From Pseudobutyrivibrio sp. (GTDB lineage Bacteria; Bacillota; Clostridia; Lachnospirales; Lachnospiraceae): a DNA stretch of 40,106 nt. The notes beneath the pieces are model-generated. The model made no database searches, had not been told where the DNA came from, and saw nothing but the letters and a program-made list of their open reading frames with translations. Position numbers and translations under genes: made by a program. Shown piece by piece: positions 1-40,106 of this stretch (position 1 is the first letter of the stretch; every line of letters starts with the position of its first letter). The stretch lies in assembly GCF_015057185.1 (NCBI RefSeq), contig NZ_SVEV01000028.1, positions 6,912 through 47,017 of the forward strand, read 5' to 3'.

Positions 1-515
1 AAACGAAGTAATTCTCTAGCCTCTTCATCTGTCTTAGCTGTAGTTACGAAGATGATATCCATACCACGAGTCTTGTCGATCTTGTCGTACTCGATTTCTG
101 GGAAGATGATCTGCTCCTTGATACCAAGTGCATAGTTTCCTCTGCCATCAAATGAGTTAGGATTTACACCTCTAAAGTCACGTACACGTGGAAGTGCAAG
201 GTTGATGAGACGATCTGCGAACTCATACATCTTCTCTCCACGAAGTGTAGTCTTGCAACCAATTGCCATACCTTCACGAATCTTGAAGTTAGCAACTGAA
301 TTCTTAGCCTTTGTTGTAACTGCCTTCTGGCCTGTAATCATTTCCATATCCTTGACTGCAGACTCAAGAAGTTTTGCGTTGTCCTTTGCTTCGCCAACAC
401 CCATGTTGACAACGATCTTTTCGATCTTAGGAACTTCCATAATATTCTTGTATCCAAACTTCTCAACCATTGCTGGTACGATTTCATTAAGATACTGATC
501 TTTTAATCTACTCAA
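1..515 (-). CDS. rplE: 50S ribosomal protein L5 (3' end outside window)
   Basis: Large-subunit protein L5, which binds 5S rRNA in the central protuberance. The reverse strand reads [16 protein letters not shown] at the start, and the family segments [19 protein letters not shown] and [16 protein letters not shown] follow. There are 171 codons here against a usual 179 or so, so only about 8 residues lie past the window edge. The start is a TTG at 513-515, chosen because AAGGAG lies 9 nt upstream and no nearby ATG gives the conserved N-terminus. It is the most distal gene of the S10-spc cluster visible here, 22 nt after rplX. Confidence 0.95.
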
Positions 516-537
516 CGAACTGTTCTCCTTTCTTCAA

Positions 538-849
538 TTAGTCAATCACTTCGCCAGTCTTCTTTGCGAAACGAACTTTTTTGTCGCCGTCCATCTTGAA
601 GCCAACGCGTGTAGGCTGACCGTTATGAAGTAGCATAACATTTGAAGCATCGATAGGAGCTTCCTGCTCGATGATACCGCCTGCCTGATTAGCCATGCTA
701 GGCTTAACATGACGCTTAACCATGTTAACACCTTCAACTGTAACGGTGTTATTTTTTTTATCTACTGCGATAACCTTACCTTCGTTGTTAACATCGCCAC
801 CAGCGATGACACGAACAGTATCGCCCTTTTTAATTTTCATTGTTGCCAT
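538..849 (-). CDS. rplX: 50S ribosomal protein L24
   Basis: Early-assembly protein of the large subunit. The KOW motif is visible near the N-terminus (MKIKKGDTVRVIAGGDVNNEG), and the 103-residue length is normal. The ATG at 849 has AGGAGG 8 nt upstream; an internal ATG three codons later (840) would give the more usual MKIKKGD start but is worse placed. It lies 12 nt after rplN in the standard rplN-rplX-rplE order. Confidence 0.96.
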   Translation of the reverse strand: MATMKIKKGDTVRVIAGGDVNNEGKVIAVDKKNNTVTVEGVNMVKRHVKPSMANQAGGIIEQEAPIDASNVMLLHNGQPTRVGFKMDGDKKVRFAKKTGEVID

Positions 850-861
850 TCGTTCTTCCTC

Positions 862-1230
862 CTACAATACTTCTGGAGCGAGAGAAACAATCTTCATGAA
901 CTGCTTCTCACGAAGCTCTCTAGCTACAGGTCCAAAAATACGAGTTCCTCTTGGAGTCTTGTCATCCTTGATGATGACTGCAGCATTTTCATCAAACTTG
1001 ATATAAGAACCATCTTTACGACGGGCACCCTTTACTGAACGAACAACTACTGCCTTAACAACGTCACCCTTCTTTACAACGCCACCTGGTGTTGCATCTT
1101 TAACGGTAGCAGTAATTACGTCGCCAATGTTGGCATATCTTCTTGTAGATCCACCCATAACACGGATAACAAGGATTTCCTTGGCACCTGTATTATCGGC
1201 TACCTTTAATCTACTTTCCTGTTGTACCAT
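862..1230 (-). CDS. rplN: 50S ribosomal protein L14
   Basis: Large-subunit protein at the subunit interface. The 122-residue length and the start [19 protein letters not shown] are diagnostic, as is the end IVSLAPEVL. The ATG at 1230 follows a GGAGG about 8 nt upstream. It lies 18 nt after rpsQ. In the usual order it is the first gene of the spc part of the cluster, but no separate promoter stands out here, so it is probably carried on the S10 transcript. Confidence 0.97.
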
Positions 1231-1248
1231 TATAGTAGCCTCCTTTAA

Positions 1249-1503
1249 TTATTTTGCTCTCTCGATTACTTCAACAAGTCTCCATCTCTTATCCTTAGAG
1301 AGTGGTCTTGTCTCCATAACCTTTACTGTATCACCGATGTGAGCGTCGCCGTTCTCATCGTGAGCCTTAAGCTTATATGTCTTCTTAACGATCTTGTTGT
1401 AAAGTGGATGCTTTACATTGTCACGGATTGCAACAACGATTGTCTTATCCATCTTGTCGCTTACAACAACACCTGTACGTGTTTTTCTTAAGTTTCTTTC
1501 CAC
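1249..1503 (-). CDS. rpsQ: 30S ribosomal protein S17
   Basis: Small-subunit primary rRNA-binding protein. The segments [20 protein letters not shown] and [20 protein letters not shown] match the family, and 84 residues is normal. Initiation is at a GTG (1501-1503), with AAAGGAG about 9 nt upstream. It lies 35 nt after rpmC. Confidence 0.97.
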
Positions 1504-1538
1504 GTTTTTGATCTCCTTTCAAATAATTAAGATTCTTT

Positions 1539-1745
1539 TTACGCGTTCTTCTCAGCTTCTGTGATAACAGTCTGAATACGAGCGATGTTACGACGAACCT
1601 CGCGAATTCTTGCTGTGTTATCTAACTGGTTTGTAGCATTCTGGAATCTTAAGTTGAAAAGTTCTTTCTTAGCTTCTACAAGCTGAGCATTAAGCTCTGC
1701 TACTGAAGTGTTCTTTAAATCTTCTACGTACTTTGTATTCTTCAT
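1539..1745 (-). CDS. rpmC: 50S ribosomal protein L29
   Basis: Small helical protein near the peptide exit tunnel. The 68 residues contain the family signature [20 protein letters not shown], followed by a basic stretch. Its ATG overlaps the rplP stop codon by one base (TAATG), so translation is probably coupled to L16 synthesis. Confidence 0.96.
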
Positions 1746-2173
1746 TATGCTTCACCGCCTTCTAAATCCTCACGGGAAACTATCTTGCACTTGCAAGGAA
1801 GTTTATGTGTAGCGAGACGAAGTGCTTCTCTAGCAACTTCCTCAGATACTCCTGAGATCTCGAATAATACACGGCCCGGCTTAACAACAGCTACCCAATA
1901 TTCAAGTGTACCCTTACCTGAACCCATTCGAGTTTCAGCAGGCTTTGCAGTAACTGGCTTGTCTGGGAAAATCTTGATCCAAACTTTACCACCACGCTTA
2001 ATATAACGTGTCATAGCGATACGAGCAGCCTCGATCTGGTTAGACTTGATCCAAGCTGGCTCCATTGCAACGATACCATACTCACCGTAAGATATCTTAT
2101 TTCCTCTTGAAGCTTTACCAGCCATGTTTCCACGGAACTGTTTTCTATGCTTCGCTCTCTTTGGCATTAACAT
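1745..2173 (-). CDS. rplP: 50S ribosomal protein L16
   Basis: Large-subunit protein that helps organise the A-site region. The true start is the ATG at 2173, giving [19 protein letters not shown]. The open frame runs 16 codons further upstream into rpsC, but the conserved N-terminus and a GGAGGAG 6-9 nt upstream fix the start here. Length is 142 residues, normal for the family. One base separates it from the rpsC stop, and its own stop overlaps the rpmC start. Confidence 0.96.
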
Positions 2174-2174
2174 A

Positions 2175-2834
2175 TTATTCGGCTCCTCCTTCCACATTCT
2201 TCTTCTTTGGAAGTACTTCACCCTTATAGATCCATACCTTTACGCCAACCTTACCGTATGTAGTGTCAGCCTCAGCGAATCCATAATCAATATCAGCACG
2301 AAGTGTCTGAAGTGGAATAGTACCTTCATTGTAAGACTCTGAACGAGCCATATCAGCACCACCAAGACGTCCTGAACAGCTTGTCTTGATACCCTTGATA
2401 CCAGTCTTCATTGCACGACCCATGCAAGACTTCATAGCTCTACGGAATGATACACGGTTTTCAAGCTGACCTGCGATGTTCTCAGCTACAAGCTGTGCAT
2501 CACGATCTGGTCTCTTGATTTCCTTAATATCAACAACAAGCTTATCGCTTGTCTGCTTCTGGAGCTCTGTCTTAATCTTGTCGATCTCAGCGCCGCCCTT
2601 ACCGATAACTACGCCTGGCTTTGCTGTATAAACTGTAACCTTTACTCTACCAGCAGCGCGCTCGATTTCAATCTTAGAAACGCCTGCAGCATAAAGCTTC
2701 TTCTTAAGAAATTTTCTGATATTATAGTCTTCAACTAAGTAGTCTGAGAAGTTCTCGCCCTCAGCGTACCACTTAGAATCCCAGTCCTTAATAACACCGA
2801 CTCTTAAGCCATGAGGATTAACTTTCTGTCCCAT
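2175..2834 (-). CDS. rpsC: 30S ribosomal protein S3
   Basis: Small-subunit head protein lining the mRNA entry channel. It begins [20 protein letters not shown]. The KH domain carries [19 protein letters not shown] (about residues 73-92), followed by the S3 C-terminal domain. At 219 residues the length is typical. The ATG at 2834 follows AAGGAGG. It lies 11 nt after rplV. Confidence 0.97.
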
Positions 2835-2845
2835 GTTTTGCCTCC

Positions 2846-3235
2846 TTAATTTTTCTGATCAAGCACGATTGTGAGGTGGCTCATTCTCTTTTCGATTCTG
2901 TAAGCTCTACCCTGTGCTCTTGGTCTGATTCTCTTCATTGTAGGTCCCTTGTTTGCATAGCACTCAGCTACTACGAGGTCCTTACGATCTAAGCCGTTAT
3001 TGTTCTCAGCGTTTGCAATAGCAGACTTAAGTAATTTTTCTATAACGCTTGAAGCGTATCTTGGATTGTACATTACGATAGCAAGTGCTGTATCAACATC
3101 CTTACCACGAATGGCATCAAGTACGAAACAAGCCTTCTGAACTGACATTCTAGCATAAGATAACTTTGCTGAAGGTCTTGTATCCTTTACATCGTTTCTC
3201 TCACGTTTAATTTGAGATCTATGTCCCTTAGCCAT
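2846..3235 (-). CDS. rplV: 50S ribosomal protein L22
   Basis: Large-subunit protein whose beta-hairpin reaches into the exit tunnel. The core ([20 protein letters not shown]) and the C-terminal hairpin [20 protein letters not shown] are clear. The length of 129 residues includes a short basic extension ([15 protein letters not shown]) before the conserved core, longer than the 110-115 residues usual elsewhere. The ATG at 3235 has AAAGGAG about 8 nt upstream. Confidence 0.96.
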
Positions 3236-3257
3236 GATTAAAACTCCTTTCCTCTAA

Positions 3258-3539
3258 CTAGCGTACTTTTGACTTCTTCTCGTCCTTGCCGTGACCTCTA
3301 TAGGTTCTTGTAGCAACGAACTCACCAAGCTTGTGTCCAACCATGTCTTCTGTAACATATACTGGAACATGCTTTCTTCCGTCATGTACTGCAATTGTAT
3401 GTCCAACCATCTGTGGGAAGATTGTAGAACGGCGTGACCATGTCTTGATAACTGACTTGTCTCCGCTAGCGTTCATAGCATCAACCTTCTTTAATAAGCT
3501 TGCATCAGCAAATGGTCCTTTTTTTAATGAACGTGCCAT
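3258..3539 (-). CDS. rpsS: 30S ribosomal protein S19
   Basis: Small-subunit head protein. The start [20 protein letters not shown] and the block [20 protein letters not shown] identify it, and 93 residues is normal. The ATG at 3539 follows AAGGAGG. It sits between rplB (11 nt) and rplV (22 nt) as in nearly all bacteria. Confidence 0.97.
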
Positions 3540-3550
3540 GTGTATCCTCC

Positions 3551-4393
3551 TTATTTGATAGCTCTACCATCGCGTCTTCTTACGATGAGCTTGTTAGACT
3601 GCTTGTGCTTCTTTCTTGTCTTGAGACCAAGAGCTGGCTTGCCCCAAGGTGTGCATGGACCTGGACGTCCGATAGGAGCGCGGCCCTCACCACCACCATG
3701 TGGATGGTCATTAGGGTTCATAACAGAACCACGAACTGTAGGTCTGATACCCATGTGTCTCTTACGACCAGCTTTACCGATCTTAACAAGGTTGTGATCA
3801 CCGTTACCGATTACACCGATAGATGCGCGGCAGTTAAGAGGTACCATTCTCATTTCGCCTGAAGGAAGACGAAGTGTTGCGTACTTACCTTCTTTAGCCA
3901 TGAGCTGAGCTGAGTTACCAGCTGAACGAACGAGCTGTCCGCCACGACCTGGATAAAGCTCAATATTGTGAATAAGTGTACCAACTGGAATCTTCTCAAG
4001 TGGTAAGCAGTTACCAACTCTAACTTCAGCGTCAGCACCGTTCATAACTGTCATGCCGTCTGTAAGACCAGCTGGAGCAAGGATGTAAGCCTTCTCACCA
4101 TCTGCGTAGCAGATAAGAGCGATGTTAGCTGTTCTGTTTGGATCGTACTCGACACCAATTACCTTTGCAGGAATTCCATCCTTGTTTCTCTTGAAATCGA
4201 TAAGTCTATATTTTTGTCTATTACCGCCGCCATGATGTCTAACGGTAATCTTACCCTGATTGTTACGACCAGCATGCTTCTTAAGTGAAACAAGAAGTGA
4301 CTTCTCTGGAGAGTTCTTTGTGATCTCAGCGAAATCAGAACCAGTCATATTTCTTCTCGAAGGTGTATATGGGTTATATGTCTTAATTCCCAT
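3551..4393 (-). CDS. rplB: 50S ribosomal protein L2
   Basis: Large-subunit protein needed for subunit association and peptidyl-transferase assembly. It begins [20 protein letters not shown] and carries the universally conserved C-terminal block [20 protein letters not shown], which includes the histidine important for activity. At 280 residues it is full length. The ATG at 4393 has AAAGGAG upstream. The 71-nt gap to rplW holds only a weak short inverted repeat. Confidence 0.97.
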
Positions 4394-4464
4394 TTTGGTT
4401 CTCCTTTCAAAAACTCGTTTATTATCGCACTCGACTGTGCATACATTTAGTTAATAGCTATATT

Positions 4465-4764
4465 TTAAAGACCTGAGAAAATCTCGATGTCCTTGCTATC
4501 AGCTGTAAGCTGAACAATAGCTTTCTTTGTCTTTGCTGTCTTTCCGAAAGTCATTCCACGTCTCTTTGTCTTGCCATCAGCATTCAATGTGTTAACTGAA
4601 GCAACCTTTACTCCGTCGAACATCTTCTCAACAGCTTCCTTAATCATTGTCTTGTTAGCTTCTGGATGAACTAAGAATGTGTACTTCTTCTCAGCCATAG
4701 CGTTCATTGACTTCTCTGTGATTACAGGCTTTAGGATTACGTCATAATATTGTACATTTGCCAT
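4465..4764 (-). CDS. rplW: 50S ribosomal protein L23
   Basis: Exit-tunnel protein that docks trigger factor and SRP. The 99-residue product begins [20 protein letters not shown] and contains [20 protein letters not shown], both typical. Its ATG overlaps the rplD stop by one base (TAATG), pointing to coupled translation with L4. Confidence 0.96.
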
Positions 4765-5384
4765 TATGCATATACCTCCTGAATCTGATCTACAGCAGCC
4801 TTTGTTACAACTACTGTGTTGTACTTAAGGATGTCATAAACGTTGATTGTGTTTGTAAGAGCTGTCTTTACTGTAGGAATGTTCTTTGCAGACATAACTA
4901 CGTTCTGATCGTTAGAATCAAGAACAACAAGTGCCTTCTCAACGTTAAGGTTTGTTAATACCTTTGCGAAATCCTTTGTCTTAATAGCGTCAAGCTTAAG
5001 CTCGTCAACAACGATGAACTTGTTCTCGTTAACTGCAGAAGTGAGAACTGACTTAAGAGCTGCTCTCTTTTCCTTCTTATTGAGCTTAAACGAATAATCT
5101 CTTGGTGTTGGAGCGAATACTACGCCACCACCTGTCCACTGTGGAGATCTTGTAGAACCCTGTCTTGCATGACCTGTTCCCTTCTGTCTCCAAGGTTTTC
5201 TACCACCACCAGAAACCTCAGAACGTGTCTTAGCCTTCTGTGTTCCCTGACGGTTATTTGCAAGCTGCTGGACAACTGCCATGTGAACTAAATGCTCATT
5301 AATCTCAACTGCGAAGATGCTGTCGTTAAGATCCATGGTGCCAACTTCTTTGCCTTCCATATTATATACGGATACTTTAGCCAT
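4764..5384 (-). CDS. rplD: 50S ribosomal protein L4
   Basis: Large-subunit protein and, in Escherichia coli, the autoregulator of the S10 operon. The extended loop is visible as [20 protein letters not shown] and the later block [20 protein letters not shown] matches the family. Length is 206 residues. The ATG at 5384 has AGGAGG 9 nt upstream. Whether L4 binds the leader described at 6660-6914 cannot be told from sequence. Confidence 0.96.
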
Positions 5385-5413
5385 CGCTAAGTTCCTCCTT
5401 TCCTATCGTAAGA

Positions 5414-6097
5414 TTACTTTCCTGCTTTAACTGACTCTTTGATTGTTACAAGAGACTTCTTTGGTCCTGGAACAGCACCCTTTACTAAAAGCAGATTGTT
5501 TTCAACGTCAACACGTACAATCTCAAGATTCTGGATTGTAACTCTTGTTCCGCCCATCTGACCAGGCATTCCCTTGCCCTTGAATACACGGCTAGGTGAT
5601 GAACATGCACCATTTGAACCCTGATGTCTGTGGAACTTAGAACCATGAGCCATAGGTCCTCTGTGCTGACCTAATCTCTTGATAGCACCCTGGAATCCCT
5701 TGCCCTTTGAAGTAGCTGTAGCGTCTACCTTGTCGCCAGCCTCAAAGATATCAGCCTTGATTTCCTGAGCGAGTGCGTAATCTGCACAATTATCAAATCT
5801 GAACTCTCTAACAAATCTCTTTGGCTCAACACCAGCCTTATCGAAGTGACCCTTCTCTGGCTTGTTTACGCCATTGCGATGAATGATTTCTTTGCGTCCG
5901 TTAGCATCTTTATTAACAAGCTTTACTTTCTTGTCAACAAAGCCTACCTGAACTGCATCGTAACCGTCGTTCTCTACTGTCTTGATCTGTGTAACAACAC
6001 AAGGACCTGCAGAAAGAACAGTTACAGGAATAAGCTCGCCGCCTTCATTGAAGACCTGAGTCATTCCGACCTTTGTAGCTAAAATAGCCTTCTTCAT
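5414..6097 (-). CDS. rplC: 50S ribosomal protein L3
   Basis: Early-assembly protein near the peptidyl-transferase centre. The start [20 protein letters not shown] and the block [20 protein letters not shown] are diagnostic. The frame has an earlier ATG at 6112, but that codon is part of the GGAGGT ribosome binding site, which sits 7 nt before the ATG at 6097; so I use 6097 (227 residues). The gene follows an unusually long 250-nt spacer after rpsJ. Confidence 0.95.
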
Positions 6098-6347
6098 TTT
6101 TCTTACCTCCATTTTCTACAGCGGAACGCTTCTTGCCCATCTCATATCGTTGGGGTAGCGGAACCGTTCATCCTAGAACAGTGTCATATAAGTGGAACCA
6201 GATAAGAAATCTAAGTTGCTTCTATATAAAACCATCTTGGATGTTTAACTAAAATTGGTTGAACTCATAATGTGACTCGCCATCATAATTCGCTTTGCGA
6301 ATAGGCTCGTCGCCGTTCACGATTTTCATAGAAAATCCTGAAATTAA
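6098..6347 (-). other. Long rpsJ-rplC spacer with hairpins
   Basis: This 250-nt stretch inside the ribosomal operon has no plausible gene; the longest frame I checked is 12 codons. In transcript order it holds a perfect 7-bp hairpin (6321-6337, GATTTTC/GAAAATC, 3-nt loop), a perfect 6-bp hairpin (6288-6302, ATTCGC/GCGAAT), and near rplC a duplicated GTTCCGCT motif with an AGCG-GAA-CGCT hairpin (6120-6130). rpsJ and rplC are usually much closer. It may be a cis-regulatory or processing region for L3 synthesis; no known family is recognised. Confidence 0.5.
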
Positions 6348-6659
6348 TTACTTGTTCTTGATGCTGATCTCAACACCTGCTGGCATCTCTAACTTAGAAA
6401 GTGCTTCAACAGTCTTCTGTGTTGGGTCGATGACATCAATCAATCTCTTATGAGTTCTCTGCTCGAACTGCTCACGAGAGTCTTTGTACTTATGTACAGC
6501 TCTAAGAATTGTAACAACTTCCTTCTTTGTTGGAAGAGGTACTGGACCACTAACCTGTGCTCCGTTCTTCTTAACAGTCTCGATGATTTTCTTGGCAGAT
6601 GAATCTACTAACTCATGATCATAAGCCTTGAGTGTGATTCTCATAACTTGATTTGCCAT
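6348..6659 (-). CDS. rpsJ: 30S ribosomal protein S10
   Basis: Small-subunit protein, also the NusE transcription factor. The 103-residue product contains [40 protein letters not shown] and [18 protein letters not shown], all typical. The ATG at 6659 has AAAGGAGGAG about 8 nt upstream. It is the first gene of the operon, preceded by a structured leader and a promoter about 265 nt upstream. Confidence 0.97.
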
Positions 6660-6914
6660 AAAAAAAGTCTCCTCCTTTTTCGTTTTTCTGATTTCTGAGA
6701 AAAATCGAACAAGTGGCGACTGTACACTTACCCGTGTGTATCATGGTTTAAAACTCAAAGTTCGAACCAAGTTCTCACACGTCGTCTCCGCAAACGCGGA
6801 CGGTTTTCTGTTGTACAGTGACTTGTCGTCAGTTTCCTAACTTGACATTCGCTCCACGGAAAACCAACCATTAAAGGTTGCAACCTCACGCTTCATAGCT
6901 ATCATGTCACAGCA
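6660..6914 (-). promoter_or_regulatory. Structured S10-operon leader RNA (candidate)
   Basis: No gene lies in this stretch. Transcript from the promoter at 6921-6949 would carry about 250 nt of leader. A long-range stem is visible: 6710-6714 with 6821-6825 (CAAGT/ACTTG) and 6719-6726 with 6812-6819 (ACTGTACA/TGTACAGT), 13 bp in all. It encloses a GC-rich hairpin at about 6784-6803 (7 bp, two-base bulge, GTTT loop) and a smaller GAAC/GTTC hairpin. A palindrome AGGTTGCAACCT lies at 6875-6886. Leaders of S10 operons are often feedback-regulated by a ribosomal protein; which protein acts here is unknown. Confidence 0.6.
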
Positions 6915-6920
6915 AGTAAT

Positions 6921-6949
6921 AATATACACGAGAATATAGATAGACGCAA
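6921..6949 (-). promoter_or_regulatory. Probable promoter of the ribosomal operon
   Basis: On the reverse strand a -35 TTGCGT (6944-6949) and a -10 TATATT (6921-6926) are separated by exactly 17 nt. It is the best sigma-A-like pair found upstream of rpsJ. Transcription would start near 6914. Confidence 0.55.
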
Positions 6950-7040
6950 CAAAAAGAATAAAATAATTGTATTTTTTTTAGAACAATATAGAGAGGTACA
7001 AAATCTAGTGGTTTTCTTAAAATTTTGTAACTATAAAACA

Positions 7041-7068
7041 TTGAACATTGATAATCTTTAAGTATAAT
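7041..7068 (+). promoter_or_regulatory. Probable promoter of the methyltransferase gene
   Basis: TTGAAC (7041-7046) and a perfect TATAAT (7063-7068) are 16 nt apart on the plus strand. The start would be near 7075, leaving a 5' leader of about 128 nt that contains an inverted repeat (7085-7092 ATTTCTTT with 7122-7129 AAAGAAAT). The rest of 6950-7202 is AT-rich with no gene. Confidence 0.6.
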
Positions 7069-7202
7069 ATTCAAAGCACGATGAATTTCTTTCATATAAC
7101 ATATGAAGTAATTCATTATGTAAAGAAATATACCTACATATTAATATAGAAAGGATTGCCATCAATATTTGTTACTTCACATATTCATAGTAGCTTTTTA
7201 TT

Positions 7203-8108
7203 ATGGCATTAGTGAAACATATGGATTCAGCAAAAAATTGGAAGGACTATGAGATAATCGATTGTTCTTCTGGAGAAAAGCTTGAACGTTGGGGTGATTA
7301 TATTCTCCTTCGTCCAGACCCACAGGTTATCTGGAATACCCCAAAAAAGTCTTCTTATTATAAGAAGCTTAACGCACACTATCATCGTTCAAATAAAGGT
7401 GGTGGTGAATGGGAGTTCTTTGATTTGCCTGAGCAGTGGACCATTAGTTATCCTGTCTGCAGTCATGATCTTCACTTCAACCTTAAGCCATTTGCTTTCA
7501 AGCACACAGGTCTTTTTCCTGAGCAGGCTGTTAACTGGGATTGGTTTTCTTCTATTATTAATAAGGAAATAAAAGAAAAGAACCGTCCAGTAAAAGTATT
7601 AAATCTTTTTGCCTATACTGGTGGTGCCACTTTGGCAGCTGCAGCTGCTGGTGCACAGGTTACACATGTGGATGCTTCAAAAGGAATGGTTCAGTGGGCA
7701 AAAGAAAATGCTGTCTCATCTGGACTTGCTGATGCTCCAATTAGATGGCTTGTAGATGACTGCCGTAAATTTGTTGAACGTGAAATTAGACGCGGTAATA
7801 AATACGACGGTATTATCATGGATCCTCCTTCTTATGGAAGAGGCTCCAAAAACGAAGTATGGAAAATCGAAGATGATATTTTCCCATTTATAGAGCTTTG
7901 TGAGCAAATTCTATCAGAAGACGCTTTATTCTTCTTGGTTAACTCATATACAACTGGTCTACAGCCTGCTGTACTTAATTATATGATTAGTACCGCATTG
8001 TTAAAGAATCATCCTGGAACAGTTACCGCCGATGAAATTGGTCTTCCAGTAACAGAATCAGGACTTATTCTTCCATGCGGTGCCAGCGGAAGATGGACAA
8101 GACAATAG
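7203..8108 (+). CDS. Class I SAM-dependent methyltransferase (RlmI/RlmK-like)
   Basis: Probable cytoplasmic RNA methyltransferase, 301 residues. The SAM-binding motif I reads VLNLFAYTGGATLAAAAAGA (about residues 136-155), followed by an acidic residue in THVDAS. The catalytic-type motif IV is MDPPSYGRG. This layout is that of the RlmI/RlmK group (COG1092), which methylate 23S rRNA cytosine or guanine. The N-terminal PUA domain of full RlmI is missing; instead there is about 120 residues of small beta-rich sequence. The substrate cannot be assigned. The ATG at 7203 has no clear ribosome binding site; a start at the ATG at 7221 is possible. It precedes the MATE gene by 40 nt and may be co-transcribed with it. 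Confidence 0.8.
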   Translation: MALVKHMDSAKNWKDYEIIDCSSGEKLERWGDYILLRPDPQVIWNTPKKSSYYKKLNAHYHRSNKGGGEWEFFDLPEQWTISYPVCSHDLHFNLKPFAFKHTGLFPEQAVNWDWFSSIINKEIKEKNRPVKVLNLFAYTGGATLAAAAAGAQVTHVDASKGMVQWAKENAVSSGLADAPIRWLVDDCRKFVEREIRRGNKYDGIIMDPPSYGRGSKNEVWKIEDDIFPFIELCEQILSEDALFFLVNSYTTGLQPAVLNYMISTALLKNHPGTVTADEIGLPVTESGLILPCGASGRWTRQ

Positions 8109-8148
8109 CTCAATAATTATTACTATATTATAGAAGGAACACAAACAT

Positions 8149-9516
8149 ATGACTACTACATCAAATCCATTGGGAACCGAACAAATCGGACCATTGTTAC
8201 GTAAATTTGCTATACCAAGTATCATCGCCATGCTTGTAGGCTCTCTCTACAATATGGTTGACCAACTCTTTATTGGAAATTTCGTTGGTGCTCTTGGAAA
8301 TGGTGCAACAAATATTCAATTTCCACTTTCTATTCTAAATGTATCAATTGCATTGTTATGTGGAATTGGCGCCGCTTCTACATTCAATTTGGCAATGGGT
8401 CGCGGCGAGACAAAGAAAGCCGGTTATTATATTGGAAACGCCGTAACAATAATGTTTTTAGGGGGCCTTATCCTAACAATCATAACTGAGCTTTTCTTGG
8501 AGCCAATACTTTTAGCATGTGGTGCAACAGAGAATATTCTTCCATACGCTGTGGAGTATTCAAGAGTCTGTGCTTTAGGATATCCACTTTTCATTTTATC
8601 AGCAGGTGGTAGTCATTTAGTTAGAGCAGACGGTAGCCCAAATGTTACTATGGCCATCAACTTAGTTGGTGCCATCGTAAATACGATATTAGACTTCTTC
8701 TTTGTTGCTGTGTTCAACTGGGGAATGGCCGGAGCTGCTGTTGCCACAATCATCGGACAATACATTGCTGGCATAATGGTAATCGTATATCTTACTCGTT
8801 TTAAAACTGTAAAATTATCGATAAAGCACTTTATTCCACAGGCCCACATTATTGCATCAATTGCATCCTTAGGAACAGCACCTTTCATCAATCAAATTGC
8901 GATGATGATTGTACAAATCACAATGAACCGTGTTATGGGACATTATGGAGCACAATCAATTTATGGTTCAGATATTCCAATTACATGCGCAGGCATCATC
9001 TCAAAGGTTAATGGAATTTGCTTCTCATTTGTAATTGGTATTTCTCAAGGTTTACAGCCAATTATCAGTTTTAACTATGGAGCCAAGCAGTATAAGCGAG
9101 TTAAGGATGCATTACTCCTTGCTTTAAAAATAGCAGCTTGTATTACATTTGCTAGTTGGGCTTGCTTCCAGCTATTCCCACGACAAATCGTTTCTATATT
9201 TGGTTCTGGTGATGAGCTATACTTCCAGTTTTGTGAGAAGTACTTTAGAATTTTCTTATTTGGTATATGTAGTGCTTTTTTACAGCCAATATCATCAAAC
9301 TTCTTTACATCAATTGGAAAACCATATAAAGGAATTTTTATGTCTCTTACAAGACAAGTACTATTCCTTGCTCCACTAATTATTTTCCTTCCAATGATTT
9401 TTGGATTCAATGGAGTTCTCTATGCAGGACCAATTGCGGATGTTCTTTCATTCACAATTTGCTTGATACTAGTTCGTATGGAGTTTTCTCATCCTGAATT
9501 TAAATATGCTAAATAA
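8149..9516 (+). CDS. MATE family efflux transporter
   Basis: Integral membrane exporter of 455 residues with about 12 hydrophobic segments in two similar halves. The N-terminal region PLGTEQIGPLLRKFAIPSII with MVDQLFIGNFVGALG is the hallmark of the MATE/MatE family, which moves cationic drugs or metabolites against a sodium or proton gradient. The second half repeats the pattern (SLGTAPFINQIAMMIVQITM, then GISQGLQPIISFNYGAKQYK). The start ATG at 8149 follows a GAAGGAAC site. The substrate is unknown. A strong terminator follows at 9524-9551. Confidence 0.9.
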   Translation: MTTTSNPLGTEQIGPLLRKFAIPSIIAMLVGSLYNMVDQLFIGNFVGALGNGATNIQFPLSILNVSIALLCGIGAASTFNLAMGRGETKKAGYYIGNAVTIMFLGGLILTIITELFLEPILLACGATENILPYAVEYSRVCALGYPLFILSAGGSHLVRADGSPNVTMAINLVGAIVNTILDFFFVAVFNWGMAGAAVATIIGQYIAGIMVIVYLTRFKTVKLSIKHFIPQAHIIASIASLGTAPFINQIAMMIVQITMNRVMGHYGAQSIYGSDIPITCAGIISKVNGICFSFVIGISQGLQPIISFNYGAKQYKRVKDALLLALKIAACITFASWACFQLFPRQIVSIFGSGDELYFQFCEKYFRIFLFGICSAFLQPISSNFFTSIGKPYKGIFMSLTRQVLFLAPLIIFLPMIFGFNGVLYAGPIADVLSFTICLILVRMEFSHPEFKYAK

Positions 9517-9523
9517 ATAAAAA

Positions 9524-9551
9524 ACAGGTGTCACCATAAGGTGGCACCTGT
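9524..9551. terminator. Bidirectional terminator between MATE and GGDEF genes
   Basis: A 12-bp stem (9524-9535 with 9540-9551, one G-U pair, ATAA loop). On the reverse strand it is followed by TTTTTTATTTATT, so it is strongest for the minus-strand diguanylate cyclase gene; it also ends the MATE transcript. Confidence 0.85.
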
Positions 9552-9569
9552 TCTAATTTAGATGTACTA

Positions 9570-10859
9570 TTACTTACAGACAATTTGATTACGTCCAGTT
9601 TCCTTGGCTTCATACAAATTGTCATCTGCTCTTTTCAATGTTTCATCAACTGATTCTTCTGGTGACATAAAGGTTAATCCAAAGCTCATAGTGATTTGAC
9701 GATCTGAATCAGGAACCCAGATGGTTCTTATATCATCCATGATTATCTCTAGCTCTCTACGAGCTATATCAAGCTCTCTATTTTCAAAAATAATCAAGAA
9801 TTCCTCTCCGCCCCATCTAGCAACGAAGCCTTTTCCCACCATGCCGGATTTAAGCTTAGCGGATACCATCTTCAATACTTCATCACCCATTTCATGGCCG
9901 TATGTATCATTAACCTTTTTGAAGAAATCAATGTCACTAATGCAAATGCAATATTTAATGCCCTGCTCCACAGAACGAATCCTGATTTCTTCGAGCTTTT
10001 TATCAGCAGAGCGTCTATTATTAAGCTCTGTTAGGGCATCATACTCTACCAAGGTTTTTATAGAACGAGCCATGCGTTTACCATCATTGGCCAAATGACG
10101 AAGCTCATCATCAAGCTGCATAAGCTCTCTAGGCATTTCTTTATCGAAATCACCGTTAGCCAACGAATTCATGTATTTATCCATTTTGAAAATTCTGTTT
10201 GCAAGATGTCTGTTGTAGCGAATCATGATTATACCAAAGAATAAAGCTACCACGACGCATATTCCTACAACAGGAAGCTCATACCTAATTACTTCATTTA
10301 TAACATCACCACTGGCACGACAAACAGCAATCATTCCTATAACTTCGTCTTTATCATTTTTTAAAGGTGTGTAATAGGCATAACTCCTTTGGTCGTAAAC
10401 CATTACATTATCATAAAAAGCCGATTGTCCACTATCTATTACTTCCTTTTTTACTATAGAAGAAGCTTGCGTACCTATTGCACTATTACCATCGTCGTCT
10501 GCTAATGTGGAAATAATTCGAACATCTTTATAAAAGATTGAAACATCTACGTCTAGTTTTTCGGAGAATAGATTCATGAGACTATCATTACTATTTATCA
10601 GCTGATCACCTTTGTATATTTTTAATTCATTAGCATCCTCTGACTCTTCTACTCTATATTCTCCTTCATAAAATTCATCAAAAATAAACCCAACCACTTC
10701 TGCATCTCGAATTAGCTCTTTTTCTATTTGGTCAGTTATTGTTTTTCGAACAACGTGTCCACTTACAGCCACAATCGCAATTGTCATAAGAATAAGAGGT
10801 ATAAGTGTCATTTTAAGCATTTGATTTTTTAAGCTATTTTTTAACTTCTTATCCGCCAT
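9570..10859 (-). CDS. Membrane diguanylate cyclase with extracellular Cache sensor
   Basis: Makes cyclic di-GMP from two GTP. Order of parts in 429 residues: membrane helix 1 (about 15-35), an extracellular single-Cache-like domain (about 40-190; DVSIFYKDVRIISTL, then YAYYTPLKNDKDEVIGMIAV), membrane helix 2 (about 195-213), a HAMP-like linker (SLANGDFDKEM) and a GGDEF domain. The active-site loop is GGEEF (350-354) within VARWGGEEFLII, so it should be active. The usual RxxD inhibitory site just before it is absent (VGKG instead), so product feedback at that site is not expected. The start is the ATG at 10859 with AGGAGG upstream. It is monocistronic and ends at the terminator at 9524-9551. 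Confidence 0.92.
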   Translation of the reverse strand: MADKKLKNSLKNQMLKMTLIPLILMTIAIVAVSGHVVRKTITDQIEKELIRDAEVVGFIFDEFYEGEYRVEESEDANELKIYKGDQLINSNDSLMNLFSEKLDVDVSIFYKDVRIISTLADDDGNSAIGTQASSIVKKEVIDSGQSAFYDNVMVYDQRSYAYYTPLKNDKDEVIGMIAVCRASGDVINEVIRYELPVVGICVVVALFFGIIMIRYNRHLANRIFKMDKYMNSLANGDFDKEMPRELMQLDDELRHLANDGKRMARSIKTLVEYDALTELNNRRSADKKLEEIRIRSVEQGIKYCICISDIDFFKKVNDTYGHEMGDEVLKMVSAKLKSGMVGKGFVARWGGEEFLIIFENRELDIARRELEIIMDDIRTIWVPDSDRQITMSFGLTFMSPEESVDETLKRADDNLYEAKETGRNQIVCK

Positions 10860-10984
10860 AAGGCCTCCTGCTACTTTACATTAATCCTATTGTATAATAC
10901 ATCTTCTTTTTGCAATATTAATGTTTATATGGTGAACAAATATAGATTATTTCTTATAAATTCAGTGTTATAGAAAACGAATTA

Positions 10985-11008
10985 GGGCAGATGCTAATGC
11001 ATCTGCCC
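10985..11008 (-). terminator. Terminator of the sugar ABC operon
   Basis: A perfect 10-bp stem GGGCAGATGC/GCATCTGCCC with a TAAT loop lies 29 nt after the yjfF-like stop. The following reverse-strand bases (TAATTCGTTTTC) form only a modest U-tract. The rest of 10860-11036 is AT-rich with no gene and should hold the diguanylate cyclase promoter, which I could not place firmly. Confidence 0.75.
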
Positions 11009-11036
11009 ACATCCGAGGGATTATTGAAAAAGAAAG

Positions 11037-12068
11037 TTACTTATTTCGGCGTGCTTTAACAAGTGCAAACACCGATTGAAGGATTATAAACACACATAAG
11101 AGAGCTGCTGTTGCAATGTTAGCCCAACTAGAAAGAAGTTTTCCATTTGTGTTTACTAATACTGTAATAGTACCGTTAATAAGTACACCAAAGAAGGAAC
11201 CAATGACATTACCAACACCACCGGTAAGCAATGTGCCACCAATAACCGCTGATGCAATTGCATCCATTTCAAGTCCTCTTGCCTGATTAACTGAACCTGA
11301 CATTGTATTTAAGCAATATAAGATTCCACCAATTGAACAAAGGAATGATGAAAGTACATGAGAAAGCATTTTTGTTTTCTTAACATTAAGTCCCATCATT
11401 GTTGCTGATGTTTGGTTTCCACCTACAGCATAAAGGTTACGACCAAACTTTGTATATTTAAGCATAAGGAAGATTATTACTAAAACTATAATGGCTATTA
11501 AAACTGTTGGTCTCATGTAAGGTACAACTACCTTTCCATGCTTATTAACCTGACCTAAGAATTCTGGTAAATTGATTTTTGTATTAGCCCAAGCATAGAA
11601 AGTAGGGTTGTCTGCTTCGGTAATAGAAATCTGTCCAGAACAAATAACGGCTGTCATTCCTCGTCCAAAGAACATACCTGCCATTGTTACGATGAATGGC
11701 TGGATTTGTAAATATCCAACTAAAAATCCTTGTACAAGGCCAAATACCAAACCGATAAGAAGTACTAAAAGTACCATTGGAACTGCTCCCATATGCCACT
11801 CTGTCATGCCATATACCAAAAGCATACAATCCATGGCGATTACAGAACCAACTGAAATATCGATTCCACCTGTTAACATTACGCAAGTCATACCACATGT
11901 TACACAGATAAGACCTGCATTATTAATAAGGATGTTTAGGAAAGTCTGAAGGTTTCCAAAGCCCTTATTCTGATAAATTGCACAACCTACAGCATACATA
12001 AAAACAAATAAGCAGATTGTGATAATAATTAATACTGTGTTTGAATCAAGTTTCTTTTTTGTTTTCAT
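11037..12068 (-). CDS. yjfF: Sugar ABC transporter permease (YjfF-like)
   Basis: Second membrane subunit of a YtfQ-R-T-YjfF type importer, in the same family as RbsC. Its 343 residues are mostly hydrophobic, with about 9-10 helices. The conserved segments are TCGMTCVMLTGGIDISVGSV and the cytoplasmic coupling region YTKFGRNLYAVGGNQTSATM, which contacts the ATPase. Its ATG overlaps the stop of the preceding permease gene by one base. A terminator follows. In E. coli the system imports galactofuranose; in Gram-positive relatives the sugar may be arabinofuranose or another pentose or hexose. Family is certain, the substrate is not. Confidence 0.88.
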   Translation of the reverse strand: MKTKKKLDSNTVLIIITICLFVFMYAVGCAIYQNKGFGNLQTFLNILINNAGLICVTCGMTCVMLTGGIDISVGSVIAMDCMLLVYGMTEWHMGAVPMVLLVLLIGLVFGLVQGFLVGYLQIQPFIVTMAGMFFGRGMTAVICSGQISITEADNPTFYAWANTKINLPEFLGQVNKHGKVVVPYMRPTVLIAIIVLVIIFLMLKYTKFGRNLYAVGGNQTSATMMGLNVKKTKMLSHVLSSFLCSIGGILYCLNTMSGSVNQARGLEMDAIASAVIGGTLLTGGVGNVIGSFFGVLINGTITVLVNTNGKLLSSWANIATAALLCVFIILQSVFALVKARRNK

Positions 12069-13114
12069 TATGCTGCCTCCTTTACATGAGCCTTCTGGGC
12101 TTTACGTGCTGCCATATAGGCTTTGAATACAGGAGCCTGCACAACTACAATTATTATTACTATGATAGCTTTGAATACTGGTGCAACATCTGTTGATACA
12201 CCCATAGCAAGAAGGGTTGTTGTTATTGCTTGGATTGTATAGGCACCAATTATTGAACCTGCTAGGTTAAATTTACCACCGCCAAGTGAGTTACCGCCAA
12301 GTGCAACTGCAAGGATGGCATCCAACTCGTAGTTTAAACCGATATTATTTGAATCAGCTGAATAAATTCTAGATGAAGCAACAATACCTGCAATACCAGC
12401 ACATAAACCGCAGATTACGTAGCAGATAAAGCAAATTACATCTGAGTTAATACCAGAAATTCTTGCTGCTCTACTATTAATACCAACTGACTGAATATAA
12501 AGTCCAAGTGCTGTTTTTCTAAGGAAAATAGCTACAACAAGAATAACTGCAATAGCTACAAATACTGGTGTTGGAATAGGGCATCCAGGGATAAAGTTAC
12601 CTAAGTATTTGTATTCCTCAACACGAATATATGTAATCTGGTTGTTACAAAGAAGAAGTCCTATAGCTCTGGCTGCCGTGAACAAAATCAACGTTGCAAC
12701 CATTGGTTGGATTTTAAGTTTTGAAACTAACGCACCATTGAAAGCTCCACAAACACCGCCCATTAATACACCTGCAATCATTCCAACTGCAATAGGCATA
12801 ACAAGAGCTGAAACATTTGTATTACCGTAACCAGCCAACAACATACAGCAGCTACATGCTGATAGTGACATAACTGATCCAACTGAAATATCAGTTCCCG
12901 CTGAAACTGCAACTACTAAGGTCTGTCCAACTGCAAGAATTGCAATTTCAGAACCTCTATTTAAAATATCAATTACTCTACCAAATAAAACACCGTTGCT
13001 AATTTTGATTGCAAAAAAATCTGGTGATTTAATCAAATTAATTAACAAAACCAATATCAAACAGAAAATTGGTAAGAACAGTGGCTTTTTAGTAAGCTTC
13101 TTAAAATTCTCCAT
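12068..13114 (-). CDS. ytfT: Sugar ABC transporter permease (YtfT-like)
   Basis: First membrane subunit of the importer, 348 residues with about 9-10 membrane helices. It has the BPD_transp_2 motif pattern VGQTLVVAVSAGTDISVGSV and the coupling loop TALGLYIQSVGINSRAARIS. Its start codon overlaps the stop of the ATPase gene by one base and its stop overlaps the next permease start, so the three subunits should be made in step. It probably pairs with the YjfF-like protein as a heterodimeric channel, as in E. coli. Confidence 0.88.
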   Translation of the reverse strand: MENFKKLTKKPLFLPIFCLILVLLINLIKSPDFFAIKISNGVLFGRVIDILNRGSEIAILAVGQTLVVAVSAGTDISVGSVMSLSACSCCMLLAGYGNTNVSALVMPIAVGMIAGVLMGGVCGAFNGALVSKLKIQPMVATLILFTAARAIGLLLCNNQITYIRVEEYKYLGNFIPGCPIPTPVFVAIAVILVVAIFLRKTALGLYIQSVGINSRAARISGINSDVICFICYVICGLCAGIAGIVASSRIYSADSNNIGLNYELDAILAVALGGNSLGGGKFNLAGSIIGAYTIQAITTTLLAMGVSTDVAPVFKAIIVIIIVVVQAPVFKAYMAARKAQKAHVKEAA

Positions 13115-14628
13115 TATTCTCCACCTCCTGCAATGGCTGCCATGACTGTCTCCTGAGTCATTTCACCAGATATCTCCCCTACCTGGGCACCATCACGCAT
13201 TACGTACATTCTTGTGCATGTACGAAGCATCTCTTCAATTTCAGACGAAATAAATACGATACTCATGCCCTCTTCCTCTGCAAACTTAAGAGCAAGCTTT
13301 TGGAATTCAGTTTTTGTACCGATATCAATACCTCTTGTAGGCTCATCCAAAATTAAGAAGTCCGGATGTGTGCATAACCACCTAGCAAGAATAACCTTTT
13401 GTTGATTACCACCTGAAAGCTGATTGATTGGTGTTTCGCGAGATGCTGTTTTTATCTGAAGCATATCAATAAATTTGTCAGCTATCTCATTTTGTTTAGC
13501 CGCTGGAATTTTCTTAAACAAACCGTTTCTTGCCTGAAGTGCAAGAATAATATTTTCTCTAACTGACAAATCACCAATACAACCATCAGCTTTTCTATCA
13601 TCTGGCAAGTAACCCATACCCGCCTTAATAGCATCGATTGGCTCTTTAATATTTACAGTTTTACCCTTAACCTGAAGAGTACCGCTTTGAGCTCTATCAG
13701 CTCCGTAAATGCATCGAACCATTTCAGAACGTCCAGATCCTAACAGGCCGGTAACGCCAACAACTTCGCCTTTTCTAATCTGGAAATCAAATGGTTTGAT
13801 TTTACCTTTATGACTAAGATTTTTGGCATCAATTACTACTTCGTCAGAAACATGGCCTGCTCCCTCTTTCTTAATAGATGCCAAATCATCAAAGTCCTTG
13901 CCAAGCATTGCCGCCACAAGCTTGACACGAGGCATTTCCTCAACAGTATATTCACCTGCGAACTCACCATTTCTAAGAACGGTGATTGTATCGCATACTG
14001 CATACACCTGCTCAAGGAAATGAGTTACAAATATAATTCCAACTCCCTTAGCTTTTAGGTCTCTCATTACTTTGAAGAGCTTTTCTACTTCGTTATCATC
14101 CAATGATGATGTTGGCTCATCAAGAATAAGCACCTTACAATCCATATCTACAGCTCTTGCAATAGCTATCATCTGCTGAATTGCAAGAGAATAATTTTCA
14201 AGCGCAATAGTTACATCAATTTTTATGTCTAGACCATCCATTATATCCTTTGCACGTTTATTCATTTCACGCCAATCGATGGTACCAATTTTTGTTTTTG
14301 GCTCACGACCAATAAACAAGTTTTCAGCAACAGTCAAATTAGGACAAAGGTTAACTTCCTGATAAACTGTAGCAATTCCTTTTTCTTGTGCCTCTAGAGT
14401 AGAGTGATTAACTACTGGTCCATCAAAACCAGCTACATGAATCTCTCCTGCATCAAGAGAGTAAACACCTGTCAAAACCTTAATAAGTGTAGATTTACCA
14501 GCACCATTTTCTCCCATGAGCGCATGGATTTCACCCTTTCTGAGAGTAAACTGGGCATGGCTCAAAGCCCTTACACCTGGAAAGGATTTGGATATGTCAC
14601 GCATTGTAATCAATAAATTTTCATCCAT
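13114..14628 (-). CDS. ytfR: Sugar ABC transporter ATP-binding protein (YtfR-like)
   Basis: Cytoplasmic double ATPase of 504 residues driving import. Domain 1 has Walker A GENGAGKST (39-47), a degenerate signature SLAIQQMIAIARA, and Walker B VLILDEPTSSLD. Domain 2 has a weak Walker A (GLLGSGRSEMVR), a good signature LSGGNQQKVILARW and Walker B FLILDEPTRGID. One good and one degenerate site is normal for the RbsA/XylG class. The ATG at 14628 has GGAG 8 nt upstream. It lies 167 nt after the binding-protein gene, behind a terminator-like hairpin and the structured element at 14658-14743, so expression below that of the binding protein is expected. Confidence 0.9.
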   Translation of the reverse strand: MDENLLITMRDISKSFPGVRALSHAQFTLRKGEIHALMGENGAGKSTLIKVLTGVYSLDAGEIHVAGFDGPVVNHSTLEAQEKGIATVYQEVNLCPNLTVAENLFIGREPKTKIGTIDWREMNKRAKDIMDGLDIKIDVTIALENYSLAIQQMIAIARAVDMDCKVLILDEPTSSLDDNEVEKLFKVMRDLKAKGVGIIFVTHFLEQVYAVCDTITVLRNGEFAGEYTVEEMPRVKLVAAMLGKDFDDLASIKKEGAGHVSDEVVIDAKNLSHKGKIKPFDFQIRKGEVVGVTGLLGSGRSEMVRCIYGADRAQSGTLQVKGKTVNIKEPIDAIKAGMGYLPDDRKADGCIGDLSVRENIILALQARNGLFKKIPAAKQNEIADKFIDMLQIKTASRETPINQLSGGNQQKVILARWLCTHPDFLILDEPTRGIDIGTKTEFQKLALKFAEEEGMSIVFISSEIEEMLRTCTRMYVMRDGAQVGEISGEMTQETVMAAIAGGGE

Positions 14629-14657
14629 AATCTTTTCTCCGCTTTTCTAATAATTAC

Positions 14658-14743
14658 GCTAGTTACGGTCTCAAGCCTTAGATATTGCTCCGCTCAACTA
14701 ACATGTTTCGCTGCGCAACACTAAGAGCTTGATACCTACTAGC
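14658..14743 (-). ncRNA. Structured intergenic RNA element, copy B
   Basis: An 86-nt sequence that folds on the reverse strand into one long hairpin: GCTAGT/ACTAGC outside, then TCAAGC/GCTTGA, then CTTAGTGTTGC with GCAATATCTAAG (one bulge), and an apical AAC-ATGTTA-GTT hairpin. A second copy (35911-35997) shares the sequence of loops and inner stem but has changed, still-paired bases elsewhere. It starts 12 nt after a terminator stem and ends 29 nt before the ytfR-like start. I do not recognise it as a named RNA family; it may be a processing or stabilising element, an antitermination element or a small mobile repeat. Confidence 0.65.
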
Positions 14744-14755
14744 TGATTTAATAAA

Positions 14756-14779
14756 AGGGGAAGGAAATTCCCTTCCCCT
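14756..14779 (-). terminator. Intercistronic terminator after the binding protein
   Basis: A 9-bp stem AGGGGAAGG/CCTTCCCCT with a 6-nt loop, followed on the reverse strand by TTTTATTAAAT. It lies 16 nt after the binding-protein stop and before the ATPase gene. Such partial terminators commonly let the binding protein be made in excess over the membrane subunits. Confidence 0.8.
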
Positions 14780-14795
14780 GCTTAGACATTACGAT

Positions 14796-15896
14796 TTAGT
14801 AAGATGCCTGTGAAGCTGCATCTGTAACAACTACAAGTTCTTCTGTAACTTCCTCACCAGCGTTGTTTGTGTAAGTAATGCTTGGAAGAATATCTTCAGC
14901 AACATACCATGGCTCTGTCATGAATGTCTGCTTCTCAACTGTCTCACCAGCTTCGAGCTTCTGAACGATATCTGCACAATACTCACCCTGAAGTGGGTAG
15001 CACATGAAGTCTGCATTGATGTCACCTGACTGTACGAACTCAAGACCAGACTTGCAAGCATCGAATGAGATAAGGATTACATCCTTGTCAACACCATATG
15101 AAACACCAGCTGCTGTCATAGCATCCATAGCACCAAATGCTTCGTTATCGTTCTGGCAAACAACTACGTTAAACTGTCCTTCATAAGACTTGCAGTATGA
15201 CTCCATAACCTGCTGTCCACCATCCTGAGTGAAGTTACCATCCTGAGAATCAAGGATTGTCCATCCCTCAGCATCTGCAATCTTCTTAAATCCATCTGTA
15301 CGTCCAATCTGTGCAGAAGAACCATTTGAGCCTTCGATTACAAGGATGTTAAGATCTGAGATGCCCTTAGCCTCAGCATAATCCTTTAACCATGTACCAG
15401 CTGCAAGACCTTCGTTCATGAACTCTGAACCAACCCATGAAACATACTTGTCTGAATCATCAATTGTTCTATCGATAACGATTACTGGAATACCAGCATC
15501 CTCGCACTCTGTAAGAACTGTGTCCCAACCTGTTGATACGATAGGATCGATTACGATGTAATCAACATCATCCTGAATAAACTGTCTAACTGCTTCGATC
15601 TGAGCTGCTGAATCATTATCGCAGTCAACAAACTGTAAATCATATCCCTTGTCAGCTGAGAAAGCATCCTGAACTGACTTTGTAGAAGCTGTACGCCAAT
15701 CAGACTCGTGACCAACCTGTGCAAAACCAACTGTGATTACATCACCGTCAGCTGCTGCTTCTTCTGTTCCTGCGTCTGCTCCAGCATCTGATCCAGCATT
15801 TCCGCTGTCAGCTGTGTCGCTGCTAGCGCCACCGCATCCTACCATTGATACAGCCATAAGAGCTGTGAGCATTCCTGCTACTATTCTTTTTTTCAT
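14796..15896 (-). CDS. ytfQ: Sugar-binding lipoprotein of the ABC transporter (YtfQ-like)
   Basis: Extracellular sugar receptor of the importer, 366 residues. The frame is open to 15992, but the signal peptide MKKRIVAGMLTALMAVSMVG with lipobox cysteine (GC-GG) and an AAGGAG 8 nt upstream place the start at 15896. A low-complexity Ala/Asp/Gly/Ser linker follows the cysteine. The Peripla_BP_4 domain shows GFAQVGHESDWRTASTKSV, FIQDDVDYIVIDPIVSTGWD, GIPVIVIDR and SSAQIGR, which match YtfQ, the galactofuranose-binding protein. Bound sugar is therefore likely a furanose or pentose, but not proven. It has a close paralogue at 17184-18203. Confidence 0.9.
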   Translation of the reverse strand: MKKRIVAGMLTALMAVSMVGCGGASSDTADSGNAGSDAGADAGTEEAAADGDVITVGFAQVGHESDWRTASTKSVQDAFSADKGYDLQFVDCDNDSAAQIEAVRQFIQDDVDYIVIDPIVSTGWDTVLTECEDAGIPVIVIDRTIDDSDKYVSWVGSEFMNEGLAAGTWLKDYAEAKGISDLNILVIEGSNGSSAQIGRTDGFKKIADAEGWTILDSQDGNFTQDGGQQVMESYCKSYEGQFNVVVCQNDNEAFGAMDAMTAAGVSYGVDKDVILISFDACKSGLEFVQSGDINADFMCYPLQGEYCADIVQKLEAGETVEKQTFMTEPWYVAEDILPSITYTNNAGEEVTEELVVVTDAASQASY

Positions 15897-15921
15897 AAGG
15901 TTTTCTCCTTCCTTCTCCTTA

Positions 15922-15942
15922 GCCAGGCCCCTTATTCCTGGC
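15922..15942 (-). promoter_or_regulatory. 5' UTR hairpin before the binding-protein gene
   Basis: A perfect 6-bp stem GCCAGG/CCTGGC with a 9-nt loop, just upstream of the binding-protein ribosome binding site. It may stabilise the message. The remainder of 15943-16033 shows no gene. Confidence 0.4.
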
Positions 15943-16033
15943 GGTCTTGTTTTTTCTGTAATTAATCTAACACGTATATTTTTCTCCAACAATATTACTC
16001 AATCAATTAAGTCTGTTTCTAATTTTCCAATAG

Positions 16034-16073
16034 TACCAATTTTGTTTTTTCACAAATTATACATACCAATTTT
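16034..16073 (-). promoter_or_regulatory. Promoter of the ABC operon with two candidate operators
   Basis: Two identical copies of TACCAATTTT (16034-16043 and 16064-16073) are exactly 30 bp apart, about three helical turns. A reverse-strand -10 TATAAT (16056-16061) lies between them, so one copy abuts the upstream edge of the -10 and the other sits just past the expected start (about 16048). That is a classic repressor arrangement. The divergent AraR-type regulator at 16245 is the obvious candidate. No good -35 is seen. Confidence 0.6.
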
Positions 16074-16138
16074 AAATATTTTCCCACTTTTTCGTTTTTT
16101 GGTTAAATTCTTTTATATATGAATGTGAAATATTTATG

Positions 16139-16179
16139 ATTGGTACGTTTTAATATTTGATAATATTTATACCAATTTT
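16139..16179 (+). promoter_or_regulatory. Candidate operators near the regulator gene
   Basis: A third TACCAATTTT copy (16170-16179) and an inverted ATTGGTA (16139-16145) lie upstream of the AraR-type gene, 25 bp apart and in opposite orientation. With the two copies at 16034-16073 they suggest control of both divergent transcripts, possibly with looping. The 348-nt region 15897-16244 otherwise contains no gene. Confidence 0.5.
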
Positions 16180-16244
16180 AACGGATATATGTTAGTATTT
16201 TATTAAATAATGTGTAATTTTTTTAGATTAGGGGTAAATAATTT

Positions 16245-17183
16245 ATGACACCTAAGTATATTTTGCTTAAAGAAAAAATAAACCAAGATATTCTAAAAGA
16301 TGTTTATCCTATAGGCACAAAGCTGCCAACAGAGGTGGAGCTATCTGAAATATACAATGTAAGTCGTTCCACTGTACGACAAGCTCTTGGTATTTTAGTT
16401 AATCAGGGTATTATTGAGAAAAAATGGGGAAGTGGCAATACCGTAATCACCAAAAGTGACAGTTCTAAATCAAAAACTGTTATGCTCATTTTGAAGGAAG
16501 AGGCTATATGCAGTTCAGAGGAATACTACTCAGATTTGGTTTCTCAATTGCTTAAAAATGGCTTCCAAACAGAAATCCATATAACAGATAATCGCTACCA
16601 TCTTGAGCGTTCATATCTCAATCTATTGCTTGGAGAAATATATGCAGGTCTAATTATTGATATGTGTAATTCAAATCTTCCATCAACAAATGTGGATTTA
16701 ATACAATTGCTTCTAAAGCGTCAAACTCCTATTGTTTTTATAGAGTCCGCTCCAGCTGGAATCTATAATCCAACAGTCATTTCATTAGACGACTACAACC
16801 GTGGGTACCAAATGGCTAGAAGACTTATAAATAGCGGTTATAAAAAGCTTGGGGGTATTTTTACTGTAAATGACAAAGCTTCATCAAATGCTTTTTCCGG
16901 ATTTGTTGATGCCATTCGTGATGCAGATTTAAACATTTTTGACGAATGCTTTCTATGGAGCCATGCGGAAAATAATGCTTCCATCAATAGATTTATGAAA
17001 AACGCCCTTTCAATTGTTTCGGCAGTTTATCTAGATGATAATTCCATTTCTTTAGATGGAACATTTCCTGTTTTCACATCAGCTCTCACACCTGCCAAAT
17101 CCATTGGAAAGGAATGTGCCAGCGCTTTAATCACAATAAAAAAGAATGGCGACTGTAAATCAGTCACCATCCCATATAAATAA
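16245..17183 (+). CDS. GntR/LacI hybrid transcriptional regulator (AraR-like)
   Basis: DNA-binding sugar-responsive regulator of 312 residues. The N-terminal 70 residues are a GntR winged helix (YPIGTKLPTEVELSEIYNVS, RSTVRQALGILVNQGIIEKK). The rest is a LacI/GalR-type effector domain (VMLILKEEAICSSEEYYSDL, TVISLDDYNRGYQMARRLIN). That combination defines the AraR group, which binds arabinose in Bacillus. The effector domain is shorter than in AraR (384 residues), lacking part of the C-terminus. It is divergent from the transporter operon and surrounded by TACCAATTTT repeats, so I infer that it represses both. Its stop is immediately next to the convergent stop of the sensor lipoprotein gene, with no terminator between. 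Confidence 0.85.
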   Translation: MTPKYILLKEKINQDILKDVYPIGTKLPTEVELSEIYNVSRSTVRQALGILVNQGIIEKKWGSGNTVITKSDSSKSKTVMLILKEEAICSSEEYYSDLVSQLLKNGFQTEIHITDNRYHLERSYLNLLLGEIYAGLIIDMCNSNLPSTNVDLIQLLLKRQTPIVFIESAPAGIYNPTVISLDDYNRGYQMARRLINSGYKKLGGIFTVNDKASSNAFSGFVDAIRDADLNIFDECFLWSHAENNASINRFMKNALSIVSAVYLDDNSISLDGTFPVFTSALTPAKSIGKECASALITIKKNGDCKSVTIPYK

Positions 17184-18203
17184 TCAATATTTTCTGCTGG
17201 CTATGAAATCTTCTGTCAGAGAATCTCCGGTGAAGGATGTTTCGTCAATGTATGTTATTTTCGAAACATTTTCACCTTTATTAAGGGCCTCAATTATGTC
17301 GTATAAATAAGGGCCTTGAATAGGATTACATTCTGCCACCATGTTAATTTGACCGTTCATGCATAATTCTAGAGCACTCTTTGTGGCATCAAATGAAATT
17401 ACTGCAATTGATGTTCCCACACCACATTTTATTCCAGCTTCATTTAAGGCTGCAATCGCCCCCATTGCTTCCTCATCATTTTCACAGTAAAGCACATTGA
17501 TTTCAGAACTATCCACCTCTGTCAATGTTTGCTTCATAATTTCTTTGGATCTCGCCTTTGTAAATTCACCGCATTCCTCTGCGATAATATGCCAATTATC
17601 ATGCTCCAAAAGAGCTCTTTCCAAAGCCTTTGAGCGACCAATCTGTGCGGAAGAATCAATAGTTCCTTGAATATGAACTATATTTACTTCTGGCTCCACC
17701 CCATCATCACCAGGCTGATATAGATTTTCTATGTATTCAATGGCTCGTTCCCCTTCTGATAAAAAATTGGAACCAACGTAGGCTGTATATAATGACTGAT
17801 TATTTACAACAACATTTCTATCACAGATTATCACCGGAATGCCCGCTTCTTTTGCCTCTAACAAAACAGTATCCCAACCAGTTTCTACAATGGGGCTCAG
17901 TATAATATAGTCCACGCCCTGTTGGATAAAGGTTCGAATATCTTTTATTTGATTATCCTGTTTGGAACGACCATCCTTATATATCAGTTTATATCCATTT
18001 TCTTCTGTAAAAGACTCTTTCACAGAATCAGTTAACGCCACTCGCCATGCAGACTCTGCTCCTGGCTGGGAAAAGCCTATAACAATCAAATCGTCCGTTT
18101 TTTTGCTTTGGCTATCATCTGTTTTATCTTTGCCACATGCAAATGCCATCCAAACCATACATAAAGAAAGCATTATACACAAGGCTTTTTTGTATTTAAA
18201 CAT
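17184..18203 (-). CDS. Sugar-binding lipoprotein of the sensory system (YtfQ-like)
   Basis: Membrane-anchored sugar-binding protein, 339 residues. I start it at the ATG at 18203, giving MFKYKKALCIMLSLCMVWMA followed by the lipobox AFAC; the frame is open 41 codons further upstream inside the kinase gene. It overlaps the kinase stop by 8 nt. The fold matches the transporter binding protein almost throughout (GFSQPGAESAWRVALTDSV, FIQQGVDYIILSPIVETGWD, SSAQIGR, VISFDATKSALELCMNGQIN). With no permease genes attached and a kinase directly upstream, it most likely presents sugar to the kinase, as XylFII does to LytS in Clostridium beijerinckii. That role is inference. Confidence 0.85.
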   Translation of the reverse strand: MFKYKKALCIMLSLCMVWMAFACGKDKTDDSQSKKTDDLIVIGFSQPGAESAWRVALTDSVKESFTEENGYKLIYKDGRSKQDNQIKDIRTFIQQGVDYIILSPIVETGWDTVLLEAKEAGIPVIICDRNVVVNNQSLYTAYVGSNFLSEGERAIEYIENLYQPGDDGVEPEVNIVHIQGTIDSSAQIGRSKALERALLEHDNWHIIAEECGEFTKARSKEIMKQTLTEVDSSEINVLYCENDEEAMGAIAALNEAGIKCGVGTSIAVISFDATKSALELCMNGQINMVAECNPIQGPYLYDIIEALNKGENVSKITYIDETSFTGDSLTEDFIASRKY

Positions 18204-19644
18204 CCACCAACACCTCTTCATCCTGCTTTTGCTTTGGAATAACCACTGTAATAGTTGTGCCAACGCCATCTGCGCTAGTAATGGTGAGTCCATATTCTTC
18301 CCCAAAGAATAATTGCACTCTCTCATGAACAGTTCTTAGACCAAAGCCTATTCTCTCACCTGTTTCTATTGCCTGGCGCATCTCAGATAATCGTTCAGCT
18401 GTCATTCCTGCACCATTATCTGTAACGGAAAGCTCTATTTTATCGCCAATATCAGTGGCTTGGACACGAATATGTCCCTTCTCACGTTGTAGCTTTATTC
18501 CGTGATAAATACTATTTTCAACTAGGGGCTGAAGCGTTAGCTTTGGCACCGCAAATTGATATAAGCTTTTTGGAATATTTACCTCGTAATCCATTCGGTC
18601 CTGATATCTGGTTTTTTGAATAGCAAGATAACTAAGGACGTGTTTTTCCTCTTCCTCTAAGGTGATTATATCTTTGCCTCTGCTTAGGCAAAATCTAAAG
18701 AAATCAGAAAGCGAGCTAACCATGCTAATACTTTCTTGCTTTTTATCTGCCTCGATTAGCCAAATGATAGTATCCAATGTATTGTACAAAAAGTGTGGGT
18801 TAATCTGAGCCTGCAAAAGCTCAAGCTCAGCGTGACGTTTTCTTCGCTCAACCTTTTTATTTTCTTGAATCAAATAATTGAGCTTTCCAACCATCTCCTC
18901 AAAAACATTTGATAGTTTTTGAATTTCAATCTCTGCTGCATCCACCGGCTCCTTCGGTTCAAAATCTCCGTTACTAATTTCCTCAACACGACCTGTAAGC
19001 TTAGTAAGGGGTGCTGTTATGGCCTCGGTAAGCCTAGAAACATAAATGACTACAAATATACCAACCACAATAATCAAGGCTAGTATCATAAATATAACCA
19101 GCTTTACCTGCTGCTCAATTTCATCTTGAATCTTGCTAAGATAAACCGACTCATGGTAAAGATAATCATACATATATGTTTGAACCAAATCTGTAAGAAT
19201 ATAAATATTATTCTCCAGCTGCTCCATGCCCTCATCATAGCTTTCTGCGTCATCAATTTCGTTCATTCTAAGCTCTAGAGTTTGGCATAGATCTCTAACG
19301 GACTCAATGCTGTCTATACTATCCTTTTCTGTAGTCTGTTCAAGCAATGTCTCAGCAAGCTTTCTAGCGCTCTCTACCTCTTCTATAGGCTTTCCCTCGG
19401 CATAAGCACTATCACTAACGTAATAGAACATCTTAAGGTCTATATCATCCTTGAAATTTTGGTTAAAGGCAGATGCCGCTGTAACATTCTGTAGAATAGT
19501 TCTGTATTGAAAAGAATTCCAACATAAGATACCTATGAGTATCGCAATTACGATAATCATAGGTACCAATATAACCGTAATAAGTCTACGGAGTAGCTTC
19601 TTCATTGTTGTTTTTGATTTTAATGACAATGTGCTATCTATCAT
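18196..19644 (-). CDS. LytS/YesM-type sensor histidine kinase
   Basis: Membrane sensor kinase of 482 residues. Helix 1 spans about 21-41, an alpha-helical extracytoplasmic region about 45-178, helix 2 about 181-203, then HAMP (about 204-257) and a coiled coil. The His_kinase domain has QAQINPHFLYNTLDTIIWLI with the phosphorylated H284. The ATPase domain shows PLVENSIYHGI, VTDNGAGM and IGFGLRTVHERV. The start ATG overlaps the response-regulator stop by 4 nt (ATGA). The extracytoplasmic part has no recognised ligand domain, fitting a kinase that reads a separate binding protein. Confidence 0.92.
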   Translation of the reverse strand: MIDSTLSLKSKTTMKKLLRRLITVILVPMIIVIAILIGILCWNSFQYRTILQNVTAASAFNQNFKDDIDLKMFYYVSDSAYAEGKPIEEVESARKLAETLLEQTTEKDSIDSIESVRDLCQTLELRMNEIDDAESYDEGMEQLENNIYILTDLVQTYMYDYLYHESVYLSKIQDEIEQQVKLVIFMILALIIVVGIFVVIYVSRLTEAITAPLTKLTGRVEEISNGDFEPKEPVDAAEIEIQKLSNVFEEMVGKLNYLIQENKKVERRKRHAELELLQAQINPHFLYNTLDTIIWLIEADKKQESISMVSSLSDFFRFCLSRGKDIITLEEEEKHVLSYLAIQKTRYQDRMDYEVNIPKSLYQFAVPKLTLQPLVENSIYHGIKLQREKGHIRVQATDIGDKIELSVTDNGAGMTAERLSEMRQAIETGERIGFGLRTVHERVQLFFGEEYGLTITSADGVGTTITVVIPKQKQDEEVLVDV

Positions 19645-21245
19645 GCTCCCTGCCCCTTTGTGCGATATTCCTTCGGACTGAGACCATAGGTCTTTTTGAA
19701 TATGTAGCTAAAATAGTGGGAGTCCTTATATCCAACCTGTTCAGCAATAACTTGCGTTTTTTCACTCGAAGTAAGCAAAAGCTTTTTGGCCTGCTCCATT
19801 CTCTTTGATGTAATGTATTCGACAAAGGTAGTCTTGTTTTCTCTAGAGAACATTGCTGACAAATAGCTTGGTGAAATATTAACCTCTTGAGCCACTTCAT
19901 TTAAGCTTAAACCTGGGTCAGTATAATGAGCATCCACGTATCTCATTGCCTCTGTAAGCTGGGAACGGGATTGCTTTCCAAACTCACTTTTCCTCTTTGC
20001 GATAGCAGCCTCAAACATTTTTCCTACAAACTCAAGCACTGTTTGATCAGTGACACTCTCAATAGAGGTTCTTACACTTGAGTCGAGAATCTGGTCTGGA
20101 TCTGCCCCAAGCTTCTTCAGATAATCGCAAACGCACATATACATTGTCATTGCAAAATATTTACAGAAAATGCTAGACTTCAGTGCATTTTTCTTTTGGC
20201 GATTTACAATGTTATCCAAGAAGCCTTCGATTTCTGATTCTTCAGCATTTTCCAAAAACAAAAGCACTAATCTCTGGTCAACTGTAGCATTACTATTTTC
20301 ATCATATTTTTGGATATCATTTATATCATCATCTGTAAAAATATGACCGTTTGGCTTGATATAGCGACAGCTCAATCTCTTGTTTGCCACCTGACAAGCC
20401 TTAGCGAATTCGGATATACGATTTATTACTCCACTTTGAGCCAAGTACCAGTGAATATCCTCATCATACATCATGCATCTTCGCTGAATGTTATTTATCA
20501 AATTAGTAGTGTTAGCGTCTATTGAATCCTCGTCGCCCTTTACGATAATTGCGTAGGTATCCATGCTCCAATGGAACACTAAATACTCTGGGCAACATTT
20601 TAAATACTGCATAAGCTGGTCAGAGAGCTTTGCTCTTTGCTTTGAATAGGCAAGAGCTGTGGCTGCACCTGTCATAGGTGTAAAATCCAACAACACTAAA
20701 TTGTAATTTGTGGTATCAAATGATAATCCAAGTTCCTCGGATTTTTCATAGACCTGAGAGACAGACAAAGTTCCCCCTACCAATTGATTAAAAAATCGTA
20801 CACGTGAGAACTGTTCATATTCCTGACTTTCAGCTTTGAATTGCTCTAAGTAATTATCTCTTTCATTTTCCTTATCCAGTTTACTTTTGGCTTCTGACAT
20901 CACCTCACCAAGCTTATCCTTTGTGATAGGCTTTAAAAGATAATTATCAACACCAATGCTTATAGCCTCCTGGGCATAAGAAAAATCATCGAAGCCGCTG
21001 ATGATGATTATACGTGTGTTAGGAAGCTCTTTTTTAATCATTTTAGAAAGAGATATTCCATCCATGAATGGCATCCTAATATCAGTAATCAAAACATCTG
21101 GCTTAGTTTGCCTGATAAGTGGCAACGCAACCTCTCCATCAGCAGCATCACCTACATAAGAAAAGCCGTATTGCTCCCATGGGAAGCTAGCCTTAAGACC
21201 GTCGCGGATAACAATTTCATCCTCAACTAAAAAAACACTATACAT
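19641..21245 (-). CDS. YesN-type response regulator with AraC output
   Basis: Two-component transcription factor of 534 residues. The receiver (1-120) has the acidic pair D9/E10 and phosphorylated D55 in VLITDIRMPFMDG, with the conserved lysine in NYLLKPITKDKL. A long central region (about 130-420) has no clear domain. The C-terminal AraC double helix-turn-helix (about 430-530) reads LNEVAQEVNISPSYLSAMFS and VGYKDSHYFSYIFKKTYGLS. It is the partner of the kinase that follows and likely activates sugar-uptake or hydrolase genes, the neighbouring transporter being the first candidate. GGAG precedes the ATG closely (4-5 nt). Confidence 0.92.
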   Translation of the reverse strand: MYSVFLVEDEIVIRDGLKASFPWEQYGFSYVGDAADGEVALPLIRQTKPDVLITDIRMPFMDGISLSKMIKKELPNTRIIIISGFDDFSYAQEAISIGVDNYLLKPITKDKLGEVMSEAKSKLDKENERDNYLEQFKAESQEYEQFSRVRFFNQLVGGTLSVSQVYEKSEELGLSFDTTNYNLVLLDFTPMTGAATALAYSKQRAKLSDQLMQYLKCCPEYLVFHWSMDTYAIIVKGDEDSIDANTTNLINNIQRRCMMYDEDIHWYLAQSGVINRISEFAKACQVANKRLSCRYIKPNGHIFTDDDINDIQKYDENSNATVDQRLVLLFLENAEESEIEGFLDNIVNRQKKNALKSSIFCKYFAMTMYMCVCDYLKKLGADPDQILDSSVRTSIESVTDQTVLEFVGKMFEAAIAKRKSEFGKQSRSQLTEAMRYVDAHYTDPGLSLNEVAQEVNISPSYLSAMFSRENKTTFVEYITSKRMEQAKKLLLTSSEKTQVIAEQVGYKDSHYFSYIFKKTYGLSPKEYRTKGQGA

Positions 21246-21272
21246 TATTCTCCAAAATCCCCAATACCTTTA

Positions 21273-21866
21273 TTACTTGTTTTTTAGATACTCAGAAAGC
21301 ATCTCATATAGAGCGTTAGCTGTTTTTTCAACCCCCATAAGCGAGCTGTTTACGCAGAAGTCATAGCCGCGACTATCGCCCCATTTCATTTTTGAGTAGT
21401 AGTTGTGATAAGCCTTTCGCTTTTTGTCATGGCGAAGCATTTTCGCCTTTGCCTCAAGCTTGTTAAGCTTATATAAACGACAAATTCTTTCTACCTTTGC
21501 AGCTTCATCTCCTCTGACAAATATAGAAATCAATGCAGGATTCCCTCTCAAAACATTTTCTGCACAACGACCAACCACAACAAAGCTCTCACCACTCTCA
21601 GCTTTTTTCCTGATAAAATCAAACTGTAGCTTGGCAATGGTATCTTGCATTGATGAAGAATGTCCTCTGACTGTTCGCACAAGACCCTTGTGCTTCATCT
21701 CCTCATGTTTGTGTAAATCCTCTGCATCTATACCATTTTTCTCAGCCATCTGATCAAGCATATTGCGATCATACATTGGCACATCGAATTTGTCCGCTAA
21801 GATAGTGGCAATCTCATGTCCACCACTTCCGTACTCTCTACCTACTGAAATAATAAACTGCCCCAT
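21273..21866 (-). CDS. Cytidylate kinase-like family protein
   Basis: Soluble P-loop protein of 197 residues in the Cytidylate_kin2 family. The P-loop is SVGREYGSGGHEIATILADK near the N-terminus. A later block FVVVGRCAENVLRGNPALIS also fits the family, whose substrate is not established; true cytidylate kinase (cmk) is a different branch. It lies 27 nt before the response-regulator gene and is probably the first gene of the sensory operon, though a functional link to sugar sensing is unknown. The ATG at 21866 follows GGGGGAG. Confidence 0.8.
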   Translation of the reverse strand: MGQFIISVGREYGSGGHEIATILADKFDVPMYDRNMLDQMAEKNGIDAEDLHKHEEMKHKGLVRTVRGHSSSMQDTIAKLQFDFIRKKAESGESFVVVGRCAENVLRGNPALISIFVRGDEAAKVERICRLYKLNKLEAKAKMLRHDKKRKAYHNYYSKMKWGDSRGYDFCVNSSLMGVEKTANALYEMLSEYLKNK

Positions 21867-21920
21867 ACGCTCCCCCTTTCAGTATCTACCTATATTTATT
21901 CTAATCGAAATATTCCACAA

Positions 21921-23273
21921 TTACAAATATCTAAAGTAAATGTTTAACATTGATACCACTAGAACAATCATTGTTCCTGGAACCATTTCTTTACAATAGG
22001 TTGACCAACTAATTGGATATCCTTCTTTACCTGCTGTAGAAATACCAACAACATTTGCGCTGGCGCCAATAGGTGTCATGCTTCCACCAATATCAGTTCC
22101 TATTGCCAGGGTCCATGCCATTGTATGTAAATCCACTCCTGGTGTCTGAGCGGCAAGAGAGCTGATAACAGGAATCATTGTTGCAGAAAATGGAATGTTA
22201 TCAATAAATGCTGATGCTATTGCACTTACCCATAGAATGATTGCAATCATAATATAAGGGTTACCGCCAGAAACCTTAGCTATAAAGCCAGCTATTTCTT
22301 CTAGAACTCCTGTCTGCTCCAAGCCGCCTACTACTACAAACAGTCCAATAAAAAATAGCAATGTATAATAATCTACTCTTTTTAAAAGCATTAATGCTTT
22401 ACGTCTAGATGCAATCAAGGTAATTATGGCGATAAACACACCGATAAATGAAACTGTTAGTCCAGTCATTGCATGGGTAATTAACATAATCACCGCCAAA
22501 ACAAATATTACCGTGCTTCTTATAAATTCAACCTTATTGTCAATTTTTACCTCTACATTAATTTTTGAAATGTCTACTTTGTCAGAAGGGTCTTGCAATC
22601 TATTTCGCATTGTAAAATAAAAATACAAAATAATAATTAATAGTGAAACTGCACCTATTACACCTGTATTCATGACAAAGTCTGCAAATGAATATCCAAG
22701 TGAAGTTCCAATAATGATATTAGGTGGATCTCCGCACATTGTTGCGCTGCCTCCAAGGTTGGCACAGAACACTTCTGCCATAATAACTGGAACTGGATTG
22801 AATTTTAGAGTTCTTGCAAGTCTTATAGTAACTGCTGCAAGAAATAGAATTACTGTAATTGAATCAATAAACATGGCAAGAAATGCCGACAAAATCATAA
22901 AAGACACAAAGATTCGAATCGGCTCATATTTTGCCATTTTTGCAATTTTTAGGCAAAGCCAATCAAAGAAACCGGCTTCAGCCATGCCCTCAACCATTAT
23001 CATCATTCCCCATAGGAAAATAATGGTAGCCCAATTAATTCCAGATGTTTGCTCGGCAGCTTCGCCGGCAGTATACCAGAATTCTTTTTTTATAATTCCA
23101 CTAATAGCTATAGTATTCCAAAAAGCCTTTGCACTTCGCATTCCTACCCCAAATACAAGAATGCTAGTAAGTGCACCGCAGCTAAGGGTCACAATATGTT
23201 TAGGAAATCTATCCCAAACTATAAACCCAAACATTGCGACAAATATTACTACAGCAAATACTTCCCCTAACAT
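21921..23273 (-). CDS. ArsB/NhaD-type ion transporter
   Basis: Integral membrane permease of about 450 residues with 11-12 helices in the ion transporter superfamily that holds ArsB, NhaD, the P protein and CitM. The diagnostic loop is NLGGSATMCGDPPNIIIGTS, and the second half has the matching TDIGGSMTPIGASANVVGIS. These inverted repeats hold the substrate and sodium sites in relatives. The frame is open to 23294, but the earlier ATG is part of the ribosome binding site GGAGGGGG, so I start at 23273. No arsenic genes are nearby; a sodium/proton or dicarboxylate role is as likely as arsenite export. Confidence 0.82.
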   Translation of the reverse strand: MLGEVFAVVIFVAMFGFIVWDRFPKHIVTLSCGALTSILVFGVGMRSAKAFWNTIAISGIIKKEFWYTAGEAAEQTSGINWATIIFLWGMMIMVEGMAEAGFFDWLCLKIAKMAKYEPIRIFVSFMILSAFLAMFIDSITVILFLAAVTIRLARTLKFNPVPVIMAEVFCANLGGSATMCGDPPNIIIGTSLGYSFADFVMNTGVIGAVSLLIIILYFYFTMRNRLQDPSDKVDISKINVEVKIDNKVEFIRSTVIFVLAVIMLITHAMTGLTVSFIGVFIAIITLIASRRKALMLLKRVDYYTLLFFIGLFVVVGGLEQTGVLEEIAGFIAKVSGGNPYIMIAIILWVSAIASAFIDNIPFSATMIPVISSLAAQTPGVDLHTMAWTLAIGTDIGGSMTPIGASANVVGISTAGKEGYPISWSTYCKEMVPGTMIVLVVSMLNIYFRYL

Positions 23274-23298
23274 AAAAACCCCCTCCATATACAATTAC

Positions 23299-23327
23299 GT
23301 TTTATACATTGTATACGAGGGAGTCAA
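23299..23327 (-). promoter_or_regulatory. Promoter and palindrome before the ArsB/NhaD-type gene
   Basis: On the reverse strand TTGACT (23322-23327) is 17 nt from TAAAAC (23299-23304), with an alternative TATAAA at 15 nt. A perfect 6+1+6 palindrome TATACA-T-TGTATA (23303-23315) overlaps the spacer and -10, a plausible repressor site. Confidence 0.5.
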
Positions 23328-23378
23328 ATTATAAAATAAACATTTTCACTAGTTTGTTTGTGTAATATACATTTTCCG

Positions 23379-26105
23379 CTAAATGTTGGCTTTGTCCATC
23401 AACTTTTTCATGGAAGCAGAATTCTTAATTTCGGATAGAATGTTAATTACTGCATTTTGCAGCTCGCCAAGGGCAAAATATGCGCCTCGATTAATTCCTT
23501 TATAAGTGATTGTTTTGCTTCCATCAGCACCGTTTTCAACCAAACATAAGCCCTGTTTTTGTTTTTCAAGAACTATTGGATTAAGCTGAACATCAGGCTG
23601 AACGTGGGTTACAACTGTGTCCTGCCCTTCCTTATCTAGAAGAAATGAGCCCCATTTTTCATAGTTAATCATTGGTTTACCATAGAAAAATGCTTTTTCA
23701 ACCACCTGAACATAGCCATCAGCTGTAAAGGTAGGCTCGACTTCCATCATTGCCTCTAATATTTTGTCCGGATCATAGCCTGGCATGATTAAATCACAGC
23801 CTGCTCGCAAATCATTTGCTTTCTCAGAAATTGACCCCCAGTCAGATAATACAAAGCCTTTGAAGCCCCAGTCATTTCTAACAATATCTGTATTTAAGCC
23901 TCGCATAGCTGTAGCGTACACGCCATTTATCCTATTGCAGGTATTGATAAAGCCAGCTGGTGAAGCGGTAAACACACAGGCTGAGAACGGTCTCAGATAT
24001 AATTCCCCAAAAGCTTTAGAGGATATATTTATATTAATGTCTTCTTTTTCTGTTTCCTGATTGAAGGTTGGAAGGTTTTTAACAATAACATTTCTTCCCT
24101 CATATCGTTTTACCCCCATTATGAATCCAGAGCCAAGTATTCCAGATAATGTTGGATCCTCAGAATAGAATTCGTAAATACGATTCTGCATAGGATTTCT
24201 AATAATGTTTATGGCAGGAGCTAAGCAATAATCAATGCCGTAGTATTCCATTTCTCGTCCATAGGCTCTGCCCAACCTAACCATTGCGCTCATGTCCCAG
24301 GTCTGAGCCATATTTATAGGGGATGGAAAGCATGTGCAATACTCTCCTTTAATATGCAAGCCTGATGGGCCATCGGCGATTGTAACACCTGGTATACCAA
24401 GTGAGGTTGCAAACTGGGATGTTGTTCTTGCTGCAACCTGGACATTATTTTTATCCAAGCTAAAATCAAAATCAAATCTGCTTGGGCTTTTTATTTTAGT
24501 TTCCTCAACTTCGCCTGCTACGATTCTTGCCAGTACTTCTGGTGAAAGTGATGATACAAACTCCTGAATAGTAACATTACCTTTAATAACATCAAATAGC
24601 GTGGTTGTTCCACAAGGCCTGATGTACTCAATATTTTCCTTTGCCCTATCAGGAATATCATATGGATTACTATTAACATAGGACACGTAGCTACTGCCCT
24701 CTGGAACATAAGTTGTAAAGGTTTTGGTAGGCTTTACAATCTTGTTCTCAGAATTGTAATCATCGCCAAATAATTGGGCAGCAAAAATATACCCTGTTTC
24801 TTCCATTTCTCTATCAGGCGGTGTAAGAAATTCTAGCTTTTTAGTCGGTTTAATACTATCAGTGACTCTTTTTATCACTGTGGTTTTATCTAAAACAAGC
24901 TTTGCACATACTTCTGTTTTTCTTGAATTAACGCCTATTCTGAATAAATAATCTCCCTTTTCCATAACCCACGCTGGTATATCCTCATCAAACTGAGTCA
25001 ATGGCATAATAGGGACCTTAAGAGTAAGCTCTTCAGATTCACCTGGTTTTAGTTTTCCTGTTTTGGCAAAGCTAACAAGCATCTGATATGGCTTTTCTAT
25101 TTGGCCTGCAGGCTGAGAGCAATATAGCTGAACCACCTGTCTGCCAGATGCATTTCCTGTGTTTGTTACCTTTACTCTGAGCATGATGCCCATCCAGCTC
25201 GCCTCGAAATAGGTGGCCTCCATGGCAAAGTCAGTGTAGCTAAGACCATAACCAAAAGGATATAGAGGTGCCACATCAAAGGCATCAAAATAACGGTATC
25301 CAACATAAATGCCTTCTTTATAATCTATCTCATCTATCTCGCCCTTTTTGCGAGACACATTTATGCAGGTTGAATAATCCTTGTATTTTTTAGCCCAGCT
25401 AACAGATAGCCTGCCGCTAGGATTTGCAATTCCTGTAAGAACATCAGCAAGGGAATTACCTGCTTCCATACCAGGCAAGCCCATATATATTATGGCCTTA
25501 ATGCTCTTCATTCTAGCAATGGAAGCAATCTCAACCATTCCACCATTAATTACAAGTACAACTTTCTTAAAGGAGCTAGATATTAATTTGATATTCTCCA
25601 GCTCTGTTTCTGTGAGACGATAGTCAGTCTCGTCTAAAGAGCGCTCAGCTGGCCTATGTCTTAGAATGTATACGCAGGTATCAGTTCCTAAAATAGCTTC
25701 TGCCATGTCAGCAACAGAAATTGGCACCTCTTCCACATTCTGACGCTGACCACTATAGAAACGTTCTTCCTCTACTCTTTTATTTACCTTCTCACCCTGT
25801 CGCATGGCCTTCTCCATTTTTGCCAGCCATGTGTCAGTAGAAAACGTAAATCCGTTATCCAAAAGACCTTCTTTAATGCTTATATTTTTATCCGTATATA
25901 CGAAGTTATAGAAGAGCCCACAGTAAACTGTATCTATGGCCCCTGCACCAAAAAGAGCAATCTTTCCCCTATTAAGCGGCAGCATATCGTTGTTTTTTAA
26001 CAACACCATACCATCAGCACCAAGCTGCCGCACCAAGGCTCTATGCTCTGGAAATTTTGTTTTTCCCTCTCTAAAGAAAACCTCTTTTAAACTCTGTAGC
26101 TTCAT
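23379..26105 (-). CDS. Family 3 glycoside hydrolase, domain-swapped
   Basis: Probable cytoplasmic beta-glucosidase or related enzyme, 908 residues, no signal peptide. The order is reversed against classical GH3: first the alpha/beta sandwich (about 25-250; LGADGMVLLKNNDMLPL, PGMEAGNSLADVLTGIANPS), then a fibronectin III-like domain (about 290-365), and only then the TIM-barrel domain (about 540-800). The barrel has TIADGPSGLH, NRIYEFYSEDPTLSG and the nucleophile D755 in GFVLSDWGS. This permuted form is known from Butyrivibrio BglA and rumen relatives. Odd: the usual KHF(A)xNNQE substrate-binding motif is KNLPTFNQE (K676-N677), so specificity or activity may differ. The start at 26105 has GGGAG upstream. 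Confidence 0.9.
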   Translation of the reverse strand: MKLQSLKEVFFREGKTKFPEHRALVRQLGADGMVLLKNNDMLPLNRGKIALFGAGAIDTVYCGLFYNFVYTDKNISIKEGLLDNGFTFSTDTWLAKMEKAMRQGEKVNKRVEEERFYSGQRQNVEEVPISVADMAEAILGTDTCVYILRHRPAERSLDETDYRLTETELENIKLISSSFKKVVLVINGGMVEIASIARMKSIKAIIYMGLPGMEAGNSLADVLTGIANPSGRLSVSWAKKYKDYSTCINVSRKKGEIDEIDYKEGIYVGYRYFDAFDVAPLYPFGYGLSYTDFAMEATYFEASWMGIMLRVKVTNTGNASGRQVVQLYCSQPAGQIEKPYQMLVSFAKTGKLKPGESEELTLKVPIMPLTQFDEDIPAWVMEKGDYLFRIGVNSRKTEVCAKLVLDKTTVIKRVTDSIKPTKKLEFLTPPDREMEETGYIFAAQLFGDDYNSENKIVKPTKTFTTYVPEGSSYVSYVNSNPYDIPDRAKENIEYIRPCGTTTLFDVIKGNVTIQEFVSSLSPEVLARIVAGEVEETKIKSPSRFDFDFSLDKNNVQVAARTTSQFATSLGIPGVTIADGPSGLHIKGEYCTCFPSPINMAQTWDMSAMVRLGRAYGREMEYYGIDYCLAPAINIIRNPMQNRIYEFYSEDPTLSGILGSGFIMGVKRYEGRNVIVKNLPTFNQETEKEDININISSKAFGELYLRPFSACVFTASPAGFINTCNRINGVYATAMRGLNTDIVRNDWGFKGFVLSDWGSISEKANDLRAGCDLIMPGYDPDKILEAMMEVEPTFTADGYVQVVEKAFFYGKPMINYEKWGSFLLDKEGQDTVVTHVQPDVQLNPIVLEKQKQGLCLVENGADGSKTITYKGINRGAYFALGELQNAVINILSEIKNSASMKKLMDKANI

Positions 26106-26234
26106 AGTTGTACTCCCTTGTATCTTTTTTGTTTCAAAAAGCCAGTTTCCCTTTAATTTAACTAGTAGATATGATACTATCTTTTTATTTCAAATATGTG
26201 TAATTAGTGTGAATACAACTCAGGAAGGATATTT

Positions 26235-27086
26235 ATGTTAAACGAAATGCTACAAAAGGATTCTTCATTATCGTTTGAAGTTTTCCCCCCTAAAAAAGAT
26301 GACGAATTTGACAACTGCTTCAAGGTACTTGACTCGCTTTCTGAGCTAAGCCCTGACTTCATCAGTGTAACCTATGGTGCTGGTGGTAGCCGTTCAAAGA
26401 AGACAGTCGAAATCGCTTCTTATATTCAAAACACTCTCAAAATTGATGCAATGGCTCATATGACCTGCGTTGGTTCAAATGAAAATGATATTTTAACTGT
26501 TGCTAATGATTTAAAAAAGGAAGGAGTTTCCCACGTCCTCGCTCTTCGTGGAGATAAACCTAGGGATATGTCTGAGGAGCAATTTGCCCAGAGAATCTTT
26601 CCTCATGCAACAGATTTAATTCGTTTCCTTAATAGTAACACATCTTTAGATGTTTCTGCATCATGCTATCCAGAAAAACATCCAGAAGCTATCTCAATAG
26701 ACTCTGATATAGCCTTCATGAAAATGAAACAGGATATGGGCGCCAAGATGTTTATTTCCCAGCTTTTCTTTGACAATGCTGACTATTATAGATTCGTGGA
26801 ACGAGCTGATAGAGCTGGTATTGTAGTTCCTATCGTTGCCGGAATTATGCCTATTACCTCAGCAAAACAGATTGGTTCAACTGTTACACTTGCAGGTTCT
26901 TCCGTTCCTAAAAAGCTTGCAGACATTTGTGCCCGTTACGGAGAATCACCTGAGGATATGCGCCAAGCAGGTATCGCATATGCGGTTGATCAGATTAAAG
27001 ACCTTCGTAAATGCGGTATGGGACATATACATATTTATTGTATGAACAAGCCTAAGATGACAGCAGAAATCTGTAGAGCTTTATAA
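26235..27086 (+). CDS. metF: 5,10-methylenetetrahydrofolate reductase
   Basis: Flavoprotein that reduces methylene-tetrahydrofolate to methyl-tetrahydrofolate for methionine synthesis. The 283-residue TIM barrel shows SLSFEVFPPKKDDEFD (catalytic Glu region), SVTYGAGGSRSKKT, HVLALRGDKPRD and a C-terminal HIHIYCMNKPKMTAEICRAL. Length matches bacterial MetF (about 290). The ATG at 26235 follows AGGAAGG. It is a single gene divergent from the GH3 gene, and no methionine riboswitch or T-box is seen in the 129 nt between them. Confidence 0.95.
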   Translation: MLNEMLQKDSSLSFEVFPPKKDDEFDNCFKVLDSLSELSPDFISVTYGAGGSRSKKTVEIASYIQNTLKIDAMAHMTCVGSNENDILTVANDLKKEGVSHVLALRGDKPRDMSEEQFAQRIFPHATDLIRFLNSNTSLDVSASCYPEKHPEAISIDSDIAFMKMKQDMGAKMFISQLFFDNADYYRFVERADRAGIVVPIVAGIMPITSAKQIGSTVTLAGSSVPKKLADICARYGESPEDMRQAGIAYAVDQIKDLRKCGMGHIHIYCMNKPKMTAEICRAL

Positions 27087-27103
27087 ATTTATATTACTAA
27101 AAC

Positions 27104-27128
27104 GGCACAGAGATTAATTCTCTGTGCC
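27104..27128. terminator. Bidirectional terminator between metF and the repeat protein
   Basis: A perfect 10-bp stem GGCACAGAGA/TCTCTGTGCC with a 5-nt loop. Downstream bases are ATTCTTAT on the plus strand and GTTTTAG on the minus strand, so it can serve both convergent genes. Confidence 0.85.
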
Positions 27129-27171
27129 ATTCTTATATAAAGAACAATTAATGAAAAAATGAATGAGTAAA

Positions 27172-28341
27172 TTATTCTTCTGTATCGCTGAATGTATATG
27201 TCTCGTTGTGTACAAATCCTGTCTCATCATTTGTTACAACAACTGTAACTGAAACGGAACCATCGCCATTATCATTTACAACAGTTCCATACTCATACTC
27301 AGATTCTGCTGTACCTGTTGGATCGCAACCAAGATTGAAGTTCTCTGTTACTTCGCCATCTGTTACAGTAACTGTGCTCTCATTTGTACCTGCAGGGTCA
27401 CTGCCATTAATCACTCCACTATTTGAATAAGAGTTGTCAATATCAAAGCCTTCAGTTATAACAAAATTTCCTTCTGAAGGAAGTCCTTCAATAGATAAGT
27501 CTTCATCGTCTGCCATCTCTTCATTAGCCTGAGCAACGCTTTCTACACCAACAGCAATCACTCCAACAGGCTTAACAATAGTTCCTGTAGGCTCCTGATC
27601 CTTTCCAACAACCTCATAACCAGATGTAGTTTTATAAATTGAAATCTGACCTAACTCTCCAACCTCAAGTGAACCAATTTTCTCATAACCAGCTGCTGTA
27701 TTATCAATATAGCTTGGAGCAATAACATATGACTCACCAGATGATGAATTGTTAACAACTACTGATCCACCTGATGAGCTAGCTGTGCTGATTGCCTGCT
27801 GAACCTTTGCATAATCTGTAGTTCCAAGAAGGTTTGCTGCGTAATAAACCTGAGCTGTTAAAAGCTCACTTTCATCAAAGAATGGTGTTACGCTAATACC
27901 TGCTTCGATACAAGCCTCAACTGTTGTAATTGTACGTCCATCTGCTGCAGCGTGATTAATGTAGTGAACATAGTAAGAAAGGATGTCATCACCAAAAGCT
28001 GCTCTTAAATCTGGATAAGCGCTTGCGTATGCTGCTGGATCAAAATCTGCCCAGCCTTTTCTTCCTTCCCAAATACCACACTTGATGAAGTGCTCAAAAA
28101 GTACCTCTGAATCTGCTCCAAGAACGTCCACAACATCCTGATTGTTCTCTGCATAAAACTGCGCATCAAACAATTTATGTAGCATTTCTTTTTGACTAGC
28201 TGTAACAGTACCATAAGTTACCTGTGAAGGTGCTACTGCCTGTGTAAGGCCAGCTGCCTGTGCTGTAATTGTTGTTGCTGTGCTTGCAGCTCCGGCTAAA
28301 GCCATAACCATAGCAAGAGCTAAGAAACTTTTTCTTTTCAT
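27172..28341 (-). CDS. Exported protein with two tandem repeats, acidic tail
   Basis: Function not recognised. The 389-residue product has a signal peptide (about 1-30, MKRKSFLALAMVMALAGAAS then AQAA). Two related repeats of about 37 residues follow: 58-94 (FDAQFYAENNQDVVDVLG, ending CGIWEGR) and 100-136 (FDPAAYASAYPDLRAAFG, ending AAADGR). Such repeats are common in Lachnospiraceae surface proteins of unknown role. From about 185 on there is a Ser/Gly stretch and then acidic, Thr/Val/Gly-rich beta-like sequence with many Asp and Glu. No membrane anchor or sortase motif is visible at the C-terminus, so it is probably secreted or held by non-covalent binding. The ATG at 28341 follows AAGGGAG. 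Confidence 0.8.
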   Translation of the reverse strand: MKRKSFLALAMVMALAGAASTATTITAQAAGLTQAVAPSQVTYGTVTASQKEMLHKLFDAQFYAENNQDVVDVLGADSEVLFEHFIKCGIWEGRKGWADFDPAAYASAYPDLRAAFGDDILSYYVHYINHAAADGRTITTVEACIEAGISVTPFFDESELLTAQVYYAANLLGTTDYAKVQQAISTASSSGGSVVVNNSSSGESYVIAPSYIDNTAAGYEKIGSLEVGELGQISIYKTTSGYEVVGKDQEPTGTIVKPVGVIAVGVESVAQANEEMADDEDLSIEGLPSEGNFVITEGFDIDNSYSNSGVINGSDPAGTNESTVTVTDGEVTENFNLGCDPTGTAESEYEYGTVVNDNGDGSVSVTVVVTNDETGFVHNETYTFSDTEE

Positions 28342-28418
28342 GATTTGTTCTCCCTTTTATATGATTGATTATTTTATCCTGGAATGCATTTGCCTAAGTA
28401 TTTGCACCCCTCTTTCTG

Positions 28419-28452
28419 AGTAGTATAATACTACTATCAAAAATATTGTCAA
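28419..28452 (-). promoter_or_regulatory. Promoter and palindrome before the repeat protein
   Basis: A consensus -35 TTGACA (28447-28452) and -10 TATTAT (28425-28430) are 16 nt apart on the reverse strand. A perfect 8+1+8 palindrome AGTAGTAT-A-ATACTACT (28419-28435) covers the -10, suggesting an operator. Confidence 0.6.
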
Positions 28453-28537
28453 TACTTTTTTCAAAAAATTTTTTATAATGCTTTCGAATGTGCTACAATA
28501 TACAAAAATACTGAAAGAAATTGGATTGAGGGAAACT

Positions 28538-29419
28538 ATGGACGGTAAGAAAATTGAACAGGAAATCCTGGAAATTACTGAAGAACTTATAAAGGATTAT
28601 AAGTCAGATAGAGCTATTGATAAGATGGATACCTATCATCAGCCAAACAAAGATAGCATTATTGATATCACAAAGAAGCTTTTGAGAATTGTATATCCTG
28701 GATATTATCGCGATCATGTTTACAAAGTATACAATGTAGAGACAAATCTTAATACACTAATGGAAGATGTCGTCTATAATCTTAACAAGCAGATTTCACT
28801 TATCTTGTGCTATCGTCCTGATTTTGATGGATGCTGCGAAGAAATATGCACTACAAAGGCCGAGGAGCTTTCACTTGCCTTCTTAAAGAAAATACCAAAG
28901 GTACGTGCGCTACTTGATACTGATCTTGCTGCTGCATTTGACGGTGACCCTGCTGCAACTAGCATTGATGAAATCGTATTTGCATATCCTGGAATTTTAG
29001 CTATAACTATTTATCGTTTAGCACATGAGCTTTATCTCTTAGGAGTTCCAATCATTCCTCGTATCATGACTGAGTATGCTCATTCAAATACTGGAATAGA
29101 TATTCATCCAGGTGCTACAATTGGCGAATATTTCTTTATTGACCACGGCACTGGTATCGTAGTTGGTGAAACAACTGTAATTGGAAACAATGTTAAGATT
29201 TATCAGGGCGTTACATTAGGAGCCCTTTCTACTAGAGGTGGACAGAGCCTTAGAGGTGTGCGTCGTCACCCTACTATTGAAGATAACGTTACCATCTACT
29301 CTAACGCTTCTGTTCTTGGTGGGGAAACTGTAATAGGACATGATTCAATTATAGGCGGCTCAACATTTATCACAGAATCAGTTCCACCAGAATCAAGAAT
29401 TTATTATGATGTTAAATAA
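28538..29419 (+). CDS. cysE: Serine O-acetyltransferase
   Basis: Acetylates L-serine with acetyl-CoA as the first step to cysteine. An N-terminal helical domain (to about 150) is followed by a left-handed beta-helix of hexapeptide repeats: IDIHPGATIGEYFFIDHGTG, VVGETTVIGNNVKIYQGVTL, VTIYSNASVLGGETVIGHDS. The DH and catalytic His in FIDHGTG are present. I place the start at the ATG at 28538 (293 residues) with GAGGG 5 nt upstream. An in-frame ATG at 28478 would add 20 residues, but it overlaps a TATAAT box (28474-28479) and has no ribosome binding site. The long form resembles the anaerobe-type enzymes of about 300 residues. Confidence 0.88.
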   Translation: MDGKKIEQEILEITEELIKDYKSDRAIDKMDTYHQPNKDSIIDITKKLLRIVYPGYYRDHVYKVYNVETNLNTLMEDVVYNLNKQISLILCYRPDFDGCCEEICTTKAEELSLAFLKKIPKVRALLDTDLAAAFDGDPAATSIDEIVFAYPGILAITIYRLAHELYLLGVPIIPRIMTEYAHSNTGIDIHPGATIGEYFFIDHGTGIVVGETTVIGNNVKIYQGVTLGALSTRGGQSLRGVRRHPTIEDNVTIYSNASVLGGETVIGHDSIIGGSTFITESVPPESRIYYDVK

Positions 29420-29450
29420 TAGATTTTAAATTAATATTACCATAAAAAAA

Positions 29451-29473
29451 TGGCTTCCCATTTTGGGAAGCCA
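29451..29473. terminator. Bidirectional terminator between cysE and the lipoprotein
   Basis: A perfect 10-bp stem TGGCTTCCCA/TGGGAAGCCA with a 3-nt loop, followed by TTAAGTTTTTT on the plus strand and TTTTTTTATGG on the minus strand. It suits both converging genes. Confidence 0.9.
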
Positions 29474-29489
29474 TTAAGTTTTTTACATA

Positions 29490-29864
29490 TTAGTTGTCTG
29501 ATTCGTATTCTTCAAGCTCGTCTTTTGTAAGCTTCTCAAATACAAGTGATGTACCATCTTCTTCCATGGTAATAGTTCCTTTTGAGTAATCATACTCCTG
29601 AGACTCTCCGTCGATTGTGATCTCATCATCATCCCACTCAACGTCCATTGTCTCACCATACATGTTGATAGAACCAGTACCATCTTCTTCTAATTCAAGA
29701 TAGATAGTCATACCCATAGCATTTAATAACTCTGTGTAATCCTCTCCATCCTCTGTCATAGATGTTACTTTGTACACACCTGCCATAGAGCTCTTTCCAC
29801 AGCCTGTGAAAAGCATAGCTGCCATCATAACAGATGCTAACATTGTACATAAAAACTTCTTCAT
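29490..29864 (-). CDS. Small lipoprotein of unknown function
   Basis: Predicted surface lipoprotein of 124 residues. The signal peptide MKKFLCTMLASVMMAAMLFT ends in a lipobox cysteine (TGC-GKSS). The mature part is acidic and beta-rich, with a pattern (AGVYKVTSMTEDGEDYTELL, then DDDEITIDGESQEYDYSKGT) like that of lipocalin-like DUF4923/DUF5640-type small lipoproteins of gut clostridia; that match is from memory and unsure. The start at 29864 is set by AGGAGG 6 nt upstream; an earlier ATG at 29888 lacks one. It stands alone between terminator and upp. Confidence 0.75.
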   Translation of the reverse strand: MKKFLCTMLASVMMAAMLFTGCGKSSMAGVYKVTSMTEDGEDYTELLNAMGMTIYLELEEDGTGSINMYGETMDVEWDDDEITIDGESQEYDYSKGTITMEEDGTSLVFEKLTKDELEEYESDN

Positions 29865-29971
29865 TGCCATCCTCCTATATTTCATCAATCATTCTTTTTT
29901 GGTGAAAAAAGTCTTACGAATGGCATTATACTATATTTTTATAATATTGTATGCATTTTTCTGAAAAAAAT

Positions 29972-30610
29972 TTATTTTGTGCCAAATATTCTATCGCCTG
30001 CATCACCAAGACCCGGGCATATATATGCATCTGCATTAAGCTCACGATCAATGTGTCCAACATAAATCTGAACATCAGGATGAGCCTCATGAAGGGCACG
30101 AACACCTTCTGGAGCTGCGATAATAGCCATGAATTTGATTCTCTTTCCACCGTGCTGCTTGATAAGGTCGATAGCATCAATTGCAGAACCGCCTGTTGCA
30201 AGCATTGGATCTGTTACAACAATAAGCCTCTCCTCGATTGGGCTAGGGAGTTTGCAGTAATACTCATGTGGAATATGTGTTTCCTCATCACGGTACATAC
30301 CAATATGACCAATTTTTGCTGTAGGAACAAGTCTCTGAATACCGTTAACCATTCCAAGGCCTGCACGAAGAATTGGTACAATAGCCATCTTACGACCAGC
30401 AATAACTGGAGCCATGCATGTCTCAATTGGAGTCTCGCACTCGATATCTACTGTCTGTAAATCGTTAAGTGCCTCGAAAGCCTCAAGCATAGCAATCTCT
30501 TCTACAAGAGCTCTAAACTCTGCTGTTCCTGTGTTCTTATCTCTAAGCATTGTAATTTTGTGCTGAAGTAGTGGATGTGTAAGTTCTACTACATTATCAA
30601 GTTTTTCCAT
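29972..30610 (-). CDS. upp: Uracil phosphoribosyltransferase
   Basis: Salvage enzyme making UMP from uracil and PRPP. The 212 residues include the PRPP loop [20 protein letters not shown], the allosteric/uracil regions [20 protein letters not shown] and the C-terminal [11 protein letters not shown]. Length is normal (about 209). It lies 41 nt after the permease gene and is probably co-transcribed, so uptake and conversion of uracil are coupled. No PyrR attenuator is seen upstream. Confidence 0.96.
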
Positions 30611-30651
30611 TTAATTTCCTCCTAAATACTACCAATCAATTTGTCAGTAGA

Positions 30652-32070
30652 TTATTCTGCTTCTTCCTGAAGCTCTGAATCGTTTTCTACAACAATCTCT
30701 TCATTGACATTGCCATAGAAACCTTCTTTATCAAAACGATATCTCTCTGGCTCACCATAGTTATAATCGCGTCCAGGGATAATCGCATTGAGAGCGACAC
30801 CAGCGATTGCAGCAATTGCAAGGCTAGTAAGTGTAATGTCTGTCTGACCTACTGTGAAAGTAAGTCCATCTGTGAAGCCAAGTCCGCAAACAAGAATAAC
30901 TGCTGCAATAATAAGATTTCTAGAATGTGTGAAATCCACATGGTTTTCTACTACATTTCTAATTCCTATTGCACTAATCATACCATAAAGCATAAAGCTT
31001 ATACCACCTACGATTGCACTAGGCATTGTACCAATAATATCTGCCATTTTAGGAATGAATGAAAGTACAATTGCATAATAAGCTGCAATTCTAATTACCT
31101 TTGGATCATGAACCTTTGAAAGCTCAAGTACTCCTGTGTTCTCACCGTAAGTTGTATTTGCAGGGCCACCAAACATAGCTGAAAGTGCTGTAGCAAATCC
31201 ATCTCCGATAAGTGTGCGGTGAAGACCTGGATCTGAAACCAAATCCTCTCCTACTGTAGCTGAAATAGCTGACATGTCACCAATGTGCTCCATCATTGTG
31301 GCAATTGCGATTGGTGCCATTACTAAAATTGCCTGAATGTTAAATTTGCAAATAAAGAAATCTGGTAATCCAACCCATGCAGCCTGCTTAACAGAAGCAA
31401 AATCAAGGATTGCTGAGCCGTCTGCGTTTGTCATACCCATTGCATTGAAAATGAGTGCGCAGCCATAAGAAATTAAAACACCCATAAGAATTGGAAGGAT
31501 TTTAAACATTCCCCTTCCCCAGATGTTGAAGAAAATTACTACTGCAAGAGCTATAAATGCTAATAACCAGTTTGAAGAAGCATTTGTAATAGCTGAAGGT
31601 GCAAGTGAAAGTCCAATACAAATGATGATTGGTCCTGTAACAACTGGTGGTAAGAACTTCATAACTTTGTTAATACCAACAATTTTGATAATAATTGCAA
31701 GAATCAAATATAAAGAACCTGCAACAACGATACCTCCACATGCGTATGGAAGCTTCTCGCCCATTGTCATGTTCTTGAACATGCCTGTATTTAAATTAGC
31801 TACTGTGTGAAATCCTCCAAGAAATGCAAATGAGGAACCAAGAAAAGCTGGAACTTTAAATTTTGAACATAAATGAAAGAATAGGGTGCCGAGACCAGCG
31901 AAAAATAGTGTTACCTGAATTGAAAGACCTTGACCGTCGAAATAATTGTTAACTAGAATTGGAACTAAAATAGTCGCCCCAAACATTGCAAATAAATGTT
32001 GGAGACCAAGTATCAACGTTTTTGTTGTGCCTAGCTTGGACACGTCTTTAATCGGTTCGTGATTATTCAT
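30652..32070 (-). CDS. uraA: Uracil permease (UraA/PyrP family)
   Basis: Proton-coupled uracil importer of the nucleobase-cation symporter 2 family, 472 residues with about 12-14 helices. Family marks are LGLQHLFAMFGATILVPILV at the start, MMEHIGDMSAISATVGEDLV with the substrate-binding Glu, and FGGPANTTYGENTGVLELSK. The acidic tail of about 25 residues is longer than usual. The ATG at 32070 follows AGGGAGG. Promoter at 32110-32138. Confidence 0.93.
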   Translation of the reverse strand: MNNHEPIKDVSKLGTTKTLILGLQHLFAMFGATILVPILVNNYFDGQGLSIQVTLFFAGLGTLFFHLCSKFKVPAFLGSSFAFLGGFHTVANLNTGMFKNMTMGEKLPYACGGIVVAGSLYLILAIIIKIVGINKVMKFLPPVVTGPIIICIGLSLAPSAITNASSNWLLAFIALAVVIFFNIWGRGMFKILPILMGVLISYGCALIFNAMGMTNADGSAILDFASVKQAAWVGLPDFFICKFNIQAILVMAPIAIATMMEHIGDMSAISATVGEDLVSDPGLHRTLIGDGFATALSAMFGGPANTTYGENTGVLELSKVHDPKVIRIAAYYAIVLSFIPKMADIIGTMPSAIVGGISFMLYGMISAIGIRNVVENHVDFTHSRNLIIAAVILVCGLGFTDGLTFTVGQTDITLTSLAIAAIAGVALNAIIPGRDYNYGEPERYRFDKEGFYGNVNEEIVVENDSELQEEAE

Positions 32071-32109
32071 TATTTCCTCCCTTTATTAAAAGATATTTAA
32101 ACTTTCAAT

Positions 32110-32138
32110 ATTCTATCACAATCCCTATAGGTCGGCAA
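32110..32138 (-). promoter_or_regulatory. Promoter of uraA-upp
   Basis: Reverse-strand TTGCCG (32133-32138) and TAGAAT (32110-32115) with a 17-nt spacer. The start would be about 32103, giving a short leader of about 30 nt, too short for a pyr attenuator. Confidence 0.6.
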
Positions 32139-32183
32139 GTTAAAAATTGCTCTCTATAAAAATTGTGATATAAATACTTGTTT

Positions 32184-32951
32184 CTAAAATAATAAATATT
32201 TTGCAATAGCTATAACAGCTAAATGAACCGGATAAAATGAATTGAAAAAATGGCGTAGTAAAAGAGAATCACTGCCACGTTTACCATTATAAAAATATAT
32301 TGGTATCAGTGCTACAAAAGCAGTTGCTTCCCTAGTAGAACATCCTAGGATTAAAATCACAACTCCTGCTGCAAAAGCCACAAGTCTGTATATTTTTTCT
32401 TCGCCATGCAAATAGTACATAACAACAATAGTTGCAATTCCTACTGCTTTGTAATCTGTATGGGTAAGCCAAGTCAAGCCACAGCCCAGGGCAAATGGGA
32501 TGACTGGAGCAATATTTCTTAGTCTGTAATCACTGATAAAGGACACTCTCCCCCATCTAATTTCATCAATTGCCCAAATAACAAGCAAACCAACGAACAA
32601 CGTAAAAATAACATTATTGTAATCCCAAAAAGATGAGTGATAGTTAAGTGCCTTGTCAAATGGATATTCAGAAATAATAGCTAGCGCCAATAGCCTAAAG
32701 GCATACTTCCTTTTGTCCCTGGTTTTGAAATAGCCCTCTACCAAAAGGAAACAATATATTGGAAAAGCTATACGTCCTACCAATCGCATAAATCGATAAA
32801 GCTCTATGCCAAAAATAGTGATATACCAACCATTTTGAACAGCCATGTTGTAATAAATCCCATAGGCAAAATGATCCACAAGCATAGTGACAATGGCTAT
32901 TAGCTTTAACCCGTTACCAGTAATCCGAATTTTCGAATCATTCTTATTCAC
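32184..32951 (-). CDS. TraX-family membrane protein
   Basis: Integral membrane protein of 255 residues with about 8 helices. Family features are GNGLKLIAIVTMLVDHFAYG at the start, LVGRIAFPIYCFLLVEGYFK and the later short hydrophobic helices. TraX of F plasmid acetylates pilin, and chromosomal relatives in Firmicutes are mostly uncharacterised; an acyltransferase role on a cell-envelope substrate is likely but unproven. The start is a GTG (32949-32951), only 2 nt after the stop of the phosphatase gene, with no good ribosome binding site, so coupling is likely. Last gene of the dapA operon as drawn. Confidence 0.75.
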   Translation of the reverse strand: MNKNDSKIRITGNGLKLIAIVTMLVDHFAYGIYYNMAVQNGWYITIFGIELYRFMRLVGRIAFPIYCFLLVEGYFKTRDKRKYAFRLLALAIISEYPFDKALNYHSSFWDYNNVIFTLFVGLLVIWAIDEIRWGRVSFISDYRLRNIAPVIPFALGCGLTWLTHTDYKAVGIATIVVMYYLHGEEKIYRLVAFAAGVVILILGCSTREATAFVALIPIYFYNGKRGSDSLLLRHFFNSFYPVHLAVIAIAKYLLF

Positions 32952-32953
32952 TA

Positions 32954-33430
32954 CTATTTAATAAGCCACTCAATAAATTCCCTAACGCAGCCCCTTCCTC
33001 CGTCTTTCTTTGAAACAAAATCAGCCTGCTTGATTACTTCGTCCACTGCATCAGCTGGACATCCAACAAATCCGCCAGCTGCTTGAATTGCATTCATTAC
33101 ACCTAAATCATTTAAATCATCACCCATGTATGCACATTCCTTAAGTGATGAACCATTCTTTTCAAGAATAGCCTCAAGTGTTGTTAATTTATCTGCAACT
33201 CCCTGATGTACCTCAGTAATACCAAGCTCCTTGCAACGATTCTCAACAATTTTGCTAGTACGTCCTGTGATAATTAATATTTCCATCCCAGCGGCAGGAA
33301 TCATATGAGCCATGGCATAGCCATCCTTAATATTAAAGGCCTTGCAAAGCTCACCATTGTCGCTCATGTAAACACAGCCATCTGTTAATGTTCCATCTAC
33401 ATCTAAAACTAAATATTTAATATCTTGCAT
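32954..33430 (-). CDS. KdsC-like HAD phosphatase
   Basis: HAD-superfamily sugar-acid phosphatase of 158 residues, in the KdsC/YrbI group that removes phosphate from Kdo-8-P or related nonulosonate phosphates. Motif I is DVDGTLTDG with nucleophile and acid Asp, motif II IITGRTS, a lysine in VADKLTTL, motif IV MGDDLNDLGVM. No cap domain, as expected for this group. The frame is open to 33469, but the ATG at 33430 follows AAGGAG by 7 nt. That site is inside a stem-loop (33435-33462). No Kdo or sialic acid genes are near, so the natural substrate is open. Confidence 0.85.
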   Translation of the reverse strand: MQDIKYLVLDVDGTLTDGCVYMSDNGELCKAFNIKDGYAMAHMIPAAGMEILIITGRTSKIVENRCKELGITEVHQGVADKLTTLEAILEKNGSSLKECAYMGDDLNDLGVMNAIQAAGGFVGCPADAVDEVIKQADFVSKKDGGRGCVREFIEWLIK

Positions 33431-33462
33431 AAAAAATCTCCTTAGAAAAATCCAAGGAGATT
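33431..33462 (-). promoter_or_regulatory. RBS-sequestering hairpin / terminator before the phosphatase
   Basis: A perfect 9-bp stem AATCTCCTT/AAGGAGATT (33454-33462 with 33435-33443), 10-nt loop, with the AAGGAG of the phosphatase gene in the 3' arm. A T-run leads straight to the ATG, so it has the shape of an intrinsic terminator that also hides the ribosome binding site. It should lower expression of the two downstream genes. Confidence 0.7.
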
Positions 33463-33489
33463 GTACCACATTGTCAGTATAATTGAAAA

Positions 33490-35022
33490 TTACTGTGGTT
33501 CACGATGTAACTTTTTGATGCATGCTAAAGAGCCTACCATAAGAACAATACCAATAAGCAAGCACACTGCCCAGTTTCTTACAAAACCAGAAATAATATA
33601 AGAAACAAGTGAAACACCTGCTACCGTAAATGCGTATGGAAGCTGTGTGGTAACATGGCTGATATGATCACAGTCAGCTCCAGCTGAAGCCATGATAGTT
33701 GTATCAGAAATTGGTGAGCAGTGGTCACCACATACAGCACCTGCCATACAAGCAGAAATAGAAATAATCATAAGCTCGTTATTAATATCACCGCCAAATA
33801 CATTTACAACGATAGGAATGAGAATACCAAATGTTCCCCATGATGTACCAGTGGCAAATGCAAGGAAAATACCAACTAAAAATACAATAGCTGGAAGTAA
33901 GCTCATAAGCGCGTGGTTATCCGCAATATTTGATACAAGACCAGCAACATATTCCTTTGCTCCAAGAGAATCTGTCATAGCCTTAAGTGTCCATGCAAAA
34001 GTAAGAACTATAATTGCAGGCACCATACTCTTGAAGCCTTCTGGTATAGCATTCATACACTCACTGAAGCTAAGTACTCTAGTAGCAAGGAAAAATACAA
34101 TAGTAATTACAAGGGCAACTACTGAACCATAAACAAGACCAACAGATGCATCTGAATTTGAGAATGCATCAACAAAGCTCTCTCCTTGGAAGAAACCACC
34201 AGTATAAATCATTCCGATTACATTACAAATGATAAGAGCTGCAATTGGAAGCACAAGGTGGATAACCTTTCCACGCTCTGAAATTGGTGGGTGTGGCTGA
34301 TCCTCTGCACCTGTAAGGCTGGCAGCATCCTTCTTTTTACGCTCCTTTAATTCTGCTCTATGATTGAGCTCTGCAAGATTCATTGAACCGTAATCAAACT
34401 TCATATATGTAATAGAAAACATCATTACAAGAGTAAGTAATGCATAGAAGTTGTAAGGTATCGCTCTAATAAAAAGAGAAAGACCATTAGCGCCATCAAC
34501 AAATCCTGTGACTGCTGCTGCCCATGATGAAATAGGTGCAATGATACAAACTGGAGCGGCAGTGGCATCGATAAGGTATGCCAGCTTTTCCCTAGATATA
34601 CCATGCTTGTCAGTAACAGGTCTCATAACCGAGCCTACTGTAAGGCAGTTGAAATAATCATCGATGAAAATAAGCATTCCAAGAACGATAGTGGCAACCT
34701 GAGCACCTGCCTTTGTCTTAACATGTGTAACTGCCCATTTTCCAAATGCTGCTGAACCACCAGCACGGTTCATAAGCATTACCATACTTCCAAGGATTAC
34801 AAGGAAAATAAGGATACCCACGTTCCAACTGTCAGAGAGCTGTCCAATCATTCCATTAACAAAGATGTGCTCCATAGCAGCTGTAAGATTAAAGCCGGCG
34901 TAAAGTAGTCCGCCTGCGAATATTCCAATAAATAAGGAAGAGTAAACTTCTTTTGTAATAAGTGCAAGAATAATTGCGATTAATGGTGGTAGCAATGACC
35001 AAATAGTATTAGTAAATTCCAT
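33490..35022 (-). CDS. NhaC-family transporter, probable lysine carrier
   Basis: Integral membrane antiporter-type protein of 510 residues with about 12-14 helices. NhaC family marks are SSWAAAVTGFVDGANG, LAFATGTSWGTFGILIPIVV and SACMAGAVCGDHCSPISDTT. Lysine-riboswitch surveys have assigned NhaC-superfamily members as lysine transporters (LysW), and this gene sits directly after dapA under such a riboswitch. I therefore favour lysine uptake over sodium/proton exchange, by inference. The ATG lies 14 nt inside the end of dapA, with an AGGAG 13 nt upstream, so translation is probably coupled. Confidence 0.8.
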   Translation of the reverse strand: MEFTNTIWSLLPPLIAIILALITKEVYSSLFIGIFAGGLLYAGFNLTAAMEHIFVNGMIGQLSDSWNVGILIFLVILGSMVMLMNRAGGSAAFGKWAVTHVKTKAGAQVATIVLGMLIFIDDYFNCLTVGSVMRPVTDKHGISREKLAYLIDATAAPVCIIAPISSWAAAVTGFVDGANGLSLFIRAIPYNFYALLTLVMMFSITYMKFDYGSMNLAELNHRAELKERKKKDAASLTGAEDQPHPPISERGKVIHLVLPIAALIICNVIGMIYTGGFFQGESFVDAFSNSDASVGLVYGSVVALVITIVFFLATRVLSFSECMNAIPEGFKSMVPAIIVLTFAWTLKAMTDSLGAKEYVAGLVSNIADNHALMSLLPAIVFLVGIFLAFATGTSWGTFGILIPIVVNVFGGDINNELMIISISACMAGAVCGDHCSPISDTTIMASAGADCDHISHVTTQLPYAFTVAGVSLVSYIISGFVRNWAVCLLIGIVLMVGSLACIKKLHREPQ

Positions 35023-35893
35023 AAGATTTCATGTTCTCCTCTAAAATTTTTGCATGTGCCTCTTCCATTTCTGTAAGTGGCTTTCTAAGTGGGCCAGCCT
35101 CAAAGCCCATAATGTTGAGAGCCTTTTTAACTGGGATTGGATTGACCTCTGAAAACAGTGAATCAATAAGTGGCAATGCATCTAACTGCATTTTTGTTGC
35201 CTTCTTAAAATCCCCATCCAAGCACGCCTGACATAAGTCATGTGTCTGCTTAGGTGCTACATTAGAAAGAACTGATATTACTCCAAGTCCTCCAAGAGAC
35301 ATTATTGGTACAATCTGATCATCATTTCCAGAATAAATATCAATGATTCCCTCACCTAAATGTGCCAGCTTGGCAATTTGGCTAATATTTCCTGATGCTT
35401 CTTTTATAGCAACAATATTTTTAACGTCCTTTGCAAGTCTAACAGCTGTCTCAGGCATTATATTGCAGCCTGTTCTAGATGGTACATTGTAAAGAATACA
35501 TGGTAAATTAATAGCATCTGCTGTGTCCTTGAAATGTACATAGAGTCCATTTTGTGTAGCCTTATTGTAATAAGGTGTAACAAGTAAAACTGCATCTGCC
35601 CCAGCCTTTTCAGCTTCCTTGGATAAATAAATTGCTGTCTCTGTACTATTTGAGCCAGTACCTGCTATAACAGGGACTCTGTGATTTACAGTCTCAACAC
35701 AGTGTTTGATAACATCGATGTGCTCCTCATGTGAAAGAGTTGAAGCTTCGCCTGTTGTTCCGCAGATAACAATAGCGTCTGTATTGTTCTTAATTTGAAA
35801 CTCAATCAAGTTGTCTAATTTCTCATAATTCACAGAACCATCTCCAGCAAATGGAGTTACAATTGCAACAGCTGCACCAGTAAAAATACTCAT
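35009..35893 (-). CDS. dapA: 4-hydroxy-tetrahydrodipicolinate synthase
   Basis: First committed enzyme of the diaminopimelate/lysine branch, joining pyruvate and aspartate semialdehyde. The 294-residue barrel has the T46-T47 pair in CGTTGEASTLSHEEH, Y135 in ILYNVPSRTG, R140, and the Schiff-base lysine K164 in VAIKEASGNI. Full length and apparently intact. The ATG at 35893 has AGGAGG about 7 nt upstream. It is first in an operon controlled by the lysine riboswitch and terminator upstream, with the element at 35911-35997 lying between the terminator and its ribosome binding site. Confidence 0.96.
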   Translation of the reverse strand: MSIFTGAAVAIVTPFAGDGSVNYEKLDNLIEFQIKNNTDAIVICGTTGEASTLSHEEHIDVIKHCVETVNHRVPVIAGTGSNSTETAIYLSKEAEKAGADAVLLVTPYYNKATQNGLYVHFKDTADAINLPCILYNVPSRTGCNIMPETAVRLAKDVKNIVAIKEASGNISQIAKLAHLGEGIIDIYSGNDDQIVPIMSLGGLGVISVLSNVAPKQTHDLCQACLDGDFKKATKMQLDALPLIDSLFSEVNPIPVKKALNIMGFEAGPLRKPLTEMEEAHAKILEENMKSYGIY

Positions 35894-35910
35894 CTTTTCC
35901 TCCTAATCCT

Positions 35911-35997
35911 AGTCTGTTACGCTCTCAAGCCTTAGTATTGGTTCCGTCGACTAACACGTCTCCTCCACCAACACCAAGAGCTTGATAGCTACAGACT
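35911..35997 (-). ncRNA. Structured intergenic RNA element, copy A
   Basis: An 87-nt hairpin on the reverse strand: AGTCTGT/ACAGACT outside, TCAAGC/GCTTGA next, then CTTGGTGTTGG with CCAATACTAAG (11 bp with G-U pairs) and an apical GAC-GTGTTA-GTC hairpin. It is homologous to 14658-14743, with paired base changes at several stem positions. It starts 13 nt after the riboswitch terminator stem and ends 17 nt before dapA, that is, just before the ribosome binding site. It would be present only in transcripts that pass the terminator. Not recognised as a named family. Confidence 0.65.
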
Positions 35998-36003
35998 CAC
36001 ATA

Positions 36004-36039
36004 ATAAAAAAAAGCTACCCAAATTTGATGAGCAGCTTT
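36004..36039 (-). terminator. Terminator of the lysine riboswitch
   Basis: An 11-bp stem (36029-36039 with 36011-36021, two G-U pairs, 7-nt loop) followed on the reverse strand by a run of eight T, three of which are paired. It follows the aptamer by about 18 nt, the expected expression platform for an OFF switch. Confidence 0.85.
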
Positions 36040-36057
36040 GCAATATGCATTACGTAT

Positions 36058-36232
36058 GATAGCTCCCCATCTGAAATAACTTCGGATGACAGTCATACGA
36101 CTATTAATCGTATGCCCAAGACAGACACCTACAGGCGATGCCCTCTTTCGGCGAAATTCCCTTTTATCTCATATCATATGGGCCTGTCCCATCTATGAGA
36201 TTACTAATGTTTCTCGCAACCTCTATCTCTTA
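36058..36232 (-). promoter_or_regulatory. Lysine riboswitch (L box)
   Basis: On the reverse strand the landmarks of the lysine aptamer occur in order: GAGGTTGCGAG, an AGTA, TCGCCGAAAGAGG, GGGCATACG...CGTATGACTGTCA and the closing GGGGAGCTATC. The P1 stem is visible as GATAG (36223-36227) with CTATC (36058-36062), and P4-P5 as GCATACGA/TCGTATG. Lysine binding should favour the terminator at 36004-36039 and switch off dapA and the NhaC-type gene. Length of about 175 nt is normal for the family. Confidence 0.92.
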
Positions 36233-36245
36233 TTAAGTTGCACTT

Positions 36246-36274
36246 ATACTACATCTACATTTTTCCTATGTCAA
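36246..36274 (-). promoter_or_regulatory. Promoter of the lysine operon
   Basis: Reverse-strand consensus -35 TTGACA (36269-36274) and TAGTAT (36246-36251), 17 nt apart. The start near 36239 falls just upstream of the riboswitch. Confidence 0.75.
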
Positions 36275-36281
36275 CTACAAA

Positions 36282-36310
36282 TTGCTAATAATCTTTTATG
36301 ATGTTAAAAT
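36282..36310 (+). promoter_or_regulatory. Promoter of the amidase gene
   Basis: Plus-strand TTGCTA (36282-36287) and TAAAAT (36305-36310), 17 nt apart, placed back to back with the lysine-operon promoter. The 5' leader would be about 24 nt with AGGAG before the ATG. All of 35894-36340 is thus accounted for by regulatory sites, with no gene. Confidence 0.65.
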
Positions 36311-36340
36311 TAATAGGAAATATATATAGGAGTATATGAC

Positions 36341-37120
36341 ATGAAATCAAATCTTAAAAAATGCTTAAGCGTTATTCTATGTTTAGTTTTTGCTATTTCC
36401 CTTTTTGTTAATACAAGTGTTGTTTCTGAGGCCAAAAAAGATAATCTAATAGTTGTTTTAGATGCAGGCCACGATACAACTCATTTTGGTTGCCACTATG
36501 AGAACTTTGAAGAAGGCATTGCCAATCTTTACATTGCTTACTACTGCAAGCAGGAGTTAGAAAAATATTATGGTGTTACTGTCTACATGACACGCACCGG
36601 CTTTACTTGCCCATATGGATTAGATGCCGACAGCAAGGCCGACTGTTTATCAGCTAGAGTTAATTATGCAAAATCAGTTAATGCTGATGTTTTAATTAGT
36701 CTTCACAATGATTACGATCCAGATGTTGATTACTCTCAGAATGGTTCAAAGGTCATTATTCCAAATCCAAACTACAAACCAGAATGTTATGTAACTGGCC
36801 ACGATTTAGGACAGTCAATTCTCACTGAGCTTGTTGCTACTGGTCTAAACATCAATAACTGGAAGCTTTGTCCTAATGGAACAGGACTTGTTACTAGAGA
36901 CTCTGAGTCAAGCACTTATCCTGATGGCACAGCACGTGATTACTATGCTTTGATTAACAAGGCCAAAACAAGCGGGTTCCCTTGCATTATCGTGGAGCAT
37001 GCTTTTTGCACTAACTACTCTGACAGAGTAAACCATCTTAGCACACCAGAACAATATCAGGAGCTTGGTGTAGCTGATGCTACTGGCATTGCCAACTATT
37101 ACGGATTAACTCTTAAATAA
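36341..37120 (+). CDS. Secreted N-acetylmuramoyl-L-alanine amidase
   Basis: Zinc-dependent cell-wall hydrolase of the Amidase_3 family that cuts between MurNAc and L-Ala. A signal peptide (about 1-31, MKSNLKKCLSVILCLVFAIS) is followed by the catalytic domain. Zinc ligands are H44 in VVLDAGHDTTHFG, a Glu in YENFEEGIANLYIA and the His in LISLHNDYD (usual form SIHAN); the catalytic Glu is in IIVEHAFCTNYSD. At 259 residues there is no separate wall-binding domain. The Asn after LH-ND and the Tyr-rich insert (YSQNGSKVIIPNPNYKP) make it a divergent member. It is followed 27 nt later by the channel gene. Confidence 0.88.
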   Translation: MKSNLKKCLSVILCLVFAISLFVNTSVVSEAKKDNLIVVLDAGHDTTHFGCHYENFEEGIANLYIAYYCKQELEKYYGVTVYMTRTGFTCPYGLDADSKADCLSARVNYAKSVNADVLISLHNDYDPDVDYSQNGSKVIIPNPNYKPECYVTGHDLGQSILTELVATGLNINNWKLCPNGTGLVTRDSESSTYPDGTARDYYALINKAKTSGFPCIIVEHAFCTNYSDRVNHLSTPEQYQELGVADATGIANYYGLTLK

Positions 37121-37147
37121 TAAAGTTTCTTTGGGGGAATATTTATT

Positions 37148-38110
37148 GTGAAAAAGCAGAAGGTTTTTAATATTATTCAAATCGGAAACAAAGACGATGT
37201 TGTAAGCCGCTTCTTTGATATCTTTATTGCTGCTGTTATCATCATAAATATTATCGTGATGGTGTTGGAGACCTACTCCAACCTATCACCATTTTTCCCT
37301 GTTTTAGATACTATAGTTTTAATTACTATCATCATTTTCTGTATAGAATATGGTCTTAGAATTTGGACTGCAGATCTTTTATATCCTGACCTTCCACGCC
37401 GAAAGGCTATTATTAAATTTCTATTTTCTTTTGATGGTATTGTAGATTTATTTACTATATTGCCATTTTTCTTTTTATCTGGATTTGTTGCCTTTAGAAT
37501 TTTGCGAATCATCCGTATATTCCACTTATTCAGAATAAACAGCCAATATGATTCCTTTGCTATTATTTTTACAGTATTAAAAGAGAAAAAGAATCAGATT
37601 CTTTCTTCACTTATCATCATTGGAATTCTTATGCTTGCAAGCTCTATAGGAATCTATTATGCAGAGCATGACGTACAGCCTCATGCCTTTGAAAATGCAT
37701 TTTCAGGTGTTTGGTGGTCAATGTCTACTCTTTTAACTGTTGGATATGGTGATATATATCCCATTACTACGACAGGAAGAATAATGGCTATAATCACTGC
37801 CTTTCTTGGAGTTGGAGTTGTTGCTATCCCTACTGGTATCATCAGTGCTGGATTCGTCGAGCATTATTCTCGTGTAAAATTAATGGAACGTTTTGCTAGA
37901 GATGAGCACGTGGATTTATTGACTATTCACGTGACAGAGGGACACTGTTGGGAAAATTTAAATGTTTCTGAAATTTGCACTCCTGACCATTTTTGCCCTG
38001 CCATTATTATGCGAGACGGAGAATCACTTATACCTACTTCAGATTTTCGCATAAAAAAAGGCGACACAGTTATACTGGCCGCCGAGGGTTACTTTTTAAA
38101 TACCTATTAA
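37148..38110 (+). CDS. Kv-type potassium channel with RCK/TrkA C-terminal domain
   Basis: Voltage-gated type K+ channel subunit of 320 residues. Six membrane helices are visible; S4 (about 114-130) carries R117, R120, R123 and R129 in FRILRIIRIFHLFRI, the voltage-sensor pattern. The pore has the selectivity filter TVGYGD (197-202) and S6 follows (ITAFLGVGVVAIPTGIISAG). Residues about 255-318 form a TrkA_C-like domain (LNVSEICTPDHFCPAIIMRD, GDTVILAAE), a ligand-sensing module in other K+ systems, without the RCK N-domain. Initiation is at a GTG (37148) after a GGGGG site. The last 15 nt overlap the convergent diguanylate cyclase gene. Confidence 0.9.
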   Translation: MKKQKVFNIIQIGNKDDVVSRFFDIFIAAVIIINIIVMVLETYSNLSPFFPVLDTIVLITIIIFCIEYGLRIWTADLLYPDLPRRKAIIKFLFSFDGIVDLFTILPFFFLSGFVAFRILRIIRIFHLFRINSQYDSFAIIFTVLKEKKNQILSSLIIIGILMLASSIGIYYAEHDVQPHAFENAFSGVWWSMSTLLTVGYGDIYPITTTGRIMAIITAFLGVGVVAIPTGIISAGFVEHYSRVKLMERFARDEHVDLLTIHVTEGHCWENLNVSEICTPDHFCPAIIMRDGESLIPTSDFRIKKGDTVILAAEGYFLNTY

Positions 38111-39586
38111 TTTATTGATTCTATCTCTGTATTCTATATACGGAGTGTCTGATGTTAATACAACGTCTGTTTTATACTTTCTGCATATAAGGCTATCCTG
38201 CTCATTTGAAACTATTGCAATAGTAGGAATAGTTGCAAAGCATTCTCTAGATTTAATATATTTGAGGGCTGTTAAGCCAATTCCGCTAGCACTATCCACC
38301 TCTATAGCAACGCCCTTTATCAGCTTCTTATACTGGCTTATCTGATGTATAGCATCATTATCATTATTCACTTGAACTATTTTATAGCTATTTCCAAAGT
38401 CATTACTCATATGCTGAGTCAGCTGACAATCATCACTTCCCACTGCAATAAACAGCGGTCTATCATGCTCAAACTGTTCATAAACCCAGATAGTGCAGCT
38501 TCCTTTCCCCTCTATTTTTGATTTATAAAGGGCGTCGTCTGCCATTGAAAAAATACTCTTTCCACTTCTGAAATCTGAACATATTACAGCTCCAATGCTG
38601 GCAGAAAATGGCTTGCTATTTCCTAAATCTATTTTTCTTATTTCTTCTTGAACCGTTTGGCAACGTCTCTGAAGAATTTCCAGAGAACTCATTTTAGGCA
38701 TCAGCACCACAAATTCGTCACCACCATACCTACCTACAATATCATAGGCTCTAAAGCTATCAATCAATAAGGTGCCTATTTTTTCTAATAGCTTATCACC
38801 AGTATCATGGCCTAAATTATCATTAACCTGCTTAAAATCATCCATGTCGATAATGCACATGGCGCATGAATCTTCTTCTGGTTTCTGTAAGAAATAGTTA
38901 TCGATTTTTGAAAGAAGTGCCCCTTTATTAAGAACATGGGTAAGCTTGTCTAGTGAGCTAATTCCCCTAAGTTCTTTCATGATTAGTCCTTGGCTGCTTC
39001 GAACATCCAAAATAATTTGTGCCAATAACATAGACACACAAAAGGCCCCAAGCCCCATATATACATCTCTCCTGGCAATTGCCCATTCCTTATTAGCATA
39101 TGAGAAAGCAAAGAAGATGGCTAATATTATCAATTCCTCTACACCATACTTCCACATCCTGTCGATAAACAAAGCCGGATACACAAGCATGAGCATTGGC
39201 AGAAAGAAGGCCTGTATATTAGGATAAGTTATTGTGTCTATTGTAATAAATACCAATGCCAATCCTAAGTAAAAGCCATAGCATGTAAGATAAGCAGCTG
39301 TAGTACCAAGAGTGCCCCCTTCTCTTAAGATATTAAGGTTAATCAAATAATACATTACCATCAAAGGAAGCATTATAAGATGAGGAAGCGTAATCCTAAA
39401 GCCTGGAACAAAAGCAAGGGCAATACCAATCATTATAAGATACAAAATAGATATATTTTTGCATGCTTTTCTAAGCATAAAGAGATTGCTCTCATCAATG
39501 CTCTCTCTACATGATTCAAAATACTCATGTATTTGCTCTTTGGATTTTCTCGTCCGTTTCAGACTATTTAATGCTTTCTCATCCAT
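38096..39586 (-). CDS. Membrane diguanylate cyclase with degenerate receiver tail
   Basis: Diguanylate cyclase of 496 residues. About six membrane helices (about 44-195) form the N-terminal part, with no recognised extracellular sensor. The GGDEF domain (about 205-370) has active GGDEF (288-292) and the inhibitory site RAYD (279-282), so product feedback is expected. Residues about 376-496 look like a response-regulator receiver fold (PLFIAVGSDD, then KGVAIEVDSASGIGLTALKY, then TIPTIAIVSN), but the phosphorylation Asp position is occupied by E429 and the Lys near the end is not evident. The ATG at 39586 has a weak ribosome binding site. Starts and ends are otherwise unremarkable. Confidence 0.88.
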   Translation of the reverse strand: MDEKALNSLKRTRKSKEQIHEYFESCRESIDESNLFMLRKACKNISILYLIMIGIALAFVPGFRITLPHLIMLPLMVMYYLINLNILREGGTLGTTAAYLTCYGFYLGLALVFITIDTITYPNIQAFFLPMLMLVYPALFIDRMWKYGVEELIILAIFFAFSYANKEWAIARRDVYMGLGAFCVSMLLAQIILDVRSSQGLIMKELRGISSLDKLTHVLNKGALLSKIDNYFLQKPEEDSCAMCIIDMDDFKQVNDNLGHDTGDKLLEKIGTLLIDSFRAYDIVGRYGGDEFVVLMPKMSSLEILQRRCQTVQEEIRKIDLGNSKPFSASIGAVICSDFRSGKSIFSMADDALYKSKIEGKGSCTIWVYEQFEHDRPLFIAVGSDDCQLTQHMSNDFGNSYKIVQVNNDNDAIHQISQYKKLIKGVAIEVDSASGIGLTALKYIKSRECFATIPTIAIVSNEQDSLICRKYKTDVVLTSDTPYIEYRDRINKLIGI

Positions 39587-39729
39587 TATAGTTTAACCCA
39601 CAAAATCATTCGCACACATATCTAATAATAATTTACCATTATATTGTTGTGTAATAGGTATATTTGTGTGAACTTTCTGTGAGATAATTATGGGATGCGA
39701 TAGGATCTAAAAGGCTACTCATTTCTTCT

Positions 39730-40020
39730 TTATTTATACAATCTAATCTTAGATAATTCCTCTTCCAACTCTATTCTCGCGTTTCTAAGGTTTATATCAT
39801 TTTGCATTTTCAAAAAATAATCGTCACTTACTCCAAAGAACTTTCCTAGTCTCAGTGAGGTATCAACTGTTATCTGTCTACGGTCATGAATTATATCCTG
39901 TATTCTTGAAACAGGCACAAATATTTCGCGTGCCAATCTGTATGCAGAAATACCTAATGGGTCCATGAATTCTTCTTTTAGAATCTCACCCATTGTTGGG
40001 GTCTGAATAATTACTGCCAT
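39730..40020 (-). CDS. higA: HigA-family antitoxin
   Basis: Helix-turn-helix antitoxin of 96 residues. MGEILKEEFMDPLGISAYRL is the family signature, and the XRE helix-turn-helix continues to about residue 75 (FFGVSDDYFLKM). HigA binds and neutralises the HigB mRNA-cleaving toxin and represses its own operon. The ATG at 40020 has AGGAGG 8 nt upstream. It lies 28 nt after the stop of the toxin gene, toxin first as is usual for HigBA. The 143 nt downstream hold no gene. Confidence 0.9.
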   Translation of the reverse strand: MAVIIQTPTMGEILKEEFMDPLGISAYRLAREIFVPVSRIQDIIHDRRQITVDTSLRLGKFFGVSDDYFLKMQNDINLRNARIELEEELSKIRLYK

Positions 40021-40048
40021 TTTCTTTTCCTCCTAGCAACAGAAAATC

Positions 40049-40106
40049 CTAATGATAATCTGTTATCTCAACATCATAAAAATCTCCATCCTGTTCCTTG
40101 AAGCAG
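40049..40106 (-). CDS. higB: HigB-family toxin, C-terminal end only
   Basis: The final 18 codons before a TAG (40049-40051) read CFKEQDGDFYDVEITDYH, which matches the typical HigB ending (aromatic-rich, DVEI-DYH). The rest lies beyond the window. HigB is a RelE-fold ribosome-dependent mRNA interferase. Position directly upstream of higA supports the call. Confidence 0.85.
   Translation of the reverse strand, partial: CFKEQDGDFYDVEITDYH

Follow-up and report, generated by a model that had tools for sequence, protein, structure and literature searches.

The window analysed here, a stretch of 40,106 nucleotides from a Pseudobutyrivibrio genome, contains two copies of a hairpin element, both located on the minus strand and each followed by a gene on that strand. 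Copy 1 (14658..14743, minus strand; delimited by BLAST, folding and a covariance model) separates the gene of a periplasmic binding protein upstream (14796..15992, minus strand) from that of an ABC transporter ATPase downstream (13114..14628, minus strand). The intrinsic terminator of the preceding binding-protein gene (14756..14779, minus strand) lies 12 nt 5′ of the element, and the 3′ end of the element is found 29 nt before the start of the ATPase gene. The hairpin comprises a 5′ outer arm GCTAGT (14738..14743, minus strand), which is site-specific apart from its conserved last GT, a core common to the copies (A..TCAAGC..apical hairpin..GCTTGA..GTA; 14664..14737, minus strand) and a 3′ outer arm ACTAGC (14658..14663, minus strand).

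Copy 2 (35911..35997, minus strand; identified by folding, BLAST and the covariance model) has the outer arms AGTCTGT (35991..35997, minus strand) and ACAGACT (35911..35917, minus strand) on either side of the conserved core (35918..35990, minus strand). Upstream there is a lysine riboswitch (36052..36233, minus strand; Rfam RF00168), a neighbour and not a part of the element, followed by a terminator stem read from the sequence (36014..36036, minus strand). Copy 2 begins 13-16 nt past this stem, the range depending on the A-T pairs counted, and ends 17 nt ahead of dapA (35009..35893, minus strand), a gene of the dihydrodipicolinate synthase family. Both copies fold into one long hairpin that beats dinucleotide shuffles (z of -5.8 for copy 1 and -8.0 for copy 2). 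An earlier note on this DNA had given the coordinates of the two copies correctly, and the paired differences it had listed are present: the outer stem, the C-G/G-C exchange beside TCAAGC, the end of the middle stem and the apical AAC/GTT versus GAC/GTC. The placement after a terminator and before a gene, also described there, applies to both copies in the window but is just one among several contexts found genome-wide. Elsewhere in the window, an S10-Clostridia ribosomal protein leader (Rfam RF03136) was recognised at 6823-6904.

A BLAST search with copy 1 gave 42 matches in the window's own genome, 30 of which were used to build the covariance model. With this model 112 matches to the element of about 86 nt were found in the own genome at E<=1, 109 of them at E<1e-10, so that the pair of hairpins in the window is far beyond chance, and the description of a two-copy element holds within the window only. 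Matches were present in 27 of the 29 sampled Pseudobutyrivibrio genomes, the two genomes without them being 83 and 86% complete. None of 32 genomes of other genera gave a match (61 genomes scanned in all), and neither did any of 198 further Lachnospiraceae genera; weakly matching relatives may have escaped, as the filters were strict in both scans and only a few candidates were scored in each genome. When named genomes were scanned with an exact pattern, 87 stretches were returned, and the 80 listed carry the title Pseudobutyrivibrio or Butyrivibrio fibrisolvens 16/4. One copy used as the query matched nothing in phage and plasmid records.

In agreement with the earlier statement that no family fits, neither copy matched an Rfam 15 family at the gathering threshold, and none appeared at E<=1 around copy 1. 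A literature search at the level of titles and abstract openings in open-licence PMC text found no description of the hairpin element, and in the main text of PMC8040213 a term search met no mention of the genus. The hairpin is a dispersed repeat restricted to the genus as far as searched. The covariance-model search proposed in the earlier note did provide many matches with strong covariation; among the genomes scanned these came from Pseudobutyrivibrio only, and they lie in several contexts, the gaps between terminators and genes being one.

The predicted fold is strongly conserved among the copies. In the alignment of 30 copies, 95.8% of the cells at all 30 consensus pairs can pair, and two-sided changes number 163, while shuffles give 49 and slid controls no more than 25. 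For 104 copies from the own genome and 23 pairs the pairing amounts to 96.8%, with 552 two-sided changes compared with 152 in shuffles and at most 79 in slid controls; this count omits 7 of the 111 copies (three have enlarged apices, two are 109 nt long and two score low) and 8 of the 31 pairs, which the structure-free alignment did not keep in register. As the structure was derived from the same sequences on which it was tested, it has an advantage over the slid controls. The base of the hairpin has the conserved form GT-A / GTA-AC, and above it follow a conserved stem, CAAGC-U-CTNAG / CTNAG-GCTTG, and then the apical hairpin, whose closing pair is C-G. The bulge and the internal loops of the core are likewise conserved. 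G-U pairs outnumber A-C (47 versus 8, or 86 versus 27 on the model-fitted alignment), an excess that speaks for the strand as drawn but is supportive and not decisive, since the covariance model itself favours G-U. In the outer helix 187 two-sided cells were counted against 9 one-sided ones. Conservation extends to the inner GT..AC and CAAGC..GCTTG but not to the four outermost base pairs of the stem, for which 45 distinct 4-mers were counted among the 98 readable copies of the 104.

An alternative apical module (GAGTATAGCG .. GCGAT) was noticed in place of the usual core apex at four positions (L109 3364-3523 and 228-386, L065 7647-7755, L074 2501-2609), and in genome G028 hairpins of a similar motif occur at two sites. 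In several species (L271, L257, L266, L277) comparable positions between genes are taken up by another family of hairpin repeats, which is GC-rich (CTCCCGCAGGGCACCC .. CTCGCGCTTGCC); it was also found near the own copies L049 2501 and L051 12058.

The genomic setting was established with gene calls from a home-made caller, and 111 copies, one of them added by hand, were classed by orientation. None of 110 copies lies inside a called gene, and for six there is an overlap of 1-22 nt with the end of a called gene. The majority (69/111) are placed between two genes that share the orientation of the element, 19 are antisense to both neighbours, 18 lie between convergent genes, three between divergent genes and two at contig ends. 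In tandem gaps the sense orientation thus prevails (69 versus 19, p=8e-8), and the 3′ end of the 69 same-direction copies is located at a median of 21 nt ahead of the start codon. Relative to the element-free gaps in these fetched loci, fewer of the element-bearing gaps are divergent (3/106 with the element versus 26/182 without, p=0.002), and convergent gaps are enriched over tandem ones (p=0.007). At the 18 convergent sites the copy is preceded by a mean of 6.4 A and followed by 6.1 T per 10 nt, and the 69 co-directional copies, with 2.7 T of 10 downstream, do not have this U-tract terminator form. Since the outer stem of the convergent copies also tends to be longer, with the A and T tracts flanking it, the element and the terminator appear to make up a single hairpin there.

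Twenty downstream genes, drawn from the 30 best-scoring of the 69 copies, were scanned; 19 had Pfam matches, and every one of these represents a different family. A riboswitch or a leader of a single pathway was rejected on this ground. Three of the 20 genes encode the translation termination and rescue factors RF1, RF3 and SmpB (L071 1351-2367, L073 900-2489, L079 2026-2490), a grouping that may be due to chance.

The relation between the outer arms and the core was analysed in orthologous and in paralogous copies. Between the sister genomes G012 and G016, alignments longer than 500 bp with more than 86% identity add up to 294 kb, most of it with an identity close to 90%. Nine copies were chosen as shared on the strength of agreement in both site and core, and every one of these nine pairs has identical 6-bp outer arms; two chimeric sites were left out of this set, as was a tenth same-site pair with a core 68% identical, different arms and 10 two-sided paired changes. 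Within the basal helices of the nine pairs 16 of 161 pair cells have changed, 12 of them on one side, and only one of the 16 changes is two-sided with the pair kept. Over the whole predicted folds 25 of 294 pairs have changed and one is compensated.

The paralogues of the own genome (104 of the 111 copies, those with findable GTA and GTAAC anchors) present a different picture. At a core divergence below 0.12 none of 19 pairs share their arms; their arms diverge by 0.625 on average, and in 17 of the 19 the pairing is perfect in both copies. The other bins of core divergence have mean arm divergences of 0.56-0.61 and few pairs with shared arms, for example 13 of 270 at 0.12-0.20. With the G012 and G016 copies added there are 85 pairs with near-identical cores, of which 71 differ in both arms, 3 in one and 11 in none; one G012 copy was entered twice in this count, an error from which the 19-pair count of the own genome is free. 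Two G012 copies only 723 bp apart illustrate the pattern, as they differ in a single core base, have unrelated flanks and carry the arms GCTGGT/ACCAGC and GCAAGT/ACTTGC. In another case (G000 L051 13837 versus G012 C11:473500) the cores are identical and one arm pair is changed on both sides, with both copies placed ahead of what looks like the same gene. Chimeric copies with mispairing were found in both G016 and G012.

Near-identical cores thus carry different self-complementary arms, and the nine chosen orthologues keep theirs, which indicates that most of the covariation in the outer stem comes from cores having moved or been exchanged. Judged from these comparisons, it is mostly the core that spreads or is exchanged, and for the most part the arms belong to the place. 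The outer-stem covariation, being largely decoupled from the core, does not measure compensation in place. What survives of the earlier view that covariation reveals a selected RNA fold is therefore the conserved fold and the covariation within the core, but not the argument from the outer stem.

Filled and empty states of orthologous sites were found upstream of dapA, upstream of the ABC ATPase gene, at a convergent site and between G012 and G016. Among 28 sequences read upstream of dapA, five contain full copies and 20 have no element; the remainder are two stubs (arms without a core, judged by eye) and one different hairpin in the same TGAGC..GCGGA frame. The arms differ between species at this site, and the sites without the element show no palindrome of the outer-stem kind. 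Copy 2 removed together with one of the two units of a short direct repeat flanking it (TA, at most ATTA) leaves the G007 sequence up to GGAGGA. This clean site and one nested copy are the candidates for a TA duplication; among the 104 copies, TA stands at -7 in 36% and at +5 in 28%. Upstream of the ABC ATPase gene the site is filled in 6 of 19 close orthologues, and in two of the six a second copy is nested in the apex of the first. Unrelated structured inserts (L245 and L239) are present at the same upstream site in two species.

For the convergent site, inspection by eye covered 25 of 27 loci: the terminator contains the core in seven and is plain in 12, two have a copy beside the terminator, three have other hairpins and one has a stub. 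The core-bearing terminator of G014 has 9-nt arms identical to those of the plain terminator of G005, G018 and G025, its relatives in the same clade; the structure of this G014 site is complicated and includes two left halves and another insert. The L064 convergent site was mostly uninformative, as most species have a different convergent neighbour there. Placed on a two-gene tree, the states of the sites are scattered, with gain and loss not polarised. Near 539.9-540.1 kb of G012:C11 the apical loop of one copy holds an insertion of about 65 nt, rich in hairpins, which the G016 orthologue does not have. With downstream genes mostly unrelated and sites filled in one species and empty in another, the covariation can no longer be taken, as it was in the earlier note, as proof of a fold selected at these particular genes.

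Taken together, these data describe a folded core of about 74 nt at the tip of a short outer stem, present at more than 100 intergenic places, with outer arms particular to the place and mostly self-complementary, with copies nested in copies, with stubs, with dispersal or exchange of the core and with a terminator form at convergent gene ends. The element is not a dedicated regulator of one pathway. We conclude that it is probably a genus-restricted, non-autonomous, mobile-like hairpin repeat of the kind represented by ERIC, Correia and bcr sequences. The possibility raised in the earlier note, that the copies might prove to be a known mobile repeat, was half borne out: the element behaves as a mobile repeat but was not matched to any named one.

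The folded strand, either RNA or one DNA strand, would be recognised by a putative mobilising enzyme, and only copies with an intact fold would spawn new ones, which would explain the covariation among the cores. Once in place the copy would be passive or have mild effects on the transcript, acting mainly as a stable transcript hairpin: between convergent genes it would form the body of a two-way terminator, and between co-transcribed genes a 3′-end or processing hairpin just before the next ribosome-binding site. The search for a mobilising enzyme covered two families, Y1 transposase (found in 10 of the 29 genus genomes) and reverse transcriptase (14 of 29), and the presence of neither tracks the element. 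Several observations speak against the mobile-repeat reading. The candidate TA duplication comes from a single site and one nested copy. The outermost 4 bp vary, unlike the usual transposon tips, and the G000 and G012 pair with identical cores indicates that arms can change without relocation. The sense bias and the tight spacing to the start codon could reflect a host function, and RF1, RF3 and SmpB among the 20 downstream genes were counted on the same side. Conversion of cores between old resident copies could also mimic spread, and the chimeras show that recombination occurs.

The behaviour of the arms fits two routes, both compatible with the mobile-repeat reading. According to the first, which we regard as possible and no better than tentative, insertion of the core takes place at the tips of hairpins that were already present, such as terminators and small palindromes, and the outer stem belongs to the target. 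The G014 core between arms that form a plain terminator in related genomes and the terminator-type arms of the convergent copies are as expected from such insertion, but core loss from a terminator would produce the same picture, the G014 site is complex, and the element-free dapA sites have no such palindrome. Moreover, a search of 2.36 Mb revealed no clear pool of empty TGAG..CGGA hairpins that could serve as targets, only few short frames of this type, at least one of them a stub.

The second route, which seems doubtful, is gene conversion, by which cores spread among old resident hairpins without insertion and the arms stay with the locus because the flanks are not homologous. It would account for the same core being found with different arms and for the mispaired chimeras of G016 and G012, but the nested copies in G012 and G016 and the plain versus element-bearing terminators require real gain or loss, and the arms at the dapA site differ between species. 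Within the mobile-repeat reading we also entertain, with considerable reserve, a hairpin that is recognised by its fold and gains new self-complementary arms at each site through tip insertion or arm copying (snap-back synthesis).

An unlikely alternative to a mobile repeat is that the host has selected the element at intercistronic positions and 3′ ends as an RNA with a regulatory or processing role in cis, for instance as a binding site of an RNase or of some global RNA-binding protein. The strong fold with its core covariation, the bias to the sense strand of tandem gaps, the short distance to the start codon (a median of 21 nt) and the depletion of divergent gaps would all suit such a function. 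Against it stand the differences in site occupancy between closely related species, the mostly unrelated downstream genes, the single compensated change among the 16 in nine sister-species orthologues and the 19 of 111 copies that are antisense to both neighbours. Template switching, with one arm copied to the opposite side so that paired changes arise without selection, agrees with the small number of one-sided cells in the outer helix and with the one orthologous-looking pair whose arm pair changed on both sides, but is very improbable given the unchanged arms in nine of nine chosen orthologue pairs and the core bulge and internal loops, which are conserved and not corrected.

Among known systems, REP/BIME palindromes associated with RAYT are high-copy and intergenic, as is the element, and REPs measure 20-40 bp. 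Identity with them was rejected, as the element has about 86 nt and the Y1_Tnp domain occurs in 10 of 29 genus genomes. The intervening sequences of rRNA are insertions at hairpin tips that extend the helix; the element resembles them in this respect but does not reside in rRNA. In integron attC sites the order of the conserved GT..AC looks opposite to that in the element.

The bcr1-bcr18 repeats are intergenic and restricted to the Bacillus cereus group; bcr1-3 are MITE-like and often placed in UTRs or operon gaps, and bcr10 and bcr18 have a conserved fold (PMC3446304, as excerpted). Compared by description and not by sequence, they share with the element the restriction to one group and the intergenic position, but their host is unrelated and locus-specific arms are absent from the excerpted description. 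ERIC, Correia (NEMIS), RUP and similar MITEs are under 200 bp, non-autonomous and dispersed, and form one long stem-loop in the transcript; several have TA at the termini, filled and empty sites are known for Correia, and an orientation-dependent effect on mRNA has been reported for ERIC (PMC2229807, PMC2267715, both as excerpted).

The element of Pseudobutyrivibrio resembles these repeats of the excerpted accounts in setting and shape. It differs in that its terminal arms vary yet stay complementary, largely independently of the core, in having no conserved terminal repeat at the tips, in nesting in its own apical region and in the lack of a matching transposase among the two enzyme families searched. 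Of the features by which MITEs are defined, the element is short, high-copy and intergenic with filled and empty sites, but does not have conserved terminal inverted repeats. Operon gaps and terminators of this rumen genus hold a highly dynamic set of nested hairpins. Textbook covariation in an outer helix need not mean compensatory evolution in place, as is seen here, where the histories of arms and core differ, and this calls for caution in covariation-based RNA discovery in repeat-rich genomes. A mobile hairpin recognised by its fold, if this is what the element is, would represent structure-guided dispersal with hairpins nested in hairpins, unlike the transposition of MITEs, which proceeds through recognition of the sequence at their tips.
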